A stretch of 64,000 nt of DNA from Bacillota bacterium (GTDB lineage: Bacteria > Bacillota > Sulfobacillia > Sulfobacillales > Sulfobacillaceae). The notes under the pieces were generated by a model. That model worked only from the letters and a program-made list of their open reading frames with translations. It did not search any database and was not told the DNA's origin. The position numbers were made by a program, and so were the translations under genes. Positions 1 through 64,000 of this stretch are shown one piece after another; the first letter of the stretch is position 1, and every line of letters starts with the position of its first letter. The stretch is from positions 1-64,000 of the forward strand of contig JAJYHT010000035.1 in the NCBI GenBank assembly GCA_021784595.1, read 5' to 3'.

Positions 1-40
1 ACCAGACCTGTTGGAGCGTTTCACTGTCCGAAGTCGTCAT
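1..40 (-). CDS. N-terminus of an unidentified protein (runs off the window)
   Basis: Only 13 codons are visible, reading MTTSDSETLQQVW and leaving the window at base 1. The ATG is preceded on the minus strand by a good ribosome binding site (AAAGGAGTG, about 7 bases upstream), which is why I regard the start as real. Nothing can be said about function. It is transcribed away from the Tn3 transposase remnant that follows. Confidence 0.55.
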   Translation of the reverse strand, partial: MTTSDSETLQQVW

Positions 41-113
41 CGGTATTTCACTCCTTTAATCGGTGTGTTAACCCGAGTATGCAGTGCAACCGCGCCGAAT
101 GGAATGTGGGTAA

Positions 114-512
114 GATTTGACGCTTACGTACCTCCACGAGGCCGACCTCCGTGCGACCATTCAAGCGGCGACGAATAAGAGCGAAGCATTTAACGGGTTT
201 GCCAAGTGGCTGTTCTTCGGCGGGGAAGGGATGATTGCCACCAATGACCGGGCTGAGCAGCGCAAGGTCATCAAATATAATCACCTCATGGCCAACTGCG
301 TCATCTTTTTTAATGTCTTCCGGATGACCCAGGGGCTGCATACGCTGCAACAAGGCGGCCAGACCTTGGATCCCGAGGCCATGGCGGCGTTAAGTCCCTA
401 CGGGACGGCCCATGTGAATCGCTTCGGCCTCTACGAGTTAGACCTGACACGGCAACCACCACCGGTGGATTACGCTTTGCTGGGGGACATGACCCATCCG
501 AGCGTATCCTGA
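114..512 (+). pseudogene. Tn3-family transposase, C-terminal fragment
   Basis: The reading frame matches the extreme C-terminus of Tn3-family TnpA (DDE transposase). Recognisable blocks are ATNKSEAFNGFAKWLFFGG, then the DRAEQRKVIKYNHLMANCVIFFNV region and the SPYGTAHVNRFG stretch that ends these proteins. The glutamate in NKSEAF is probably the last acidic residue of the catalytic triad, known from the family. About 130 codons remain of an enzyme that is normally near 950-1000 residues; an in-frame TAA at 111-113 closes the frame upstream and no start with a ribosome binding site exists. It is therefore a dead remnant. A decayed resolvase lies 1 kb to the right on the other strand and may come from the same element. 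Confidence 0.85.
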
Positions 513-615
513 TTGGGAATAACTGGCTTGTGATAGTGCTAGAAAAGAATCGTTGCCATGCCCCATTATTACTATCTGAACTTATCATGTAATCAATCAG
601 GAGGATCGTGGATCT

Positions 616-1428
616 ATGTATATAGCTCGCGTTATAAAGAGGTTATTTCACAAACGCAATATGACCCACAATCATGAATACAGGCGGGGAATCATATCTT
701 CCTTAACCCGACGAAGGCTCTTGCCCTTAATGCTAGGTTTGGGGATTATCATTTCAGGATGTGGAACGGGGTTGGTCACACAACAACCCCCAGGCCGCCC
801 AACCAATGTTATTCTATCCTCCGTGGTGACAAAGGAAACTTCTCGGGCGAATCGCGTCAGTCCGCAAAGTACCATGTTACATGAAGTAGTATGGCATCTT
901 TCTAACGGTCATACCATTCATCCGATGGCCAGTGACGTTCTGCTGGCAAATCATATAGGGGACACTGCGGTGGTTGTGGCGGTTACCTCAGAAACATCCG
1001 TACCATGGTATAACTACATTTATCTCCAAAAAAACGAACGAACGCTATGGAACATAATGGCATATATGACAGGTCCCGAGGGAAGCCTGATACAGGGCGA
1101 ACGAGGGTTAAGCCTGCCCGACAGATCGTATCGATTGGTTGAGTTTTCAGTATCTGACCAGCTTAGTTCATGGATCTTTCAAAGTGGCGACCATGTTTTG
1201 ATCCTGCTGCGGCAACCGATCACGCCGCACGCATTTCCTGGGTACCATGTGTCCGTCATTCACGGTGTTCCAGTTAAGATAGACAAAGAGGGAAATACCA
1301 TGCGGTTTGTTTATGACGATAGCGACGTTCAAGTTAGCGGGTACGATAATTTCGGGAAGACTGCAACGCTCCGGTTTTTACGGTCGCTACCACAAGTGAC
1401 ATCGTCCATATTTCCGTTTCGCAAGTAA
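616..1428 (+). CDS. Putative lipoprotein of unknown function
   Basis: A 270-residue protein with a basic N-terminus (RRGIISSLTRRR), a hydrophobic stretch and a lipobox-like IISGCG around residues 46-51, so it is probably lipid-anchored on the outside of the membrane. The remaining ~220 residues are polar, with several beta-prone stretches; I recognise no domain. The start at 616 is chosen because AGGAGGATCG lies 10 bases upstream; a later in-frame ATG at 661 would shorten the cytoplasmic lead but has no ribosome binding site. It stands alone between two decayed transposon genes and could be transposon cargo or a relict chromosomal gene. Confidence 0.7.
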   Translation: MYIARVIKRLFHKRNMTHNHEYRRGIISSLTRRRLLPLMLGLGIIISGCGTGLVTQQPPGRPTNVILSSVVTKETSRANRVSPQSTMLHEVVWHLSNGHTIHPMASDVLLANHIGDTAVVVAVTSETSVPWYNYIYLQKNERTLWNIMAYMTGPEGSLIQGERGLSLPDRSYRLVEFSVSDQLSSWIFQSGDHVLILLRQPITPHAFPGYHVSVIHGVPVKIDKEGNTMRFVYDDSDVQVSGYDNFGKTATLRFLRSLPQVTSSIFPFRK

Positions 1429-1449
1429 ATGGCCTACGTCTGTATGCGA

Positions 1450-1792
1450 AAAGTGTGACTTCCGTCAAGCCTCGGCGCCCGCCGTCAAAGGCTTTAAATT
1501 GTCCTTGACACCAACGCGGCAAAGACGTGAACAATCAGCTTGCCCCCGGGCGTCGTAGCATCGATGGCCTCTTGGAGACTATGAAGGCCCTTGTGGGGTT
1601 GGCCTGGAGACCGATGACTATCCTAAATTAAATGGCGTCGGGACCGTTCCAGACGATCCCGTTTCCACACGATCAGGGCGTCCCCGGAGCGCAGCCGCTT
1701 CCAGGCCGCTCGCCGTGGTCAAATGGCGTCTTGTTGTAACACCAGGGATTGGTCGGATGTCGAGACACACGCCTAAGCCCATGAGCATGCAT
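1450..1792 (-). pseudogene. Decayed serine recombinase (Tn3-type resolvase)
   Basis: Read on the minus strand, three frames together spell a resolvase catalytic domain: MHAHGLRRVS at the start (a good GGGAGGG site just upstream), then DQSLVLQQDAI in a second frame, SGDALIVWKRDRLERSRRHLI, and finally GLHSLQEAIDATTPGGKLIV followed by HVFAAL. These match, in order, the catalytic-serine start, the DRLGRS block and the EAIDTTTPGGKL block of resolvase/invertase proteins. Several frameshifts, a deletion between blocks and a stop after FAAL make it non-functional. A basic tail resembling the C-terminal DNA-binding region may extend to about 1450. Together with the transposase fragment at 114-512 it indicates a dead Tn3-family element. 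Confidence 0.75.
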
Positions 1793-2000
1793 CAAGCCCT
1801 CCCTTCGCTCGGCGGACTCTCCTGATGATTGGCGCATAAGCAGCGCGCAGAACGTATAATGCAATGCTAATGGTCGGATGGGTTTTGGCACATATTTCTT
1901 CCCGAAAATCCTGCGATGCCCGTGAACAAGCCTCGTCTGCCAAAAACTCTCGTTTGCAGGACGATGGACTCGGAAGTGCATAGTGGTCTGTTAATAAACT

Positions 2001-2927
2001 CTAAGATTTGGGCGGCACGCTGATCCCAGGTTCTTTAAACCACTGTACCGTATCATACCCGGCATGGTTGTCGTCCAGGATTACCGCTCCCGAGGCAAAT
2101 CCTAACCTAATGCCATTAGCGTCGGTGGCAAACGGCGCGCTAATCGGGACAATCAATCCCTTTTGCATGCCTAGGACCCAGCCCACATCACGTAGTGGAC
2201 ATCCGCCAGTGGACATGAGCAAGGTTTTTGGCTGAATCGGTCCTGCATAACTGAGGTAGCGCGTGGGATCCGGTTGGGAAACCGTCATGGCAATCGTCAT
2301 CGGCAGCTCCGCACCACTCTTGATCTGGTCGACCATGTATTGCATAGCCGCCTCCAACGACGTAGATGAGCCTAGTCTAGAAATTTGGATAAGAAGGGTA
2401 ATCGGTGTCAGCATTCCGGCTCCTTTGAGGAGTGACGCCTGTTCAGGAGTCGGTTGACGCTCGGCTAGGACGATATTGAATCCGGAGTAGCCAAAAGACA
2501 CGGGACCATTCCCGGCGGGTAAGAGTTCAATGTGACCGATGGGACTGCTGGCCATGGAATCCTGTATCGACCAGCCTTGCAACAAGGTGCCCGGGGTCAA
2601 CGGGGTGTTAAATGGCTTCCCAAACCATTCTGCTAACGTCTTGGCAGTTAGACCGGGACCGTTGCCGATATTGGCAGTGATGGTCGTGGTCGGCACGGGC
2701 AATTGAGTTCGTGCTGCCACGACAATGTCTCGGCGTTCCCAAGCAGGATAACATGCGGTATGCGCCAACACTGGGTGTAGCGACGACCTGTAGGTCGTCG
2801 TTGACTGCGCTGGTGGAGAAGTCTTAGCCTGGGATTGACCACCCGTTGACACTGCAGAAATTGGACTGCCGCATCCGGTCACCAAACCCACCATAAACAC
2901 CGAGGCCAACACTGTAGACAACCGCAT
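2001..2927 (-). CDS. Putative lipoprotein of unknown function
   Basis: A 308-residue protein with a short basic N-terminus, a hydrophobic core and a clear lipobox, LVTGCG, at about residues 15-20, so a lipid-modified cysteine near position 19 is expected. A low-complexity Ser/Thr/Gln linker (residues ~21-45) follows, as in many exported lipoproteins. The mature part shows no motif I recognise. The start is supported by AGGAGGAGAA about 8 bases upstream. No operon partner is visible; the nearest genes are remnants or far away. Confidence 0.75.
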   Translation of the reverse strand: MRLSTVLASVFMVGLVTGCGSPISAVSTGGQSQAKTSPPAQSTTTYRSSLHPVLAHTACYPAWERRDIVVAARTQLPVPTTTITANIGNGPGLTAKTLAEWFGKPFNTPLTPGTLLQGWSIQDSMASSPIGHIELLPAGNGPVSFGYSGFNIVLAERQPTPEQASLLKGAGMLTPITLLIQISRLGSSTSLEAAMQYMVDQIKSGAELPMTIAMTVSQPDPTRYLSYAGPIQPKTLLMSTGGCPLRDVGWVLGMQKGLIVPISAPFATDANGIRLGFASGAVILDDNHAGYDTVQWFKEPGISVPPKS

Positions 2928-4238
2928 AATGATTTCTCCTCCTATCCCACGTCGATCAAGGCGGCCATACCATAGAACGCGTTGGAGGCCTTTGCTGCAA
3001 CGGTCACTGACGCGACAGCGGCAATCATCTCTGAAAGCCGGATGCGGGCAAACTGGTGGCGGCCCAAGAGAAACTCGCCAACACGGCTAAGCTTCGACGC
3101 CGCGTTCTACCCACTCCTATGGAGTGCAGCCATCGGCCCCGGTTCCGCCCACAGTTACGGCGCGCCGCCCCGGCCGTTGGTAAGGTCCACTTGCTGCGGC
3201 TTTGAGCCCCAATCGGGTAACGCAGCGCCGACCCCAAAGGTCACATTCTTTAGGTCCGGCTTCTAGTATTTCTGTCGTTAGCATGAAACTGCCCGCATTC
3301 TACCCACCGATGGTGAAGCCAAAAGCCCGTCGACTCCTATTCTAAGATTTTTAGCTTTTCCCGATCTCGGTTGCAAAACACGAATACACCCGGGCTACAA
3401 GGGTCGCGTTGAAACGCCACCTGCACCACCGGCGGCTAACCTGGCGATGGACTTTGCGCAAATCGGTAGCTCCACAGGCCAGTTAATATGGTAAAGTCGA
3501 AAACCGCAGCCGTGGCACTGCCTATGGAAAGGGAACTCATTCCCGTGGATATAGGGCGGCTTTCCATTGAAAGGACAATTCAACTCACCGTTACGTTATT
3601 CTGGTTTTTGGTTCAGATGCTGCATAAACTCCAGGTTAGCCTCCCCAAGTCTTATATGCCATAGGACGCGCTGATGGGAAGACAACAATCTGGCGTCCTC
3701 AACGGCCGCCACCTGCTTGACCCCCTCCCGGATTCGTCCGGGAAGGGAAATGCCCGGGCTTTTAGTTCAAAAGAAAACGGAATAGCGGGAGTGTCATCAT
3801 TAAGAACTGCGCTTTGGCATCGTTCCTGATGTCGCAAACCGATATGGATGGTTACGCAAGCGCGCACAAACACCATGACCAGATTGCCTGAGCCAGTCTT
3901 TCTCAGCGTGTCGATACCCCATGAATAATAAAAAATGGATGGTGCGATGCACCCGGATGACTGTCGAAATGCATCTACGAGGTGCCCCTCAATCCGTGTA
4001 ACAATTACATGCGCGCAGCCATCCTAGGAACCCTTCCATAGTCACATTTATACCATGCCCATCCTGTAAACATCGCCAATTCTGCGCTACCACAACAAAA
4101 ACATGATAGTAGACCCGCAACAACATGATAGTGGTCAGTTTCCCCAGAAAATCCTCGTTCTCTCAGTGACATGCGATGGACTCGACACGCCATCCCTAAT
4201 TCCCCGTAATTTCATTTTTACTATAGTCACAAAAGGAG
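2928..4238. other. 1.3-kb stretch with no supportable gene
   Basis: Short open frames occur on both strands, but none combines a ribosome binding site, sensible composition and a recognisable protein. Visible structures are a stable hairpin at 3723-3747 (TCCCGGA, TTCG loop, TCCGGGA, with outer CCC/GGG pairs) and a direct repeat of AACATGATAGT near 4099 and 4122. The area may hold decayed mobile DNA like that found at 114-1792, but I could not identify any of it. Confidence 0.5.
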
Positions 4239-4267
4239 TTGATCATTCAATCAATTAGCGTTAATAT
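4239..4267 (+). promoter_or_regulatory. Probable sigma-A promoter for the fmdE-like/tauE pair
   Basis: TTGATC at 4239-4244 and TAATAT at 4262-4267 are separated by exactly 17 bases, with the gene start about 33 bases downstream. The -35 region lies in a short palindrome, TTGAT..ATCAA, that might be an operator; this last point is speculation. Confidence 0.5.
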
Positions 4268-4299
4268 GCTAGATAGAACGAACAATCAAGAGGAGATGG

Positions 4300-4962
4300 A
4301 TGAAGATGAAACCCTTTGAAGAAACGATAATTACGGCAGAGGAATTAGTTTCGGCCCAAGCATTTCATGGCCACAAGTGCCCCGCTATGCCACAGGGATT
4401 ACGGGCTGGCCATTTAGCGATGGATATCCTTGATGTGTCGCGCGCTCGGGGAGGTGGGGAATTAATTGCGGTCGTCGAAACCGGGTACCATCACTTTTCG
4501 GGTTGCTTTGCGGACGGCGTAATGGTGGCGACGGGGTGTACGGTGGGCAAAGGAAACCTGGTGCAAAAGCCCTTAGGGAAATTCGCCTTGACCTTAATTG
4601 ATCCCAAAAGTGGCCGGGCAGTGCGCGTCATTCCTCGGTATGAGCGCATGAGCCAATGCTTGAACATGGACTTCTTCAAGTTGCGAGCCGAGGGTGTTCC
4701 TCCCTATGCTTTGGATCCTGATGTGGTAGAGCCTCTCATTGAGGACGTTATGACACGTCCGTGGCAGGAAATTTTCGAAGTGAAAGAGTTTACCCATTAC
4801 CCATACGAAAAGGCTCCAGAAATATTTGACGCGGTGCAATGTGCCCACTGCGGAGAATTGGTGGTCACCAGCTATGCCCATAAGTATGGCGAACAATGGT
4901 ATTGCGGACCCTGTTTGGATCAGATGCTGCACACAGGTGGCATGCCTGTCGAAAGTCGGTGA
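4300..4962 (+). CDS. FmdE-domain protein with C-terminal zinc finger
   Basis: The N-terminal ~160 residues match the FmdE (formylmethanofuran dehydrogenase subunit E-like) family. Signatures are FHGHKCPAMPQGLRAG near residue 22, with the His and Cys ligands usual for the family, and HFSGCFADGVMVATGCT near residue 65. The C-terminus carries a four-cysteine knuckle, CAHCGEL then WYCGPC, as in many bacterial FmdE proteins. The family is named after methanogens, but in bacteria its role is unproven; a metal- or molybdopterin-related function is an inference. The start follows AAGAGGAG. The next gene, a TauE-type exporter, begins 6 bases after the stop, so the two are surely cotranscribed and probably serve one process, perhaps in sulfur handling. 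Confidence 0.8.
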   Translation: MKMKPFEETIITAEELVSAQAFHGHKCPAMPQGLRAGHLAMDILDVSRARGGGELIAVVETGYHHFSGCFADGVMVATGCTVGKGNLVQKPLGKFALTLIDPKSGRAVRVIPRYERMSQCLNMDFFKLRAEGVPPYALDPDVVEPLIEDVMTRPWQEIFEVKEFTHYPYEKAPEIFDAVQCAHCGELVVTSYAHKYGEQWYCGPCLDQMLHTGGMPVESR

Positions 4963-4968
4963 GATCTT

Positions 4969-5703
4969 ATGGTGATTCTTGCCGTAGTGCTGATTTTTTT
5001 AGTATCGATGCTTTTTGCCATGTTGGGAATGGGCGGGGGTATGCTTCATGTTCCAATTTTACTGTGGATCGGGTTCGACCTGAAAACAGTGGCCCAGCCC
5101 TTGGGCATCCTTCTTAACGGGCTAACTAGCTTAATGGCGTTAATCATCTATTGGAGGCATGATTTAGTCGACTGGAAGGGCAGTTTGCCGATGGCTCTCA
5201 CCGCCTTGGTTTTAGCACCAGTCGGAGCGTTGGCAGCGCGAGCCATTCCCACCCAAGTCTTGATGGGGATTTTCATTGCGGTGATCGTGTTAGCAGCTCT
5301 CCGGACGTTGCAGAGTCTTCGCCAAGCGGAACCCGTTGATGCGGTTCCGGCCAAACGGTGGATATGGGCTTCGCTTGGGGTAGGCGTTGCTGCGCTAACC
5401 GGGGGCATGCTCGGATTGGGCGGGGGAACCTTCATTAGTCCGTTGCTCATGTGGATGGGATATCCAACCAAAAAAGCGGTAGCCGCCACAGCCTACATTG
5501 TCACATTTTCCAGTCTCTCAGGATTTATTGGGCGATTGCCATATTTCAAGGCGCCATGGCTTTTGGTTATTATTTTGTCAGCAACGGTGTTAGTTGCTGC
5601 GGGTATTGGCAGTCAATTGATGGCCACCAAAGCCAAACCCCAGTGGATTAAAGCGGCGTACGCCACGTTATTAATTTTGGTCGGAATTAAGTTGGCGTTT
5701 TAA
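4969..5703 (+). CDS. TauE/SafE-family sulfite or organosulfonate exporter
   Basis: A 244-residue, very hydrophobic protein with about eight membrane segments in two halves. Each half begins with the glycine-rich pattern of the family: FAMLGMGGGMLHVPILLW near residue 15 and GGMLGLGGGTFISPLLMWMG near residue 145. TauE/SafE (formerly DUF81) proteins export sulfite, sulfoacetate and similar anions; the substrate here cannot be read from the sequence. It is placed 6 bases behind the FmdE-like gene in the same operon. The downstream inverted repeat at 5737-5763 may end transcription. Confidence 0.85.
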   Translation: MVILAVVLIFLVSMLFAMLGMGGGMLHVPILLWIGFDLKTVAQPLGILLNGLTSLMALIIYWRHDLVDWKGSLPMALTALVLAPVGALAARAIPTQVLMGIFIAVIVLAALRTLQSLRQAEPVDAVPAKRWIWASLGVGVAALTGGMLGLGGGTFISPLLMWMGYPTKKAVAATAYIVTFSSLSGFIGRLPYFKAPWLLVIILSATVLVAAGIGSQLMATKAKPQWIKAAYATLLILVGIKLAF

Positions 5704-5736
5704 ACTCAAACGCATGAGCTGGCATTCATGGGTGTT

Positions 5737-5763
5737 GGGCTTGTCGGAGCCTCCGACAAGCCC
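5737..5763. terminator. Inverted repeat between convergent genes
   Basis: A perfect 12-bp stem (GGGCTTGTCGGA / TCCGACAAGCCC) with a 3-base loop lies between the convergent exporter and TetR genes. There is no T-run on either side, so it is a terminator candidate by position and stability only. Confidence 0.5.
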
Positions 5764-5771
5764 ATATTGTC

Positions 5772-6362
5772 TTATCGCGGAGAAGGGCGAAGCAGGGCCA
5801 AGATGTTGTCCACCACCACGGTTTCTGACCAGGGCACGGTGCCATCCACGTGCCACCGCGTAATCATGGCAAAAAGGATCCCCAATACGATTTGTGCCGC
5901 AAAATCAGGTGCCAAGTCCGTGCGAAACAAGTGCTCGGATTGGCCCTGGACAATCACACGCACCATACGATCGGCCATCACGTCACTTAATTGGTCTTTG
6001 AGCAAGGCTTGGACGCGAGCGTGCCAAGCCGAGTGAGACAACATTTGAAATAGAATTTGACGATTCAAAGGATTGCTATACACCTTAAAATAAACCGCCA
6101 CCAGCTCGCGGATGATGGCCAACGAATTGACTGTGCCGGGGTGTTGGGATAATAAATGCTGGACCTGAGCCAGCGGAGAGGATTCTTCAACCACAGCCAA
6201 AAACAGTGCCTCTTTGTCCTTAAAATACCAAAAAATAAGGCTGGTAGTTGAGATCCCGGAGGCTTTGGCAATGTCGCGCATCGAAGCGCGGAAACCCTTT
6301 TCGGCGAACACAGTGCGGGCGCCTTGAACAATTTGATCTCGAGTGGAGGGTATTTCCTCCAT
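5772..6362 (-). CDS. TetR/AcrR-family transcriptional regulator
   Basis: A 196-residue protein with a typical TetR helix-turn-helix in residues ~8-55: RDQIVQGARTVFAEKGF, then RDIAKASGISTTSLIFWYF, then KDKEALFLAV. The C-terminal ~140 residues are helical and variable, as expected for the ligand-binding/dimer domain; the ligand is unknown. The start at 6362 is preferred over the longer open frame because GAGGAGATT lies just upstream and the added residues would not fit the family. A palindrome overlapping its own extended -10 box (6385-6407) suggests autorepression. Possible targets are the convergent exporter pair or the exopolysaccharide gene, but nothing in the sequence decides this. Confidence 0.88.
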   Translation of the reverse strand: MEEIPSTRDQIVQGARTVFAEKGFRASMRDIAKASGISTTSLIFWYFKDKEALFLAVVEESSPLAQVQHLLSQHPGTVNSLAIIRELVAVYFKVYSNPLNRQILFQMLSHSAWHARVQALLKDQLSDVMADRMVRVIVQGQSEHLFRTDLAPDFAAQIVLGILFAMITRWHVDGTVPWSETVVVDNILALLRPSPR

Positions 6363-6384
6363 AGTCACAATCTCCTCGTATCGA

Positions 6385-6407
6385 GTTGCTGTAAAGATTA
6401 TAGCAAC
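6385..6407 (-). promoter_or_regulatory. Extended -10 promoter inside a palindrome, upstream of tetR-type gene
   Basis: On the minus strand TGCTATAAT (6397-6405) is a perfect extended -10 element about 35 bases before the regulator start. It is embedded in an inverted repeat with 6-bp arms, GTTGCT (6385-6390) and AGCAAC (6402-6407). Such an arrangement is typical of autoregulated TetR genes; binding is inferred. Confidence 0.5.
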
Positions 6408-6442
6408 ATTCAGTAAAAACGCCACCTACTGAAACTCCAAGC

Positions 6443-7747
6443 TCAGTCTTTGTGTTTGGGCCACTGCAGCAAGGTTTGCACAATGATGGAAAAATCTTTC
6501 CACCAAGACCAGCTTTTAGCATAATGCAGGTCAAACCTCGCCTTATCCTCCGGAGTCGAACTGTAACTGCCTGCAACTTGTGCCAAACCCGTAAGCCCTG
6601 GGGGACTAACATGGCGCAGGTCATAGTAAGCTATCGATTGGCGGTGCTGATTGACAAATGTCGGGCGCTCAGGACGGGGACCGACCAGGGACATGTCTCC
6701 CTTCAAAATATTCCACAGTTGCGGAAGCTCGTCCAAATGCGAAGTACGTAAAATGCGCCCCAAGCGGGTAACCCGCGGATCCTCTTTGCTAGATAAAACT
6801 GGCCCAGTCAGAACTTCGGCATTAGGTACCATCGTGCGGAATTTCAAAATCCAAAAGGTCCGCCCGCCGGCCGCCACACGCTCTTGCCGGTAGATGATGG
6901 GACGGCCCGATTCCATGTAAATAGCCAATGCGATAAGGCCTAGAGGGAGACCGCAAAGCACCAGGCCGAGCAGCGAAACCCCAATGTCAGCCGTCCGTTT
7001 GAAGGCAGCCGACCCATGGCGGGTTCGGATCGACGCCAAGGAAAACATGGGCGATTCGCCTACAGTAGTCAAATCGGCTCCTGCCACCAGCAAATCATAA
7101 GTGTCTGGCGTCCATAAACAAGGAATATTCAACGCCATGCAGTTCAAAAAATAGCGCTCGCGTAAGGATTTTGGCACCGTACCCAAAACAACCGCCCCAA
7201 TATTTTCAAAGCGTTGTAATTCGGTGGCCTCACCCGGGATGGCATACACCACCCGAATGCGAGGTAAAAACTGCCCCGCTCGCACAGTAAGATCATGCCA
7301 TTCGTTTTCTGTGCCGATGGCCAGGACATTAATCGAAGGTGCATACCGCAGGGTCAACGAGCGCAGCACCGAGCGCCAGATCAAAAAGATTGGAATTTGC
7401 AGGCCTACACTTAGGAAAAACACCGTACGGGGCAATCCAATATTGACTAAGAAGTACAACAGGCTTAATGTAAAGAACCCATTGACAATAATCGAGGTGG
7501 TGACCGCTGCTCTCAATTCCGACGAGGTTTTGTGATTTGCCTCGCCATACAGGCCATATAAATAAAATACCATGAGTAAAGTGACAAATTGCCACAGTGA
7601 AAGCCGCTGATAAGCGTGCCAGTTATAAATAGGGGGTGAAGACCGGAATCGAATCACAAAGGCTAAATAGGTCGAAAAAAACAAGAACACCATGTCCGCA
7701 ACCGCCACCAATAGCCGCGGATACCATCGTCTCCATGTCTTCGCCAC
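6443..7747 (-). CDS. Polyprenyl-phosphate sugar-1-phosphate transferase (exopolysaccharide initiation)
   Basis: A 434-residue membrane protein of the WcaJ/polyisoprenyl-phosphate glycosyl-1-phosphate transferase type. The N-terminal ~130 residues form about four membrane helices, a Rossmann-like middle domain follows, and a further membrane helix precedes the catalytic domain, which starts near residue 255 with KRTADIGVSLLGLVL. Catalytic-domain marks are PIIYRQERVAAGGRTFWILKF, FRTMVPNAE, the SHLDELPQLWNILKGDMSLVG region and GPRPERP. The enzyme loads the first sugar onto undecaprenyl phosphate in the membrane. The start is a GTG with AGGGGG upstream. No other polymer genes adjoin, although two glycosyltransferases are found at 16.2-18.4 kb. 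Confidence 0.9.
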   Translation of the reverse strand: MAKTWRRWYPRLLVAVADMVFLFFSTYLAFVIRFRSSPPIYNWHAYQRLSLWQFVTLLMVFYLYGLYGEANHKTSSELRAAVTTSIIVNGFFTLSLLYFLVNIGLPRTVFFLSVGLQIPIFLIWRSVLRSLTLRYAPSINVLAIGTENEWHDLTVRAGQFLPRIRVVYAIPGEATELQRFENIGAVVLGTVPKSLRERYFLNCMALNIPCLWTPDTYDLLVAGADLTTVGESPMFSLASIRTRHGSAAFKRTADIGVSLLGLVLCGLPLGLIALAIYMESGRPIIYRQERVAAGGRTFWILKFRTMVPNAEVLTGPVLSSKEDPRVTRLGRILRTSHLDELPQLWNILKGDMSLVGPRPERPTFVNQHRQSIAYYDLRHVSPPGLTGLAQVAGSYSSTPEDKARFDLHYAKSWSWWKDFSIIVQTLLQWPKHKD

Positions 7748-8100
7748 CTAAGAGCCCCCTCTTAATCTTAATACCATCTATTGTGACAAAAGGCCGTGCA
7801 ATGGGCAACACTTTAAGAAGAAATGTGCAGACCATTAGCTAACAATTGATAACGTTCGCCAGACTGGAAAAGTTACATCATGCGGCGTAAAGCACAAATT
7901 GGATAAACACCCAAGCTGGCTGAACACGGGAGGTCAGGCGCAATGGGGAGCAACCAAGGAAGAAATGCCAAGAAAATACGACAAATTTCGCATAATATGT
8001 TGATCATGTTAAGATTTGCAAGTAACCAACTAATGGACTAAGGCGTTATCAGGATATCAACATCTTTTCAGAGCAGACGGGCGACCAGGAGGTGGCGTAA
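7748..8100. other. Divergent intergenic region (353 bp)
   Basis: Lies between the divergently transcribed sugar transferase and the GH84 gene and must hold both promoters. I see A+T-rich stretches (for example CATAAT near 7992) but no hexamer pair good enough to name, and no open frame with a ribosome binding site. A clear GGAGGTGG at 8090-8097 serves the GH84 gene. Confidence 0.4.
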
Positions 8101-9663
8101 GTGAGATTAGCATGGGCAGGTCTGGGCGCTGGCATTCTTGGATTGTCTGCCGCTTCGCTGGCGATGCATCAGCCGCCTCTACAGGCTGTGCTTCCCCGAG
8201 TATCATCCATGGTTCCCCATCACACTCCAATCCGTCACTCGCCGGTATCCAAAGCGGCCCTGTCGCCTCGTCGCGCGGCACCCAGTGCTACACCGTTGGC
8301 TGCCTCCAATAGGGCAATAGAGCCTAATTCCTATTTAGCTGGAGTGGTCGAGGGCTTTTACGGTCCCACCTGGTCCTCTGCCAACACGATCAAAATCCTC
8401 CAGTTTATGAGTCAACACTATATGAATACCTTTGTTTATGCTCCTAAAAATGATCCGTACATCCGTGCCCAATGGAATCAACCATATCCCGCCCAGGATT
8501 TAGCGAACTTAAAAACTCTGGTGTCAGCGGCACACCAAAATCATATTCAATTTGTGGTTTCGATTAGTCCAGGACTGTCGATTGTTTACAGCAACCCAGC
8601 CGACCGTGCCGCGTTATTGAACAAAATAGCGCAGTTGCAGTCAATCGGGGTTCAGACATTTATGTTGAGTTTTGATGATATCCCTCAAACCTTAGACTCA
8701 GCGGATCAGAATATTTACGGCAACAACCTAGGCTGGGCACAATCGGACTTGGCCAATTACCTAGTCACTAAAGAATCGGCAGCCAACCTTCACTTCCGAT
8801 TGATCTTCACCCCTACGGTCTATTGGGGCGACAGTGCGAATTCATATTGGACCAGTCTAAAAACACATTTGGATCCATCCGTGGATGTGGTGTGGACAGG
8901 GCCATATGTCCTCTCGCCGACCATTACCACGGCCGAAGTCCAGACTGTGCAGGCTGAAATTGGGCATCCTTTAGTGATTTGGGATAACTATCCCGTCAAC
9001 GACTATTCGTATGTCATGAATCATCGTCCCCAACTCTTTATGGGCCCCTTGATGGGAAGACAGCCTTCGGTGGTGTCAGCAGTGGGGGGATACCTCTTTA
9101 ATCCTATGCTGCAACCATTGGCGTCTGAGGTTGCATTGTGGACAGCGGGTTCTTTTTTGCACAATCCCACGGGATACAATCCCCAACAGTCCTGGCAGAA
9201 GGCGGTGAATGCACTAGGAGGCAGCGCTGCGCCTGCGTTTAGCCTTTTCTGCCAAGACACCTCCACTAGTTATTTGAATCCGGCCGCGCCCAACTCAATT
9301 GCCAATGATATGAGTGCATTTTGGGCATCATATCAATCGCATGCCAACTTGACACAGACTCAACTGTTTGGGGATTTTCAAAACATGGCCGGCATCAATG
9401 CAGAGTTGGCTCAATCCCTCAGCCCAGGGCTATACCGCGAAATTCAGCCTTGGGCCCTGCAACTGTCCCAGCAAGGCCTGGTAGGCACCCAGATGATAGA
9501 GGCTCTGTCCGCCCAGCAAAAGAGCCAAACAGTGCCCTCGAATGCGGTGGTCGCGACCTTGGCTTTGGCCCACAGTGTGACCGCTTCCACATTGCAATTG
9601 GGCACTACTGATGCCATGAATCAATGGATCAACCAAACCGAGTCCTTGTTGCCTTTTGAATAA
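8101..9663 (+). CDS. Secreted GH84 beta-N-acetylglucosaminidase
   Basis: A 520-residue protein with an N-terminal hydrophobic signal (AGLGAGILGLSAASLAM) and a proline/alanine-rich linker before the catalytic domain at residues ~78-370. GH84 hallmarks are GVVEGFYGPTWS, the NTFVYAPKNDPY strand, and the paired catalytic aspartates in LSFDDIPQ at about residues 192-193. GH84 enzymes remove N-acetylglucosamine by substrate-assisted catalysis; hyaluronidase-like and O-GlcNAcase activities are known in the family. The C-terminal ~150 residues are helical and lack a carbohydrate-binding module that I can recognise. The GTG start is preceded by GGAGGTGG. Likely substrates are cell-wall or exopolymer glycans outside the cell. 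Confidence 0.88.
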   Translation: MRLAWAGLGAGILGLSAASLAMHQPPLQAVLPRVSSMVPHHTPIRHSPVSKAALSPRRAAPSATPLAASNRAIEPNSYLAGVVEGFYGPTWSSANTIKILQFMSQHYMNTFVYAPKNDPYIRAQWNQPYPAQDLANLKTLVSAAHQNHIQFVVSISPGLSIVYSNPADRAALLNKIAQLQSIGVQTFMLSFDDIPQTLDSADQNIYGNNLGWAQSDLANYLVTKESAANLHFRLIFTPTVYWGDSANSYWTSLKTHLDPSVDVVWTGPYVLSPTITTAEVQTVQAEIGHPLVIWDNYPVNDYSYVMNHRPQLFMGPLMGRQPSVVSAVGGYLFNPMLQPLASEVALWTAGSFLHNPTGYNPQQSWQKAVNALGGSAAPAFSLFCQDTSTSYLNPAAPNSIANDMSAFWASYQSHANLTQTQLFGDFQNMAGINAELAQSLSPGLYREIQPWALQLSQQGLVGTQMIEALSAQQKSQTVPSNAVVATLALAHSVTASTLQLGTTDAMNQWINQTESLLPFE

Positions 9664-9666
9664 TGG

Positions 9667-10776
9667 TTACTCAGAACCGGCCATAGGCCAGGCCTTAGCA
9701 AACCGGCGGGCTAGCTTTAAGCGATATTGATGGAACGACAGAGCCTTAAGCGTCCGAGCACTCATTCCCCGCACCGGAATTCCACCATGCAACACCCATC
9801 CCACGCCCTGACCGGGGTCGAGAGAAATTAACATGCCTCGAAGCCGAGGAGCGAAGGACGACTCATTGCCCACCCCCTGAATGCGGTGGCCAATAATTTC
9901 ACCCACATAGGCGCCTGCGAGAGCCGCTACTTGTGCCGTGGCGGCAATCTCTTGACCGTCGACCACCACATGCCAAAGATCACCGGCCACAAAAACATGA
10001 TCGATGACCATCCCATAAGGATCTGCCTTAGGGTAGCCGCGAGAATCCAGGGGCAAACCGAGCTGGTGAATCCAGGTAGGGACCGTAATGCCGCCTGCCC
10101 AAATCAGAATGTCGTATCCATAATGGTCTCGCTCCAAAGTGACCAGGTGAGGCTCTATGGATTGAACCTTTTGACCTAACACCAGAATGACGCCTAGGCG
10201 CTGTAGACGACGAAAGGCATAGTCGGCCAAGCCCTTGCCCAAGGCGGGCAACAAACGCGGAGCAGCCTCGATCAGCACCACTTCGTGGTCAATACCCAAC
10301 ATGCCCGCCACCTCAACGCCGGTTAACCCTCCGCCCACGATGACAATGCGCTGATCCTTCTGGTACCGCAGGGCATCTTTGATGCGCCCGGCATCCGCGG
10401 CATCGCGCAGAGGGCGACCATATTGTCTAAGGCCCGGTATCGGCGGCATCGAAGGATCAGATCCTGACGCGAGCACCAGCCAATCATAGGATAGTTGTTG
10501 GCCAGAATCCGTGGACACTGTCCGCGAGTCCCAGTCTATGCTCGACGCGCGGCTGCAAATGTGGGATATTCCCGTATCGGCGAGCAGTTGATCATAGGGC
10601 ACTAGGTGATTGGATACCAATCCGTGCTGGGCCAGGGCCTCCGGCAATTCGGGAATGAGCTGGTGTCCGCTGCCAGGCTCTACCAACGTAATGTGGACGT
10701 CAGGCACCTCCTGCAGAGAACCTATAGCACCCAAACCCGCATATCCTCCACCAATTACAACCACTTCAACTGACAT
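9667..10776 (-). CDS. NAD(P)/FAD-dependent oxidoreductase, NDH-2-like
   Basis: A 369-residue flavoprotein with two dinucleotide-binding motifs: VVVIGGGYAGLGAIG at the N-terminus for FAD and RIVIVGGGLTGVEVAG near residue 145 for NAD(P)H. DHVFAGDLWHVV near residue 280 corresponds to the second FAD contact, and AATAQVAALAGAYVG to the quinone-side motif of type II NADH dehydrogenases. Length and layout fit a short NDH-2 or a sulfide:quinone-reductase-like relative; the conserved cysteines of sulfide:quinone reductases are not evident, so NADH:quinone oxidoreductase at the membrane surface is preferred. The open frame extends 58 codons further upstream, but AAAGGAGTC sits 10 bases before this ATG and the added residues look like non-coding sequence. 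Confidence 0.82.
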   Translation of the reverse strand: MSVEVVVIGGGYAGLGAIGSLQEVPDVHITLVEPGSGHQLIPELPEALAQHGLVSNHLVPYDQLLADTGISHICSRASSIDWDSRTVSTDSGQQLSYDWLVLASGSDPSMPPIPGLRQYGRPLRDAADAGRIKDALRYQKDQRIVIVGGGLTGVEVAGMLGIDHEVVLIEAAPRLLPALGKGLADYAFRRLQRLGVILVLGQKVQSIEPHLVTLERDHYGYDILIWAGGITVPTWIHQLGLPLDSRGYPKADPYGMVIDHVFVAGDLWHVVVDGQEIAATAQVAALAGAYVGEIIGHRIQGVGNESSFAPRLRGMLISLDPGQGVGWVLHGGIPVRGMSARTLKALSFHQYRLKLARRFAKAWPMAGSE

Positions 10777-11145
10777 GGGTACATGACTCCTTTGTTTGTG
10801 ATCTAGGCTTACTCCGTCTGAAATATGGCGAGGAAGGAGGGTCCCTCGGTGATCCTTGGCATTGCGCCAATAGAAAGGGGAGCCGAAGTTTGTCCAAGTT
10901 GCGTCGTCACCGATGCACCATCCCGTTATGATGGTGAACCCGCACCCCAAGATTTTCGTCCAGTTTGACCCAGTACCGTATGAAATATTCCAAGTTCCTC
11001 ACCATAACCTGTGCGAGAACATCTTTCGCTGGATTCCCCATTACACGCAAAAGTTTACCAGCCCATGGGAATAAGATGCAAATTTCGGCAAATATGCTCA
11101 TGCGACGATGTCATCGAATTTCCCCGAGTCCTCCTTGAGTCCAAC
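10777..11145. other. Divergent intergenic region without a convincing gene
   Basis: Separates the NDH-2-like gene and tag. A 64-codon minus-strand frame (10907-11101) exists, but its ATG has no well-spaced ribosome binding site and I recognise nothing in it. Nothing else stands out before the tag promoter. Confidence 0.4.
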
Positions 11146-11174
11146 TTGTCAGACAAGAACATGTGTTCTAAAAT
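11146..11174 (+). promoter_or_regulatory. tag promoter with a LexA (SOS) box in the spacer
   Basis: TTGTCA (11146-11151) and TAAAAT (11169-11174) are 17 bases apart. The spacer contains GAAC-ATGT-GTTC at 11157-11168, an exact match to the GAACN4GTTC core of the Gram-positive LexA/DinR box, ending directly against the -10. Repression of tag by LexA is therefore likely. Confidence 0.65.
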
Positions 11175-11218
11175 GACCATATTAGACCATAGCACATCCA
11201 GAGACAGGGAGGGACAAC

Positions 11219-11779
11219 ATGGAGACACGATGCGCGTGGACCACCACGGACGCCCAATACATGTCTTACCATGATCACGAATGGGGTGTCCCAGAACGCG
11301 ACGATGCTCGGCTCTTGGAGATGCTCGTATTGGAAGGAGCCCAGGCCGGATTGAATTGGCTGACCGTTCTGCGTCGGAGAACAACCTATCGGCAGGCCTT
11401 TTATGATTTCGACCCCGTGGTGGTCGCGGGCCTGTCGACCGAAGACCTCATGCAGATGCCTGGGCTCATTCATCATGAAAAAAAGTTGCAAAGTGCGATT
11501 AACAATGCCAAAGTCACCTTGCGGATTCAACACGAATGGGGGACATTGAGCCGATTCTTGTGGCAGTGGGTTGACGGCAAACCCGTTATCCACCATTTTC
11601 AAGATCCCTCAGAGGTCCCCACTCAAAGTCACGAATCACACGCGATGAGCCAAGCACTGAAAACATACGGAATGACCTTTGTCGGTCCCACCATCTGCTA
11701 CGCGCTAATGCAGGCAACTGGGATGGTTAATGACCATCTTGTTCAGTGTTTTCGTCACGCCCCGTTGAGTGAACATTAG
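11219..11779 (+). CDS. tag: DNA-3-methyladenine glycosylase I
   Basis: A 186-residue protein that follows Tag along its whole length: CAWTTTDAQYMSYHDHEWGV at the N-terminus, LEGAQAGLNWLTVLRRR near residue 40, the IHHEKKLQSAINNA block near 83 and FVGPTICYALMQATGMVNDH near residue 157, ending in CFRH. The Cys and His residues at both ends are those that bind zinc in this family. The enzyme excises 3-methyladenine from alkylated DNA in the cytoplasm. A GGGAGGG site precedes the ATG. The SOS box in the promoter indicates damage-inducible expression. The gene converges on gltB with 12 bases between the stops. Confidence 0.95.
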   Translation: METRCAWTTTDAQYMSYHDHEWGVPERDDARLLEMLVLEGAQAGLNWLTVLRRRTTYRQAFYDFDPVVVAGLSTEDLMQMPGLIHHEKKLQSAINNAKVTLRIQHEWGTLSRFLWQWVDGKPVIHHFQDPSEVPTQSHESHAMSQALKTYGMTFVGPTICYALMQATGMVNDHLVQCFRHAPLSEH

Positions 11780-11791
11780 CGTTGGGCCGGA

Positions 11792-14700
11792 TCATTCGGT
11801 GGAAATGTCCGAGGCAGATTGTTGCGCCAGCGGGATGAGCTTAACGAACCAACGCCCAGGATCATCCGCTAATTCTTCCAACGCCGCATGCCCCTCGATT
11901 TGACCCTCGTCCCGCAATATGGTTTGGGCCACATGGAGAAGTTCTTGGACCGACTGCCGGTCGCCGTTGCCTAAGGGAACCAGGGACACGCGCGCTCCGC
12001 GGGCCAACCGAGTCCGCAAAAACTCTATCGACAGCCCTTGCTGGTCGTCGTGTTTTAAGTACACGACGCCTCCGGTCATACCCGACGCCAGCCAAGGGCC
12101 GGGATCACCCAGCACTAGTCCACGGCCGCGAGTCATATACTCAAAGCCAAAACCTTTTATCACCGCACTATTCCAGAATGACGAGGACTGCCGGGGAGAT
12201 GGCACGCCTTGTCCAAGAATGATTAAGTCAGCACCCGACAATCGAATTCCTGCGCGGGCATCCGCGGCTCCTTGGACCACAATCCGACCACCCTGGGCTC
12301 CGTACCCGACCCCTTTGCCAACATGCCCCCCAATCCATTGAGGAATACTTCCCTTCATGGTAGGGCGGCGTGCCTTCAGAACCGCAATGCTCCCTTCGGT
12401 TGCGCCCTTACCGACGCCGTCCTGGGCACCGCCCCGGGCAATTAAGGTAACGCCGGGACTTAAAAATGCGCCAAATCCCTGTCCGGCAACACGGTCCACG
12501 GGACGCACCAATGGGTGCAGATGATCCTTATGGCGCGTACGATGACCAGACACACCAACTCCAATGAGGCGGTTGTGGGTGGTCGTCGCGATGGTGGTGG
12601 ATGATGACTGGCCTGCCACATTGAGCTGAGCACTTTGCCAGGTATTCAATTCTTCCAGAAATCCCATGAAGTTTAGCGAAGGAATTCCGTCAGTTTGGCT
12701 TAACAGGCTCCACTGTCCCACAGCATGCCGAATATCAGTCAATCCGAGATCCCGCAGACGGTCAGCCACGGAGCTTGCCAATGCGGTGAAAAACTGGGTG
12801 AGACGGACTACCGACTGATCTTGATCTTGGGGAAAAAACCGTTTCAATCCCCGTTCTTTGGCTTCTTCGACCGACCCAATCTGAGTGGTGATTCCCACAT
12901 GGCAGGTGTCTTGCTGACAACTGCGACATACCGTACAGCCCAGGGCAATCATAGCCATCGTGGCGAATCCTACCCGGTCAGCCCCCAAAAGCACCATTTG
13001 CACAACGTCGTCGGCACTTCGCATGCCCCCGTCGCACCAAATTTCCACTTGGTCGCGCAAGCCAGCCGCACTGAGCGCGGAGTGGACTAAGGGCACCCCT
13101 ACGTCTGCAGGCAATCCCACGTGGCGCAATGCATGTTGACGGGCTGCGCCAGTTCCGCCGTCGAATCCGCTCAGATTGACAACGTCGGCACCAGCCTTGA
13201 CAATGCCCACTGCTATGGTGCCAATGTTGGGCACGACCGGAACTTTTACCACGATGCGGGCTTGAGGATTGGCGGCCCGCAACTCATCAATCAATTCCTG
13301 CAAGTCTTCGATGGAGTAGAGGTCGTGATTATTGCTCGGCGAGATGAGATCAATGCCCGGGTTTGCCGACCGCGAAGCCGCCACTTGCAATGACACTTTT
13401 TTGCCCGGCAAGTGGCCCCCTTCGCCAGGTTTAGCACCTTGACCAATTTTGATTTCTAAAAAGGCTGCCCCATTAAGCAAGTTGGTATTGACTCCAAACC
13501 GTCCCGAGGCAATTTGATGCCCTCGCCAGCTGTAATACCGACCAATCATGTCCGGTATTTCTCCGCCTTCTCCGTTCATAGCCACCATATTGAGTTGACG
13601 AGCAGCTTCCGCGTACGCGCGAAAAGCCGTTTCCCCCTGAGAACCAAACGACATCGAGCCGATCACAAAGGGCAGACTATGCGTGCCCACGTCGAGTGAA
13701 ACATGGGTGGTTTTTGACAACGGCGCATGAGAAGACGGAGCATAACCCAGCAAGTGCCGGATAGCAATAGGATGCTTTTTGCGCAAGTCACGCAGGTCAT
13801 GACTGAACTCTTCAACCGAATGCGCGCCCTCGATAAGGCGCAGTGTCGGTTTGTAAACATGCGTGGTGGCTCGCGAGATCGGCAGCAGGCGAGCCGTCCG
13901 ATCTTCAATCAGCGCTAGTCGCTCGCGTTGCAATTCGGCCCGGCGTTCTTGCCAAGGCTCATAGTGCGGTCTAGCAAAACTGACCACGCCCAATAGATCC
14001 GCCACCGGTCCTGGCAGACCAATGGCCGAAAACAGCCGTCCATATCCCCGCAACTCGTGGATGCCCATGGTGGATAGCACTTTTTCCACACCGGCGTTTA
14101 AGGCGGCCAATAATTTCTCGGGATGCTCTGGATTGGCTAATGCCCAAATCGCGGTGGGGGACAGAGCATTAGCGCCTAGTCCCAATAGCACCACCGCATC
14201 GTGCAAATGTCTTATCATGCCTGAACGCACCACAATACCCACGCGACGGCGCAATCCATTTTTGCGCAGGATGGCGTCGACTGCTGCGGTAGCTAACGAC
14301 GGATCCAATGTTACACTGTGAAAAGCGTCATACCCATCAGCGTCATCAAGCACCAACAGCGTGGCTCCATCTTGCACTGCTTGCAAAGCTTGCTCCGCTA
14401 AATCTTCGGCGGCTTCGACTTCGTCATGGGGAGGACTAAGCTGCAGTCGCAACATAGCTACCGATTTAAACTCTGCCATCAAAGTTTCCAAATCGCTGCC
14501 CATAAGCCACGGGTGAGGCAACACGGTCAGTTTGCCACGACCTGCGTTGGTCCATTCCGGACGGCTCCCCAATACGGTAGTCAGGTCAAAGTGTTCCATT
14601 TCCCGTTCCCGATCAAGAGCGGGATTGGTCACTACCGCCACCGTTTCGTGCAAATAGTCACTGATGTTGACAATACCATGAGCCAGCGCTGCCAACGGAC

Positions 14701-16039
14701 CGTCAAAACCTAAGGACCCGATCGGTTCCGATCCATTTTCGGCTAAATATTGCACCCAATGCTGATCGTCACGTCGCCAGCCGTCGGCGACATATTGCCA
14801 ATGCGGGGCCGTCTCAGCGACCGAAAGGGACAGCGGCTTTACTGACACAAGTTGGCTGGCAGGCGCCGGAATATCCAACAAGGATTCCGAACTCACAATC
14901 TGTACGCCCTCATCCCTTGCCCATCGAAGCTCAATCATTTCGCCCGGACCCAATATCCGAGGCTCCGCGATCCATTGTTCCGAATCGGTCACCCCGGGCT
15001 CGGAGGAGACAATAAAGGCGTTGGACGTTTCCATCAGCCATAGCGGTCGAAGGCCCATAGCATCTACACCGGCGATCACACTATCGCCGAATCGGTGCAC
15101 GATAGCTGCCGGCCCTTGGACATAGGGTCCCCAAAATGCCTTCAATACCGCCCAACGCTGTTGTAAAACCTCAGGCAACATGGCAAGCTGGGCCGGCGAG
15201 GGAGACAACGCCAAACGCAGAGCTTGACCATGTGTCAAGCCATCGCGAAGCATAAACGCAGAAACTAGCCGATCGACGTTTTGAGAATCACTGCCCTCCA
15301 CTACCGGCAAGATGCCCCAAGTCTCCATCTGATCCATTAGGGTGGCTACAGTGTTGATTTCGCCGTTATGGGCCAATCCTAAAAAGGGCTGTACTCGTGC
15401 CAACAACGAACTGGTATTGGTGGAGAATCGATTGTGGCCTATGACAGCGCGTGGTCTAATTTCGGCTCCAAATTGAGTCAACAACACGTCTCGCAATTGA
15501 GCGGGATCATTGGTTACCTTTAAAACCATCGAGTTATTGCTAAAATTAGACAGAATTCCCGACCAACGACGCTCAATCGCTTGAATGGCGTCAAAACAAC
15601 GTTGCGGCTGGGTAGTGCTCGGACCCTGGTCCCATAACGCCACGCTATCGAGCCCTTGGCCACTATCGACCAATTCTAAATGCGTCAGGACAGTACGAAA
15701 CGAAAATTGCGCAACAAGATCGGTCAGCTCATGGTGCAAATCACGGCGTTCAGCAAGTGAGACCGCCGTTTGCAATACAAAAAAGCGACGCTGGTGGTGA
15801 GCTATGGCAGCATCTAGATGCGCTGCACGAAGACGTTTAGCCCATACTTCTCGAGGCAAGTCCATTAATAAGCCGGTACCGTCGCTACGACCTTGCAGCC
15901 AACCTGCGCGATGAGCCATTTGCGTCAATGCGTCGATAGCAGTAAGACACCAATTCGACGCAGGATTGGATTCTTTGGAAACAGCGGCGTAAATGGCGCA
16001 GGCATCGTGTTCGACACCGAAATATGGATGTGGCTGCAT
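11792..16039 (-). CDS. gltB: Glutamate synthase large subunit
   Basis: A 1415-residue GOGAT alpha subunit. The N-terminal glutaminase domain begins after a short propeptide at EHDACAIYAAV, where Cys is the expected nucleophile. The FMN-binding synthase domain lies at about residues 770-1140, with SMSFGSQGETAFRAYA, the KPGEGGHLPGKKVS block and LSGFDGGTGAA. Cysteines for the 3Fe-4S cluster follow in CTVCRSCQQDTCHVGITTQ. The C-terminal GxGxG helix domain contains KGVGYGAQGGRIVVQGAADA. It transfers the amide of glutamine to 2-oxoglutarate. The protein is slightly shorter than the usual ~1500 residues. No gltD small subunit lies nearby, so electrons come from a partner encoded elsewhere or from ferredoxin. 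The start follows AGGAGGGGG and a good promoter is at 16161-16189. Confidence 0.96.
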   Translation of the reverse strand: MQPHPYFGVEHDACAIYAAVSKESNPASNWCLTAIDALTQMAHRAGWLQGRSDGTGLLMDLPREVWAKRLRAAHLDAAIAHHQRRFFVLQTAVSLAERRDLHHELTDLVAQFSFRTVLTHLELVDSGQGLDSVALWDQGPSTTQPQRCFDAIQAIERRWSGILSNFSNNSMVLKVTNDPAQLRDVLLTQFGAEIRPRAVIGHNRFSTNTSSLLARVQPFLGLAHNGEINTVATLMDQMETWGILPVVEGSDSQNVDRLVSAFMLRDGLTHGQALRLALSPSPAQLAMLPEVLQQRWAVLKAFWGPYVQGPAAIVHRFGDSVIAGVDAMGLRPLWLMETSNAFIVSSEPGVTDSEQWIAEPRILGPGEMIELRWARDEGVQIVSSESLLDIPAPASQLVSVKPLSLSVAETAPHWQYVADGWRRDDQHWVQYLAENGSEPIGSLGFDGPLAALAHGIVNISDYLHETVAVVTNPALDREREMEHFDLTTVLGSRPEWTNAGRGKLTVLPHPWLMGSDLETLMAEFKSVAMLRLQLSPPHDEVEAAEDLAEQALQAVQDGATLLVLDDADGYDAFHSVTLDPSLATAAVDAILRKNGLRRRVGIVVRSGMIRHLHDAVVLLGLGANALSPTAIWALANPEHPEKLLAALNAGVEKVLSTMGIHELRGYGRLFSAIGLPGPVADLLGVVSFARPHYEPWQERRAELQRERLALIEDRTARLLPISRATTHVYKPTLRLIEGAHSVEEFSHDLRDLRKKHPIAIRHLLGYAPSSHAPLSKTTHVSLDVGTHSLPFVIGSMSFGSQGETAFRAYAEAARQLNMVAMNGEGGEIPDMIGRYYSWRGHQIASGRFGVNTNLLNGAAFLEIKIGQGAKPGEGGHLPGKKVSLQVAASRSANPGIDLISPSNNHDLYSIEDLQELIDELRAANPQARIVVKVPVVPNIGTIAVGIVKAGADVVNLSGFDGGTGAARQHALRHVGLPADVGVPLVHSALSAAGLRDQVEIWCDGGMRSADDVVQMVLLGADRVGFATMAMIALGCTVCRSCQQDTCHVGITTQIGSVEEAKERGLKRFFPQDQDQSVVRLTQFFTALASSVADRLRDLGLTDIRHAVGQWSLLSQTDGIPSLNFMGFLEELNTWQSAQLNVAGQSSSTTIATTTHNRLIGVGVSGHRTRHKDHLHPLVRPVDRVAGQGFGAFLSPGVTLIARGGAQDGVGKGATEGSIAVLKARRPTMKGSIPQWIGGHVGKGVGYGAQGGRIVVQGAADARAGIRLSGADLIILGQGVPSPRQSSSFWNSAVIKGFGFEYMTRGRGLVLGDPGPWLASGMTGGVVYLKHDDQQGLSIEFLRTRLARGARVSLVPLGNGDRQSVQELLHVAQTILRDEGQIEGHAALEELADDPGRWFVKLIPLAQQSASDISTE

Positions 16040-16160
16040 AAAACCCCCTCCTGGGATAATTATTGAGGCAACACAGGTCTGCTACGAAGACTTCGATACC
16101 TCGAGGAACGCTCGGGACATGATGATAAGGTGAAAGTAGGAGAAAACTTACTTTGTGAAT

Positions 16161-16189
16161 AATATACCAAATGACGCATGATAATGCAA
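16161..16189 (-). promoter_or_regulatory. gltB promoter
   Basis: On the minus strand TTGCAT (16189-16184) and TATATT (16166-16161) are separated by 17 bases, a near-consensus sigma-A promoter about 120 bases before the gltB start. The long leader between them shows no obvious riboswitch. Confidence 0.6.
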
Positions 16190-16255
16190 GGAATAACTTT
16201 GTTGCGGCAATTGCCCAAATCCATGCGAAAATAGGGGATGAGGTGAGTCAACCGC

Positions 16256-17320
16256 GTGAAAATTTTGGAACTGGTTACCGGCGGAGAACCTGGTGGCGCA
16301 CAGCGCCATGTCAAAGAATTGAGTCAAGTGTTGGTTGACCAAGGCCATCAGGTAACTGTAGCGCATGGAGGCGGACATTGGTTGGCGACACACCTTGACT
16401 CGCGTATAGGCGTGCACTATTTAACGATGCTCGGACGTGAAATCCACCCGCATCGCGATCTGTCGGCTTTGCAAGAAATTGTGCGGCTAATCGGCAAGCT
16501 CGAGCCGGAAGTGGTGCATTGCCACAGTGCCAAAGCCGGTATGTTGGGTCGTTGGGCGGCCTGGCGATCGGGCATTCCTTCCGTCTACACTGTGCATGGC
16601 TTTGTCTTCTTGGACCCTACCCGCTCTGAGCTCCAGCGTTGGTTTTATCGATCTGCCGAACGATGGGCCGCGCGGATGGGCACGGCAACGATTGCGGTGG
16701 CTCGCCAGGATATGGTTTATGCGAACCGATTTGCCAAGAAACACCAGGCGTATTATATTCCTAACGGCGTAAAGGGGGCACCAATCGTGCAGCATCATAC
16801 CCGGGGACCTGTCCCAAGAATAGGATTTATGGGTCGCTTCTCCCGTGAAAAGGGGATGGACTGGCTATTGCCTTTGGCCATAGAACACCCCGAATATCAG
16901 TGGATAATTGCTGGGGACGGCGATAATTTGTCGCTGGTGCAACAAGCGGTATCCCATTATCCCCACTTGCAGTTTGATGGCTGGGTCGATGATCTCGACA
17001 CATGGTTTGCATCCATCGATGTCTTGGTGCAGCCATCATGGAAGGAGGGTTTGCCATATACGGTTCTGGACGCCATTGCACGGCGGGTGCCGGTGGTAGC
17101 CACAGCCGTGGGGGGGATGCCAGACATACTGACTGATATCGACCAAAAGCTCTTGGTCGCCCCGGGTGATGCCAAAGGTCTCTATACTGCCATTCAATAT
17201 GCCCTAGATCAGTCGGATCGTCTGACAGAGACAGGATCTCGGTACCTGACCGAAAACTTTGATTTTGACATGCAGATGAATAAAGTTGTGCATGTGCTGC
17301 AAAGCGCGGTGTCGCCGTGA
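16256..17320 (+). CDS. Glycosyltransferase family 4 protein
   Basis: A 354-residue GT-B fold enzyme. The N-terminal domain starts with LELVTGGEPGGAQRHVKEL, typical of GT4 enzymes that modify polysaccharide or glycolipid acceptors, and contains VVHCHSAKAGMLGRWAAW. The nucleotide-sugar side has IGFMGRFSREKGMDWLL near residue 190, and the conserved acidic motif KEGLPYTVLDAIARRVPVVA lies near residue 262. Donor and acceptor are unknown. The GTG start is preceded by GGATGAGG; the stop overlaps the next glycosyltransferase by GTGA, so the two are translationally coupled. They may act with the polyprenyl sugar transferase at 6.4-7.7 kb. Confidence 0.88.
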   Translation: MKILELVTGGEPGGAQRHVKELSQVLVDQGHQVTVAHGGGHWLATHLDSRIGVHYLTMLGREIHPHRDLSALQEIVRLIGKLEPEVVHCHSAKAGMLGRWAAWRSGIPSVYTVHGFVFLDPTRSELQRWFYRSAERWAARMGTATIAVARQDMVYANRFAKKHQAYYIPNGVKGAPIVQHHTRGPVPRIGFMGRFSREKGMDWLLPLAIEHPEYQWIIAGDGDNLSLVQQAVSHYPHLQFDGWVDDLDTWFASIDVLVQPSWKEGLPYTVLDAIARRVPVVATAVGGMPDILTDIDQKLLVAPGDAKGLYTAIQYALDQSDRLTETGSRYLTENFDFDMQMNKVVHVLQSAVSP

Positions 17321-18354
17321 TCGCCATTGTTAGCGGCTTGCCATTGTCAGGAGCTCTTCAGGGAGACCGCCTCCGTTTAGGCAGTCTCGTCAAGGGCGCA
17401 CATCAAGCAGACCCCAGCGCCACTTTACTGACATTGTCGCCCCGTCCCAAAAGCGCCTCCCTTGCGGGCATTGCGGATTTGTTGCATGGCGAAGCGCCGT
17501 ATATGGCATGGCACCGCCATCATTGGTCTAAGCCGTCATTAGACCAGCCAGTCGATATATTGTGCGCATTTCAATTGCGGGTGGCGCCGCAATCCCTGAC
17601 CATTTCAGCCAAGTACCGTATTTTAGACTTAACCGATAGTCTGGGACTCTATCGGCATAATCTGGGAGGCGTTCCCGAAGCTCGCAAGAAACGCTGGATG
17701 CTGCAGGGAATTAGGAGATCCGAGGTGCAATGGGGACGTCTGTTTAACGAAGTGTGGGTGAGTACGGCGCGAGACCAAGATTGGTTGCATAAAGCAGGCC
17801 TAATGACACGCGTGATGGAAAACGCGGTTCCTCAGAAGAAGGTTTTGCCGCCCGGGGACCCGTACCATTTGCTGTTTGTAGGCAATTTAGAATACCTTCC
17901 CAACCGCGTGGGAATGACCCGTTTTTTGTCACAGGTTTGGCCAGTTTTGGCTCGCAATCAATATCAACTGACGGTGGTGGGCAAGGGTTCAGAACACTTG
18001 AAGGAACCAGGCGTCACCGGATGCGGGTATGTCCTGTCGGTCGAGCCTTATTATCTGGATGCCGGAATAGTAATTAGTCCCGTCCCTCTGGGCTCTGGCA
18101 GTCAAAACAAAATCTTGGAGGCGATGGGGTTTGGCCGCCCCGTGGTGGCGGCCACTGAAGCCTTGGCCGGATTGACTCCTGTGCAACGAGCAGCGGTGCT
18201 GCCGGCTGCAGTAGCCGCAGATTGGCCAAAACAACTGGCGTCCTTGCATGACTGGCAACTTTACCACCGGATTGTTGAATCTGGCTTTAGGGCAGTGCCC
18301 ATGGCAGGCGACACAGTGGCCGCCAGATTTTTGGAATTGCTAGGCACTCTCTAG
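17317..18354 (+). CDS. Glycosyltransferase (GT4-like)
   Basis: A 345-residue protein that begins in the GTGA overlap with the preceding glycosyltransferase. Its C-terminal half is typical: HLLFVGNLEYLPNRVGMTRF near residue 185 opens the nucleotide-sugar domain, and PLGSGSQNKILEAMGFGRPV near residue 252 carries the conserved Lys and Glu. The N-terminal half (CAFQLRVAPQSLTISAKYRI, LDLTDSLGLYRHN) resembles enzymes related to the sugar transferases of exopolysaccharide clusters. Substrates cannot be read from sequence. Its stop overlaps that of the convergent thrB. Confidence 0.82.
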   Translation: MIAIVSGLPLSGALQGDRLRLGSLVKGAHQADPSATLLTLSPRPKSASLAGIADLLHGEAPYMAWHRHHWSKPSLDQPVDILCAFQLRVAPQSLTISAKYRILDLTDSLGLYRHNLGGVPEARKKRWMLQGIRRSEVQWGRLFNEVWVSTARDQDWLHKAGLMTRVMENAVPQKKVLPPGDPYHLLFVGNLEYLPNRVGMTRFLSQVWPVLARNQYQLTVVGKGSEHLKEPGVTGCGYVLSVEPYYLDAGIVISPVPLGSGSQNKILEAMGFGRPVVAATEALAGLTPVQRAAVLPAAVAADWPKQLASLHDWQLYHRIVESGFRAVPMAGDTVAARFLELLGTL

Positions 18355-19238
18355 ACAGGTATGCTTAATGCGCCTTGATTGCACAACGTCGTGACAAAGA
18401 CGTCAATCTTCTCAATCCTGCGCCACTCCTCCGCGACCTTCTGAGCATGCTGCAAGTCCGTTAATGCTAGCACGGTAGGACCGGATCCCGAGAGAATGGC
18501 GGCGTAGCAGCCGCGCTTTTCGGCGGCGTCCACAAGTATTTGCATAAGAGGATTGAGCGGCACGCGATAAGGTTGGTGCAGCCGATCAGCACTGGCGTCT
18601 CTTAAAACAGTCCAGTCTCTCTGAGTGACCGCGTGGACCCAAAGCCCCACCCGTTGAGCATTAAATACCGCGTCAGACAGCGGAACCGATCCGGGCAGCA
18701 ATAGACGAGCCGCAGGGGTCGAGACGGGATAAGGCGGAACCGCCAGTACCGCGCTAAGATCTGGCGCGGGGTAGCGTCGAACCTGAAGTTGATCCTCTGC
18801 ATTTTGCCAAACCATGACAAACCCACCAAATAAGGCGGCTGCCGCATTATCTGCGTGACCCTCAACGTGGCCCGCTATCTGAAGCAATTCGTCCTGCGAA
18901 AGAGGATCTGGCAACAGTTCATTGGCTAGGACGAGACCTGCCACGGTGGCCGCAGCACTTGAACCGAGTCCCTTTCCCAAGGGTATGTCACTCTGAAGAA
19001 CAAGATGCCCATTGGGCATAGAATGGCCGGTTGCCTCATGATACAAAAGATCGGCGCTCTGCCATACGAGATTGTCGCGTAGCTTTGACACGGTGTCGGC
19101 TCCACAGCCGCGAACCTCGATGGACCAATAGGGTGCCGGCTCAAAGGTTGCGGTCATAAACAATGATACTGCCAACGCCAAGGTGTCCAATCCAGAACCC
19201 AGATTTGCGCTCGTCGCCGGAACCCGTACTTGCCACAT
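18351..19238 (-). CDS. thrB: Homoserine kinase
   Basis: A 295-residue GHMP kinase. Motif 1 is VRVPATSANLGSGLDTLALA at the N-terminus, motif 2 the ATP loop PLGKGLGSSAAATVAG near residue 90, and motif 3 GCYAAILSGSGPTVLAL near residue 245. It phosphorylates homoserine to O-phosphohomoserine, the substrate of the threonine synthase encoded immediately upstream; the start is 5 bases after the thrC stop. Thus thrC-thrB form an operon; no homoserine dehydrogenase gene is attached here. Confidence 0.96.
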   Translation of the reverse strand: MWQVRVPATSANLGSGLDTLALAVSLFMTATFEPAPYWSIEVRGCGADTVSKLRDNLVWQSADLLYHEATGHSMPNGHLVLQSDIPLGKGLGSSAAATVAGLVLANELLPDPLSQDELLQIAGHVEGHADNAAAALFGGFVMVWQNAEDQLQVRRYPAPDLSAVLAVPPYPVSTPAARLLLPGSVPLSDAVFNAQRVGLWVHAVTQRDWTVLRDASADRLHQPYRVPLNPLMQILVDAAEKRGCYAAILSGSGPTVLALTDLQHAQKVAEEWRRIEKIDVFVTTLCNQGALSIPV

Positions 19239-19243
19239 GAAAT

Positions 19244-20281
19244 TTAGGCCTCCGATAAATTGAGCATCTGGGAAATGGTTTGGACGATAGCATCTGCGCG
19301 ACTAGAGGTCAATGTCAGATTGGCCCATCGTTGAGGGGTGTCAGTATCTTTTAGTCCCATGCCGGTTAAGATCACCACAATATCGCCCTCTGGCAACCGT
19401 TCCATCCGGGACAATTCTTTCAGTCCACCATAGGCTGCGGCTGAAGCCGGTTCAACAAAAACACCCCCGTGGGCCAGTTCCTGTTGAGCAGCCAGAATCG
19501 CCCCATCGTCTATTGAGAGAAACAGGCCACCCGTTTGTTCTACGGCCAACCGTGCGGTGTCCGCACTGGCCGGGCGCCCAATCCGAATAGCTGAGGCCAC
19601 GGTGTTCACTTCATCCAACCATCGGCCCTGGACGAGAGGGTCAGCACCCTTTGCCTGGACACCAATAAAGCGAGGAGCTTGCTTGCCATACCGGATGAAC
19701 CCTTGATGGTAGGCCGAAATGTTGCCGGCGTTGCCTACGGGCAATGCGAGCATCACGGGAGGATGGCCCAAATCGTCCACAATTTCGTAGGCGGCGGTCT
19801 CTTGACCACGGATCCGCCACGGATTGACCGAATTGACCAAAGTCAACCAGGACTCACTTTCAGCAGCTTGCCGAACGGCGGCCAAGGCCTGGTCAAAATT
19901 GCCTTGCACCCCAATCAAATGCGCGCCATGAACTGCCGATTGTACCATCTTGGGCAAGGCCACCTGGCCGTCGGGAATTACCACAAAGGCCTCCAACCCG
20001 GCACGCGCAGCAAAAGCGGCCGCCGACGCTGCAGTATTGCCGGTGGATGCGCAAATGACCGCACGCGCACCACCGTAGCGGGCCATGGATACTGCTACCG
20101 TCATGCCGCGATCCTTGAACGAGCCCGTTGGATTGGTACCTTCAAGCTTAAGCCAGATACGGCTCTGGCCCCAGTCGTCCCAATGAACCAATGCGGTGTC
20201 TCCCTCACCGATCGTTACCGGTGTCAAATTTTGCGGAAGGTCCAGCCAGTTGCGGTAGCGATCAATGAGTCCCCGAATCAT
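19244..20281 (-). CDS. thrC: Threonine synthase
   Basis: A 345-residue PLP enzyme of the short threonine-synthase class. The PLP lysine lies in TNPTGSFKDRGMTVAVS near residue 57; the phosphate cradle ALPVGNAGNIS is near residue 180, and CASTGNTAASAAAFAARAG follows the lysine. It converts O-phosphohomoserine to threonine and phosphate. The start follows AAGGGAGA. Transcription seems to begin in the 126-base gap behind hemQ, after a possible terminator. Confidence 0.95.
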   Translation of the reverse strand: MIRGLIDRYRNWLDLPQNLTPVTIGEGDTALVHWDDWGQSRIWLKLEGTNPTGSFKDRGMTVAVSMARYGGARAVICASTGNTAASAAAFAARAGLEAFVVIPDGQVALPKMVQSAVHGAHLIGVQGNFDQALAAVRQAAESESWLTLVNSVNPWRIRGQETAAYEIVDDLGHPPVMLALPVGNAGNISAYHQGFIRYGKQAPRFIGVQAKGADPLVQGRWLDEVNTVASAIRIGRPASADTARLAVEQTGGLFLSIDDGAILAAQQELAHGGVFVEPASAAAYGGLKELSRMERLPEGDIVVILTGMGLKDTDTPQRWANLTLTSSRADAIVQTISQMLNLSEA

Positions 20282-20297
20282 TTGTCTCGTCTCCCTT

Positions 20298-20333
20298 GAA
20301 AAAATTTGCCATCCCCATCAGTGCGCAGTGGGG
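20298..20333 (-). terminator. Possible terminator after hemQ
   Basis: On the minus strand a CCCCA/TGGGG stem (20333-20313) around an inner TGCGCA is followed, after several bases, by a six-T run at about 20303-20298. The stem is short and the spacing loose, so this is tentative. Confidence 0.35.
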
Positions 20334-20407
20334 AAAATGCTAGTGCAAGGCATAATGCTAGCATATGCCTGCCATCCATCTAGTTCAACCACAAACTTCA
20401 GCAAATT

Positions 20408-21160
20408 TCATTCCCGAATATCCAGAAGTCGCGCCAATTCAGAAACGTCACGACGAATCCCCACCATGAAAGGACCAAACTCGGCATATTTAGCGCTCGC
20501 TTCATCAAAGCGCATTTCGTAGATCAACTTCTTAAACAGCAAGGGATCATCCGCATACAGTGTGACGCCCCATTCCCAGTCATCCAGGCCCTGTGAACCG
20601 GTAATGATTTGGGTCACCTGATCATGGTACTTATGTCCAATAATGCCATGGTCCTTCATTAGCTGGCGCCGTTGATCCCGGCTCAAAGTGTACCAATTAT
20701 CCGTCCCTTGACGCCGCTTGGTCATCGGATAAAAGCACACGTACTGAGTTTTGGGCAGAATGGGAAACAAGCGACGGCGCAGAAATGGATTAGTGTCGGG
20801 ATTGGTGTCGCCCTGGGCCAAATATTTGCTGAGCTCGACCACGGAGTAATACGACGAGGGTCGTTGCAACACATCTCCTAGCGGCAGTTGGTTCAGTTTC
20901 CATTCCACTTCCATCAATTGCCCGGTATCGGGCCGCAAGTTGAGAAACAAAAAATCCGCTTTATGACCAACGATCTGGTAGACCCCAAAACTACCGTCTT
21001 CCTTGGCTTGCACCGACTCCCACTCAGATATCGTGGAGGAGAGGCTTCTTAGGGCACTGGCACGGTCCGATGCCGACCATTGGCGCCATCGCGACCAATC
21101 TATCGTGCGAAAATCGTGAAGGGCATACCAGCCTTCTATGGTCTCTACAGCCTCACTCAT
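20408..21160 (-). CDS. hemQ: Coproheme decarboxylase HemQ
   Basis: A 250-residue member of the chlorite-dismutase-like family in its Gram-positive HemQ form. It starts with EGWYALHDFRTIDWSRW; QYVCFYPMTKRRQGTDNWY holds the catalytic tyrosine and the neighbouring lysine; IIGHKYHDQVTQIITGSQGL contains the axial histidine; the end has the EFGPFMVG block. HemQ oxidatively decarboxylates coproheme III to haem b, the last step of the coproporphyrin-dependent route. The start at 21160 is chosen because GGGGAGG lies just upstream, giving the usual ~250-residue length. A TGCTATACT extended -10 is 30-40 bases further up. Confidence 0.93.
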   Translation of the reverse strand: MSEAVETIEGWYALHDFRTIDWSRWRQWSASDRASALRSLSSTISEWESVQAKEDGSFGVYQIVGHKADFLFLNLRPDTGQLMEVEWKLNQLPLGDVLQRPSSYYSVVELSKYLAQGDTNPDTNPFLRRRLFPILPKTQYVCFYPMTKRRQGTDNWYTLSRDQRRQLMKDHGIIGHKYHDQVTQIITGSQGLDDWEWGVTLYADDPLLFKKLIYEMRFDEASAKYAEFGPFMVGIRRDVSELARLLDIRE

Positions 21161-21192
21161 ATGGCGCCTCCCCAGGTTCTTTCTATCATCGT

Positions 21193-21201
21193 AGTATAGC
21201 A
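21193..21201 (-). promoter_or_regulatory. Extended -10 element for hemQ
   Basis: On the minus strand TGCTATACT matches the extended -10 consensus (TGnTATAAT) with one deviation, about 35 bases before hemQ. No good -35 is visible, as is common with extended -10 promoters. Confidence 0.45.
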
Positions 21202-21298
21202 CAGCAACGGTCGTGTTCTGGGTTGGGTTTCCTTTTTGCTTCCAGTATGGGAGACTAACAAGGGAAGCAGATCATTAAGATTTTAAGGAGGAACCGGC

Positions 21299-22117
21299 AT
21301 GGCGGATAACGAAGCACCCAAAGATTTACCCGCAGATGCGTTAACCCGTTTAGATACAAAATCGGGCCATTATGTGTTTACCAGCGATTTATCTGTCAAT
21401 GAATTTGTATTGGTTGACGACGCAGGGTTCGAGCCCCTTGGTTTGGTGATGGGATCATCTATATATCATATTGGATATCAACAGTCGAATTGGTCAAAAA
21501 ATCAAGAAATGACGGTTTTGTCACAGGCTATGTACAATGCTCGGGAATTGGCTATGGCCCGTATGGAGGAAGAAGCCGATCAACTCCAGGCCGATGGCAT
21601 TATTGGCGTTCGATTGGAGGTCAAACACGCCGAATGGGGACAGCATCTGGCTGAGTTTATTGCTGTCGGTACGGCCGTGCGCGCCAAAGACCGAAGCAAC
21701 CACCGCACGATAAAGGGAAAGCCGTTCACATCTGACCTGTCGGGCCAAGACTTCTGGACTCTGATGAGGGCGGGATATCGACCGGTAAGTCTAGTGATGG
21801 GCACCTGCGTGTACCACATTGCCCATCAAAGTGTGGCCGCCTCCTTGCGGCAAATGGGGCAAAACCGCGAATTAACAATCTATACCCAAGGATTGTACGA
21901 CGCGCGGGAGCGCGCCATGGAGCGCATGCAAACCGAAGCCTCCGAATTGAAAGCGCTAGGCATTGTAGGAGTTCATCTTCATGAGCAAAGCCACCAATGG
22001 GGGGCTCATGTCATTGAGTTCTTTGCTGTCGGCACAGCCGTGGTGAAGTTTGCCGAATCTCAGTTGCTATCACCAGGCCTCGTATTACCGCTGACCGATA
22101 CCGGCAGCGGTTTATAA
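21299..22117 (+). CDS. Two-repeat protein resembling YbjQ heavy-metal-binding domains
   Basis: A 272-residue cytoplasmic protein made of two similar halves, residues ~27-128 and ~140-250. Each half reads FTSDLS..EF/DFW, a G-x-x-PxxLVMGxxxYHI block, then ARE(L/R)AMxRMxxEA, IxGVxL, HxxEFxAVGTAV. The end of each half (IIGVRLEVKH..GQHLAEFIAVGTAV) resembles YbjQ/DUF74 pentameric domains, often annotated as heavy-metal-binding; biochemical proof is lacking. There is no signal peptide or membrane segment. A strong TTAAGGAGG precedes the ATG. The next gene encodes a paralogue 17 bases downstream. Confidence 0.75.
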   Translation: MADNEAPKDLPADALTRLDTKSGHYVFTSDLSVNEFVLVDDAGFEPLGLVMGSSIYHIGYQQSNWSKNQEMTVLSQAMYNARELAMARMEEEADQLQADGIIGVRLEVKHAEWGQHLAEFIAVGTAVRAKDRSNHRTIKGKPFTSDLSGQDFWTLMRAGYRPVSLVMGTCVYHIAHQSVAASLRQMGQNRELTIYTQGLYDARERAMERMQTEASELKALGIVGVHLHEQSHQWGAHVIEFFAVGTAVVKFAESQLLSPGLVLPLTDTGSGL

Positions 22118-22134
22118 ACAGGGAGGAGTGCGAC

Positions 22135-23142
22135 ATGCCGTGGTTTCGCCGATCCTCTAATTCTCCCGATTCCAGCGGAGAAGATCCGTTGGCTGGGCGT
22201 GGGTTTATGCAATACGTCGCCGAAGATGCCCAAAAATGCCAGGCCGATCAGGACGCCTTGGAACGTGGCACCATTCCTGAAGGTGCTAAACGACGCGTGC
22301 AAAGAACGGTTTCAGGAGAAATGCCATGGATGAGCACGCTCTCGGTCAGCGAATTATTTTTAGCGGAGTTGTTGCGCATCGAACCGATCGTGCAGGTTGC
22401 CGGGAGCTGCTATTATCACGCCTCCACAGACAACCGCAACCGTATTTATCTCGATAGCAACCTCGATGCCACTAACCTAGTGCGCGCCTATTATCAAGCT
22501 AAGGACATTTCTTTGGAGCGTTTACGCGAAGAAGCCCGTGACGCAGGCGCTCACGCGGTCATTGACGCCAAACACCACTTCAAACGCGAGGACACGCTCG
22601 TGCACTTCAGTATTGTTGGCACTGCGGTACGCTTCAAAGGATTGAATGTCCCTCGCCATCCCTTGGTAAGTTCGCTGAGCGCCGACGACTTCTACCGATT
22701 GTGGCAACGAGGCTGGATGCCGATGAATTTCGCGCTGGGCTATCATTGGCATTGCATGCCAGTGGGATATCGAACGCGTTCGTCCACATTCAGTTGGTAC
22801 AACCAGGAAGTTACCTCGGTGACCGACCGCTTAATGGAAACTCGTAGACATGCCATGGAGCGTATGCGCCAGGATGCTGCGCAAACGGCGCGGGCGGACG
22901 GTTTAGTGGGGGTGGCGGTCGAGTCGCGAATCGAGGAAACTGAATTGCTGTTTAGCCGAGGAATGGGTTGGGATCCAGGCGTAACCATCGACGGCACTTT
23001 CTTTCCTTACGAAGAAAATGGCATGGTCGAAGTGCCGGCATTTAATACAGAATTTTTTGCCACAGGCACCTCAGTGGCGCGCCTATCCCAGGTCCCCCTT
23101 GAAGCCGGTCAAATCCAAGCCGTATTGAATCTTTCCCTATAG
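22135..23142 (+). CDS. Paralogue of the preceding two-repeat YbjQ-like protein
   Basis: A 335-residue protein with the same two-repeat plan as its neighbour: first repeat at residues ~60-165 (MSTLSVSELFLAELLRIEPI ... HFSIVGTAVRF), second at ~180-325 (SSLSADDFYRLWQRGWMPMN ... TEFFATGTSVARL). The N-terminal ~55 residues are polar and specific to this copy, and the second repeat contains an insertion, ELLFSRGMGWDPGVTIDG, before the final strand. A GGGAGGAG site precedes the ATG. The pair forms an operon closed by the terminator at 23152-23194. Function unknown; a mixed oligomer of the two proteins is plausible. Confidence 0.72.
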   Translation: MPWFRRSSNSPDSSGEDPLAGRGFMQYVAEDAQKCQADQDALERGTIPEGAKRRVQRTVSGEMPWMSTLSVSELFLAELLRIEPIVQVAGSCYYHASTDNRNRIYLDSNLDATNLVRAYYQAKDISLERLREEARDAGAHAVIDAKHHFKREDTLVHFSIVGTAVRFKGLNVPRHPLVSSLSADDFYRLWQRGWMPMNFALGYHWHCMPVGYRTRSSTFSWYNQEVTSVTDRLMETRRHAMERMRQDAAQTARADGLVGVAVESRIEETELLFSRGMGWDPGVTIDGTFFPYEENGMVEVPAFNTEFFATGTSVARLSQVPLEAGQIQAVLNLSL

Positions 23143-23151
23143 AAACAACAC

Positions 23152-23194
23152 AACCGACGCAGGCAGTATGAACTCCTGCGCCGGTTGCGTTTTA
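23152..23194. terminator. Terminator between convergent genes
   Basis: Twelve-base arms AACCGACGCAGG (23152-23163) and CCTGCGCCGGTT (23175-23186), with one mismatch, are followed on the plus strand by GCGTTTTA. It lies between the YbjQ-like pair and the convergent rhodanese gene and probably serves both. Confidence 0.7.
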
Positions 23195-23203
23195 CACGTA
23201 GAG

Positions 23204-23506
23204 TTATGAATCCACTGCAGCCTTCCAACTGTTCATCCCACCAGATAAATTATATACATGCCGATAGCCCGCTGCTTGCAAAATCTCGCAGGCCCGCGCC
23301 GAGCGGTTGCCGCTTTGACACACCACGACGATGGTTTTATCTTTGGCCACTTCGCGCAAACGTGCCACCAATTGTCCGAGAGGGATATGCCGCGAGCGAG
23401 GAATGTGACCACGCTTGTATTCCGATGATTCCCGAACATCAACCACCACCGCTTGGCCGTTGCGCGCCATGCTTTCCACTCTGTCAGCCGATAAATGATG
23501 GACCAT
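23204..23506 (-). CDS. Single-domain rhodanese-like sulfurtransferase
   Basis: A 100-residue rhodanese fold: AVVVDVRESSEYKRGHIPRS, then the active-site loop VVCQSGNRSARA, in which Cys is the persulfide carrier, and the closing YNLSGGMNSWKAA. The CxxGxRS-type loop is typical of small rhodaneses that act in thiosulfate or persulfide transfer. No partner gene is attached. A good promoter is found upstream on the same strand. Confidence 0.92.
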   Translation of the reverse strand: MVHHLSADRVESMARNGQAVVVDVRESSEYKRGHIPRSRHIPLGQLVARLREVAKDKTIVVVCQSGNRSARACEILQAAGYRHVYNLSGGMNSWKAAVDS

Positions 23507-23545
23507 GTGGGATTCTCCTATATCAATGTACTTGTGTTCAACATT

Positions 23546-23573
23546 ATTGTACCGATGTCCTTGGAGGAGTCAA
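23546..23573 (-). promoter_or_regulatory. Promoter of the rhodanese gene
   Basis: Minus strand TTGACT (23573-23568), 16-base spacer, TACAAT (23551-23546), about 40 bases before the rhodanese start: close to the sigma-A consensus. Confidence 0.6.
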
Positions 23574-23769
23574 TGGAAACTTGGGTGATTGTGCTCCACA
23601 GTTGATCAGGATGACGGTTGGGGCATGGTAAAAAGTTAGGGAGGAAAGTATACTAGAAGTACAGACGAGGTGTGCGGGGAAGTGCCAATGACTTCCTGAT
23701 TTTTCGACATTGTTCGTCTTTTCTTATGGGGTGTCTTTCGGGCAAAGAAAGACACAAGGAGGCATCAAC

Positions 23770-25245
23770 ATGCAATTGCACAATTACATAGGCGGTCAAT
23801 GGGTGAAGCCGGCCAACGGTCGGTATCAGCAAGATTTTGACCCAGCCAACGGTCAAGTCGTAGCCGAAGTCCCCCGCTCCGACGCGGAGGATACCCGGGC
23901 CGCAATCAAAGCGGCTCGCCAAGCATTTGAGACCTGGCGCAAGGTTCCCGCACCCAAGCGCGGGGAAATATTGTTTCGTGTCGGCACGTTGCTTAAAGAG
24001 CATAAAGACGACTTAGCGGAGTACATGACCCGCGAAATGGGCAAGGTTTTGATGGAAGCGCGCGGCGACGTCCAAGAAGGCATCGACATGGCTTTTTACA
24101 TGGCCGGCGAAGGACGCCGCAGCTTTGGCTACACTACCCCCTCAGAACTTCCCAACAAATTTGCCATGGCTACGCGCAACCCCATTGGCGTAGCAGGCAT
24201 CATTACCCCTTGGAACTTTCCCATGGCCATCCCCACCTGGAAAATATTCCCGGCCTTAATCTGTGGAAATACAGTGGTGTTTAAACCCGCCAGCGAGACT
24301 CCCTATCTAGCATATCAGCTAGTCAAAATTATGGAGGAAGCTGGCCTTCCCGCCGGGGTGGTCAATTTGGTGTTCGGGTCTGGATCGGAAGTCGGCGAAA
24401 TATTGTTGAATGATCCCGATGTGGATTTGATTTCCTTTACTGGATCCAATGAAACCGGGCGTCATGTGGCGTCGACCGCTGGACAGCATCTAAAACGCGT
24501 GTCCCTCGAATTGGGAGGCAAAAACGCGATCATTGTGCTTGACGATGCTAATCTCGATTTGGCCGTCGAGGGCATTTTGTGGAGTGCCTTTGGCACTACC
24601 GGGCAACGCTGTACCGCGTGCTCGCGTTTGATTGTTCAAGAAGGCATTCATGAGGCGCTAAAGACGCGCTTGGCTGAGCGCATTCGGTCGTTAAAGCTGG
24701 GCCATGGACTGGAAAATAATACTGATGTAGGCCCATTGATTAACCAGCAGGCTGTGGAGAAAGTTCATAGGTATGTGGAAATAGGCCAGTCGGAAGGGGC
24801 CGAGCTGGTCGTGGGCGGTTCTCCGGTACAAGACCCGATTTTGACGGACGGTCACTTTTACTTACCAACCCTGTTTGCCGGCGTGACGGCCCAAATGACC
24901 ATTGCCCAAGAAGAAATCTTTGGCCCTGTTCTATCCATGATTAAAGTGAAAGACCTTGATGAAGCTATTCGCGTTAACAACCAGGTCGCTTATGGTCTGA
25001 GTTCCTCTATTTTCACCCAAGACGTCAACAATACTTTTCAAGCCATCCGCGATTTGGCCACCGGTATCGTATACATCAATGCGGGCACCACCGGCGCTGA
25101 AATACATCTACCTTTTGGCGGCACGCGCGGAACCGGAAACGGCCATCGCGAAGCGGGCACAGCCGCCATGGACTTCTTTTCTGAGTGGAAAGCAGTCTAT
25201 GTCGACTTTAGCGGCCAGTTGCAACGTGCCCAGATTGACACTTGA
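23770..25245 (+). CDS. NAD(P)-dependent semialdehyde dehydrogenase (succinate/glutarate type)
   Basis: A 491-residue aldehyde dehydrogenase with the full set of motifs: [19 protein letters not shown] (substrate/cofactor region) near residue 140, the NAD(P) loop [16 protein letters not shown] near 222, the general base in [10 protein letters not shown] and the nucleophile in [14 protein letters not shown] near residue 280. Two following aminotransferase genes, a CoA-transferase and an acyl-CoA dehydrogenase suggest the substrate is glutarate semialdehyde or succinate semialdehyde. The start at 23770 follows AGGAGGCATC. First gene of an operon that runs to 30356. Confidence 0.9.
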
Positions 25246-25290
25246 TGCAGGTGGGAATAGTAGGGCACCGCACTTAAGGAGGTATTCGAC

Positions 25291-26646
25291 ATGGCAACGG
25301 CAACCAAATATATTGCCTTAAAGACTCAAATTCCTGGCCCCAAAAGCCGTGAAGTACTTGACCGCATTGAAAAGGCCACTCCACGGGCCGTCAATCCCTA
25401 CGCACCAGTGGTGGCGGACCGTGCCCACGGTTCATTGCTTTACGACATCGACGGCAACACCTTTATCGATTTGACAGGCGGGGTCGGCGTATTGAACGTG
25501 GGACACACGCATGATAAAGTGCGAGCTGCCTTGCATGAACAGGTAGACCGCTTTTTACACACCGACTTCACGATGATTCCGTACGAGAGTTATGTTCGCT
25601 TGGCCGAGCGCCTGAATACTCGTTTTCCGGGCGGCGGACCCGCCACCACCGTATTTTTCAATTCTGGCGCGGAAGCAGTTGAAAATGCGATTAAAATTGC
25701 CAGAATGTATACCAAACGCAAGGGCATTATCGCATTTGAACGAGCATTTCATGGCCGCACGTTAATGGCGATGACATTAACCAGCAAAGTGCATCCTTAC
25801 AAGGCGGGAATGGGACCATTCGCCCCGGAAGTCTACCGCGTGCCATTCCCGTATCCCTATCGGTGCGAGTATGCGGGGGGCGATCTTAATCACGAATGTG
25901 ATGAACGATGTTACGCGAAGATTGAAAGCGCATTGCTCCTGCAAGTCGCCCCTGAAGACGTGGCCGCTGTTATCGTCGAGCCGGTGCAGGGCGAGGGCGG
26001 ATTTATCGTGCCACCCAAGAGCTTTTTGCCATGGCTCAGGCAGTTTACTGAAAAACACAACATCCTCTTGATTGTAGATGAAGTGCAAACCGGATTTGGC
26101 AGAACTGGAACTTTCTTTGCCACCGAACAGTCGGGAATTCGGCCTGACCTGTTGACAATGGCCAAATCAATTGCCGACGGAATTCCCTTATCGGGAGTCA
26201 TGGGTCGCCGTGAAGTGATGGATGGCCCGGGAGACTCGCAAATCGGGGGGACCTACGTAGGCAACCCTTTGGGCACCGTTGCCGGCAATGCAGTGCTTGA
26301 TGTGTTTGACTCAGAAAATCTGTTGCAAGCAGCCCAGGTCCAAGGTGCTCACCTCATGCAGCGCTTGCGCGACCTGGCCCACGACGTTCCGCAAATTGGG
26401 GAGGTGCGCGGGTTGGGAGCAATGGTTGCCATCGAGCTGGTAACCGACCCACAGAGCAAAACCCCGGCGGCCGAACTGACTGACCGCGTGTTGCAGTCTT
26501 GCATGCACAATGGCTTATTGATGTTGAAAGCCGGGATTTACGGCAATGTGATTCGGTTCTTAGCTCCTCTCAATACGCCCTTGGATGTATTGGACGAAGC
26601 TATCAATGTGTTAAGCGAGGCATTGCGCCAAGCGGTGGCGCAATAG
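25291..26646 (+). CDS. Class III aminotransferase (4-aminobutyrate/5-aminovalerate type)
   Basis: A 451-residue PLP enzyme of the GabT/DavT group. The cofactor sites are FFNSGAEAVENAIKIARMYT, AFHGRTLMAMTLTSK, LIVDEVQTGFGRTG with the PLP aspartate, and the Schiff-base lysine in LTMAKSIADGIPLSGVMGR near residue 290. GGTYVGNPLGTVAGNAVLDV closes the active site. It transfers the amino group of an omega-amino acid to 2-oxoglutarate, giving a semialdehyde for the enzyme encoded upstream. A short Cys-containing insert, CEYAGG..HECDERCY near residue 195, is shared with some Gram-positive GabT proteins. AAGGAGG precedes the ATG. Confidence 0.9.
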   Translation: MATATKYIALKTQIPGPKSREVLDRIEKATPRAVNPYAPVVADRAHGSLLYDIDGNTFIDLTGGVGVLNVGHTHDKVRAALHEQVDRFLHTDFTMIPYESYVRLAERLNTRFPGGGPATTVFFNSGAEAVENAIKIARMYTKRKGIIAFERAFHGRTLMAMTLTSKVHPYKAGMGPFAPEVYRVPFPYPYRCEYAGGDLNHECDERCYAKIESALLLQVAPEDVAAVIVEPVQGEGGFIVPPKSFLPWLRQFTEKHNILLIVDEVQTGFGRTGTFFATEQSGIRPDLLTMAKSIADGIPLSGVMGRREVMDGPGDSQIGGTYVGNPLGTVAGNAVLDVFDSENLLQAAQVQGAHLMQRLRDLAHDVPQIGEVRGLGAMVAIELVTDPQSKTPAAELTDRVLQSCMHNGLLMLKAGIYGNVIRFLAPLNTPLDVLDEAINVLSEALRQAVAQ

Positions 26647-26652
26647 AATACC

Positions 26653-27801
26653 ATGACCCAGACTGAGTTGGGATTGGCGGGCATTCATGTACTGGATCTG
26701 TCACGAGTGTTGGCGGCTCCGTACGCTACGATGGCGCTAGGGGACTTGGGCGCAGAAATCATAAAGATTGAGCGTCCTGGTTCGGGCGACGAGACGCGGG
26801 AATGGGGTCCCCCTTTTTGGGGGGACCAGTCTGCGTATTTTTTATCGGCCAACCGCAACAAAAAATCTTGTGTAGTCGACTTGACTACAGATGAAGGCCG
26901 AGATCTCGTCCGCACGTTGGCCCTCCAATGGGCCGACGTGGTGGTGGAAAATTTCAAGCCAGGCGCATTGTTGCGATACCAAATCGATCTAGCGGGCATG
27001 AGAAAAGTCAACCCCCGCTTAATTACAGCCAGCCTGAGAGGTTATCCGGCGGGCGACGATCGGCCCGGCTATGATTTTGTCATGCAAGCTGGGGCCGGTC
27101 TAATGTCATTGACGGGTCCTGAAGAGGGACCACCTTATAAAGTAGGTATCGCGGCAGCCGACATTACTGCAGGGCTGTTTTTATTGTCAGGCATCCTGTC
27201 AGCGTTGCTGGTAAGAGAACGTTCTGGCATAGGCCAACACCTGGATGTCTCATTATTCGATTCTCAAGTAGCCTGGTGGGCTAATGTAGGAATGGCGCAC
27301 CTAGTCACTGGCCAAACGCCCAGACGCTGGGGTAATGCACATCCCCAGTTGTCTCCTTATGAATTATTTGAGGCCTCGGACGGATATTTAGCACTGGCCG
27401 TAGGCAACGATCAGCAATTTCGGTCACTCTGCCAACTACTAGATCATCCTGAGTGGGGCACCGATGATCGATACCGTAGCAATCCACAGCGTGTACAGCA
27501 TCGAGATAGTTTGCACGAGTTGTTACAGAACGTGTTTGTATTACGAGATGTCGGGTACTGGACCGCAACGCTCGATGCGCATAATGTCCCAGCGGGACCA
27601 GTCCGCAATATTCCCCAAGCGCTCGCTTGGCGCAAAACCTTGCCCTCGCCCGTGGTCAGCTGGCTAGACGAGACTCCGCAGATAAACTTGCCATGGCACT
27701 TTAGCTCGCTTGACTCCAAGCCCAGGCAAGCGCCTCCCAGACTGGGACAACATACCGAAGAAGTCTGGTCATTGTACCGCACCTTACGAAAGGATTTGTG
27801 A
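26653..27801 (+). CDS. CaiB/BaiF class III CoA-transferase (possibly succinyl-CoA:glutarate)
   Basis: A 382-residue family III CoA-transferase. Diagnostic stretches are HVLDLSRVLAAPYATMALGD and DLGAEIIKIERPGSGDETR at the N-terminus, SANRNKKSCVVDL near residue 67, and YDFVMQAGAGLMSLTGPEEG near residue 141, where the aspartate is the expected catalytic residue that forms the acyl-CoA anhydride. The gene starts 6 bases after the aminotransferase stop and overlaps the acyl-CoA dehydrogenase gene. In this setting, transfer of CoA from succinyl-CoA to glutarate, as by human SUGCT, would link the semialdehyde dehydrogenase and the dehydrogenase step; this is inference from context. Confidence 0.85.
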   Translation: MTQTELGLAGIHVLDLSRVLAAPYATMALGDLGAEIIKIERPGSGDETREWGPPFWGDQSAYFLSANRNKKSCVVDLTTDEGRDLVRTLALQWADVVVENFKPGALLRYQIDLAGMRKVNPRLITASLRGYPAGDDRPGYDFVMQAGAGLMSLTGPEEGPPYKVGIAAADITAGLFLLSGILSALLVRERSGIGQHLDVSLFDSQVAWWANVGMAHLVTGQTPRRWGNAHPQLSPYELFEASDGYLALAVGNDQQFRSLCQLLDHPEWGTDDRYRSNPQRVQHRDSLHELLQNVFVLRDVGYWTATLDAHNVPAGPVRNIPQALAWRKTLPSPVVSWLDETPQINLPWHFSSLDSKPRQAPPRLGQHTEEVWSLYRTLRKDL

Positions 27802-27806
27802 AAACC

Positions 27807-28991
27807 ATGGCCCAAGTAGACAATTCAACTTCGCGTATCGACGATTATTTTGATTTGGACAGTCAACTGTCTTCTGATGAAATTCAAGTCCGTGATGCAG
27901 TGCGCAAATTTGTCGATGCCAAAGTGCGTCCGTTGGCCGGACAATGGTGGCAAGAAGGCGTATTCCCCACCGAGTTGATTCCTCAATTGGCGGAACTCGG
28001 CGTCTTTGGGCCCACCCTCCCCGAAAAATATGGGGGTGCCGAACTGACGCCTGTCGCCTATGGCCTCATGATGCAAGAGCTAGAGCGGGGTGATTCGGGC
28101 TTGCGGTCGTTTGCTTCGGTACAGAGTGGTCTGGCGATGTATGCCATTTATCGCTATGGCTCCGAAGCGCAACGGTTGCAATATCTCCCCCAGATGGCTC
28201 AAGGCAAGATTATCGGCTGTTTTGGCTTAACCGAGCCCGATGCCGGCTCTGATCCGGGTTCGATGCGCACAGTCGCCACCAGTGTGCCCGGCGGTGTACG
28301 CATTACGGGAGTCAAACGGTGGATTACCAATGGCAACCTCGCACAAATCGCAATAGTGTGGGCCAAGGATGACCAAGGGATCATTCGTGGCTACATTGTC
28401 CCCACCGATGCCCCTGGGTTTAGTGCTAGACACATTGCAACCAAGGCGTCAATGCGAATGTCGGTCACCTCAGAACTCTATTTGGACAACGTGTTTGTGC
28501 CCCAAGAAAATCAGTTGGTTGAGTCCAAGGGTCTGGGGTCTCCTTTGGGATGCTTGACCCAAGCGCGTTATGGCATTGCCTGGGGAACCATCGGGGCAGC
28601 GCTCGATTGTGTGAATGTTGCGGCCTCCTATGCCCAAACACGGATCGCTTTTGGCAAACCCATCGCGGCCACCCAATTAGTGCAAGAGCGTTTGGTTGAC
28701 ATGCTGTCGCTAACCGTCAACATGCAGTTGAAAGCCCTGCAATTGGGACGGTTGTATCAAAGTGGCGGCCTCAGATACCCGCAGGTCTCCCTGACCAAAC
28801 GTGACAATGCCCGCTCAGCCCTGGTGGTGGCGCGAATGGCACGGGAGATTTTAGGAGGTAACGGCATCAGCGTGGACTATTCACCCATTCGACACTTGGC
28901 CAATCTGGAAACCGTGGATACCTATGAAGGCACGTACGAAATTCACACCCTCATTGTGGGACGCGACATGCTCGGAGAAAGCGCGTTTTAA
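27807..28991 (+). CDS. Acyl-CoA dehydrogenase, glutaryl-CoA dehydrogenase-like
   Basis: A 394-residue flavoprotein of the acyl-CoA dehydrogenase fold. CFGLTEPDAGSDPGSMRT and the KRWITNGNLAQIAIVWA block mark the FAD/substrate middle domain, and VDTYEGTYEIHTLIVGRDML near the end holds the catalytic glutamate in the position used by glutaryl-CoA dehydrogenases. The beginning, DYFDLDSQLSSDEIQVRDAV, is also characteristic of that subgroup. Oxidative decarboxylation of glutaryl-CoA to crotonyl-CoA would fit the operon. The start could be the GTG at 27798, which overlaps the previous stop, or the ATG at 27807; the ATG gives the usual length. Confidence 0.88.
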   Translation: MAQVDNSTSRIDDYFDLDSQLSSDEIQVRDAVRKFVDAKVRPLAGQWWQEGVFPTELIPQLAELGVFGPTLPEKYGGAELTPVAYGLMMQELERGDSGLRSFASVQSGLAMYAIYRYGSEAQRLQYLPQMAQGKIIGCFGLTEPDAGSDPGSMRTVATSVPGGVRITGVKRWITNGNLAQIAIVWAKDDQGIIRGYIVPTDAPGFSARHIATKASMRMSVTSELYLDNVFVPQENQLVESKGLGSPLGCLTQARYGIAWGTIGAALDCVNVAASYAQTRIAFGKPIAATQLVQERLVDMLSLTVNMQLKALQLGRLYQSGGLRYPQVSLTKRDNARSALVVARMAREILGGNGISVDYSPIRHLANLETVDTYEGTYEIHTLIVGRDMLGESAF

Positions 28992-29042
28992 AGGTGCACT
29001 GGTGTCTTGGACCAGAAATCGTAATGCAGGGAGAGAATTGCC

Positions 29043-30356
29043 ATGACTAACCAAGCTTGGCTTAAACGCCGGCAAGAGGTAGTGGCCAGGGGCATTAATT
29101 CGGCCTTTCCAGTCTTCATAGAAAAGGCCGAGGGATGCTGGCTGACGGATGTGCAAGGCGATCGCTACTTGGATTTTATCGCCGGAATAGGGGTGCAGTC
29201 CTTGGGCCATGGTCGGCCAGAAATCGTGGATGCTGTTCGAGGGGCCGCAGACCAATTAATTCATACATCCTTTCATACGGCGATGTACCCAATGTATGTA
29301 AAGGTGGCCGAACAACTGGCCTCACTGGCGCCTGGCGCCATGGCCAAGCGTGTAATGTTTGTCAACAGCGGAGCGGAAGCCATCGAGAATGCCATCAAAA
29401 TTGCTCGACAGTACACCAACAAACCAGGCATTGTCAGCTTTAGCAACGGATTTCACGGCCGGACTTTCGGCGCCTTAACGGCTACAGACAAGAGTCATCC
29501 GTATAAAGTAGGGTTCGGACCATTTTTGCCTGACATCTACCGTCTTCCTTCCGCCTATTGCTATCGTTGCCCGGTTAATCAAGAGCGCGCGCAATGCCAC
29601 ATCGAATGTCTAGACCTGGTTCAAAGTCAGCTCCTCGAAGAAATCGGCGTGGAGCGCATTGCTGCTCTGATTATCGAAGGGGTGCAGGGTGAAGGCGGAT
29701 TCATTCCTATGCCGGCCGAATTTTTGCAGGGATTGCGCCGATTCTCTGAGCAACATGGCATTTTGTTGATTGCTGACGAGATCCAAGCGGGTTTGGGACG
29801 CACTGGCCGAATGTGGTCAATCGATCATGCCGGGATAGTGCCCGACCTTCTGGTGTCGGCCAAGGCATTGGGTGGGGGATTGCCTTTGTCGGCCGTAGTT
29901 GGGCGGGCTGACATTCTTGATGCCATTATCCCCGGTAGCGTGGGGAGTACCTATGGAGGCAATCCGGTAGCATTGGCTGCAGCATCCGTGGTATTGGATC
30001 TGATGGTGAAAGAAAACATTCCCCAAAAAGCTGAACAGTTGGGTCATCTAATGACCGCCAAAGCCCGACAATGGCAGGCGCGGTATCCGCAAATTGGAGA
30101 TGTTCGATCTTTAGGCGCCATGGTCGCGTTGGAATTTGTTGATTCGATCACCGCCAATCCTGACAAAAACACCTGCCAAGCCATCATTCAGGCAGCCTTT
30201 GACCGAAAACTTTTGTTGACTAAGGCAGGCCTGGCAGACAATGTGATCCGTCTGCTGCCGCCCTTAACCATTTCAGAAATTGATGCCTTGGAGGCAATGG
30301 ATCGGTTGGAGGCGGCGATAACGGAGATCCTGGCCCCCCAACCCGTGCACGCCTAG
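29043..30356 (+). CDS. Second class III aminotransferase
   Basis: A 437-residue paralogue of the enzyme at 25.3-26.6 kb, with FVNSGAEAIENAIKIARQYT, GFHGRTFGALTATDKSHPYK, LIADEIQAGLGRTGRMW and the PLP lysine in VSAKALGGGLPLSAVVGR. It has the same Cys-bearing segment (CYRCPVNQERAQC). It follows the acyl-CoA dehydrogenase by 51 bases with a GGGAGAG site, so it probably belongs to the same operon. It may use another omega-amino acid or an alternative acceptor such as pyruvate or glyoxylate; sequence does not settle this. Its stop overlaps that of the convergent aldo/keto reductase. Confidence 0.88.
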   Translation: MTNQAWLKRRQEVVARGINSAFPVFIEKAEGCWLTDVQGDRYLDFIAGIGVQSLGHGRPEIVDAVRGAADQLIHTSFHTAMYPMYVKVAEQLASLAPGAMAKRVMFVNSGAEAIENAIKIARQYTNKPGIVSFSNGFHGRTFGALTATDKSHPYKVGFGPFLPDIYRLPSAYCYRCPVNQERAQCHIECLDLVQSQLLEEIGVERIAALIIEGVQGEGGFIPMPAEFLQGLRRFSEQHGILLIADEIQAGLGRTGRMWSIDHAGIVPDLLVSAKALGGGLPLSAVVGRADILDAIIPGSVGSTYGGNPVALAAASVVLDLMVKENIPQKAEQLGHLMTAKARQWQARYPQIGDVRSLGAMVALEFVDSITANPDKNTCQAIIQAAFDRKLLLTKAGLADNVIRLLPPLTISEIDALEAMDRLEAAITEILAPQPVHA

Positions 30357-31204
30357 TATCGTTCGATTTGCAGATCGCCCGGGGATCGAGGAAAAGCAGC
30401 ATCTAGGAGCGCCTCGTCCTCGGCGGTCAGCTTTAAACCTAAGGCCTTGCTATTGCTTTCCAAGTGCGCTAAGTTGGCGGTTTTGGGGATGGCGACCATG
30501 TCGACCGAGGTCTGCCGCAATATAAACGCCAGGGCCACGGCTTGCACCGTTACGCCCAACCGCTGGGCTATAGTGCGGAGGGCCTGTCGAGCCGCAGTTG
30601 AGAGGTTCGCAGAGACCAAATGACGTAGTGGCGAATAGGCCATCAAGGCGACTTGATTTGCCGCTGCATAGGGAATTAAGGTGGCTTCCGCTTGACGCAC
30701 CGTCAAGCTATATTCCACTTGATCCACCGTCAGGCGATTTTTAGCAAAGGCTTGCGCCGCTTTTAGCAATGATACAGGAAAATTGCTGACCCCAATATGA
30801 CGGGTCAAACCTTGATCCAAACATTGCACCAATCCCTCCATGGATTCTTCCATAGGATATTCTTTTGATGGCCAATGAAACAGATAGAGGTCGACGTAAT
30901 CAGTCTTCAACCGCTCCAACGACGCTTGTAGAGCCCGCGGGATGCCTTCACGACTGCCATTAGACGGCCACACCTTAGTGGTGATGAAGACCTCGTCCCG
31001 ACAGCCCGCACAGGCCATCCCGACCACTCTTTCCGCTTGGCCCTCGGCATACATTTGGGCAGTATCGACAATACGTAAGCCGAGTTCAAAACCTCTCTGC
31101 AACGCGCCTACCTCTTTTGCAGCTAGACTGGACGACATGCCCAGCTTCCAAGTACCTTGTCCTAGTCGCGACAAGCGCGAGCCATTCTTTGTTTCCCAGA
31201 TCAT
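30353..31204 (-). CDS. Aldo/keto reductase
   Basis: A 283-residue (beta/alpha)8 NADPH-dependent reductase. The catalytic tetrad is recognisable: Asp in RIVDTAQMYAEGQAE with Tyr in the same block, Lys in EVFITTKVWPSN and His in YVDLYLFHWPSKEYP. IGVSNFPVSLLKAAQ and the C-terminal VAIPKTANLAHLESNSKALG contact the cofactor. Close to bacterial 2,5-diketogluconate reductase/YeaE-like enzymes; physiological substrate unknown. The ATG at 31204 is preferred because AGAAGGAAC lies upstream; the frame stays open 10 codons further. Confidence 0.9.
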   Translation of the reverse strand: MIWETKNGSRLSRLGQGTWKLGMSSSLAAKEVGALQRGFELGLRIVDTAQMYAEGQAERVVGMACAGCRDEVFITTKVWPSNGSREGIPRALQASLERLKTDYVDLYLFHWPSKEYPMEESMEGLVQCLDQGLTRHIGVSNFPVSLLKAAQAFAKNRLTVDQVEYSLTVRQAEATLIPYAAANQVALMAYSPLRHLVSANLSTAARQALRTIAQRLGVTVQAVALAFILRQTSVDMVAIPKTANLAHLESNSKALGLKLTAEDEALLDAAFPRSPGDLQIERY

Positions 31205-31289
31205 GCTGTTCCTTCTTTCTTTTATCAGTCTCATTGTACGCTAGTTTCGCGGTTGGTTTTCCGTGGCCGCTTTGGTACCATAATAAAAG

Positions 31290-32399
31290 GTGATGAAGTT
31301 GCGAGTGGTGGTGGCCCCCGATAGCTTCAAAGGATCTTTGGATGCAACATCCGTTGCCCGTGCGCTGTCTGTAGGCCTCCAGCAAGGGAGCACTCGGCCC
31401 ATTGACGTGATATTGCGGCCGATGGCCGATGGTGGTGAGGGCACTAGTTTAGTGTTGGCGCCGGGCGGATGCGATATGCCTACACCTATTGTCAATGTGT
31501 ACGGCGAGCCTAAACAGGGATGGTGGCGGTTGCAAGGCGATACCGCATATATTGACGCTGCCGTGGGTTCTTCTTTTGTCGCTCCCCCGCAGCGAGGAAC
31601 ACGCAGCGCAATCGCAACTACCAGTCTAGGGACCGGTCTTTTGTTGCGTGCCGCTATGGCACATTCCGGAGTGCGCCATGTGGTGGTTGCCCTGGGGGGC
31701 ACGGGATCAACCGACGGCGGCATGGGCCTGATGGCTGCGTTAGGCGCCAAGTTTTACGACAAAGCGCATCAGGCGCTAAAACCCATCGGCTCGAATCTCT
31801 CGTTAGTACGGACAGTCGAGGCAATGCCCAACATTCAAGCAACCATCACGGGGCTGTATGACGTGGCGGTGCCGTTGACTGGTCCCCAGGGGGCAGTCTT
31901 AAGCTATGGTCCCCAAAAAGGCATTCCTTCAGATCGTCTGTCAGAATTCGACCAAGCGCTCGCCCAATTCTCTCGAGCCGTAAGCCCGTTGGACCCGATG
32001 AGTTCGAAGACGCCTGGTTCTGGGGCGGCCGGAGGGATGGGATGGAGCATCTTGCGATTAGGTGGCAGCTTAAGGCCAGGAGCCCAAACCGTCGCAGAAC
32101 ACATCGGCTTGTCCGAGGCGTTATATGGCGCTCAATGGGCCATCACCGGCGAGGGGCAAATTGACGAGCAGTCTCATAAAGGTAAGGTGGTAGGTGTTGT
32201 GTTGGCATTAGCCAACGCCATGAATATTCCGACCCTCGCCGTGGTAGGTTCCCGAAAAGGAAGGTTGAGTGCGCTTTACGATGCTGGCCTGCGGTTGGCT
32301 TATTCGATTGTGCCGGGACCCATGACGGAGGACGAGGCAATGGCTTTGGCTGCTCCGCTTTTGGAAGAGGCCGGTTACCACCTAGCACACTTGCTATGA
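31290..32399 (+). CDS. Glycerate kinase (GlxK/GarK family)
   Basis: A 369-residue glycerate kinase type 1. Family marks are VVVAPDSFKGSLDATSVARA at the start, RPMADGGEGTSLVLAPGG near residue 47, VALGGTGSTDGGMGLMAALG near residue 134, and the C-terminal ITGEGQIDEQSHKGKVVGVV near 288. It phosphorylates glycerate to a phosphoglycerate for glycolysis. Three starts are possible: GTG 31290, ATG 31293 or TTG 31299; the TTG has the best spacing to AAAAGG and gives the N-terminus MRVVVAP normal for the family. With glycolate oxidase genes 1.2 kb downstream it suggests glycolate/glycerate salvage. Confidence 0.9.
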   Translation: MMKLRVVVAPDSFKGSLDATSVARALSVGLQQGSTRPIDVILRPMADGGEGTSLVLAPGGCDMPTPIVNVYGEPKQGWWRLQGDTAYIDAAVGSSFVAPPQRGTRSAIATTSLGTGLLLRAAMAHSGVRHVVVALGGTGSTDGGMGLMAALGAKFYDKAHQALKPIGSNLSLVRTVEAMPNIQATITGLYDVAVPLTGPQGAVLSYGPQKGIPSDRLSEFDQALAQFSRAVSPLDPMSSKTPGSGAAGGMGWSILRLGGSLRPGAQTVAEHIGLSEALYGAQWAITGEGQIDEQSHKGKVVGVVLALANAMNIPTLAVVGSRKGRLSALYDAGLRLAYSIVPGPMTEDEAMALAAPLLEEAGYHLAHLL

Positions 32400-32424
32400 T
32401 AGACCCCGAGGCGGTGACTCGGAT

Positions 32425-32748
32425 ATGCAGCAAACATACGCGGTAATTGTTGAAGGCAAAAACGATCGCTATAGAATTCAGCAGATATTGCCGCCGACCA
32501 TACCTGTGTATGTTACGTACGGAATTCCTAACCACGCACGGTTAGAGCGCCTGCGCAAAGAGGCAGGCCTGCACCAAGTGATTATATTAACCGACCAAGA
32601 TGCCGCGGGTCAGAGGATCCGTCGTTTGTTGCGGGAAGTTTTTCCCGATGCCATCAACATCTATACCAAACGGAGCTACAATGGCGTTGAGCATACGCCA
32701 GTAGAGTATTTGACCCAAAGATTTCGCCGGGTGGGGCTCATACCGTAG
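32425..32748 (+). CDS. Small Toprim-domain protein (RNase M5-like)
   Basis: A 107-residue protein that consists of little more than a Toprim fold: AVIVEGKNDRYRIQQIL carries the glutamate and VIILTDQDAAGQRIRRLLRE the DxD metal site. YNGVEHTPVEYL resembles the region behind the Toprim core in ribonuclease M5, which matures 5S rRNA in Gram-positives, but the usual C-terminal domain (about 70-80 residues) is missing. It could be a short RNase M5-type nuclease or another Toprim enzyme. It stands 25 bases behind glycerate kinase, with a GAGGCGG site. Confidence 0.72.
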   Translation: MQQTYAVIVEGKNDRYRIQQILPPTIPVYVTYGIPNHARLERLRKEAGLHQVIILTDQDAAGQRIRRLLREVFPDAINIYTKRSYNGVEHTPVEYLTQRFRRVGLIP

Positions 32749-32796
32749 AATCACAATATAGCCTTTTATACTACGAATTTTGATGGGAGCATACAC

Positions 32797-33384
32797 GTGC
32801 AAAAAGCGATTTGGACCATTGCCACACAAAACGAATTTCTGCGGCAACGCACCATCAAACCGAAACAGGTAAACCAAAAGGTTTCCCACCTGGTCACCGA
32901 CTTGTTTGACACCTGGGACACCGTCGCTGCATATGGCATCGCAGCACCTCAAATTGGCAGCCACTGGCGCCTTTTTATTTGGAAGGGAGGCAGCATGGAG
33001 CGTCCCGAGGTAATCATCAATCCGAAAATCATTAAAGCCCGGGGAGAGCTAACCGATTATGACGGATGCTTAAGCGTTCCCGGCATATATGGTGAAACCC
33101 GACGTGCAGCCATGGTTGAAATTACCGGCTGGGATGTCTTAGGCCATCCTCTTCGCCGCACTTATGAAGGATTTGACGCCCGCATCGTGCAGCACGAAAT
33201 CGACCATTTGGAAGGCGTGTTGTTTATCGACCGCGTGGACGATCTGAATGAATTGTATGTGCTCGAAGAGATTTCCACCGACACCGAAGAAGAACACCAT
33301 GAAAAACGGGCTTTAAGCGGTCCCGTTATGGACATCGTGACCGGAGCGCGACGACCCTTGCCTGGTCATGCCTTGACGTGGTAA
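32797..33384 (+). CDS. def: Peptide deformylase
   Basis: A 195-residue metallohydrolase that removes the N-formyl group of nascent proteins. Motif 1 is YGIAAPQIG, motif 2 YDGCLSVPG with the metal-binding cysteine, motif 3 QHEIDHLEGVLF with both His ligands and the catalytic Glu. Motif 2 has Asp where most deformylases have Glu (EGCLS). The C-terminal ~35 residues (LEEISTDTEEEHHEKRA...) are acidic and longer than average. GTG start with GGGAG upstream. It may be a second, specialised deformylase; the translation role is assumed from the motifs. Confidence 0.9.
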   Translation: MQKAIWTIATQNEFLRQRTIKPKQVNQKVSHLVTDLFDTWDTVAAYGIAAPQIGSHWRLFIWKGGSMERPEVIINPKIIKARGELTDYDGCLSVPGIYGETRRAAMVEITGWDVLGHPLRRTYEGFDARIVQHEIDHLEGVLFIDRVDDLNELYVLEEISTDTEEEHHEKRALSGPVMDIVTGARRPLPGHALTW

Positions 33385-33525
33385 AAGAATCCCACAATAT
33401 GACGCAGTGCCCCTGTTCCGTAGCGGATTCTCTATGCCATAATACTCGTAACCATATTGAGCGGCTTGGCGCCCATTTTAAAGAATCGCGTTGGACTCAA
33501 ATGATGTCGATTATGGCGTAGATCC

Positions 33526-33546
33526 TGGCGGCTGTGCAAGCCGCCA
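33526..33546. repeat. Perfect inverted repeat before the glycolate oxidase genes
   Basis: TGGCGGC, a 7-base loop and GCCGCCA form a perfect 7-bp stem about 30 bases before the glcD-glcE start. No T-run follows. It may be an operator or a leader structure. Confidence 0.4.
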
Positions 33547-33574
33547 CAGATAATTCATGATGGGGGACAAGTGG

Positions 33575-36139
33575 ATGGCCTCGGTAAACGAACATAAGTT
33601 GTGGGGTGCATTGCCCCGCGCACACCTAACAGACCAATTTCCGCGCATGTCGGAGACCATTCGCAAACAGCTGATCGCTCGGTTGGGTCAATTTTTGCCT
33701 GCTGATCGGCTGCTGGTGGAGGATGACCGGTTGATGGCCTATAGCTACGACGCTACCGGGGAACGCCATCGGCCCGATGTGGTGGCCATCGCTGGCACGG
33801 TTGGCGAAGCCGTAAAATTAATGGCCATCACGGAGGAGTTTGGTGCTGTGGTGATTGCTCGTGGCTCAGGGTCCAACTTAAGCGGGGGAACCATGCCAGT
33901 GGTGGGAGGGGTCGTTGTCGGACTAAGCCGTCTGCGGGTGATCCGTGAGGTCGATCTAAACAATCGACGTGCAGTAGTGGAGCCTGGCGTGGTCAACGCA
34001 GATTTGCAGCAGCGCTTGCGACCGTTGGGGTTTTTTTATCCCCCTGATCCAGCCAGTCATCGGATTGCGACTTTGGGCGGCAATATCGCGGAGAATTCGG
34101 GGGGACCCCACTGCGTCAAATATGGCGTTACGACCAACCATGTACTAGGTTTGGAGGTAGTGCTGGCCGACGGCTCTTTTCGCGCTACGCCGCCCACGGG
34201 AACTGAGCGTCTAGGGCTGGATATTGCTGGTCTTCTGACGGGATCCGAAGGGACCTTAGCCTTAGTGGTCGGCCTAATCTTAAGTATCGCGCCGCTACCC
34301 CAAGCAACACGCACCATGTTAGCCATCTTTTCACAATTGGACGACTCCATGCGATGTGTTTCCGCCATTGTAGCGGCCAAAATTGTGCCGTCCACCTTGG
34401 AATTGTTGGACCGCAAATCACTAGAAATTATTGAACCGTTCGTCCATGCGGGATATCCCATGGATGCCGAGGCGGTCCTGCTGATTGAAGTGGATGGAGT
34501 AGCTGATACGCTAAGTGAGGCTGTCCGCACGATCCGGATCGTCGCCGAGGCATCGGGCGCGGTTGAGTTTCGCGAGGCTAAGACAGACGCCGAAGCCGAA
34601 GCGCTGTGGCGCGGGCGCCGTGCTCATTACGGGGCGGCCGCCCGCTTGGCTCCGCATCTGTGGGTCCAAGATGTCACGGTACCGCGCCCCTTGTTGCCCG
34701 ATATGGTACGCGATGTACTCGCTATCGGCCAGCGGTGGGGATTTGATATCTTGACCGCGGCGCATGTGGGGGACGGCAATTTGCATCCCGTGATTACATA
34801 TGACCCCGCCAATGCCGACGAAATGGAGCGCATGCGGGGGGCGGACCACGAAATCCTTGAGGCCTGCGTGCGATACGGAGGATCCATTACCGGTGAGCAC
34901 GGCATTGGTATCGACAAAGTAGAAAATCTTGCCTTGATGTACTCCCCAGACGAACTGCACGTCATGCATGAATTAAAAATCGCCTTTGATCCTAGCCAAC
35001 GCCTTAATCCCTTAAAAGCGGTCTTGCCAGGAGAGGGCCATGGTGCGGTGGCAGCTTCGCCTTATTCGTTAGAACCTGAGATGCAACCCACCCATGTATC
35101 CGAGGCTCAAGACATCATACGGGCTGCATACCATGGACAGCAGACGTTAACGGTGCGGGGCCAAGGTCTGCGCCTAGATCTTTATCGACCTGATGACCGT
35201 GGTTTTGTGGTTGACACGCGGCTTTGGCGCAAGGTTCGGGATTTTGATGTAGACAACCTAACCATTGAAGTGGAAAGCGGCATGACAGGTGGAGACTTAG
35301 CCAATCTTATTCGCTCGCGAGATTTGGATCTGCCCGGTTTATATCCGGGTCAAGAGGACACCGTGGGTGGCCTGATTGCGAGCAATTTGCGGACGTGGCG
35401 CAGTGGGCTCACCTGGCGTGACTGGGTTCTGGGTGTCGAATGGTTGGATGGCAGGGGACGTTTGCTGCGATTTGGGCGAAAGACCATGAAAAATGTCGCC
35501 GGCTATGATGTGACCAAACTTGCTATTGGATCGCAAGGCACTCTTGGGATTTTGTCATCGGTGATCTTGCGACTTCGTCCTCAGAGTCCCCAGGCATGGG
35601 TGGCACAAATGGAAAGTTTTAGCCCCGAACCTTTGCTTACGCTGGCCATTCAATGGTTGCAGCTGTCTACCCGTCCCGATGGCCTCGTGATCGCTCGCGA
35701 TGAGCAGGGGCGATGGCGTTTAGTCATGGTCGGCGCATCGCGGGTTGCGCGGTCGGAGTATGACGCCGCCGCCCAAGGTGCTGGACTGACCTTGAATTGG
35801 ACCGGGCAAGCCCTAGAAATTGCCGATAGCCTCGATGCCTGGCGCGATCATTGTTGGGCATCGAGAGAGAAAGGCTATGCCGAAGGGGCAGTACGGCCTA
35901 CCGAACTGTTAAGTTTATTGCCCCAACTGCCCGCGACTGGGCCCATTATCCTTTTCCCCTATTCAGGAGCTTATGAGATTTATGGGCCGGTCTTAGAGTC
36001 TATCCCGGGCCTACTGCGCTGGATAGATAAAAACACGTCGCACCAGGCCCTTACCAGCACTTGGAGTGATATCGAAAAACGCATCGAGCGGGTTTTTGAT
36101 CCGCACGCACTGTTCGCCCAACGGCCAAAGGATGTGTGA
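33575..36139 (+). CDS. Glycolate oxidase, fused GlcD-GlcE subunits
   Basis: A single 854-residue protein joins two FAD-linked oxidase subunits. Residues ~20-485 are GlcD: HRPDVVAIAGTVGEAVKLM and ARGSGSNLSGGTMPVVGGVV bind FAD, GGNIAENSGGPHCVKYGVTT continues the PCMH domain, and the cap domain ends in HVGDGNLHPVI and GSITGEHGIGIDKVENL. Residues ~500-850 are GlcE: VRGQGLRLDLYRPDDRG, YPGQEDTVGGLIASN, GRKTMKNVAGYDVTKLAIGS. In most bacteria these are separate genes. The ATG at 33575 is chosen because GGGGGA lies 8 bases upstream. The stop overlaps glcF in TGATG, so all three activities come from one transcript. Oxidises glycolate (or D-lactate) to the 2-oxo acid at the membrane. Confidence 0.9.
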   Translation: MASVNEHKLWGALPRAHLTDQFPRMSETIRKQLIARLGQFLPADRLLVEDDRLMAYSYDATGERHRPDVVAIAGTVGEAVKLMAITEEFGAVVIARGSGSNLSGGTMPVVGGVVVGLSRLRVIREVDLNNRRAVVEPGVVNADLQQRLRPLGFFYPPDPASHRIATLGGNIAENSGGPHCVKYGVTTNHVLGLEVVLADGSFRATPPTGTERLGLDIAGLLTGSEGTLALVVGLILSIAPLPQATRTMLAIFSQLDDSMRCVSAIVAAKIVPSTLELLDRKSLEIIEPFVHAGYPMDAEAVLLIEVDGVADTLSEAVRTIRIVAEASGAVEFREAKTDAEAEALWRGRRAHYGAAARLAPHLWVQDVTVPRPLLPDMVRDVLAIGQRWGFDILTAAHVGDGNLHPVITYDPANADEMERMRGADHEILEACVRYGGSITGEHGIGIDKVENLALMYSPDELHVMHELKIAFDPSQRLNPLKAVLPGEGHGAVAASPYSLEPEMQPTHVSEAQDIIRAAYHGQQTLTVRGQGLRLDLYRPDDRGFVVDTRLWRKVRDFDVDNLTIEVESGMTGGDLANLIRSRDLDLPGLYPGQEDTVGGLIASNLRTWRSGLTWRDWVLGVEWLDGRGRLLRFGRKTMKNVAGYDVTKLAIGSQGTLGILSSVILRLRPQSPQAWVAQMESFSPEPLLTLAIQWLQLSTRPDGLVIARDEQGRWRLVMVGASRVARSEYDAAAQGAGLTLNWTGQALEIADSLDAWRDHCWASREKGYAEGAVRPTELLSLLPQLPATGPIILFPYSGAYEIYGPVLESIPGLLRWIDKNTSHQALTSTWSDIEKRIERVFDPHALFAQRPKDV

Positions 36140-37398
36140 TGATGGCATGGAATGATATTTTAGAGGAAATTAATCATTGCAACAAATGTGGATTCTGCTT
36201 GCCCACCTGTCCGACTTACCAAATTACGGGCAATGAGCTCGCCTCTCCGCGTGGACGTATTGCCATGGTGGAAGCCTTGGCACGCGAGGAAATCACTGTA
36301 GGCAACGGCCTTGACGAAGCTCTCAGCTATTGCTTAGACTGCCGGGCGTGTGAAACCGCCTGCCCCTCTGGCGTGCAGTACCATAAGATTTTAGAAGCCG
36401 GTCGTCAGCGTTTGTGGAGCGAACGCCCCGCCTCGCGCACCTATCCTTGGGTGGTGCGCCAAGCCCTCAACACCGTGACTCGTCCCAAACGGCTGGCACG
36501 AATGACTTGGGTGGCACGTCGCTTGAAAAAGTTGCCGTTGCCGCGCGCCCTAAAACAGTTCACTCCAATGCTAGCTCACACCGCGCCGTTACCATCGCCG
36601 TTGCCCGATGTCCCAGCTCCCCAACACGCAGTACACTTCTTTGAGGGATGCATCATGAGTGCAGTATTCCCAGAAGCCAACCAATCGGCCCGCTATTTGC
36701 TGCAAACCTGCCATGTCGCCGTGTCGTCGCCACAAGGACAAACCTGCTGCGGAGCACTGCATTGGCACGCAGGAGAAATAGACACGGCCAAAAAGCTGGC
36801 CAAGCAAAACATTGCCGCCTTTGAAGTGGGATCGGACTTTATCGTCAACACGGCCGGCGGGTGTGGAGCCACCTTGCAGGAATACAAACATCTGTTGGCG
36901 GATGAACCTCTATGGGCGGAGCGTGCTGAGCGTTTTAGTCAGCGTGTCAAAGACTGGTCCACTGTCTTTTTAGCTTATGGCGGCACTGTTTCGTTAGAGG
37001 GTCAGGGTGAACACGTCACGTTGCAAAATTCATGCCACTTGGTAAATGTTGAAAAAGCCGGGGATGATGCGGTGGCCGTATTAGAACGGGTTAACAATCA
37101 AGCATTTACCCCCCTGCGGAGTCAAAATATGTGCTGCGGATCGGCTGGCACCTACAACTTGGAGCATACGGAATGGTCCTTAAAAATTCTTGATCAGAAA
37201 ATGGACGAGGTTGACTCGATGGGTCCCGATCGCATTTTGGTCAATAACCCAGGATGTCACCTGCAAATGCAATGGGGGACAACCCGTCGGCCCTCAACTG
37301 CAGCAGTGGTGGTAGAGCATCTAGCAACTTATCTCTATCGGGCAGCCAAAACAGCCTACAACTCCTCTAAACAGTTAGATAGCGGCAAGGTTGACTAA
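36139..37398 (+). CDS. glcF: Glycolate oxidase iron-sulfur subunit
   Basis: A protein of about 419 residues with two 4Fe-4S motifs near the N-terminus, CNKCGFCLPTCPTY and CLDCRACETACPSG, and two CCG domains further on (QTCCGALHWHAGE near 205 and NMCCGSAGTYNLEH near 333, each with a partner Cys such as NSCHLVN and NNPGCHLQMQ). This is the electron-transfer subunit that passes electrons from the GlcD-GlcE flavins towards quinone. Start at the ATG of the TGATG overlap with the preceding gene. Confidence 0.93.
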   Translation: MMAWNDILEEINHCNKCGFCLPTCPTYQITGNELASPRGRIAMVEALAREEITVGNGLDEALSYCLDCRACETACPSGVQYHKILEAGRQRLWSERPASRTYPWVVRQALNTVTRPKRLARMTWVARRLKKLPLPRALKQFTPMLAHTAPLPSPLPDVPAPQHAVHFFEGCIMSAVFPEANQSARYLLQTCHVAVSSPQGQTCCGALHWHAGEIDTAKKLAKQNIAAFEVGSDFIVNTAGGCGATLQEYKHLLADEPLWAERAERFSQRVKDWSTVFLAYGGTVSLEGQGEHVTLQNSCHLVNVEKAGDDAVAVLERVNNQAFTPLRSQNMCCGSAGTYNLEHTEWSLKILDQKMDEVDSMGPDRILVNNPGCHLQMQWGTTRRPSTAAVVVEHLATYLYRAAKTAYNSSKQLDSGKVD

Positions 37399-37436
37399 TA
37401 GGGATACGACTATCCTGGTGAGGTGAACAGAGCACA

Positions 37437-38402
37437 TTGAAGACCAAAGTTTCAGTGGTGACCGGTGGATTAGGTTATGTGGGTCAGTCGCTATCTTATA
37501 TGTTGCAAGAACAAGGCCATTTTGTGGTTGCAATCGACAACCGTGGCGTCGACAGCCAGGTTTTGAACCTGACCGTTTTGCGCGGTGATATTCAGCAGCG
37601 GTCATTGTGGCAACACCTATTCTCTCAATACGAGGTCGAGGCAATTTATCATTGCGCGGGCCTGATTGTGGTATCGGAATCGGTAAGAGACCCTGCGCCA
37701 TATTTTCAGCAAAATGTGGTGGCGGGCATCGGCATGCTGGATGCTATCCGAGAATACGCCACAGATATCCCCTTAATCTTTTCCTCTTCGGCAGCCGTGT
37801 ATGGTACTCCGCTGCAAGTGCCCGTGGGTGAATCGGCGGCCAAGCAGCCCTTAAGCCCGTACGGGATTACCAAGTGGCAATTCGAAGAAATATTACAGGC
37901 ATATTCCCATGCCTACGGCATGCCGTGGGTGGCCTTGCGCTATTTCAACGTGGCCGGCCGCGTCGGACCTGTCAACGAGCGCCATCAACCGGAAACCCAC
38001 TTGTTGCCGCGGGTAGCCCAAGCCGTTTTAGATAACGTGCCTCCCATCATATATGGGTCCGACTATCCAACCCCCGATGGGACGGCTATCCGAGACTATA
38101 TCCATATGAAGGACCTGACGGCTGCACACTTTTTAGCGTGGAATTACCTAAGAACGGGGGGAGAATCCCGCGCCTTTAACGTGGGGTCGGGACATGGCCA
38201 TTCCGTGCTGGAAGTGATCCAGGGATTTGAGCGAATACTCGGGCGAGACGTGCCTGTGGTCTTCTCAGACCGTCGTGCAGGAGATCCGGCCGTGTTGGTG
38301 GCGGCGATTGACGAGGCTGTTGCGACGTTGAACTATGTTCCACATCATTCGCACCAGATAGACTCGATGGTTCAAGATGCATGGGATTCGTGCCGTGCTT
38401 GA
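37437..38402 (+). CDS. galE: UDP-glucose 4-epimerase
   Basis: A 321-residue extended short-chain dehydrogenase. VVTGGLGYVGQSLSYML binds NAD, FSSSAAVYGTP has the catalytic serine region, and YGITKWQFEEIL gives the Tyr-xxx-Lys pair. FNVAGRVGPVNERHQPETHL and the conserved YGSDYPTPDGTAIRDYIHM strongly indicate UDP-glucose/UDP-galactose epimerisation. It starts with TTG; GAGGTGA lies about 12 bases upstream, so initiation may be weak. It supplies UDP-galactose for surface polysaccharides. Confidence 0.92.
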   Translation: MKTKVSVVTGGLGYVGQSLSYMLQEQGHFVVAIDNRGVDSQVLNLTVLRGDIQQRSLWQHLFSQYEVEAIYHCAGLIVVSESVRDPAPYFQQNVVAGIGMLDAIREYATDIPLIFSSSAAVYGTPLQVPVGESAAKQPLSPYGITKWQFEEILQAYSHAYGMPWVALRYFNVAGRVGPVNERHQPETHLLPRVAQAVLDNVPPIIYGSDYPTPDGTAIRDYIHMKDLTAAHFLAWNYLRTGGESRAFNVGSGHGHSVLEVIQGFERILGRDVPVVFSDRRAGDPAVLVAAIDEAVATLNYVPHHSHQIDSMVQDAWDSCRA

Positions 38403-38508
38403 GCTATCCGGAAATCACTTTTGCGCACTGCTAGGAATGACAATCGATTTTTAGCCTGGGGGAGGGCAGACTAAGACGACGGACAACGGGCGTTGCATAG
38501 AGTTGGCA

Positions 38509-40800
38509 TCAGCCCGTCTCCGAAGTTTGCCAAATCCAAGCCGTGGGCACTGAACTCATCAAAATGTTTTGATGCCGAATGAAGTCCAAACCCATCCCGT
38601 TGACCACTAATTGACGGAACCGGCCACTAGGATCATGAACCCAAATATCTAACATGGCTGTTGGACTGGAAAACCCATGATGCTTGGCAGTAGTAACAAT
38701 TATACAGCGTTCAGCCTCACTAGAAACTAAAATATCCAGTTGATTATATTGTCCCTCGTGATAGCGCATAGATACGCCATCATCCTGATACCAGGTTGCT
38801 TCAGTGGTTTGGCTTACCCGAATAGACCATTGAATGCGTGTAGGCAGAGGCAAAGCGCTGGTCTCGGCTGTTTGAAGAAAGAGGATGCTGTTGTCCTTGA
38901 CGAGTGCCGGCAGTTGGCCCATTGGCCAATGCAACACTATATATCCTGGCCCTTCATAAGGTTGTCCGGTTTCCAGAGCATACCAGGTGCCGTCCGGAAT
39001 CCATGCTGCGCGATGTTGCACGGACACATCCAAAATAGGCGCTACTAGCAAATGCGGACCAATCAAAAACTGATCTTCTAAGATGTCGTTGCCATCGGCC
39101 GGTGGATAGTGGTACAGCATGGGACGCATAACAGGCCGACCGATTCGATGCGCTTCCCAAAACAACTGATAAAGCGTCGGCAGCAACCGATATCGCCAGG
39201 AGATCAGATGTCGCACTTGCTGTTCCACTTCGGGGCCGAAGCTCCACGGTTCTTGACGCGCGGTACCCATGGCGCTGTGATTGCGGAAAAAGGGCGTGAG
39301 GACGGCTGCAGCGACCCACTTGGCAAACAGTTCGGCATTGGCGTCGCCCTGAAATCCTCCGACATCGGCGCCTGCAAATGCCTGGCCTGACAACCCCAAT
39401 GACAACAGCATCGGGACCATTTGGCGCAATGCGCTAAAAAGACTGTGGTTATCACCCGTCCACACTGCAGTCCATTGCTGCATCCCACTAAACCCCGCCC
39501 GACTTAGTAAAAAGGGGCGGATGTCTGGATCGTGCATTAAGAGGCCTTGATAACTGGCCCTAGCCATTTCGCGGCCGTAATAGTTGTGCACCTGGCGATG
39601 GGAGATCGCGATATCAGATGGTTTATGCACCGCATCATCGGGCAAGGTATGGCCGTCGGTATTGAATAGCGAGGGTTCGTTCATGTCATTCCAGATGCCA
39701 TCCACGCCACTGCTCACGAATTGACTTATCTGCGAGGCCCACCAATCGACCACTTTGTCTTGAAAAAAATCGGGGAAGACCGATTCTCCAGGCCACACTT
39801 GGCCTTGCACCACCGTACCATCAGACATGGTGACCAACATCCCGTTATCGATTGCCGAGCGATACAAAGAGTACTGGGGGTCGACCTTGATGCCGGGATC
39901 CACAATAGCAACCAGATGAAAATTTATGGCGTGCAGCGCATCGATCATTGACTGGGGATCTCTAAAGGTGTCGGGGTTCCATGTCATTATTCGATATCCA
40001 TCCATGTAATCGATGTCCAAGTATATGGCATCGCAAGGAATCTGGCGCTGGCGAAGCTCTTGCGCTACAGACAGCACTTCTTGCGCACTCTGATAACTCC
40101 ACCGGCTAATATGATGACCCAAAGCCCACAGCGGAGGGAGCGGCATTCGCCCCGTAAGCCGCGACAGTCGCGACAGCGCCCCGTCTAGGGTGGTGTCGTA
40201 AATGCCATAATACGTAAACGTCTGAGAATTAACTTGGATGGCGACACCTGCTGAATCGTTGAAATCGGCGCTAACCCAGGCCCCGGTATCAACATAAGTG
40301 CCCCACACATGACCATTTGACCATCCCCACCAAATCGGATGGCTTTGATATAGCGAAGAGGAAAACTCGGTATGGATCTCAGCCGCGTCACGATTCCAGA
40401 AAATCACTTTGGCATACCGTTTGTCGACCGGTAAAGTCGATTCGCCGCCACCTAGGTAGTGGTTGTATAGACGGCTTTTAATCATTTGTGAGTCTGCTTG
40501 AATCGACATCGGGGCCGCATCCTGATCCAACAAGTGGCCTTCGGGCGTTTCCCAAATAAAGCGAGCCTCAGAAAAAGAAAATTGCCCCACTAGCCCAGGA
40601 GATGCAAACCGAATCATGGTGTCATCGGCCGCCATGACAGACCAGCTTTGATGTCCTGTCTCAGGCTGACTCCATTCTTGACCGGGGTTGACCCGAATTC
40701 TTACCATTTGAGAACCTAGAGCGGTAATCGCCCAGGTTATATCGCCCGCGCGCAAAAACAGCTCTTCTCCCTTAAACCACCACAAAGCGGTATCAGCCAT
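38509..40800 (-). CDS. GH31 alpha-glucosidase
   Basis: A 763-residue family 31 glycoside hydrolase without signal peptide, so it is intracellular. The catalytic nucleophile lies in SGVDGIWNDMNEPSLFN near residue 373; CDAIYLDIDYMDGYRIMTWN and the FAGADVGGFQGDANAELF block shape the active site, and MALGHHIS-like LWALGHHISRWSYQSAQEVL opens the barrel. It probably releases glucose from alpha-glucosides such as maltose, isomaltose or glycogen fragments. The start follows AAAAGGAGAT. Confidence 0.93.
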   Translation of the reverse strand: MADTALWWFKGEELFLRAGDITWAITALGSQMVRIRVNPGQEWSQPETGHQSWSVMAADDTMIRFASPGLVGQFSFSEARFIWETPEGHLLDQDAAPMSIQADSQMIKSRLYNHYLGGGESTLPVDKRYAKVIFWNRDAAEIHTEFSSSLYQSHPIWWGWSNGHVWGTYVDTGAWVSADFNDSAGVAIQVNSQTFTYYGIYDTTLDGALSRLSRLTGRMPLPPLWALGHHISRWSYQSAQEVLSVAQELRQRQIPCDAIYLDIDYMDGYRIMTWNPDTFRDPQSMIDALHAINFHLVAIVDPGIKVDPQYSLYRSAIDNGMLVTMSDGTVVQGQVWPGESVFPDFFQDKVVDWWASQISQFVSSGVDGIWNDMNEPSLFNTDGHTLPDDAVHKPSDIAISHRQVHNYYGREMARASYQGLLMHDPDIRPFLLSRAGFSGMQQWTAVWTGDNHSLFSALRQMVPMLLSLGLSGQAFAGADVGGFQGDANAELFAKWVAAAVLTPFFRNHSAMGTARQEPWSFGPEVEQQVRHLISWRYRLLPTLYQLFWEAHRIGRPVMRPMLYHYPPADGNDILEDQFLIGPHLLVAPILDVSVQHRAAWIPDGTWYALETGQPYEGPGYIVLHWPMGQLPALVKDNSILFLQTAETSALPLPTRIQWSIRVSQTTEATWYQDDGVSMRYHEGQYNQLDILVSSEAERCIIVTTAKHHGFSSPTAMLDIWVHDPSGRFRQLVVNGMGLDFIRHQNILMSSVPTAWIWQTSETG

Positions 40801-40827
40801 AAGGAAATCTCCTTTTTGTTGGGGAAG

Positions 40828-41439
40828 TTAAAGGGCATTAATGGAGCTTAGTATGTATAAGACGGCCACGATGCTTAGAATGCCAGCGGCACTGGCCATG
40901 AGGGTTTGTCCCCATGTAACGCGGTAAACCTGGTGCACCGCCCGCACTAGCATGGCAGCAAATCCTAGCAAAGCCAACAAACTGAAAAATGGAGCGGGGA
41001 TGAGCGCCAGTAAAGCGAAAATCACGATCCATCCTGACAAAACAATAACTTCACGCCTCAGATCAGCCACAGAAAAATAGGGATGGGATCCGCGGGTACG
41101 TCCTACTACCCAATCAATTACCCAGGTCATTCCGTAGTAAAAAAGGAAAGCCAAAAATAACATGTTGACAAAAGTGGTCAAGATCAACAGCAGATGAAAT
41201 CCATCCATAATTGTCAGGCCAATGATCCGGATTAAGCCCGCCAATATCGCGTTGCTCCACATCATACGTTCTGTCCAACCCTGGCGTCCCGCCAACTGTA
41301 GAGGGCTTTGCAAAATGCGGCGCCAATACCACACTAGATCGTCCCATTCATGGGGTGGCCCAGACCGTGGCCGCTGGGGGCCCCGCGATTGCTGACGCTT
41401 ACGCTGCTTATCGCGAAACGAGATCAGTTTTTTAGACAT
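40828..41439 (-). CDS. Yip1-like integral membrane protein
   Basis: A 203-residue protein with a basic, soluble N-terminus (KKLISFRDKQRKRQQSRGPQ) and about five membrane segments. The HEWDDLVWYWRRILQSPLQL start of the membrane part and the layout of helices resemble bacterial Yip1-domain proteins, whose function is unknown. The start is taken at the second of two adjacent ATGs because of the spacing to GGGGAGGG. It lies 27 bases behind the GH31 gene start on the same strand, so the two form an operon. Confidence 0.7.
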   Translation of the reverse strand: MSKKLISFRDKQRKRQQSRGPQRPRSGPPHEWDDLVWYWRRILQSPLQLAGRQGWTERMMWSNAILAGLIRIIGLTIMDGFHLLLILTTFVNMLFLAFLFYYGMTWVIDWVVGRTRGSHPYFSVADLRREVIVLSGWIVIFALLALIPAPFFSLLALLGFAAMLVRAVHQVYRVTWGQTLMASAAGILSIVAVLYILSSINAL

Positions 41440-41509
41440 CATGACCCTCCCCGAAGTATCCTTATGATACCAAATTGTCCGCTTCCAGGGGAGAGCCCAT
41501 CCCTTAGTC

Positions 41510-41538
41510 TGGCCAGCCCGGAACGAGTCGGGTACAAT
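41510..41538 (+). promoter_or_regulatory. Possible ilvE promoter
   Basis: TGGCCA and TACAAT with a 17-base spacer, 40 bases before the ilvE start. The -35 is only 4/6; the -10 is 5/6. Confidence 0.4.
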
Positions 41539-41577
41539 GATACTGAATTGTTGTCGTTGAGAAAGGGGTCTTGATTC

Positions 41578-42504
41578 GTGTCTCTGGCTTTTTTTCGTAA
41601 TCAGTTTATGCCATTGGAAAATGCCACGGTATCCATTGCCACACATGCCTTGAACTACGGCACCGGCTGTTTTGAGGGTATTCGAGGCTATTACAATGAA
41701 AATGCAGATACCCTTTACGTGGTAAAGCTTAAAGAACACTATCAGCGGTTTCTGCGCTCGTGTCGCATCATGAGAATTGATCCAGGCTATACAGTAGATG
41801 AGTTGTGCCAGATTACCACCACTCTTCTCCAAAAAAATGCGATGACTACTGACGTATATATTCGACCATTGGCCTTTAAGGCGGATCCGGTGATAAAGGT
41901 CACCCTAGAAGGCATTGCAGATGCCGTGGGCATCTTTACCGTCCCGCTTGGAGATTATCTTCCCACCAATGGTATTCATGTGGCCGTGAGCGCATGGCGT
42001 CGGCTAGAAGATAATGCCATTCCGTCGCGGGCCAAAGTCACCGGTTCGTATGTCAATACCGCATTGGCGGTCTCTGATGCCCATTTGGCGGGATTTGACG
42101 ATGCCATCTTTTTGAGTGAAAGCGGGCATGTTGCTGAGGGTAGTGCCGCCAACTTGTTTATGGTGCGTGACGGAGTGGTGATCACGCCCCCCGGAACAGA
42201 AAATATCTTGGAAGGTATCACGCGGCAAGTGGTGTTATCCTTGACCGAAGAGGTGGAGGTACCGATTCAAGTGCGACCGATTGACCGCACGGAACTCTAT
42301 GTGGCTGATGAATTGTTTTTGGTGGGAACCGGAGTCCAAGTGGCGCCGATTACCAAAATTGATCACCGTACGGTGGGAACTGGCACCATAGGTCCTGTCA
42401 CCCAAAAACTGCAAGCGCTATATTTCGACGCCTGCCGGGGACTGGTTCCCCGTTATCGTGACTGGCTTACCCCAGTGTCCTATAGTGTCAGCGAGCCGGT
42501 GTGA
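41578..42504 (+). CDS. ilvE: Branched-chain amino acid aminotransferase
   Basis: A 308-residue fold-type IV PLP enzyme. ATVSIATHALNYGTGCFEGI opens the protein, the Schiff-base lysine is in SRAKVTGSYVNTALAVSDAH near residue 150, FLSESGHVAEGSAANLFMV and NILEGITRQVVLSLTEE bind the cofactor phosphate, and DELFLVGTGVQVAPI ends the active site. It makes valine, leucine and isoleucine from their 2-oxo acids with glutamate. GTG start after AAAGGGG. It heads a run of seven genes on the same strand. Confidence 0.93.
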   Translation: MSLAFFRNQFMPLENATVSIATHALNYGTGCFEGIRGYYNENADTLYVVKLKEHYQRFLRSCRIMRIDPGYTVDELCQITTTLLQKNAMTTDVYIRPLAFKADPVIKVTLEGIADAVGIFTVPLGDYLPTNGIHVAVSAWRRLEDNAIPSRAKVTGSYVNTALAVSDAHLAGFDDAIFLSESGHVAEGSAANLFMVRDGVVITPPGTENILEGITRQVVLSLTEEVEVPIQVRPIDRTELYVADELFLVGTGVQVAPITKIDHRTVGTGTIGPVTQKLQALYFDACRGLVPRYRDWLTPVSYSVSEPV

Positions 42505-42518
42505 GGGGGCAGACTTCA

Positions 42519-42938
42519 ATGCATGATGCAACACTCTTAGAGATCTTAACTGAGAATAAGATCGTGGCGGTGGTCGGCTTGTCGCCCAAACCCGACCGGG
42601 CTAGTCACCGCGTTGCCCAATATCTGCAGCGCATGGGCTATCGCATTATTCCCGTCAATCCAGGATTTGATGAGATCTTGGGGGAAAAGTCCTATGCGCG
42701 GCTGGAAGATATTCCCCAAAAAGTCGATATTGTTGACGTATTCCGCAAATCGGAAGACACACCCCCGGTCGCGGAATCCGCCGTGCGAATTGGAGCGCGG
42801 GTGCTATGGTTGCAACTGGGAATTGCTAACGAAGTCGCTGCCTCGATTGCACAAACTGGCGGCTTGACTGTGGTACAGGATCGCTGCATTAAGATTGAGC
42901 ACGAGCGGCTGTTGGGACAAGGAGGAGAACCTGAATGA
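42519..42938 (+). CDS. CoA-binding Rossmann-fold protein (YccU-like)
   Basis: A 139-residue single-domain protein: KIVAVVGLSPKPDRASHRVA, QYLQRMGYRIIPVNPGFDEI, then VDIVDVFRKSEDTPPVAESA and ARVLWLQLGIANEVAASIA. This is the CoA-binding family related to the succinyl-CoA synthetase alpha N-domain. Function unknown. Start ATG 42519, with GAGGGGG 10 bases upstream; a GTG overlapping the ilvE stop is an alternative. It shares an ATGA overlap with the next gene. Confidence 0.88.
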   Translation: MHDATLLEILTENKIVAVVGLSPKPDRASHRVAQYLQRMGYRIIPVNPGFDEILGEKSYARLEDIPQKVDIVDVFRKSEDTPPVAESAVRIGARVLWLQLGIANEVAASIAQTGGLTVVQDRCIKIEHERLLGQGGEPE

Positions 42939-43579
42939 CAGCTTTGGACGAACTCCAAAACCAACTGCTGAAGCGCGGATGGCAGGCCATTGTAACCCCG
43001 GTTGCGGGGTCATGGTTGGTGCGCGGACAATCGCATCCCTATAGTGCCTTAAAGTGGGTGATTCGAGAACAGCCTCAAGGTCAAGGCGTGTTTGTGGGGG
43101 CGGAACTCAACAAGGGCTTGGACCGCGCCGCTCGCGGATATAATGCGGGCCCACAACTGGTGATGCAACGTCCTTGGGTTTGGTCGGCAACGGGAGAAGA
43201 CGCCATCGCCGCCGAGTTGTCGGGATTTGGCCCTTTAGTGGTAAATTTGTGGGTTACCAGCGGACTCGTGCCGGGATTTACTCCAGATGAAACGCCATTT
43301 CATCATCAATTTGGCTGGCGGCTGGAACAAGGCCAACTGCAGCTGTTGGCACCGGTGTTTGATGTCTCCTCCATAGGATCCCTCAGCCAATATACGACAT
43401 TGGGGTCGGTGCTGCAGCAATTGACTAGACTGGCAGAATATCGTTGGCTATGGGTACGACTGCAATGGGGCCGCGTAGTGCCGGTCGGTGCAGTAAGCGA
43501 GACCGTGCAAGAGTTTTTGAACTACTTCGGCTATTGGTATCGATTGCACAATGACACACTGATGGTAACGGGAGGGTAA
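42935..43579 (+). CDS. Conserved-looking protein of unknown function
   Basis: A 214-residue soluble protein that I do not recognise. It begins in the ATGA overlap with the CoA-binding protein gene, so translation is coupled. The composition is rich in Trp, Gln and Gly, with segments such as SWLVRGQSHPYSALKWVIRE, GVFVGAELNKGLDRAARGYN and WLWVRLQWGRVVPVGAVSET that look like beta-alpha folds. There is no signal or membrane helix. It sits 3 bases before the YajQ-family gene. Confidence 0.7.
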   Translation: MTALDELQNQLLKRGWQAIVTPVAGSWLVRGQSHPYSALKWVIREQPQGQGVFVGAELNKGLDRAARGYNAGPQLVMQRPWVWSATGEDAIAAELSGFGPLVVNLWVTSGLVPGFTPDETPFHHQFGWRLEQGQLQLLAPVFDVSSIGSLSQYTTLGSVLQQLTRLAEYRWLWVRLQWGRVVPVGAVSETVQEFLNYFGYWYRLHNDTLMVTGG

Positions 43580-43582
43580 GCC

Positions 43583-44080
43583 TTGGCCAAAGAAAGTTCT
43601 TTTGATGTGGTATCCACGCCGGATTTATCGGAATTACAAAATGCCATTGACCAAACGCGTCGCGAGATTGCCACACGGTATGACTTTCGTGGACAAAACG
43701 CCTCGATTGAGTGGGACGCTGCACGTTGGGTTATTGCGCTGGATGCCCCCGACGGACTAGTGATGGAATCACTGCAGCAAGTCCTGAGCGACAAGTGCGC
43801 GCGACGAAATCTCTCGCTTCGCTTTTTTGAATTTGGCGAGCCAAAACACCGGGGCATGGATCGTGCCCAAGTGGAGGTGACCGTAAAAAACGGCATTGAG
43901 CAGGCCAAGGCCAAAGAGATCCAAAAAGCGATGCGCACCCAATTCCCCAAAGTCGACGTGCAAATTCAAGGCGACGCACTGCGCGTCAGCTCCAAAAGCA
44001 AAGATGATTTGCAACTGGTCATGCAGTGGATAAAAGGATCCGATTTTGGCATTGAACTAAGTTTTAACAACTTCCGCTGA
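43583..44080 (+). CDS. YajQ-family nucleotide-binding protein
   Basis: A 165-residue member of the YajQ/DUF520 family: ESSFDVVSTPDLSELQNAID at the N-terminus, RREIATRYDFRGQNASIEW, then KRISLRFFE-like NLSLRFFEFGEPKHRGMDRA and the final VRVSSKSKDDLQ-like block ending LSFNNFR. Some relatives bind cyclic di-GMP or RNA; the role here is open. TTG start, with GGGAGG only loosely placed in the preceding gene end. Confidence 0.93.
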   Translation: MAKESSFDVVSTPDLSELQNAIDQTRREIATRYDFRGQNASIEWDAARWVIALDAPDGLVMESLQQVLSDKCARRNLSLRFFEFGEPKHRGMDRAQVEVTVKNGIEQAKAKEIQKAMRTQFPKVDVQIQGDALRVSSKSKDDLQLVMQWIKGSDFGIELSFNNFR

Positions 44081-44091
44081 GAGGGACCCGC

Positions 44092-46785
44092 GTGCCTAGA
44101 ATTGCACACATCGTTGAGGGGGCCATTGCAATGGCAGTCGAAACCTCGGTAATGAAGCCTTCTCACCTGACCACAGCGCGAGTCAACCGATGGCGGCCAT
44201 GGCTTGTGATGACACTCATTGAAATCATGGCCTTTTGTGTGCGCTGGATCGGGTTTGGACGTTATGCCCATTTAATTTATGACGAGTACTACTACGTGCC
44301 GGCCGCCGATGTGCTATTAGGACGACATAGCCCCGTGCATTTAGCCCATGCTGTGCCGGGCATCGATCCTAATCTGCTGTCGCATCCCCCATTAGCCAAA
44401 GAGTTGATTGCACTCTGCATCTTGTGGTTTGGCAATCATCCTTGGGCATGGCGACTGCCCGGAGAGGTCCTTGGGATTCTAGTGCCGATTGGAGTTTATT
44501 TTATTGCCCGTGCACTTTTTAGGTCTGAATTGGCGGGCGAAATGGCCGCTCTGCTTGCAGCCTTCGACGGGCTCATGATTACCATCAGTCGCGTCGCATT
44601 GCCCGATTCTACTGCCTTCCCACTCGTCATTCTCAACATGTTGGGATTGTGGCTATTAGTAGCCCACGTGCGGCAGGGACGGCCCTTGCGTCCGACCTGG
44701 TGGATTCTCTGGGGAATTAGCTTGGGTTTGGGGCTGGCCGCCAAATGGATTGGCGCACAAACGATTCTGGCCGCATGGTTGTTTTTAGCTGCCAACCAAA
44801 AATTGTTGCGGCGACAGTTGTCCCCTCGACAGTGGATGCTGGTCATATTGTCTGTTACCTGGATTCCCTTAGGAGCCTATTTTCTGACATATTTTTATGC
44901 TTTTGGGTCGGGCTTTCACCAACCATGGCTACCCCATAATGTATTTTTAGCGTTTGGCAAACTGCAATGGTTGATGTTTAAAGCCATGTGGTCTCTAACT
45001 TTTTATCACCCTTGGTCGTCTAATGCCTGGTCGTGGATGCTGTTGCCCCGTCCTACCGCGTTCTTGATTATTTCACAGGCAGGTCATCTGATCCGCGTGA
45101 TGGCGTTTTCTAACCCCCTCGTGATTTGGCTCGGGCTTTTGTCCCTGGTGGTCGGCACTTGGCGCCTAGGCTGGGCAAAACGTGAGAACTTGTGGGCATG
45201 GATCTATCTAGATATTTGGTGGCTTGCCTTTTACGGAACCTGGCTGTTGACCCCGCGATCCAAATTTACTTATTATTTGTTGTCCGCCATGCCGGCGTTC
45301 ATTTTGGCCGTAAGCGCCTTGGGAACACATTTGTGGACGCATCGTAATCGACGAGCCAAGATTGTGGCTGGGGGCGCGACTGGCGCCGTGCTGGTCTCCA
45401 CACTGTACTTGCTGCCACTCTGGGTCGGTCTGCCCATGCCCGATGGATTTTATCACCGTCTGGTGTGGGTCCCCAGTTGGGACGCAAAGCCGAAGCCTAC
45501 CCATCCGGCATTTGCCTACACGGGGCCCGAAAGATTGCCCTTAAAGAGTCTGAACTGGGGACCGGCAACGCTCCCGTCGGAGACGTCTCCCTTGGCATCA
45601 TGGACACAGTTTGAAGTGGGCCCCCAACACAATGTTGCGTTGGGGTGGTCTGGACATCTGCCGAGCGGTTATGCCCAACATTTTCCCGGTGCCATCGTCG
45701 ATCAGCCGGCGGTTATGAATAGCACCTTGTATTTCGGAACCAATGGGGGCCAAGTGGTGGCCTGGGACTTGGCCACCAAACATGCCGTCTGGCAGGACAC
45801 CGTGCCCAACATGACGATGACGACTCCATTGATCGACCAAGACAATCTTATTGTGGGACTAGGGAACAATACTTTTCGCAGTTACAGTCCTCAGACGGGA
45901 TGGGTCCGAGGCGCAGGCACCAATGGCCTAATGGATATCAACCGAACAACCGGCAAAGAAATGTGGTTTTTTGCCACCCGCGGAGAAGACATGCCCACCC
46001 CCGCAATTTGGCGCGGCACGGTTTTAGAAGTCACTGGAGGTGGGCATCTTGATGCGGTGAGCATAAACACTGGGCGCCTATTGTGGCAACTCACACTATC
46101 TGGATTTGACAGCATGTCAAGCCCCTTGTTGGTCGGCAACACACTGTACGTGGCGACCAATGTGTATCGAGAGACCTACCCAGCGGCATCTTCCACCTTA
46201 TGGGCCATTAATTTGGTCACTCATCAGGTGCTGTGGTCGCGCAATCTGCCGGTTAAGAGCGGTCTTTCCGATTGCAGTCCAGCCAGTAATGGGCAGCTCG
46301 TTTTTATTGCCGGTGCGCCGGCGATAACCCAAACGGTGGCCAACCAATCGCGAATTAGTAATGAGATTTTTGCATTAAACGCAAAGACCGGGCTAGTGGT
46401 CTGGCATGAAAGTCTAGGAAGTGGCATTATGCCTATAGACGTTGAAGAAGAAGGAACACCGACGGCACTAAATGGTGTGGTGTATATAGGGAGTCCTGCA
46501 GCAGACCGGATCACGGCGTTCGATGCCGCCACCGGTCGCAAGTTATGGGTTAGAGCTGTCGGCACTGGGGTAACGGCCAGTCCCTTAAAACTTGGATCAG
46601 CGCTCGTGGTGTTAGGCTCGAATGGAGACCTTCTCACTTTAGATGCCAAGACCGGACAGATTTGGCATCGCGTGAATTTGGGCATAGGCAGTTTCGGGCC
46701 CCAAGCGCCGGTGGGTTTGGGACATTCCATAATTGTGAGCAGCTTATCAGGATGGATAGGCATCCTTCCATTGGCCCGTCGATGA
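44092..46785 (+). CDS. Membrane mannosyltransferase (PMT/GT39-like) fused to a PQQ-type beta-propeller
   Basis: An 897-residue protein in two parts. Residues ~40-460 form a polytopic GT-C glycosyltransferase with about ten helices; RYAHLIYDEYYYVPAADVLL has the acidic pair in the first extracellular loop, and SHPPLAKELIALCILWFGNH the conserved loop of the protein O-mannosyltransferase family. Residues ~515-895 are a beta-propeller of PQQ/quinoprotein-like repeats, with blades such as GGQVVAWDLATKHAVWQDTV, GHLDAVSINTGRLLWQLTL, STLWAINLVTHQVLWSRNL and GDLLTLDAKTGQIWHRVNLG. The propeller should lie outside the membrane. I do not know this fusion as a characterised enzyme; protein or lipid mannosylation with substrate or surface binding by the propeller is inference. 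GTG start after GAGAGGGA. Confidence 0.85.
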   Translation: MPRIAHIVEGAIAMAVETSVMKPSHLTTARVNRWRPWLVMTLIEIMAFCVRWIGFGRYAHLIYDEYYYVPAADVLLGRHSPVHLAHAVPGIDPNLLSHPPLAKELIALCILWFGNHPWAWRLPGEVLGILVPIGVYFIARALFRSELAGEMAALLAAFDGLMITISRVALPDSTAFPLVILNMLGLWLLVAHVRQGRPLRPTWWILWGISLGLGLAAKWIGAQTILAAWLFLAANQKLLRRQLSPRQWMLVILSVTWIPLGAYFLTYFYAFGSGFHQPWLPHNVFLAFGKLQWLMFKAMWSLTFYHPWSSNAWSWMLLPRPTAFLIISQAGHLIRVMAFSNPLVIWLGLLSLVVGTWRLGWAKRENLWAWIYLDIWWLAFYGTWLLTPRSKFTYYLLSAMPAFILAVSALGTHLWTHRNRRAKIVAGGATGAVLVSTLYLLPLWVGLPMPDGFYHRLVWVPSWDAKPKPTHPAFAYTGPERLPLKSLNWGPATLPSETSPLASWTQFEVGPQHNVALGWSGHLPSGYAQHFPGAIVDQPAVMNSTLYFGTNGGQVVAWDLATKHAVWQDTVPNMTMTTPLIDQDNLIVGLGNNTFRSYSPQTGWVRGAGTNGLMDINRTTGKEMWFFATRGEDMPTPAIWRGTVLEVTGGGHLDAVSINTGRLLWQLTLSGFDSMSSPLLVGNTLYVATNVYRETYPAASSTLWAINLVTHQVLWSRNLPVKSGLSDCSPASNGQLVFIAGAPAITQTVANQSRISNEIFALNAKTGLVVWHESLGSGIMPIDVEEEGTPTALNGVVYIGSPAADRITAFDAATGRKLWVRAVGTGVTASPLKLGSALVVLGSNGDLLTLDAKTGQIWHRVNLGIGSFGPQAPVGLGHSIIVSSLSGWIGILPLARR

Positions 46786-46807
46786 CGTCGAAAAGAGGTG
46801 AGAATCA

Positions 46808-46990
46808 ATGTTATCCAAACGATGGAGCACTTTGGAACGCCAACGGCCTGCTCTGCGCTGGGTTAAGTGGGGAGAAATCGCCGGGGCGGTTATGACAGTC
46901 GGAGGATTTGTAGGATTCGGCAGCATCTTCTTAGGCTTGCTCATGATGGCTGGCTTTGGCATCTGGGGCTTTCGGCTGCTAAACCACTAG
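46808..46990 (+). CDS. Small membrane protein of unknown function
   Basis: Sixty residues: a basic N-terminus (LSKRWSTLERQRPALRWVKW) followed by one long or two short hydrophobic helices (IAGAVMTVGGFVGFGSIFLG, LLMMAGFGIWGF). An AAGAGGTGAG site precedes the ATG, and it follows the mannosyltransferase-propeller gene by 22 bases, so it may be an accessory subunit of that enzyme. Confidence 0.65.
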   Translation: MLSKRWSTLERQRPALRWVKWGEIAGAVMTVGGFVGFGSIFLGLLMMAGFGIWGFRLLNH

Positions 46991-47126
46991 GCGCCATGAA
47001 TGCGCTCGGTCCCGAGCAATCGGACCGGGCCCGTTGTTGGGTGTCCGACATCATTTTTTGCTTCTTGGCCAAACTTCCTGACCGTTCTCTCATAATTGAC
47101 AACCTTTGAGCGCTTGAACACTACAG

Positions 47127-48104
47127 GTGGAGCGTGATAGATTGACATCTGCGACGGACCGACCCACACACTACACGCAAAACGGAGTCACTGCAGGCAT
47201 CCTAATGGCGATTTTAAGCGCTTGCCTGTGGGGGCTATCGGGGACAGCCGCCCAGTATCTGTTTGATCATGCCAACATTGTACCCGGGTGGTTGGTCACA
47301 ATACGCATGGGGACCGCAGGAATCCTAATTTTGGGCTATGGCATCCTTAGGCAAGGTCTAGTCCCCACATTTGGGCTGTGGACTCGGCGCGACTGGCGCT
47401 CTTTAGTAGTCTTTGGACTCGTCGGACTGTTAGGCGTGCAATATTCATACCTTGCCGCTATTCAAACTGGAAATGCCGCCACCGCCACCTTGCTGCAGTA
47501 TGTCGGTCCCTCACTGGTGACCCTGTGGGTGGCAATGCGCGTGAGACACTGGCCGCCTCTGCGTCAGTTGCTGGCGGTCGCATCAACCCTGATCGGAACC
47601 TGGCTGGTGGTCTCCGATGGACACTTGGCACTCTTTACAGTACCGGTCGGCGCGGTGGTGTGGGGATTGCTTTCTGCCGTCACATTGGCATTTTATACGT
47701 TGTATCCAGGCCCGCTCTTGAAACGATGGGGCGCCACATCCGTGGTTGGTTGGGGAATGCTGGTCGGCGCATTCGCGTCCGCTCTGCGATGGCCGCCATG
47801 GGTGGTAACAGGAATTCCTGCCCGCCATCCTGTCGTGTGGCTGTTGCTGGGTTTTATCGTCATTGGCGGCACCACCATCGCTTTTTTACTATATCTGATG
47901 AGCCTGTCGCGCATTGCTCCGAGCACCGCGAGTGTGCTGACCAGCGCTGAACCGCTAGTTGCGACAGTCGCCTCAGTGGTCTGGCTTCATGTCCATCTGC
48001 ACTTTCTGCAAGACGTGGGGGCTTCGTTAATTATCTTAGGAGTGGTCATCCTCGCCTTGCGACCCGAAGTACACTCGCATCGCCCGGGTCGCCATACTTT
48101 ATGA
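47127..48104 (+). CDS. EamA/DMT-family transporter
   Basis: A 325-residue protein with ten predicted membrane helices in two EamA repeats: ILSACLWGLSGTAAQYLF near residue 30 begins the first, WGLLSAVTLAFYTLYPGPLL near residue 175 the second, and SRIAPSTASVLTSAEPLVAT the conserved last part. Such permeases export amino acids or other metabolites; substrate unknown. Start uncertain: GTG 47127 or TTG 47142, the latter with GGTGGAG at better distance. Confidence 0.88.
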   Translation: MERDRLTSATDRPTHYTQNGVTAGILMAILSACLWGLSGTAAQYLFDHANIVPGWLVTIRMGTAGILILGYGILRQGLVPTFGLWTRRDWRSLVVFGLVGLLGVQYSYLAAIQTGNAATATLLQYVGPSLVTLWVAMRVRHWPPLRQLLAVASTLIGTWLVVSDGHLALFTVPVGAVVWGLLSAVTLAFYTLYPGPLLKRWGATSVVGWGMLVGAFASALRWPPWVVTGIPARHPVVWLLLGFIVIGGTTIAFLLYLMSLSRIAPSTASVLTSAEPLVATVASVVWLHVHLHFLQDVGASLIILGVVILALRPEVHSHRPGRHTL

Positions 48105-48217
48105 AGGCCTATCAAATCATATCCCGGACAAGAACCGATTCCGCCGCAAGCTGCCGACTTCGTCACAACGTAACGGTCACTGATTTCTCGGACCAGTTGA
48201 CGACACCACAGTATACC

Positions 48218-48247
48218 GGTCTCTCTCGTATGGCCATGAGAGAGACC
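48218..48247 (+). terminator. Hairpin, probable terminator in the 347-bp gap before nrdR
   Basis: Perfect 10-bp arms GGTCTCTCTC / GAGAGAGACC with a 10-base loop, followed by TCTTG. Placed 110 bases behind the transporter gene. The rest of the gap (48105-48395) shows no gene. Confidence 0.5.
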
Positions 48248-48395
48248 TCTTGAACACCCAGCGCCCTTTGTACGTCTTGCGTCCCCTTTGCATTGATAAC
48301 CAACCGGATCTTAGGCCCTAAGGATACTAGCGACTACGGTCGCCGCTTTCGGCAACCGGTATAAATATATTCGATTAGGAAATCCTCGCTAATAG

Positions 48396-48443
48396 TTGGC
48401 AACTACTAAATGTGGTAGTCTATAATCTATATTACACAATATA
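48396..48443 (+). promoter_or_regulatory. nrdR-nrdJ promoter with two palindromes
   Basis: TTGGCA (48396-48401) and TATAAT (48421-48426) make a promoter with a rather long 19-base spacer. The spacer is filled by ACTAC-N8-GTAGT (48402-48419), and a second palindrome, TATATT-ACAC-AATATA, covers 48428-48443 at the likely transcription start. Paired A+T-rich 16-bp palindromes are known as NrdR boxes in front of nrd genes; these do not match the consensus exactly, so NrdR binding is an inference. Confidence 0.5.
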
Positions 48444-48451
48444 ATGGGGAG

Positions 48452-48931
48452 GTGACAACCACGCGCTGCCCGTTTTGTCAATACCCTGACAGTAAAGTTT
48501 TGGATTCGCGCCCTGCGCATGATGGGCAAGAAATCAGGCGACGGCGAGAATGCATGGGATGCCGTCGGCGTTTCACATCGTATGAGCGCATCGAAGATGT
48601 GCCGCTATGGATTGTCAAGAAAAATGGCCAGCGGGAAGCATTTGACCGAGGAAAAATTCTTCGAGGAATCATGACGTCTTGTGAAAAGCGGCCCATCGCA
48701 TTAGAGCAGGTGGAGCGGATGGTGGATGATGTCGAACGCGTCCTCAAAGACGGCCATCCAAGAGAAATTTCAACACGGGCTATCGGCGAACTGGTGATGG
48801 AACGGCTGCAAAAACTAGATGAGGTGGCTTATGTGCGGTTCGCTTCGGTTTATCGGCAATTTACCGATATCGAAGGGTTTCGCCAAGAACTAGAGCGCCT
48901 TCTTCATCCATCTCGGGACGGATTGGCCTGA
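48452..48931 (+). CDS. nrdR: Transcriptional repressor NrdR
   Basis: A 159-residue NrdR. The N-terminal zinc ribbon has [20 protein letters not shown] and, after RRRREC, the second pair [13 protein letters not shown]; an ATP-cone occupies residues ~49-139 ([19 protein letters not shown] ... [11 protein letters not shown]). NrdR senses dATP/ATP and represses ribonucleotide reductase genes; here it heads the operon with nrdJ. The GTG start at 48452 is unusually close to its GGGGA, with one or two bases between, so another start signal may apply; no other ATG or GTG is available before the zinc ribbon. Confidence 0.95.
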
Positions 48932-48963
48932 CGGCAACACAGGGAAAGGTCGGAGAGAAATTG

Positions 48964-51480
48964 ATGGAACATGATATGGAATTTTCTTCTGGGATAAATC
49001 CAGGTACATCAGAGCTTAGTTGGAAAATATTTTTAGACCGGTATACGGTCAAAGATCCCTCTCGCAGTTTTGAGGTTGGCGACTTAGCAATTGCGTTAGT
49101 CGAAGCACATCCCAAGTGGCCTAAAAAAGACATTGGTATCGTGCGAGCATTGTTGCCAGACCGTTACCTGTCCATCGAACTAATTACTGGACCACAAAAA
49201 GGCGAGCTAATCGAGCGCCGCGTCGTGGAATGTGACCGCCCGACTGAGACCTCTATACAGCAAGTGGCCAAGCGCATTGCTTCAGGCGTAGCTTCGGTGG
49301 AGCCCGACGCGGTCCGCGACACCATTGAACAAGCGTTCGCCGAAGAAATCGCGGCCTTACGCTTTGTGCCGGGCGGCCGCATATGGGCGGGAGCTGGAAC
49401 TGATCAGCAACTTACATACTTCAACTGTTATGTGATTCCCAGCCCACGGGACAGTCGGGATGGCATTGTGGAAACTCTGGGCCAAATGATTGAAATCATG
49501 AGTCGGGGAGGGGGAGTGGGAATAAACATTTCCTCTTTAAGACCTGCGCGGGCAGCTGTGCGCGGTGTCAACGGACGGTCATCGGGCGCCGTGTCTTGGA
49601 TGGATTTATACTCTAGAGCCACCGGCTTAGTCGAACAGGGAGGCTCACGCCGAGGCGCATTGATGCTGCAGATAGAAGATTGGCATCCAGACTTATGGCG
49701 CTTTATTGAAGTGAAAAAGACTCCAGGCATGGTAGAAAATGCTAACATTAGCGTCCGCATTTCGGACGATTTTATGCAGGCCGTGAAATCCGACGGAGAT
49801 TGGAGCCTTGTGTTCCCTGACACCACGGATCCGGATTACGACGCGGTGTGGGACGGCAATCTTGAAACCTGGAAACAGCTAGGAAAGTCCGTTGTGGTCT
49901 ATGAAACCGTCAAAGCCCGAAAAATTTGGCACGACATCGTACAAGGAGCCTGGCAAGCCGCAGAACCGGGCATTGTGTTTGACCAAAGACATGAAAAGGA
50001 TTCAAATAGTTGGTACTTCAATCCACTAATCAGCACCAATCCGTGCGCTGAACAACCGTTGCCCGCTTGGGGCGTGTGTACCTTGGGCCACATTAATTTG
50101 GCAGCCTTTTACGATGACCAAAAAGATGATGTGGCCTGGGACCGATTGCGTACCACAGTGCAAATGGGCACGCGTTTTCTGGATGACATTGTAGATGCAA
50201 CGCCGTACTTTTTCCCACAGAACTACGACAATCAACAGAAGGAACGAAGAATCGGACTGGGCACCATGGGATTAGGAGAGCTTCTCATTCGCCTGCATTT
50301 GCGATATGGAAGTCCCTCGTCTATTGCCTTCATCGAAAAATTGTACCAATTTATCGCGGTAGAGGCCTATCAATATGATGTGCAGCTAGCGCAAGAAAAA
50401 GGCGCTTTCCCCGCTTTTCGCGCTGAACAATATTTACAGAGCGGCTTTATGCAGAAGATGCCTGAGTCGGTACGCAATCTCATAGGGCAATATGGCGTAC
50501 GAAACGTTACCATTCTCACCCAGGCCCCCACTGGCACAGTGGGCACCATGGTAGGTACCAGCACTGGTATTGAGCCCTTCTATGCCCTAACCTACTTTCG
50601 GCAGTCCCGACTGGGCTTTGATGAGCAATTTGTGCCTGTAGCAGCAGAATGGAAGGCCCAACATCCTCAAGAAGATCTGCCCGACTACTTCGTAGGTGCT
50701 ATGGATTTGACACCCGAAGAGCATGTCTATGTTCAAGCGGCCATCCAACGCTGGACAGACTCCAGCATATCCAAGACCGCCAATGCGCCTAGTACTTACA
50801 CCGTGGAAGATACCGCCCGACTATATGAACTGGCCTATGATTTAGGCTGCAAAGGCGTGACCATCTACCGAGACCAAAGCCGATCAGAGCAAGTTCTGCA
50901 TTTGGCCGAAGAGGACAAGAATCCCATCGCACCATCGAGTCCTGAGCGGACACAACCTGGGGTTGAGGTCTATCCGGTTCCCGCCACCGTTAATGGGCGC
51001 ACATTTCGCAAGGAAACACCTGCCGGCACTGCGCGTGTGGTGATCAATGAAGTGGCCGGCAACCCATTTGAAGTGTTCATGCTGTTAGGGCGCGCGGGAT
51101 CCGAAGTCCAATCCTTTATGGAATCCTTAGGCCGGGTTATCAGTTTGTATCTAAGGTCCCATGGCGACTTGACGCCGCGCCGACGTTTGGAATTAGTGGC
51201 TGAGCAGCTTAAAGGAATTGGTGGAGCCAATCAAATGGGATTTGGGTCCGGAAGGGTTCTCAGTGTAGTAGATGCCATAGGCCAATTGCTTGAAGGCTAT
51301 CTACACCAGGAGCTAAACAATGAAGTAGCTGCCACCATGCCAGAGATCGCATTCAACAACGTACCGATCCGAAAACCTCGTACCCCAGAGTTGGATCTTT
51401 GTCCCCAATGCGAGGCACCGACCTTAGTCTATGAGGAAGGGTGCCAGCATTGCACCTCGTGCGGCTATTCTAAGTGTTAG
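48964..51480 (+). CDS. nrdJ: Adenosylcobalamin-dependent (class II) ribonucleotide reductase
   Basis: An 838-residue class II reductase, oxygen-independent and needing vitamin B12. The catalytic core has STNPCAEQPLPAWGVCTLGH (Asn, Cys, Glu of the active site), TYFNCYVIPSPRDSRDGIV with the first redox cysteine, GGGVGINISSLRPARAAVRG and the QAPTGTVGTMVGTSTGIEPF loop. The C-terminus, after a ~170-residue extension, ends in a zinc-ribbon-like CPQCEAPTLVYEEGCQHCTS plus CGYSKC, which shuttles electrons. It starts 32 bases after nrdR. Reduces ribonucleotides to deoxyribonucleotides. Confidence 0.96.
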   Translation: MEHDMEFSSGINPGTSELSWKIFLDRYTVKDPSRSFEVGDLAIALVEAHPKWPKKDIGIVRALLPDRYLSIELITGPQKGELIERRVVECDRPTETSIQQVAKRIASGVASVEPDAVRDTIEQAFAEEIAALRFVPGGRIWAGAGTDQQLTYFNCYVIPSPRDSRDGIVETLGQMIEIMSRGGGVGINISSLRPARAAVRGVNGRSSGAVSWMDLYSRATGLVEQGGSRRGALMLQIEDWHPDLWRFIEVKKTPGMVENANISVRISDDFMQAVKSDGDWSLVFPDTTDPDYDAVWDGNLETWKQLGKSVVVYETVKARKIWHDIVQGAWQAAEPGIVFDQRHEKDSNSWYFNPLISTNPCAEQPLPAWGVCTLGHINLAAFYDDQKDDVAWDRLRTTVQMGTRFLDDIVDATPYFFPQNYDNQQKERRIGLGTMGLGELLIRLHLRYGSPSSIAFIEKLYQFIAVEAYQYDVQLAQEKGAFPAFRAEQYLQSGFMQKMPESVRNLIGQYGVRNVTILTQAPTGTVGTMVGTSTGIEPFYALTYFRQSRLGFDEQFVPVAAEWKAQHPQEDLPDYFVGAMDLTPEEHVYVQAAIQRWTDSSISKTANAPSTYTVEDTARLYELAYDLGCKGVTIYRDQSRSEQVLHLAEEDKNPIAPSSPERTQPGVEVYPVPATVNGRTFRKETPAGTARVVINEVAGNPFEVFMLLGRAGSEVQSFMESLGRVISLYLRSHGDLTPRRRLELVAEQLKGIGGANQMGFGSGRVLSVVDAIGQLLEGYLHQELNNEVAATMPEIAFNNVPIRKPRTPELDLCPQCEAPTLVYEEGCQHCTSCGYSKC

Positions 51481-51530
51481 GGGACCTCTAACTGAATTTC
51501 TTAGCGATCGTTCCTAACGGCTGACTAATC

Positions 51531-51571
51531 AAGGGATTCCAATACTACACAGGTAGTTTGGAATCCCTTTT
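51531..51571 (+). terminator. nrdJ terminator hairpin, overlapping the left end of the mobile element
   Basis: AAGGGATTCCAA (51531-51542) pairs perfectly with TTGGAATCCCTT (51558-51569); inside, ACTAC pairs with GTAGT around ACAG, with one unpaired T. TTTTA closes the structure. It is a strong intrinsic terminator, 50 bases behind nrdJ, and also contains the left repeat of the element described next. Confidence 0.8.
51540..51561 (+). repeat. Candidate left terminal inverted repeat
   Basis: Pairs with 61152-61173 on the opposite strand at 19/22 positions; mismatches at 51541, 51545 and 51555. Another ACCTGTGT occurs inward at 51586-51593, in inverted orientation, and may be an additional recombinase site. 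Confidence 0.5.
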
Positions 51572-51651
51572 AGTGTGTTATAAATACCTGTGTATATTTA
51601 TGGTTGTGATTTCCACAAACAGATGTTTCAATACTGTTGTGGGGTGAAATC

Positions 51652-52812
51652 ATGTATGTAAGCCTGGAATGGGTAACTCTGTCGGACGGTGTTCGATTTC
51701 GGACGATTTGCAGAAACGGTGTGCCCTGGATTGAGCCGACGCGCTTTCTCATGCGGTATGGACATTTGGGTATGGGATCCGCTCGCACAGTCGATACATA
51801 CGCTGAGCGCCTCCTGCCCTTCTTTCGCTGGGTGGCTCACGAACAACTTGCACTGTCCGACGTCGATCAACGCGGGTTTCATCGCTTTCAGCGCGATTTG
51901 GTGATTCGCGACACGGCGCACCCGTTGCTGTTAGCCAAGGGACCGAACTCCAGCCCGGTGACGGTCCGGTCGACGATCACCATGGCGGCGCGGTTTCTTG
52001 AGTGGTATGGGTCGGAGTATGCCATTTCCGCTAACCGAAGATTCGATTTTAGGAAGGGTCCTAAGACGGCTTACGGGGCTGCAGATCGTCGGCTTTCGGC
52101 ACGCACCGGGCTCCCACGCGCCAAGCGCAAGTTGCCAAAAGCGTTAACGGCGGCGCAAGTTGACCAGTGCCGCGAGTGGATTATGGATGCCTACGGCTTT
52201 GATCCGGCCCTGCAACTCCGGAATCGGGTAATCTTTGAACTGTTTGTCGGCGGGGCGATGCGCCTGGGGGCGCTGTTGGGACTGAGGAGTGAAAACATCT
52301 TTTGGACCGAACGGACTATCCTCGTCTCGTATACTGAGGCTGACTATCGTATGGCTTGGGGCACCAAACAACGTCATCATCGGGCCGCCAAAACCGGCGA
52401 ATACCTGATCGCCGTTGGATCGGACACCGTGCTCTGGCTGAACCGCTACTTCTTGGAAGTACGACCTGCGGCGGCGGTTCGCCTCAATCACGGTATCTTC
52501 TTCTGTGAACACCAGCCTGGCGGTTCCAAACATGGCGCCCCAATTCACTCTACTACCGTCCGATATCTGTTTCGGTCGTTGTCGAAGCCCCCGAGTGAAG
52601 GCGGTGTCGGCATCCATGTGACTCCTCACATGCTCCGCCATACGTGGGCTACGCTGGCACGCCAATCGGGCTTGGATATCAAGGTGATCCAGTACCAATT
52701 AGGCCATCAATCGCTACAGAGTACCGATCTATATTCACATGTAAGTCCCGAGTGGGTCCGGGACGCCTTGGATGCGTGGCACCAGCAGCGGGCCGGAAGA
52801 AGTAGCCGATGA
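51652..52812 (+). CDS. Tyrosine recombinase 1 (TnpA-like)
   Basis: A 386-residue tyrosine recombinase. The SAM-like core-binding domain covers residues ~30-135; the catalytic domain has GGAMRLGALLGLRSENIFW with arginine I, then HVTPHMLRHTWATLARQSGL with the His-x-x-Arg pair, QLGHQSLQSTDLYSHVSPEW with the second His and the nucleophilic tyrosine. All active-site residues are present. It cuts and joins DNA through a 3'-phosphotyrosine. Size and position match TnpA of Tn554. The ATG at 51652 has GGGGTGA upstream. Its end overlaps the next recombinase by ATGA. Confidence 0.9.
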   Translation: MYVSLEWVTLSDGVRFRTICRNGVPWIEPTRFLMRYGHLGMGSARTVDTYAERLLPFFRWVAHEQLALSDVDQRGFHRFQRDLVIRDTAHPLLLAKGPNSSPVTVRSTITMAARFLEWYGSEYAISANRRFDFRKGPKTAYGAADRRLSARTGLPRAKRKLPKALTAAQVDQCREWIMDAYGFDPALQLRNRVIFELFVGGAMRLGALLGLRSENIFWTERTILVSYTEADYRMAWGTKQRHHRAAKTGEYLIAVGSDTVLWLNRYFLEVRPAAAVRLNHGIFFCEHQPGGSKHGAPIHSTTVRYLFRSLSKPPSEGGVGIHVTPHMLRHTWATLARQSGLDIKVIQYQLGHQSLQSTDLYSHVSPEWVRDALDAWHQQRAGRSSR

Positions 52813-54350
52813 AGCGTATCCCCTGCCAAGGCGGCCAATTTGTTGAGGTGCTTGAGGACAACCAATGGCTTGTTCCCATGGGTGTGGGCCCCTTCACACG
52901 TAGATATAAAGTGGACCTCACGCGACTGCCGGTAGATGTTCGCGATTGGTGGCGAACTGTCTTCACTGAAGCGTTTCGCATGGATTCCTTGGCTCAGGTT
53001 CGCGGCATCTGGCATACGGCTCTCTGGTTCTATCGCTTTCACAAGGCCACGTCACGAGTGCCGACGGTGCGCTGGGATGAATGGCAGCGTGTCGACTGGG
53101 GGGCGTATGCGCACTGGCTAAATGAGCAGCAGGGCATACGCGGCCGTCGACCCTTATCCCTCGACTATCGCCGTGGACAATTCGGGTGGTTGGCAGCCGC
53201 CGCGCAACATGCTATTGACGTGGGACTGCTGGGAACGAGCGACGTCACGATTTCCCGCTTGAAATCGGTGTCCAGTCGGGTTTTTCGTGGAACCCAAGAC
53301 GTGTCGAACCAGCGATTGGTGCAGCGCGCGTTGTCCCACGAGCAGTGGGACGAGCTGGACAGGATATTGTCTGAGGAATGGTTCGCGTTGCAAGATCCGG
53401 GTCGAACACTCGACCCACCTTTTCGACTTAGCGTTGTAGTTGCGGCATGGCTGACGTTCCACCACGGGGTACGATCCGCTGAGATTAATCGTTTAACGGT
53501 TGACGACATTTTACCGGACGCGGATGGCCGGCACCATTTGAGAGTCCATGCCCCCAACAAGGCCGAGGACCTCATCCCGATTGACGCGATGACGCTGCAC
53601 ATGCTGGAGGTCTTAGTCGATGTGGGGGCGGAGTGCCGGGCAGACCTCGGCACTCGCCATCTGTTTGTGGGGCGCCGTCGAGGCCCACGCATCCTGGGAA
53701 CGACTGCCAACCCCGCTCAAAGCTTGACGTGGGGACTTCGCGACCTCATCCAGCGTTACGAGGCGGTCGAGTTGCCGAGTACTATTACGTTTCCGGATGG
53801 GCGCTTAACCTTCGGGACGCATCTCGCTTACGATATTGGCAATCGTGAAAAGGTGCGACAAATCATGCGCCACGAAAACGCGAGCACAACAGAGCGCTTC
53901 TATCGCGCACCGGATAAACTCCGCGTGGCCAAAGATATCTCCTCCGCTATCCGCAGTGAAGCGGTACGTCTCACGATGGCGTGCCAGCAACCAGTTATGA
54001 GCGTGGAGGAAAGGCCCGATCACCAGGAGGTACTGGCCCGAAATCCGGAGAACGCCCAGCTCGAATATGGCTCTTGCGGCTTGGATGTTCAGCGCCAAGG
54101 CACCTGCCGCATGGCTGTCCATTGCTTTGAGTGTCCGCTGTTGGTGCCGTGGGTCTCCAAACGCCACAACTTTGTATATGAACGAGATGTTTACGAGAAG
54201 AAGGCGGCGGAAGCGGCGAATGACCGGGACCGTGAGAACTATCTGCGGCATGCGGCATTGGCCGAGGCCCACATCCTGTTGATTGACCGGCGAAAGGAGG
54301 GGCCAAGTGGACCAATTGCACCAACCCGAAGCCGTAGACCGCGTCGATAG
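52809..54350 (+). CDS. Tyrosine recombinase 2 (middle enzyme of the trio)
   Basis: A 513-residue phage-integrase-type protein coupled by ATGA to the first recombinase. The catalytic domain shows TFHHGVRSAEINRLTVDDIL with arginine I, DGRLTFGTHLAYDIGNREK, whose Arg aligns with arginine II of its neighbour, and RQIMRHENASTTERFYRAPD with His and the likely Tyr. The His of the usual HxxR motif is replaced (PDGR), so the active site is atypical. A cysteine cluster, YGSCGLDVQRQGTCRMAVHC then FECPLLVPW, follows the catalytic domain, as in large Tn554-type recombinases. It may act as a partner for the others in a mixed synaptic complex. Its C-terminus overlaps the third recombinase gene by 44 bases. 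Confidence 0.85.
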   Translation: MKRIPCQGGQFVEVLEDNQWLVPMGVGPFTRRYKVDLTRLPVDVRDWWRTVFTEAFRMDSLAQVRGIWHTALWFYRFHKATSRVPTVRWDEWQRVDWGAYAHWLNEQQGIRGRRPLSLDYRRGQFGWLAAAAQHAIDVGLLGTSDVTISRLKSVSSRVFRGTQDVSNQRLVQRALSHEQWDELDRILSEEWFALQDPGRTLDPPFRLSVVVAAWLTFHHGVRSAEINRLTVDDILPDADGRHHLRVHAPNKAEDLIPIDAMTLHMLEVLVDVGAECRADLGTRHLFVGRRRGPRILGTTANPAQSLTWGLRDLIQRYEAVELPSTITFPDGRLTFGTHLAYDIGNREKVRQIMRHENASTTERFYRAPDKLRVAKDISSAIRSEAVRLTMACQQPVMSVEERPDHQEVLARNPENAQLEYGSCGLDVQRQGTCRMAVHCFECPLLVPWVSKRHNFVYERDVYEKKAAEAANDRDRENYLRHAALAEAHILLIDRRKEGPSGPIAPTRSRRPRR

Positions 54351-57300
54351 TGCATCTGCTGGGAGCCAACGACTACCTTTTCCATATGAAGAGGATCAGT
54401 GGGACTTGGCGTATCGCGCCACGACGGCAGCGACGCCAGGAGCCTCGATAGTCAATTTTGCCACCTTGCCAGAAACCTGGAAGGCCGATGTCAAAGCGTT
54501 TGTTGCAGACGGGGTGTTGGGTCGCAATTTAAGTAACGGATGGGCACAATCGACGATGTCGTGTCTTCGACTGTTGATCGACTTGGCTGTGGAACGGCAC
54601 GGACAGGAAACGGGACCGGAAGCTCTTAATCAACAGGATGCTCGGCGGGTTGAGGAGTACATCCGATCAAGCGGCCGCGTCCGTGGCCGCGGTACAATTC
54701 AAGTGATTGCCGAGTTCGCCGACTTTGTCCGATCTCATCGTCTTGGCGAGCCCAAGCGTTTTCGCCCTGACCCTCATGTGGTTCCGACGCAGCCTAAGCG
54801 TAAGACGTACAGCGAGGGTTGGGAACGTGTGATACCGGACGAGGTCAGCAGCGCTTTGTTGCAGGCGGTGAAAAGCCGCTGGGAGGTTCTCAAAGTCGAA
54901 AACCGGCCCGTTCGTGGAGGACGACTACGGAGTGAAGAACTTTATTTAGGTGTGGTCGTGTTGCTGCTGTTCTCAGGTCGACGTATCTCCGAACTTCTCT
55001 TGTTGCCCCGAGAGTGCCTGCGCGAACTCACAAGCCGGGAACTGGAGCAAACAGGACCGGGCATCTGGCTCGTTCACCATAATACCAAGACTGGCACGGG
55101 CCTTGATGAGGCATTTATACCGGAACCAGCGGCTGAGATGGTGCGGGACGCCGTGATGCGCATTCAAGTCCTCACGCAGGGCTTGGCCGCCATTAGTGGC
55201 CTAGACCTGTTGTTTATTACGAACGCGCAGGCCGGTGCCCTAAACGTCGGGACAATTCGCGGCGTCAGCAGTAATGCATTCAGGCTGTGGCTCAACGGTC
55301 GCATGACCGAGGATGGACAGGTCTTACGACCTGGGTTCATTCACAGGGCCGACATTCGATACATGGGCGAGTACTATCCAATCGACCCGCACCAGGGGCG
55401 TCACACGCTGGCTCATAAAGCGTATATGGGCGGTGCCGACTACGCGCAGGTCAGTGACCACCTGGGCCACCGGCGGACCCGTGCTGGGCTCAACCCGATG
55501 ACGGGCGTCTACATCCATGGGGAACAAGACGCGGTCCGCCAGATTCTCGACCATGCTGACCGCGGTCGGTTGGTGGGCAAGGCGGCCCCGCTTGTCGAAA
55601 ACCGATCTGCAGTAATCTCGGTGGAACCGAAGGATGTGGCTATCTACCAGGAACAAGGCATGCTGGTGTTGCCGACCCATTACGGTCACTGCTGCCTGCC
55701 AGCTGCGAGCGGTCCGTGCGTCACCGGAGATCCTTGCTGGATCGGGCCACAGGGAGACGGGTGCGACTATGCTCTCTATACACCGGAAAGTCAGGCGGCC
55801 CTAGAAAAAGACCGCGAGCTGTTGCAGCACCAAGTCACCGAGCTGGCAGATCGTGAGCCGCGTCATCCCCGCCTCGGACAGCTGCAAGCACGAGTCGCAC
55901 GGATTAATCAAGTGTTGCATGAGATCAAGGTAGCGATGGAGACCGACCCTACGGACTCGCTTCCCATGTTTTCGCCAAGAGCGGGTATCACTCCCAACGA
56001 ACCCGAACTGGTGCCGGGCCTTCCACCACCCGTTGGCCGGCGGTTGAAGTGGCGGCGACGGGAAGCAGCGTTAAAAAGTGGCGCCGGCTTTCCACCGTAT
56101 CGTGGTCCGCGACTTGAAGGAACGAGACATTCCGTTCCGGTGCTACTCCCCATGCCTACGGAATGGAGACAGCGTGCCGAGACTTTCCTGGCAGAATTGG
56201 AATCCGGCACCCATCCGTTGGCGCCGTCGATCTTTGCCAGGCGTCTTCGCATTCCGTTTCGTGCGTTCCTGCAAGCACCCGACATCATCGAACGGCTTCG
56301 CCGACACAATACCCGGTATGCACCGGTCGCAGAGGGCCGCATGGAGACGCGACTTGGTGAGTTGCGCGACCAGAACCTGCTTGCAAGCTATCGGGAATTT
56401 GCTGGGCTGCGCGGTGTCTCGCTGCGAACTCTGTTTTTGCGTCACCCCAATTGGTGCCGCCGGCTTGCTGAGCACAATAGGGCCATTCGTCGGAACCATA
56501 CCCGTTTGTTGGCTGAGCAACGGCTGGCGGAGTTGGAGGAATCTCAGACGCCCGAACCGTTGTGGATGTTCGCCAAGGTCCTTGGCCGGGACCGTAGTTG
56601 GCTCCGGCGGGAGTTGCCGGATGTGGTCAGTCGGTTGGTCCACCACAATCAATGCATGGGTCTTAAGGGTGCGCACATTCCGAAATCCGAGCGGATTGCG
56701 GCCATCCGACAAGAGTACGAGGGCGCTAAACGCTTAGGGCTCGCCTTATCCGCACAGGATTTGGCGGGCCGCTGCCACGTGTCCGTCGATACGATTCGTC
56801 GACATTGTCCAGAGATATTGCAGGAGATGCGGGGGCCATCCGCTCATGAGCGGCTTAACACAGCGTGGGATGTGTTGGAAAAATTGGACGAGGTGCTCGA
56901 CGTGGCACGGATCGCCCAGACAGCTCAGACGTCGATCAACTGGATAACGCAGCAAGGCGCGTTATGGCAAGAGAAAGTCGCGGAACATAATCGCAAGGTT
57001 CACATTCGGCAATTAGAACGCACGTGGGAACGTTATGCGGCTCAGAGTGAACGTTGGTCGGCTAAACGTTTTGCGGAGGAAGCGGGACTGACCTATGGCG
57101 AATTTCGCACCCAATTTCCTGGCTGGAACGCGCGGGTTGTCGCGGTTCCAAAGGACGATGCGACTCGCCGGCATTTGGAGCAGCTATTGGAAGAGGTCCG
57201 CATGAGCGACCAGATAGTTAGCCCCGTGACCTTAGCAAAGCGCGCCGACGTGACCTACACCACCCTTCTGCGCCACTATCCCGACATTTATGGGGCTCTC

Positions 57301-57489
57301 AGGGATCACGCAATGGAGTTTCGGCCGCGCATTGAGGCCTATCTCGCGGAGCTGGAATTAACGGACACACCGGTGTCGATGAGCGCCTTTTGCAGCCACT
57401 GTGGAATCGCCCATTATTCCCACTTACTAGCGTATTTTCCGAACATTGCGGAGCGGGTGCGTTCGCTCAAGAGCACCGGTAGGAGGTAG
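54307..57489 (+). CDS. Tyrosine recombinase 3 with a C-terminal array of about eight HTH-like repeats
   Basis: A 1060-residue protein. The catalytic part (residues ~45-430) has FSGRRISELLLLPRECL with arginine I, YPIDPHQGRHTLAHKAYMGG with HxxR, HLGHRRTRAGLNPMTGVYIH with His and Tyr; all residues are present. A Cys/His cluster, YGHCCLPAASGPCVTGDPCW then DGCDY, near residue 460, and a coiled coil follow. From residue ~616 to the end come about eight units of 50-55 residues with a common plan: a helix with RLxEL, a helix-turn-helix-like FARxxGVSxxTL, then a HxPxxxxRLxxHN ending (unit borders near 56152, 56335, 56497, 56680, 56844, 57000, 57157, 57319). Typical TnpB proteins lack this array. The GTG at 54307 is preferred to an upstream TTG because AAAGGAGGGG precedes it. 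Confidence 0.85.
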   Translation: MDQLHQPEAVDRVDSASAGSQRLPFPYEEDQWDLAYRATTAATPGASIVNFATLPETWKADVKAFVADGVLGRNLSNGWAQSTMSCLRLLIDLAVERHGQETGPEALNQQDARRVEEYIRSSGRVRGRGTIQVIAEFADFVRSHRLGEPKRFRPDPHVVPTQPKRKTYSEGWERVIPDEVSSALLQAVKSRWEVLKVENRPVRGGRLRSEELYLGVVVLLLFSGRRISELLLLPRECLRELTSRELEQTGPGIWLVHHNTKTGTGLDEAFIPEPAAEMVRDAVMRIQVLTQGLAAISGLDLLFITNAQAGALNVGTIRGVSSNAFRLWLNGRMTEDGQVLRPGFIHRADIRYMGEYYPIDPHQGRHTLAHKAYMGGADYAQVSDHLGHRRTRAGLNPMTGVYIHGEQDAVRQILDHADRGRLVGKAAPLVENRSAVISVEPKDVAIYQEQGMLVLPTHYGHCCLPAASGPCVTGDPCWIGPQGDGCDYALYTPESQAALEKDRELLQHQVTELADREPRHPRLGQLQARVARINQVLHEIKVAMETDPTDSLPMFSPRAGITPNEPELVPGLPPPVGRRLKWRRREAALKSGAGFPPYRGPRLEGTRHSVPVLLPMPTEWRQRAETFLAELESGTHPLAPSIFARRLRIPFRAFLQAPDIIERLRRHNTRYAPVAEGRMETRLGELRDQNLLASYREFAGLRGVSLRTLFLRHPNWCRRLAEHNRAIRRNHTRLLAEQRLAELEESQTPEPLWMFAKVLGRDRSWLRRELPDVVSRLVHHNQCMGLKGAHIPKSERIAAIRQEYEGAKRLGLALSAQDLAGRCHVSVDTIRRHCPEILQEMRGPSAHERLNTAWDVLEKLDEVLDVARIAQTAQTSINWITQQGALWQEKVAEHNRKVHIRQLERTWERYAAQSERWSAKRFAEEAGLTYGEFRTQFPGWNARVVAVPKDDATRRHLEQLLEEVRMSDQIVSPVTLAKRADVTYTTLLRHYPDIYGALRDHAMEFRPRIEAYLAELELTDTPVSMSAFCSHCGIAHYSHLLAYFPNIAERVRSLKSTGRR

Positions 57490-57491
57490 TC

Positions 57492-57983
57492 GTGGCCAAT
57501 AACCGAAAAATCAACGGCAAGACCACTGAACAAAGACTGCGCGAGGAGTTGCAACGAATAAAACAGACCCGCGAAGCGGTGACGGTGGCGGAGTTCGCAC
57601 GACGAGCGCGGGTGAGCTATGCGTCGCTGACCCATGACTATAGGGAAATTGCTGACGAGGTGCGTCGCCTTCGTGATGCGGGAAAACCGTTACCGAGTCC
57701 GTCACCAGTCACGTTGCCGCGGAAGCGGCATCCAGATCTCGTAGAGGCCAGTACCCTTATCGGACAGCTAAGGCAGCAAATTGTGAACCTAGCCAGTGAA
57801 GTATCAAATCTACAGGAAGATCGCGATCGATGGCAGAGGCGAGCTCAACGGCTGATGGTCGAGGAGAACCACAATGAGCTCTTACGAGGGATCATCGCGA
57901 CGCTGTCTAATGATTTGGCCTGCGAGACCGACCAGCGAATGCTGCTCCGCCTGATCGAGGAGGCCAAACCTCAGAATACCTAG
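57492..57983 (+). CDS. DUF6262/TnpC-like small protein
   Basis: A 163-residue protein beginning 2 bases after the third recombinase, with AGGAGG before a GTG start. The N-terminal ~55 residues (RLREELQRIKQTREAVTVAE, then FARRARVSYASLTHDYREIA) are one unit of the type repeated in the recombinase C-terminus. The C-terminal ~85 residues are a coiled coil (LIGQLRQQIVNLASEVSNLQ, EDRDRWQRRAQRLMVEE). This organisation matches TnpC of Tn554 and DUF6262 proteins, small accessory factors that influence transposition direction and efficiency in Tn554. Confidence 0.8.
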   Translation: MANNRKINGKTTEQRLREELQRIKQTREAVTVAEFARRARVSYASLTHDYREIADEVRRLRDAGKPLPSPSPVTLPRKRHPDLVEASTLIGQLRQQIVNLASEVSNLQEDRDRWQRRAQRLMVEENHNELLRGIIATLSNDLACETDQRMLLRLIEEAKPQNT

Positions 57984-58180
57984 ACGTGGTGGGTCGTCGG
58001 TGGATGGGACGAATCACCAACTTAGTGACCGGCAGTCTTTAGTCCTAACATCGATCGCCGGCATGAGTGGAAACATGCCCTTCACATCTCGACTTGCCAT
58101 TCGATGAAATGTAATGCTAACATCTTCTATAGATCTGCTATATTATGTGTATTATGTGCTATTTTGGAGGTGGTAACTTC

Positions 58181-59406
58181 GTGGATATGGATAAAGCAGC
58201 TACGATAGCCAGATTGAATCGGGTATTTAGCCCAAGTGCGCCAGTAGACGATGCTACCTTGTTCGCAGGACGTTCCCTTCAAATCAATCAGTTGTTGAGC
58301 TTGCGGGTCAGCGCGGTCAACACGCGATCATCTTTGGGGAACGCGGCGTCGGGAAGACTTCTCTGGCAAATATATTGTCCCCGGTACTTAGAAGCGCTGA
58401 TCTGCCGCATGTCGCTGTGCGGGTAAACTGCGATGCTTCTGATGATTTTCAGAGCATTTGGACCAAGGTTTTCGCGAATATCTCTATTACCATTGAAAAG
58501 AAGACGCCGGGATTTGTGCCACAGTCTCAATCGGTTGTCTATCCTCTCAGCGAACTAGCCAGTACCGCTTATTCTCCAGATGTCATAAGGCTCACCTTGT
58601 CCCGTCTTGCGGTACCCGTGGTCGTAATCATTGACGAGTTGGACCGTCTGCCTCGGCGTCGTTCCGACATCTCGCGCCTGTTTGCTGATACCGTCAAGAG
58701 CCTTTCTGATCACAGTTCGCCTGTCACGCTCGTGTTGGTTGGTGTAGCGGACTCTGTTAGCGATTTGCTGGCGGAACACCATTCGGTGGAACGTGCTCTT
58801 GTGCAGATCCACATGCCCCGTATGAGACACGCTGAGCTACAGGAAATTATCACTAAAGGGGCCACCGTCCTCGGTATCGGCCTGGATGACGATCTTCCTG
58901 AGGTTTTTGCCCAACTCTCTATGGGGTTCCCGTATTTTACGCATCTTCTTGCTCACCACACATTTTCGGAGGCTATCCAAAATGGCTCAGACAAAGTCAC
59001 GCTCGCGCACCTTGGGGCGGCCATGGTGATAGAGTTGAACAACGCTGAACACAGCGTTGTTCAACTCTATCACCGTGCGACCGATACAACGCGACCGGGA
59101 ACCCTCTTTGAACCGGTGCTATTGGCTTGCGCGCTATGCGACGTGGATGACATGGGATTTTTCACGGCGCGGGCCGTTCGCGATAAGCTAACAGCCGTCA
59201 CAAGACGCAAATATGATATCTCCAGCTTTTCGAGACACCTCAATGCGTTCTGCCATTCCCGGGGACCGATATTGGGGCAAAATGGCGTCCGACGGAAGTT
59301 CCGTTTTCTTAATCCGTTGATGCAGCCGTATATCATTCTCCGCGCCTTGTCCTACAATCTCCTAGATTTGAATGGGCTCATCTCGAACGCGAAGGAGTCC
59401 TCCTAA
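58181..59406 (+). pseudogene. AAA+ ATPase (Orc1/Cdc6-like), interrupted by a frameshift
   Basis: The first ~40 codons (DKAATIARLNRVFSPSAPVD ... LFAGRSLQINQLL) are in one frame; from about 58300 the homology continues in the -1 frame with GQRGQHAIIFGERGVGKTSL (Walker A), VPVVVIIDELDRLPRRR (Walker B) and a C-terminal winged-helix part ending KFRFLNPLMQPYIILRAL. One base is missing between about 58285 and 58306; I see no slippery heptamer that would justify programmed frameshifting. The GTG at 58181 has GGAGG 10 bases upstream; an extended -10 TGCTATATT lies at 58136-58144. A perfect 22-bp inverted repeat lies in the coding sequence at 59026-59073. If intact, it would be a cytoplasmic ATPase of about 408 residues, perhaps of a defence or DNA-binding complex with the next gene; a sequencing error is the simple alternative. 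Confidence 0.8.
59026..59073. repeat. Perfect 22-bp inverted repeat inside the AAA+ gene
   Basis: Bases 59026-59047 are exactly complementary to 59052-59073, with a 4-base loop (AACA). The segment encodes the VIELNNAEHSVVQLYHRA stretch, so both arms are translated. Confidence 0.95.
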
Positions 59407-59719
59407 CTGTCTCCGGTGCGGTGCCAGCGAACGAAAGTGGCACAAGGGGTGGCAAGATTCATGGAGCACATGATGCTATCCGAGGCGACGTCGCATGAAG
59501 AGGAGGATGTTAAGCACGGCGTCGCAATATGTCCGGTAGCATTCGGCGACGTTTTGGGTTAATCAGTCCGTCGCGATATTCTTGACGACGAAAAAGACAT
59601 CGTTTCTTCCCGATTATAGGCTTCTGCGATCCGGGGGACCGAACTGTGGGGGAGACGTGGGAAAACCATCAAACGTTGGTATTCATTTTACTATAGCAAT
59701 GAGGGAGGATTTTATTCTA

Positions 59720-61000
59720 ATGGTAAGCAAAGAGCAAATCGTACAATGGGTGGCGGACGGTGAAACTGACAATGTAGACTTCAAGGCCCCGATGCCCTTC
59801 AAGGAGTCCCATCGGGCGGAAATAGCCAAGGACATTATTGCGCTCTGTAATACCAAGGATGGAGGCGTCCTGTTGATCGGCGTGGAGGACGAGCCAGCGG
59901 TAATCGTTGGTGTCCCCGACATTGACGCAAGGACGTGGGAAGCGACGAAAATCCACGATTATTTGCGCCGACACGCCGATCCTGTTCCTGTTGTCCGCGT
60001 GGAAAAGGTGGATGTGGATGGTAGACGGGTGGTTGTAGTCATCGTAAACGAATTTTCCGGACAGCCAGTGGTTACCACACGGGATTCAGCCGCTTTCGTG
60101 GAGGCATCGGTTCTTATGAGGCAGGGTGTGTCATCCAAACCTATCGCGTCCGCAGATGCAATGCGCGACTTGTTGGAGCGAGCCATTCGACGGCGGGCGG
60201 ATCAGTTGGTCATAACTTTGGGTAAGGTTATCCGAGGCGACGATCCTGTTCCGCACCAATCCCCGAGTTACGACGCGGAGCTAGCTGTCATTGCGCCGTT
60301 GCGAGCGACGACGGCCGCAGATCGGAATGGTCAGTCGTTGGGTTGGTGGCAAGTCTCTGCGTTTCCTCAACATGAGGTTGCAGTGACGATGACCCAGGTC
60401 AAACGTCTAGAATTGTGGAGGACTGCCTCCGTGAACTTTCGCGGGGGAGGAATGCCGTATTGGGACCCCGCCCAGTGGTGTGTTCGCCACAGTGACGGCC
60501 AGACGCGACTCCAGTATCAGCTCGTTGCACCTCCGCGCCAAGAGGCGTGGGTGGCATTTGACTCTGGAGTATTTGGCATGGTGCGAGCGATGCCGGAAGA
60601 TTTATGGGGTCAAGTTGGGTGGGCAACTAATCCGAATACTCTAATGGACATTGTAGAGACCATTAGTTACTTAACCGAAATGCACCTGTTCTTCCTGAGA
60701 TACTTCCAAACGCTCGCTTACGACGGGGGAATTCGTATCGAGGTCCTGTTAGGCAATTTAGCGGGACGTTCGCTGACGTCGACTGAAGGGTTCTTTATGC
60801 CATCCCTAATGGGCGCCAGGTCGTACAGTGACACTTTCCAATACGCATACGAAGTGGACATGGCGGAAATGCCTTCCCGCGTTCTGCAACTTGTAGTCGG
60901 GACGGCCGTGCGGTTGTTTGAGTTGTTTAATTGGGATAACGAGGGGCTTATACAGCAAAAGGCGATAGAGCAGATCAGTCGTGCTGGATATCGGCTTTAA
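59720..61000 (+). CDS. AlbA_2 (Schlafen-type) DNA-binding domain protein
   Basis: A 426-residue protein. Residues ~10-130 form an AlbA_2 domain: ETDNVDFKAPMPFKESHRAE, IAKDIIALCNTKDGGVLLIG, then VEDEPAVIVGVPD and the hydrophobic strand RRVVVVIVNEFSGQPVV. Such domains bind nucleic acid and occur in Schlafen-like and defence-associated proteins. The C-terminal ~270 residues are unknown to me, with FRGGGMPYWDPAQWCVRHSD and helices near the end. The ATG at 59720 follows GAGGGAGG and places the domain at the N-terminus; the frame is open further upstream. It lies 313 bases behind the AAA+ gene, a gap in which I see only a short unassigned open frame. Last intact gene in the proposed element. Confidence 0.8.
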   Translation: MVSKEQIVQWVADGETDNVDFKAPMPFKESHRAEIAKDIIALCNTKDGGVLLIGVEDEPAVIVGVPDIDARTWEATKIHDYLRRHADPVPVVRVEKVDVDGRRVVVVIVNEFSGQPVVTTRDSAAFVEASVLMRQGVSSKPIASADAMRDLLERAIRRRADQLVITLGKVIRGDDPVPHQSPSYDAELAVIAPLRATTAADRNGQSLGWWQVSAFPQHEVAVTMTQVKRLELWRTASVNFRGGGMPYWDPAQWCVRHSDGQTRLQYQLVAPPRQEAWVAFDSGVFGMVRAMPEDLWGQVGWATNPNTLMDIVETISYLTEMHLFFLRYFQTLAYDGGIRIEVLLGNLAGRSLTSTEGFFMPSLMGARSYSDTFQYAYEVDMAEMPSRVLQLVVGTAVRLFELFNWDNEGLIQQKAIEQISRAGYRL

Positions 61001-61151
61001 AAGAGCGGGCCCCGAAAATCTGTTGCAGGGAAATTGAACCCGTCTAATGCCATAGAGGCCGCCCATCGATTTGTCGCGGAATCTGCCCGTAACGTCGACT
61101 ATTGTACCTGTGGAGTTTGCTGTGGAACGTTAACGGCATAGCGTAGACATG

Positions 61152-61173
61152 CCAAACAACCTGTGTATTATAG
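61152..61173 (-). repeat. Candidate right terminal inverted repeat
   Basis: The minus strand reads CTATAATACACAGGTTGTTT then GG, matching the left copy at 19/22. A related ACCTGTGG is present at 61105-61112, which may be a further binding site. Confidence 0.5.
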
Positions 61174-61256
61174 AATGATCACAACACCTAAGAAGTGCTA
61201 GGTCGGGTGACGCTGAACATCCTAAAGACAGCTCTATGACCGTTGTGTTTACTGTT

Positions 61257-61287
61257 AGAGGGATATGTGATGAACACATATCCCTCT
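61257..61287 (+). terminator. Strong hairpin outside the right end
   Basis: Perfect 13-bp arms AGAGGGATATGTG / CACATATCCCTCT with loop ATGAA, followed by TGTTATTT. It is 250 bases behind the AlbA_2 gene; it could end that transcript or belong to the original chromosome flank. Confidence 0.7.
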
Positions 61288-61527
61288 TGTTATTTGCGGG
61301 TGATTGATAACAAGCCTTAGAATAATACGAAACACGTTGTAATTAGAAGGATCGAAATTCGTGTAAACACTTATAAGCGAATACGCATGGATGCCAGGGG
61401 GGTAGATCCTTGTGGGCGCAATAACGTTGCAATGGATAGCTGTGCCACTATCGTCAGGAGAAGTCCGATTTAAAGGAATTTACTACCCTCTTGAAATTTA
61501 ATCCAGAGCCAATGATTGGGTAGATAT

Positions 61528-62409
61528 ATGGGGACACCATGGTATCGTTATTGTTTATGGGCTACGATTTCAAGCGAACTGTGCCGGTCAAAGAATCAGT
61601 TTTCTACCGCCAAGTGTATGTATGATGCGTTGTTTGAGGGTCACGACTTAACGAAAGGAGGTGGATTTGTTCACCAGAAGAAATCGGGATTAGATATGGA
61701 TGAGTTCCACCATGTTCTCCGGACGTTAGGGTATAGTACTTTTCAGGAAACTGGCACCATTGAATACGACAAGGACACAGTAATTCGATTCATACAAAAG
61801 GCAGGAGTAATGGCAGGCATTCGAAAATACCACGAGCATTTGTTTTTGGATGACGTTCTCGTTAGTGTTCCGTTGTTTACGGTAGAAGGTAACTACTACA
61901 AATGGAAGCACAAGGCCATGCAAGAATATTTTGCCCAATATATCTGCGCCGATGCGAAGGCGCATCAGGAAACGATATTGATGAACATGTACCGCAGCGC
62001 CCATTTGGCACTCTACATCCATGTGCTCGACCTGTGCTATAAAACCTTTCGGGCTACCATCGTTCATCAAGTTCTCCAAAAGATGGTGGCCCACTATTAG
62101 TCGGCTTTTTGCGGCACCGTATTCGAGCACATCGATTCCGAAGAGCTCAAATCCAGACGGGAGTGGACTTTCAATAGGACCATTGTCATACTCCCTGAAT
62201 CTGCCATCGAATATGTCTTCGGATCACGAGACAATCTGGTAAGCAGGTTTCCGGAGTTGGGTTCGGAGACATTATCTGATCTATGGCATAAAAGCCTATT
62301 CCTAGTTGGAGAGGAAGTCTCGGACTTCATACTGGAGCATCCCAAAGCGTTGTTGATCGACATGTTGGGAGACAAACAGGCAAGGTTCCTGGTTCCTGCG
62401 GCCCCCTAG
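61528..62409 (+). pseudogene. C-terminal remnant of a NACHT/STAND-type NTPase
   Basis: The frame contains the helical region behind a NACHT NTPase module. KKSGLDMDEFHHVLRTLGYS and the later YYKWKHKAMQEYFAQYICAD block match the F-x-H-K-x-x-Q-E-Y-F-A-A signature of these proteins. The nucleotide-binding half is absent. At 62098-62100 an in-frame TAG interrupts the frame, yet coding-like sequence continues in the same frame to 62409 (EHIDSEELKSRREWTFNRTI ... LIDMLGDKQARFLVPAAP). So the gene is both 5'-truncated and broken. NACHT-type STAND NTPases are frequent anti-phage proteins, known from Avs and related systems; this one is dead. The first ATG at 61528 has no ribosome binding site. Confidence 0.65.
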
Positions 62410-62431
62410 TCCTCCTCCTGTAAATCAAAGG

Positions 62432-62923
62432 TGCAAATTATTCGTCGACGGCTATATAGGCGGATGGGATCTTCCAACTCATTGCACACTTACCAACAGT
62501 GACTTTACCACTGTCAATCAACATCTTCAAAGTCATGGACCCTCGTTTATCATCGAGCGATGTCAAGACGAACTTCAACGCATTGAGGAGGAGTTGGCAG
62601 AGCCCATTCGTTCCAATTTCTCTGTGGTCCCACGTTTTGCCCGACGGGCATGGACGTCGGAGGAGCGCGAGCACCTCATTGCCATACTCAACGAAGAATG
62701 GTGGACCTGGCGCGCGTGGCACGACCGTGGGACGGACCATGGTCGGACACCTGATCTGTTAACGGTTACCGCATCGTATCTGTGCTGGAAAGAAACCGTG
62801 CGGCCTTAAGAGATCAACGTCCTCACCGTTGCGGACGTAGACGTCGGCGTAGGGAGACTCCGATTACATGCGCCGAATAAGAATGAGTATCTTCTCGAAT
62901 TGCAAAGCCCTGCTTCGAACTGA
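62432..62923 (+). pseudogene. Decayed second copy of a middle-type tyrosine recombinase
   Basis: The open frame reads ...SVVPRFARRAWTSEEREHLI, AILNEEWWTWRAW, TASYLCWKETVRP, then TAA (62807-62809), then EINVLTVADVDVGVGRLRLH, APNKNEYLLEL in the same frame. It aligns with the intact middle recombinase at 53.3-53.6 kb: SHEQWDELDRILSEEW, AAWLTFHHGVRSAEINRLTV, GRHHLRVHAPNKAEDLIPI. The ochre codon replaces the alanine two residues behind catalytic arginine I. Both ends of the gene are missing. Only ~40% of residues agree, so it is from a different, older element and not a recent duplication. Confidence 0.8.
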
Positions 62924-63201
62924 CCTTGCCAGAGGTTCAGGAATGGCAGAATAACTTTGAGGAGATCCCTCATCGTCTTGCTCGCATCGAAAGGCAGGAG
63001 TGGTTGAAGGGGCTGAAGGAAGTGTCGTTTGCTTCGGATGCTTTTATACCGTTTAGAGACAATTTGGACCGAGCAAGCCAAAGTGGAGTCAGAGATGTAG
63101 TTCAGACGGGGCATTCTTTAAGAGACATAGAAGTCATTCGAGCAGCTGAAGAATATGGTATGGTCATGTTCTTTTCAGGGCTGCGTTTGTTCCATCATTG
63201 A
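62920..63201 (+). pseudogene. C-terminal fragment of purH (AICAR formyltransferase)
   Basis: Ninety-odd codons give LPEVQEWQNNFEEIPHRLAR, EVSFASDAFIPFRDNLDRAS, QSGVRDVVQTGHSLRDIEVI, then AAEEYGMVMFFSGLRLFHH and a stop. This is the conserved end of PurH-type AICAR transformylase, where SDAFFPFRD and the final G(L/M)RLFHH are invariant. The rest (about 400 residues or more) is missing; the frame starts within a few bases of the recombinase remnant's end. There is no start or ribosome binding site, hence a broken gene. A complete purH must be elsewhere if the purine pathway works. Confidence 0.85.
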
Positions 63202-63325
63202 TGGACATAAACGGACAGTTCTTCAACAAACGGGGGGCATTAACGGGCTGGGTAGTGATTCAGCCTAATGTTCCGTAAATTTAGTCCGGGGTGGCCTGAT
63301 AATACATTTGGGAGCAGATGTCTGA

Positions 63326-63367
63326 CAAGCACTGCCGGAACGCAGTATGCGTGGTAGGCAGTGCTTG
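63326..63367. repeat. Inverted repeat behind hicA
   Basis: CAAGCACTGCC and GGCAGTGCTTG form a perfect 11-bp stem; the 20-base loop holds a second stem (ACGCA/TGCGT). It lies 30 bases behind hicA and could terminate it, but no T-run follows. Confidence 0.55.
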
Positions 63368-63396
63368 GTCGAGCAGGGCGACTGCATCCATCGAAA

Positions 63397-63639
63397 TTAC
63401 TCGGTGTAAAAAACTCGTCGAATTTCTTCGTCGGTCAGATAGTTTGCTGCTTGGCGGGCAATGGCACGGATTGTTCCGGTGTCCAATAATGAGTGATTGG
63501 GGACAACCATGATTTGGCGTCCGGATGGAGTCGAACGCACCAACTTCATATGGCTTCCTCGCTGGCGATCAACGGCGAAGCCCAACGGCTGCAATAAAGC
63601 GACCAGCGCTGCGCCGGAGCATCGACGGAGTCTAGGCAT
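63397..63639 (-). CDS. hicA: HicA-type mRNA interferase toxin
   Basis: An 80-residue protein of the HicA/YcfA family: ALVALLQPLGFAVDRQRGSH, where His belongs to the catalytic GSH motif, MKLVRSTPSGRQIMVVPNHS and LDTGTIRAIARQAANYLT. HicA toxins cleave mRNA with a dsRNA-binding-like fold. The N-terminus (MPRLRRCSGAALV) is normal. It starts within the last codons of hicB (8-base overlap), so the antitoxin is translated first. Confidence 0.92.
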   Translation of the reverse strand: MPRLRRCSGAALVALLQPLGFAVDRQRGSHMKLVRSTPSGRQIMVVPNHSLLDTGTIRAIARQAANYLTDEEIRRVFYTE

Positions 63640-63865
63640 AATCGGGTTCCAGCTCGATCATCACGACAATCGAGGGATTAGGCGCAAGGTTCCAGGCGGC
63701 CAAATCCTCACCGTCCAGCATCAATCCCACGGCCTCGCGCAAGTTACTCAAACTTTCCTCGACGGTGGCACCCTGCGTGACCACCGGAAAATCCACGCAC
63801 TCGGCCACGTAACCCGATTCGTCACCGGACCGAATCACCGCTTGAATGGTATGACGGGGTTTCAT
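63632..63865 (-). CDS. hicB: HicB-type antitoxin
   Basis: A 77-residue HicB with the partial RNase-H-like fold: IQAVIRSGDESGYVAECVDF, PVVTQGATVEESLSNLREAV, GLMLDGEDLAAWNLAP. It ends after VMIELEPDYA and lacks an obvious C-terminal ribbon-helix-helix DNA-binding tail, so autoregulation may differ from longer HicB proteins. The ATG at 63865 has GAGGAGGGAG upstream; the longer open frame would add 17 unsupported residues. Gene order hicB-hicA. Confidence 0.88.
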   Translation of the reverse strand: MKPRHTIQAVIRSGDESGYVAECVDFPVVTQGATVEESLSNLREAVGLMLDGEDLAAWNLAPNPSIVVMIELEPDYA

Positions 63866-64000
63866 GACGCGCTCCCTCCTCTCTCTCATTATGCCACCAA
63901 GGGTCGCCGGTTCCAAGTTCCGCAGAAGATATCGAGCCTCATCATTATCGCTTCTGGGGGCGAGTGTGCATGAGGCTTGATTAGCATTGTGCGGGCGTTA

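Follow-up and report, generated by a model that had tools for sequence, protein, structure and literature searches.

A four-gene element of the Tn554/SE/GInt type appears to occupy positions 51477-61191 of the window (the whole 64-kb stretch of DNA analysed here), inserted in a site-specific manner at the final codons of nrdJ, and relatives stack further elements and cassettes at the same place. We put the probability of this reading at about 0.8. Judged from sequence comparison, the element is real, probably mobile and of a broad kind already known. The first-pass annotation had proposed a Tn554-like element directly behind nrdJ, with recombinase genes, a small gene and two cargo genes, and the presence of such an element of about 9.7 kb was borne out.

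Target site and ends of the element

By comparison with Sulfobacillaceae relatives, the element attaches within the final codons of nrdJ, at a site made up of a half-site GGNTAYTC, a 6-bp spacer NAAGTG (Ser-Lys-Cys codons) and a half-site YTRRN. The features of the target and of the predicted ends are listed below.

48961-51480, plus strand: nrdJ (class II ribonucleotide reductase), the target gene; its last codons, TCT AAG TGT TAG, hold the putative attachment site
51471-51476, plus strand: 6-bp spacer TAAGTG of attL, read as the target's own spacer
51477-51486, plus strand: putative left terminus C, TTAGGGGACC, the first bases of the element, giving nrdJ its last base and stop (left-end model)
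51531-51569, plus strand: hairpin resembling a terminator, borne by the element; most left ends have one about as far in
51546-51561, plus strand: outer left subterminal site, TACACAGGTAGTTTGG, the left repeat of the first-pass annotation (0 mismatches to its core)
51586-51594, minus strand: second subterminal site, ACCTGTGTA on the plus strand, inverted relative to the first; kept in L019 and L022, with one change in L025
61106-61113, plus strand: inner right subterminal site, ACCTGTGG, read from the sequence and from the right ends of relatives
61152-61167, minus strand: outer right subterminal site, TACACAGGTTGTTTGG, the right repeat of the same annotation (0 mismatches to its core)
61182-61191, plus strand: putative right terminus C', CAACACCTAA, the end of the element (leave-one-out model, E 9.9e-9)
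61192-61197, plus strand: 6-bp footprint GAAGTG of attR, under the model brought in with the element
61198-61202, plus strand: displaced nrdJ half-site and stop, CTAGG
61257-61287, plus strand: displaced terminator-like hairpin of the subfamily II type, at the usual distance

The inverted repeat on which the earlier proposal was based is present, with agreement at 19/22 positions over the 22-mers and 15/16 in the core. The pair encloses the three recombinase genes, the small gene and the two cargo genes, and the left copy lies downstream of nrdJ within the apical half of the hairpin at 51531-51569. The accompanying claim that such a match is unlikely by chance holds when the stretch from the nrdJ stop to gene A is compared with the one after the last cargo gene (157 bp x 300 bp), for which no inverted 16-mer pair of at least 15/16 was found in 300 shuffles, but not for the window as a whole, of which 13 of 100 shuffles gave at least two matches at up to three mismatches. 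Because of this latter result, support for the repeat comes from relatives and not from the repeat alone. The motif pair indeed recurs at both ends of related elements: on the left, TACACAGGT lies in the hairpin tip with ACCTGTGTA about 40 bp further in, and on the right there are two copies of the ACCTGTG type.

As the ends of the element, however, the repeats had to be given up. The left-end model, built from 11 other sequences with the window excluded, matches 51472-51582 (E 3e-30), and a right-end model from which the window's copy was left out has its best match in the 64 kb at 61102-61201 (E 9.9e-9). Since both models match past the repeats, the ends were placed further out, at 51477 and 61191, giving a predicted element of 9,715 bp. 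The repeats thereby become subterminal, lying 69 bp in from the left end and 24 bp in from the right. The right terminus in relatives is ACACCTAA (subfamily I) or CGACTTAA-like (subfamily II), followed by six bases, and C and C' have in common only the short inverted core TTAGG (subfamily I).

Terminators had likewise been suggested as the insertion targets. The junction was instead found in the last codons of nrdJ, and the hairpin is borne by the element and re-terminates nrdJ. The element supplies the last base, the stop codon and the terminator hairpin of nrdJ, the old nrdJ end being displaced to 61198. The tail from the stop codon to recombinase A travels: in the related genome G033, copies of some 114 bp of this tail, 85% identical, lie 9.2 and 18.2 kb from nrdJ. 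Because the left end recurs inside this array together with its hairpin, the hairpin is assigned to the element and not to the target. At the displaced nrdJ end, GAAGTGCTAGGT is identical to the nrdJ end of G001 and G030. The displaced tail of the window resembles other nrdJ tails over only its first 12-16 bases or so, and a longer similarity, to the hairpin of G016, has a score of 31, hardly above the highest value from 50 shuffles (30).

The two junctions form an imperfect direct repeat with 9/11 matches, TAAGTGTTAGG at 51471 and GAAGTGCTAGG at 61192. The placement of the spacer is a reading of the alignment, in which six bases line up with NAAGTG and N is the wobble base of the serine codon. 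A spacer made up of the six bases before TGYT was also considered; because CACCT is almost always followed by AA, the spacer was shifted two bases along, to NAAGTG. Searches of open PubMed Central papers gave no description of nrdJ as an integration site or element target.

The recombinase operon and the cargo genes

The predicted element carries the following genes.

51637-52812, plus strand: gene A, tyrosine recombinase of 391 aa, TnpA/IntA/GinA-like, with all catalytic residues
52809-54350, plus strand: gene B, second tyrosine recombinase of 513 aa, box-II His missing, no counterpart in Tn554
54283-57489, plus strand: gene C, large TnpB-like tyrosine recombinase of 1068 aa, catalytic residues complete, with seven D-like C-terminal HTH modules
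57492-57983, plus strand: gene D, 163 aa, weak match to DUF6262 (TnpC/GinD-like)
58145-59406, plus strand: cargo 1, AAA/nSTAND-type ATPase in two overlapping frames (58145-58426 and 58375-59406)
59582-61000, plus strand: cargo 2, SLFN AlbA_2 protein of 472 aa, matching the candidate defence family PDC-S50

Catalytic residues were compared in sequences of A (six), B (four) and C (four); B keeps its two Arg, its second His and its Tyr. Profiles of A, C and D matched the proteins of the control trio L195, respectively TnpA-like (1.4e-21), TnpB-like (8.5e-11) and TnpC-like (4.5e-6). The control trios were found through DUF6262 in the phylum, and we take them to be of Tn554 type from gene order and size. 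The DUF6262 match of D itself (0.002) stayed below the cut-off of that family, and NCBIfam integron-integrase matches to A were far below theirs.

A profile of the HTH module of D alone detected the C proteins of G033 (4.4e-23) and of the window (3.9e-6). After profile iteration, the number of such modules was seven for the C proteins of the window and G014, five for that of G033 and four for that of G021, and the control TnpBs showed none. The seven modules in C of the window, homologous to a separate TnpC-like protein, occupy residues about 650-1065. AlphaFold predicted repeated short-helix units in C from about 626 to 1065, with pLDDT mostly 65-90 and confidence mainly in the C-terminal modules; the prediction for B was poor (mean pLDDT 57.4).

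Genuine relatives of B were found in 8/34 genomes of the family. In 7/8 of these the gene shares a contig with nrdJ and lies on its downstream side, and in the eighth, G014, the copy is cut by the contig start. No genuine B was detected in 120 genomes of the class outside the family, where many matches weaker than 1e-10 were judged to be ordinary Xer-type recombinases, and B had no match in 72,556 plasmid records. An initial scan of genome contigs with C gave no match, and among 398 genomes of the phylum C was found in its own genome only, together with two weak matches (E 5e-5 and 8e-5).

Cargo 1 is probably frameshifted, since it is read in two overlapping frames; the split lies near the expected nucleotide-binding loop, and the gene may be a pseudogene or contain a sequencing error. 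No conjugation or phage genes were seen within the element.

Junctions in relatives

The relatives fetched by NrdJ all belong to the Sulfobacillaceae, many of them from acid environments, and include G001, of the same genus as the window. A match to nrdJ was obtained in 31/34 genomes of the family, and the downstream sequence was read in 30. When the nrdJ tails were searched by Blast against each other's downstream regions, internal copies were found that begin at the last codons of nrdJ: the tail of G021 about 1.2 kb downstream in G001 (84% over 114 bp), that of G032 at about 17.2 kb in G033 (92% over 115 bp), that of G002 at about 0.4 kb in G031 (93% over 115 bp; this copy is degenerate) and at about 1.0 kb in G026 (91% over 112 bp), and that of G027 at 19.6 kb in G033 (87% over 85 bp). 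Most of these internal copies are preceded by the conserved right terminus and six bases. The sequence that follows the spacer at right junctions of G001, G026, G031 and G033 is thus the nrdJ tail of other genomes, and the breakpoints lie elsewhere than at the inverted repeats, an outcome that the first-pass annotation had itself named as evidence against its model.

The spacers on the two sides differ in behaviour. On the nrdJ side, NAA(G/A)TG was found in 28/30 nrdJ copies and GCGGTG in the other 2. The 13 right junctions taken as seeds carry GAAGTG (4), CAAGTG (1), AAAGTG (1), GCTCTG (3), CCTGTG (2), TATATG (1) and AAAAGG (1), giving an nrdJ-like NAAGTG footprint at 6/13 and a different one at 7/13. 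Deviating junctions occur in G011, in G031 and, with AAAAGG, in G000, the window's own genome.

No empty site of the same species was present among the genomes compared; within the genus, wherever the nrdJ tail could be read, element ends or cassettes were present. The best candidate for an empty site is G027: behind its nrdJ stands the 90-bp tail also found after the last clear junction of G033, and a gene common to G015 and G016 starts about 0.8 kb further on. Since G027 and G033 match over only 90 bp, we regard this empty site as likely and not more. G015/G016 and G012 were also considered, and the comparison gave no conclusive empty site. Between nrdJ and the shared downstream genes, G015 holds amidohydrolase-like and transporter-like regions and G016 a tryptophan-synthase-like gene (all named by eye), so that variation at the nrdJ site has other sources too. 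The 3' end of nrdJ in G003 is broken by an insert resembling the antitoxin region of G002, perhaps through a chimaeric assembly.

Tandem arrays and toxin-antitoxin cassettes

The end of nrdJ is a hotspot in the relatives, with two element subfamilies and tandem recombinase-free toxin-antitoxin cassettes of about 0.9 kb. The distance from nrdJ to a conserved convergent gene of 901 aa is about 16.1 kb in G000, 6.4 kb in G011, 5.2 kb in G025, 4.2 kb in G015, 3.6 kb in G016 and 0.6 kb in G012. Recombinase-free units of about 0.8-1.0 kb are contained in the arrays of G000, G026, G033 and others, and several of the small units hold a Phd/YefM-PIN pair or a DUF433-DUF5615 pair. The Phd/YefM-PIN unit is 85-93% identical, nearly from junction to junction, in G000, G026, G032 and G033, while the nrdJ ends of the same genomes are only 72-76% identical over the aligned parts. 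Further full or partial copies of this unit were detected in G028, G007, G030 (contig C145) and G013 (contig C242), with recognisable junctions in the latter two, and gene-only matches elsewhere.

The array in the window's own genome continues beyond the element.

62630-62914, plus strand: degraded gene B of subfamily II, interrupted by a stop and left by an earlier element of this array

Further along the contig (C45), as far as about 67.1 kb and before the gene of 901 aa, remains of an earlier subfamily-II element and two toxin-antitoxin cassettes were seen, one of the latter at C45:65227-66194. The subfamily-II element of G033 carries in addition a single tyrosine recombinase of 299 aa (L019 at about 6.3-7.2 kb; +6.6 to +7.5 kb in G033), accompanied by a PIN-type gene and an acetyltransferase-like gene (labels by eye).

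Proposed mechanism and alternative readings

SEs and Tn554-type elements are reported to take along 6 or 7 bp from the left flank of the donor; in the new copy these bases appear at the right end, and those of the target remain on the left (PMC10214605, PMC12486829). By a similar route, recombinases A, B and C with the helper D would bind the terminal and subterminal sites, and the element would circularise together with 6 bp from its left flank. Upon insertion of the circle, the target's own 6 bp would stay beside nrdJ and the brought-in 6 bp would become the right footprint, by which the Ser-Lys-Cys codons of nrdJ would stay intact at every insertion. The small cassettes may be moved in trans. 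Variable right spacers with constant nrdJ-side spacers are as this model predicts; the asymmetry is support and not proof, because selection on the C-terminal Cys tail of NrdJ could yield the same pattern.

Phage- and ICE-type elements typically target the 3' end of a conserved gene and restore that end. An ordinary cut-and-paste integrative element of this type, both att spacers of which came from the same crossover and later drifted, would account for the direct repeat TAAGTGTTAGG/GAAGTGCTAGG (9/11), but such an origin is rather improbable: the right spacers differ from NAAGTG at 7/13 junctions and the nrdJ-side spacers do not (selection on NrdJ could also conserve the left one), the trio with its TnpC-like gene matches the Tn554-type controls, and the element is devoid of recognised conjugation or phage genes. 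The boundaries first proposed, TACACAGGTwGTTTGG repeats bracketing 9.6 kb inserted into the nrdJ terminator, are very unlikely in spite of the confirmed repeat and of the motif pairs at both ends of relatives' elements, because conservation passes both repeats, to the last codons of nrdJ on the left and ACACCTAA on the right, the hairpin moves with the element, and cassettes without recombinases show the same outer junctions.

Hardly any weight is given to an old immobile operon, linked to nrdJ and inherited vertically, even though the linkage is seen in several genera of the family and many copies are degraded. Against such descent stand the higher identity of the cassettes than of the nrdJ ends in the same genomes, the tandem arrays with differing spacers, and gene A of the window, for which G033 (74% over 337 aa) offers a closer match than the same-genus G001 does with its short remnant (66% over 47 aa).

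Comparison with known systems

The site-specific four-gene element favoured here resembles three described groups. With the Tn554 family (also Tn552-II; PMC12486829) it has in common TnpA-, TnpB- and TnpC-like proteins in the same order and a unique target; homologues of all three, the set that defines the Tn554 type, lie in one operon. It differs in the third recombinase B (52809-54350), Tn554 having exactly two tyrosine recombinases, in the seven TnpC-like HTH modules on its TnpB-like C, in its target nrdJ, in its terminator-bearing left end and in the recombinase-free toxin-antitoxin cassettes.

The strand-biased circularizing integrative elements (SEs; PMC10214605) have a similar apparent order of a catalytic, a degenerate and a large catalytic recombinase followed by a small protein, and a 6-bp fingerprint and footprint rule that the nrdJ elements would share. 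SEs were reported only from Gammaproteobacteria, whereas the host of the window belongs to the Bacillota. In the SE order of intA, catalytically dead tfp, large intB and srap, B would correspond to tfp by gene order; it lacks the box-II His but keeps Arg, Arg, His and Tyr.

GInt elements, compared here by architecture (PMC5385486), likewise have a four-gene operon at the left end, cargo and a short right end, lie between imperfect direct repeats (10-11 nt in GInt, 9/11 in the window) and are reported to insert at the 3' end of a gene. The arrangement by which a GInt is recognised, a ginABCD-type operon with cargo and a short 3' end between imperfect direct repeats, was found in the window. The degenerate member differs: in the same source GinC is without the first catalytic Arg and GinA and GinB are complete, while in the window the missing residue is the box-II His of B, the first Arg being present in C.

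Membership in the RIT group, defined by three recombinases of 315-410 aa, all with the catalytic Tyr, 34-bp terminal inverted repeats and no fourth gene, was rejected for recombinases of 391, 513 and 1068 aa accompanied by gene D.

Integron arrays are built by tyrosine recombinases that accumulate small toxin-antitoxin cassettes in tandem at a fixed site, and the nrdJ arrays resemble them in this respect. In the nrdJ arrays, by contrast, the recombinases belong to the trio kind, their source being full-size members of the array, and the cassettes carry the same ends as those elements.

Implications

Both the boundaries and the target of the element are corrected by this analysis, which points to four-gene transposition of the Tn554/SE/GInt type in acidophilic Bacillota, with a target gene end that has to be preserved. 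For the target, the domain layout and the tandem toxin-antitoxin cassette arrays, no description was found in the open PubMed Central literature searched. The arrays are a natural series of junctions, in which the rule of the brought-in 6 bp, so far known from a few laboratory events, becomes testable by comparison alone.

More tentatively, and at somewhat less than even odds, the 3' end of nrdJ in Sulfobacillaceae may serve as an integron-like acquisition platform. The full-size four-gene elements would act as the source of recombinases in trans for toxin-antitoxin mini-cassettes that have none, and these, each with its own nrdJ end and terminator, would accrete beside the gene. The 6-bp footprints would record the donor site, a strand-biased mechanism would spare the essential codons, and the chain of TnpC-like beads on C would read the repeated subterminal sites. 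The tandem recombinase-free toxin-antitoxin cassettes suggest a second route to ordered cassette arrays besides integrons.

Follow-up and report, generated by a model that had tools for sequence, protein, structure and literature searches.

Our analysis indicates that the window, the 64,000-nucleotide stretch of Sulfobacillaceae DNA under study, carries a mobile element that belongs with the SEs, GInts and Tn554 and has inserted site-specifically at the stop codon of a ribonucleotide reductase gene. The third recombinase of this element is a Tn554-TnpB-like enzyme extended by eight helix-turn-helix (HTH) units of predicted TetR-like fold, and, judging from their sequences, the array units match in kind the single unit with which its TnpC-like partner protein begins. 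Elements of this kind are already known; an HTH array in such a recombinase appears to be undescribed, and we found no description of HTH arrays in tyrosine recombinases in the open-access literature, subscription journals being outside that coverage. Tyrosine recombinases usually reach their arm sites via one small domain or separate helper proteins, and resistance genes are among the cargo that SE, GInt and Tn554 elements disseminate. Array units that occur as a single copy in a helper protein give direct access to the question of what role the little-understood TnpC/Srap/GinD proteins play, and the array recombinase likewise provides a way to study the evolution of end recognition in these elements.

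The array recombinase is encoded by the third of four operon genes, neighbouring members of which overlap or sit a few bases apart:

51637-52812, + strand: first recombinase, complete and TnpA/IntA-like (Pfam Phage_integrase, 9e-21; Tn554 TnpA, E 3e-23 with a family profile)
52809-54350, + strand: second recombinase-fold protein, Tfp-like, with the HxxR box lost and a Cys cluster near the C-terminus
54307-57489, + strand: array recombinase, TnpB/IntB-like, an open frame of 1060 aa with a GTG start at 54307
54814-55626, + strand: its catalytic domain, residues 170-440 (R226, H362, R365, H388, Y402)
55681-55776, + strand: its Cys cluster, residues 459-490
57492-57983, + strand: TnpC/Srap/GinD-like protein with one HTH unit (57528-57683) and a likely coiled coil

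Residues 1-560 of the array recombinase constitute a tyrosine recombinase. The preliminary description had noted the R, HxxR, H and Y residues together with a Cys cluster, and the comparison upheld this assignment: R226, H362xxR365, H388 and Y402, the residues that mark a tyrosine recombinase, showed no variation across four homologues, and C462, C471, C477 and C486 were likewise invariant. A family profile matched Tn554 TnpB of pELF2 (E 2.4e-9), indicating TnpB homology. Thus, the earlier assignment to a Tn554 type was correct for the TnpB-type enzyme but incomplete for the element, because the presence of three recombinase genes and a TnpC-like gene places it closer to SE/GInt than to the two-recombinase Tn554. 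HxxR is kept in the first and third recombinases. Loss of the catalytic motif in the second protein is partial, as the first Arg and a candidate Tyr persist.

The tail of the array recombinase contains eight tandem HTH units spanning residues 618-1058, in agreement with the number of about eight that had been proposed:

56158-56328, + strand: HTH unit 1 (residues 618-674), by profile and prediction, weak alone
56329-56502, + strand: HTH unit 2 (675-732), by profile and prediction
56503-56682, + strand: HTH unit 3 (733-792), by profile and prediction, weak alone
56683-56841, + strand: HTH unit 4 (793-845), TetR-like fold, by profile, prediction and structure comparison
56842-57003, + strand: HTH unit 5 (846-899), degenerate in sequence, TetR-like fold, by profile, prediction and structure comparison
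57004-57156, + strand: HTH unit 6 (900-950), by profile and prediction
57157-57321, + strand: HTH unit 7 (951-1005), by profile and prediction
57322-57480, + strand: HTH unit 8 (1006-1058), by profile and prediction

Off-diagonal self-alignment of residues 601-1060 gave a score of 109, whereas 20 shuffled sequences scored no higher than 48. To avoid circularity, the unit profile was built solely from five-unit relatives (G108 and G120) without any window sequence. This profile matched the window protein with an E value of 7e-31, and its domains fell at residues 622-669, 678-726, 737-782, 800-842, 848-881, 902-946, 957-1001 and 1008-1056. No domain scored above 5 bits with the unit profile in any of 300 shuffled tails. 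These shuffles rule out a chance repeat or low complexity as the source of the array. Units 1, 3 and 5 are weak individually (2-5 bits); their register, comparison with the orthologue and the structure prediction back them up. Unit 5 is degenerate, with 33% identity to the orthologue and no basic residue in its second HTH helix. The earlier account of repeat units stands with two amendments, in that the units are 51-60 residues long rather than 50-55 and the HPxxxxRLxxHN ending is clear in some of them only. When the unit profile was run over 692 contig ORFs, significant matches were confined to the array recombinase and the N-terminus of the product of the next gene.

Structure prediction of the tail was in accord with this arrangement. 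The AlphaFold2 model of the tail, made with five homologues, consisted of eight serial helix-HTH-helix units, some of which share long joining helices, and its overall packing was not fixed (mean pLDDT 84.4, pTM 0.37). At this confidence, the eight separate predicted units rule out a tail that is a single globular or coiled-coil domain. Five such units were predicted for a five-unit homologue, with lower confidence (pLDDT 64). Unit 4 aligned with TetR-family DNA-binding domains over 52 residues (Z 7.1, 2.5 Å), and units 4 and 5 both aligned with such domains, including DNA-bound LuxR and KstR, at Z scores of about 6-7, although values below 8 may reflect no more than a common arrangement. Searching PDB sequences with the unit profile returned mostly TetR proteins (best E 3e-4), and Pfam TetR_N was the commonest match of single units (6 of 21 units, best E 0.004, all below the cut-off). 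Foldseek with the whole tail gave nothing significant, the best match being a helical repeat protein (E 0.04), a result with which known folds are still compatible. These comparisons suggest that units 4 and 5 may have the TetR N-terminal DNA-binding fold.

The same unit was recognised in the TnpC-like protein, whose N-terminus matched the unit profile with an E value of 7e-11. The match of this protein to DUF6262 (E 0.002, 18.7 bits) was below the curated cut-off of 29. Despite this sub-threshold match, its position and its HTH unit point to a DUF6262/TnpC role. The fourth protein of a GInt-like element of P. aeruginosa also matched the unit profile (2.5e-5) and weakly matched the fourth protein of the operon studied here.

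Homologues of the array recombinase were found in four other Sulfobacillus-type genomes, and the number of units differs among them, being either eight or five. The G101 homologue is 67% identical and has eight units; those of G108 (906 aa), G120 (934 aa) and a further MAG (L009, reading frame interrupted) have five. Across the class, the tail profile found full arrays in only four genomes, all of one family, plus weak single-unit matches, and over 398 genomes of the phylum the array profile matched its own genome only. No close relatives were found in viral contigs, and none of the window protein in plasmids. Matches to the recombinase part that lack an array were Tn554 TnpB (pELF2, with erm(A) and ant(9)) and third recombinases of similar operons, namely L087 (633 aa), L083 (656 aa), L092 (521 aa) and a 595-aa protein encoded on a Malaciobacter plasmid. 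Tn554 TnpB is 630 aa long and has no array, as had been stated. The unit profile matched none of these five proteins, and in Tn554 TnpB, L087, L092 and Malaciobacter the recombinase match ends about 10-35 residues before the C-terminus, where an array would begin. Because array-less homologues match almost to their ends, the array is a C-terminal addition.

Comparison of arrays showed that, for G108 and G120, the unit at the same position is the best or joint-best array partner of each unit, with the exception that G120 unit 4 is closer to G108 unit 3. The five-unit proteins thus retain unit order at 47% overall identity, and therefore the units would be individually constrained rather than interchangeable. 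Between the window and G101, identity was 62% over the array (441 residues) and 78% over the catalytic domain, with the same number of units and 58-71% identity for seven of the eight between genera. No unit-by-unit diagonal was seen between eight-unit and five-unit arrays. It is very unlikely that the array is a non-essential expansion from a duplicated TnpC-type HTH domain, tolerated and drifting: although unit number differs between subfamilies, unit 5 is poorly conserved and relatives elsewhere move without an array, the conservation of identity and unit number between genera and the preserved order in five-unit elements argue against it.

We next consider the insertion site and the ends of the element:

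48961-51480, + strand: class II ribonucleotide reductase gene (Pfam Ribonuc_red_lgC, 3e-113), the stop codon of which is the insertion site
51476-51492, + strand: attL core GTTAG-GGGACCT-CTAAC, with 5-bp inverted arms and a 7-bp spacer, overlapping the reductase stop codon
51524-51574, + strand: left-end hairpin carrying the arm-like motif CTACACAGGTAG at 51545-51556
51585-51594, + strand: second arm-like motif of the left end, TACCTGTGTA; the distance to the first, about 39 bases, is kept in six genomes
Contig 65225-65241, outside the window: attR core GCTAG-ATTCAGT-CTAAC

In the window, G108, G120, G117 and others, the class II reductase gene is immediately followed by a recombinase ORF or what remains of one. 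Both borders of the element have TTAG-N7-CTAA-type cores, which form imperfect direct repeats and indicate site-specific insertion, and attL and attR span about 13.7 kb. Empty sites were found in G119 and G113, where the flank corresponding to contig 65225-66164 directly follows the reductase stop codon. That attL and attR differ in their spacers agrees with the footprint behaviour known from Tn554 and SEs. The border at 65225 was the sole complete junction found downstream; in principle it could stem from an older copy, given that pieces of other elements are present in the cargo. In G120, the reductase gene is followed by a five-unit element of about 9.2 kb and then by the older remains of an eight-unit-type element, which keep an intact left end at L011 12183. 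Where a five-unit element is inserted, the TAG stop codon of the reductase gene is replaced by TGA, so that the element provides the stop codon. The G108 and G120 reductase genes (L010 8-3043 and L011 7-3024) also have long in-frame intein-like insertions in two different places, none of which is seen in the window gene.

The two types differ in their end motifs. In the eight-unit type, ACACAGGT begins 66-69 bases past the stop codon within a terminator-like hairpin, as seen in 9 of the 30 listed RNR loci when one mismatch was allowed, and an inverted copy, ACCTGTGT, lies 38-39 bases beyond it in six genomes. Right ends of this type have one or two ACCTGTGTA copies ahead of the core, and a 57-59-bp block beside the right arm motif is 93% identical among G000, G121 and G098. 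The window copy may be impaired, as its right end seems short of about 52 bp including one arm copy. In five-unit types the left palindrome at this position is another one, for example TGTGTACTCACA or TGTGTACACACACA, and the right end has TTTGTG-N6-CACAAA. No relation between array length and end length was visible, the conserved motifs of both types reaching about 110-120 bp. A correspondence of one unit per tandem end motif was unsupported, with only two arm-like motifs at each end versus eight or five units. In L013 and L047, behind the G121 RNR gene, a stretch of N (masked or a gap) lies within the left end of the remnant and hides its structure.

We infer, with about an even chance of being right, that the array helps to hold the long ends of the element, the DNA contact itself being predicted. 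Strand exchange at the core would be carried out by the first and third recombinases, while the array would act as a built-in multi-point arm-binding domain that grips 50-100 bp of the element's own end, different units reading different bases. TnpC-like dimers on the palindromic arm motifs would act with the array, allowing end recognition and correctly ordered assembly of the synaptic complex. This role is suggested by the TetR-like fold, by the same unit in the helper protein and by the long conserved ends, as well as by the finding that eight- and five-unit types share a target and have different ends and non-collinear arrays. Since all of the recombinases differ between the two types, the differences in end motifs cannot be assigned to the array. 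Against a role in holding the ends are the uneven charge, the mismatch between motif number and unit number, and recognition helices that are not preferentially conserved. The net charge of +11 for the array, compared with −6 for the catalytic part, speaks for the role, but most of it comes from units 1 and 2 (+4 and +6, strongly basic), and units 5, 7 and 8 have no net positive charge. Moreover, the palindromy of the arm motifs is more in keeping with a TnpC dimer than with a linear array. Thus, of the earlier proposal that the units contact a long stretch of DNA in series, the serial HTH modules were borne out, whereas the two arm-like motifs per end and the recognition helices (67% identity versus 61% for the rest of the array, p 0.43, not significant) did not favour serial contact.

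A more specific version would be a modular DNA reader whose HTH units each touch a short stretch of their own. The choice of end or target DNA would then depend on how many units there are and in what order, and recombinase specificity would evolve by gain, loss or change of units. We rate this as distinctly unlikely; should the modules indeed read DNA in series, the protein would amount to a recombinase joined to a naturally occurring modular scaffold for DNA reading.

Reading of the target, rather than of the ends, would be a TnsD-like function: the array would recognise the conserved 3′ coding end of the reductase gene and bring the element to that site. Tn7 TnsD recognises the glmS 3′ coding end, and natural fusions of TniQ to HTH domains include the AcrR type (PMC11406308). 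This precedent, the strict targeting of one gene end in several genera and the weak similarity of the unit profile to TnsD 8v32 (E 0.12) speak for such a function. However, the arrays of eight- and five-unit elements show no unit-by-unit alignment and yet go with one target; site specificity is also found in Tn554 and GInts, which have no array; distinct GInts likewise occur at the end of a reductase gene (PMC5385486); and the core domains of a recombinase are normally enough for attB. We therefore consider target reading, the chief rival, unlikely and weakly favour end recognition over it. The parallel with Tn7 TnsD/TniQ, in which a transposition protein is fused to HTH domains and a conserved gene 3′ end is targeted, is functional only, as the enzyme class is different and there is no demonstrated homology.

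It is similarly improbable that the array is, as a second rival would have it, a protein-docking scaffold whose HTH-like bundles bind one another or the TnpC-like and Tfp-like proteins, organising the recombination complex without reading DNA. The TnpC-like partner carries an array-type unit, so unit-unit contacts are conceivable, and some units are predicted to be linked by long helices. The lack of positive charge in several units and the unexceptional conservation of the recognition helices would also be compatible with docking, but the strongly basic units 1 and 2 speak against it, and the fold resembles the DNA-binding domain of TetR rather than its dimerisation part.

Among known systems, SEs are strand-biased circularizing integrative elements, reported from Gammaproteobacteria, that circularize without an empty site and have a 6-bp spacer between the terminal imperfect inverted repeats of the circle, and their operon consists of intA, tfp (recombinase fold, no catalytic motif), a large complete intB, and srap, which encodes an auxiliary protein with a coiled coil and a weak TetR-like prediction (PMC10214605). 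The window operon matches the intA-tfp-intB-srap order, including a second protein without HxxR, although that protein retains the first Arg and candidate Tyr, unlike Tfp of SEs. Both are site-specific, with a spacer between imperfect inverted repeats and heterologous spacers at the two borders. The spacer in the window is 7 bp, between GTTAG and CTAAC, as read from attL and attR rather than from a circle, and an HTH array is unmentioned in the portion of the SE paper's text that was searched (PMC10214605).

The ginABCD operon of GInts encodes three integrases, the third of which is degenerate, lacking the first Arg and often any catalytic motif, and a TnpC-like fourth protein; Bardaji et al. 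reported that, in P. aeruginosa, GInts also occupy the end of a ribonucleoside-diphosphate reductase gene (PMC5385486). The window element shares with them three recombinase genes followed by a TnpC-like fourth, cargo behind the operon, gene-end sites that include reductase, and imperfect direct repeats. In contrast, its degenerate protein is the second and its third is complete, and the GInt-like third protein that was compared has 616 aa and no array. The homology of Tn554 TnpB to the array recombinase extends to residue 610 of its 630, and TnpC is weakly similar to the TnpC-like protein, whereas Tn554 has two recombinases rather than three, no array and a different insertion site.

Behind the operon, the window contains cargo genes and a remnant of another element:

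58375-59406, + strand: AAA/STAND-like ATPase
59582-61000, + strand: Schlafen AlbA_2-domain protein
62638-62918, + strand: remnant of a five-unit element, from its second recombinase gene (96% identity over 281 bp to L010 4926-5206)

The ATPase and Schlafen-domain genes (58375-61000) gave weak matches to the candidate defence families PDC-S59 and PDC-S50. The remnant, the source type of which is from another genus, suggests recent mixing of five-unit and eight-unit elements. Antitoxin-like and PIN-toxin-like genes lie directly behind attR (contig C45 65412-66040; L042 1412-2040), and another left-end-like sequence at contig 66196, 87% identical over 87 bp to that of G121, suggests tandem accretion of elements. 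In G118, a 418-bp remnant (L054 112-530) has a left and a right end, is flanked on each side by the same 15-bp core, TTAGAAGACCTCTAA, and is a gene-free minimal element.
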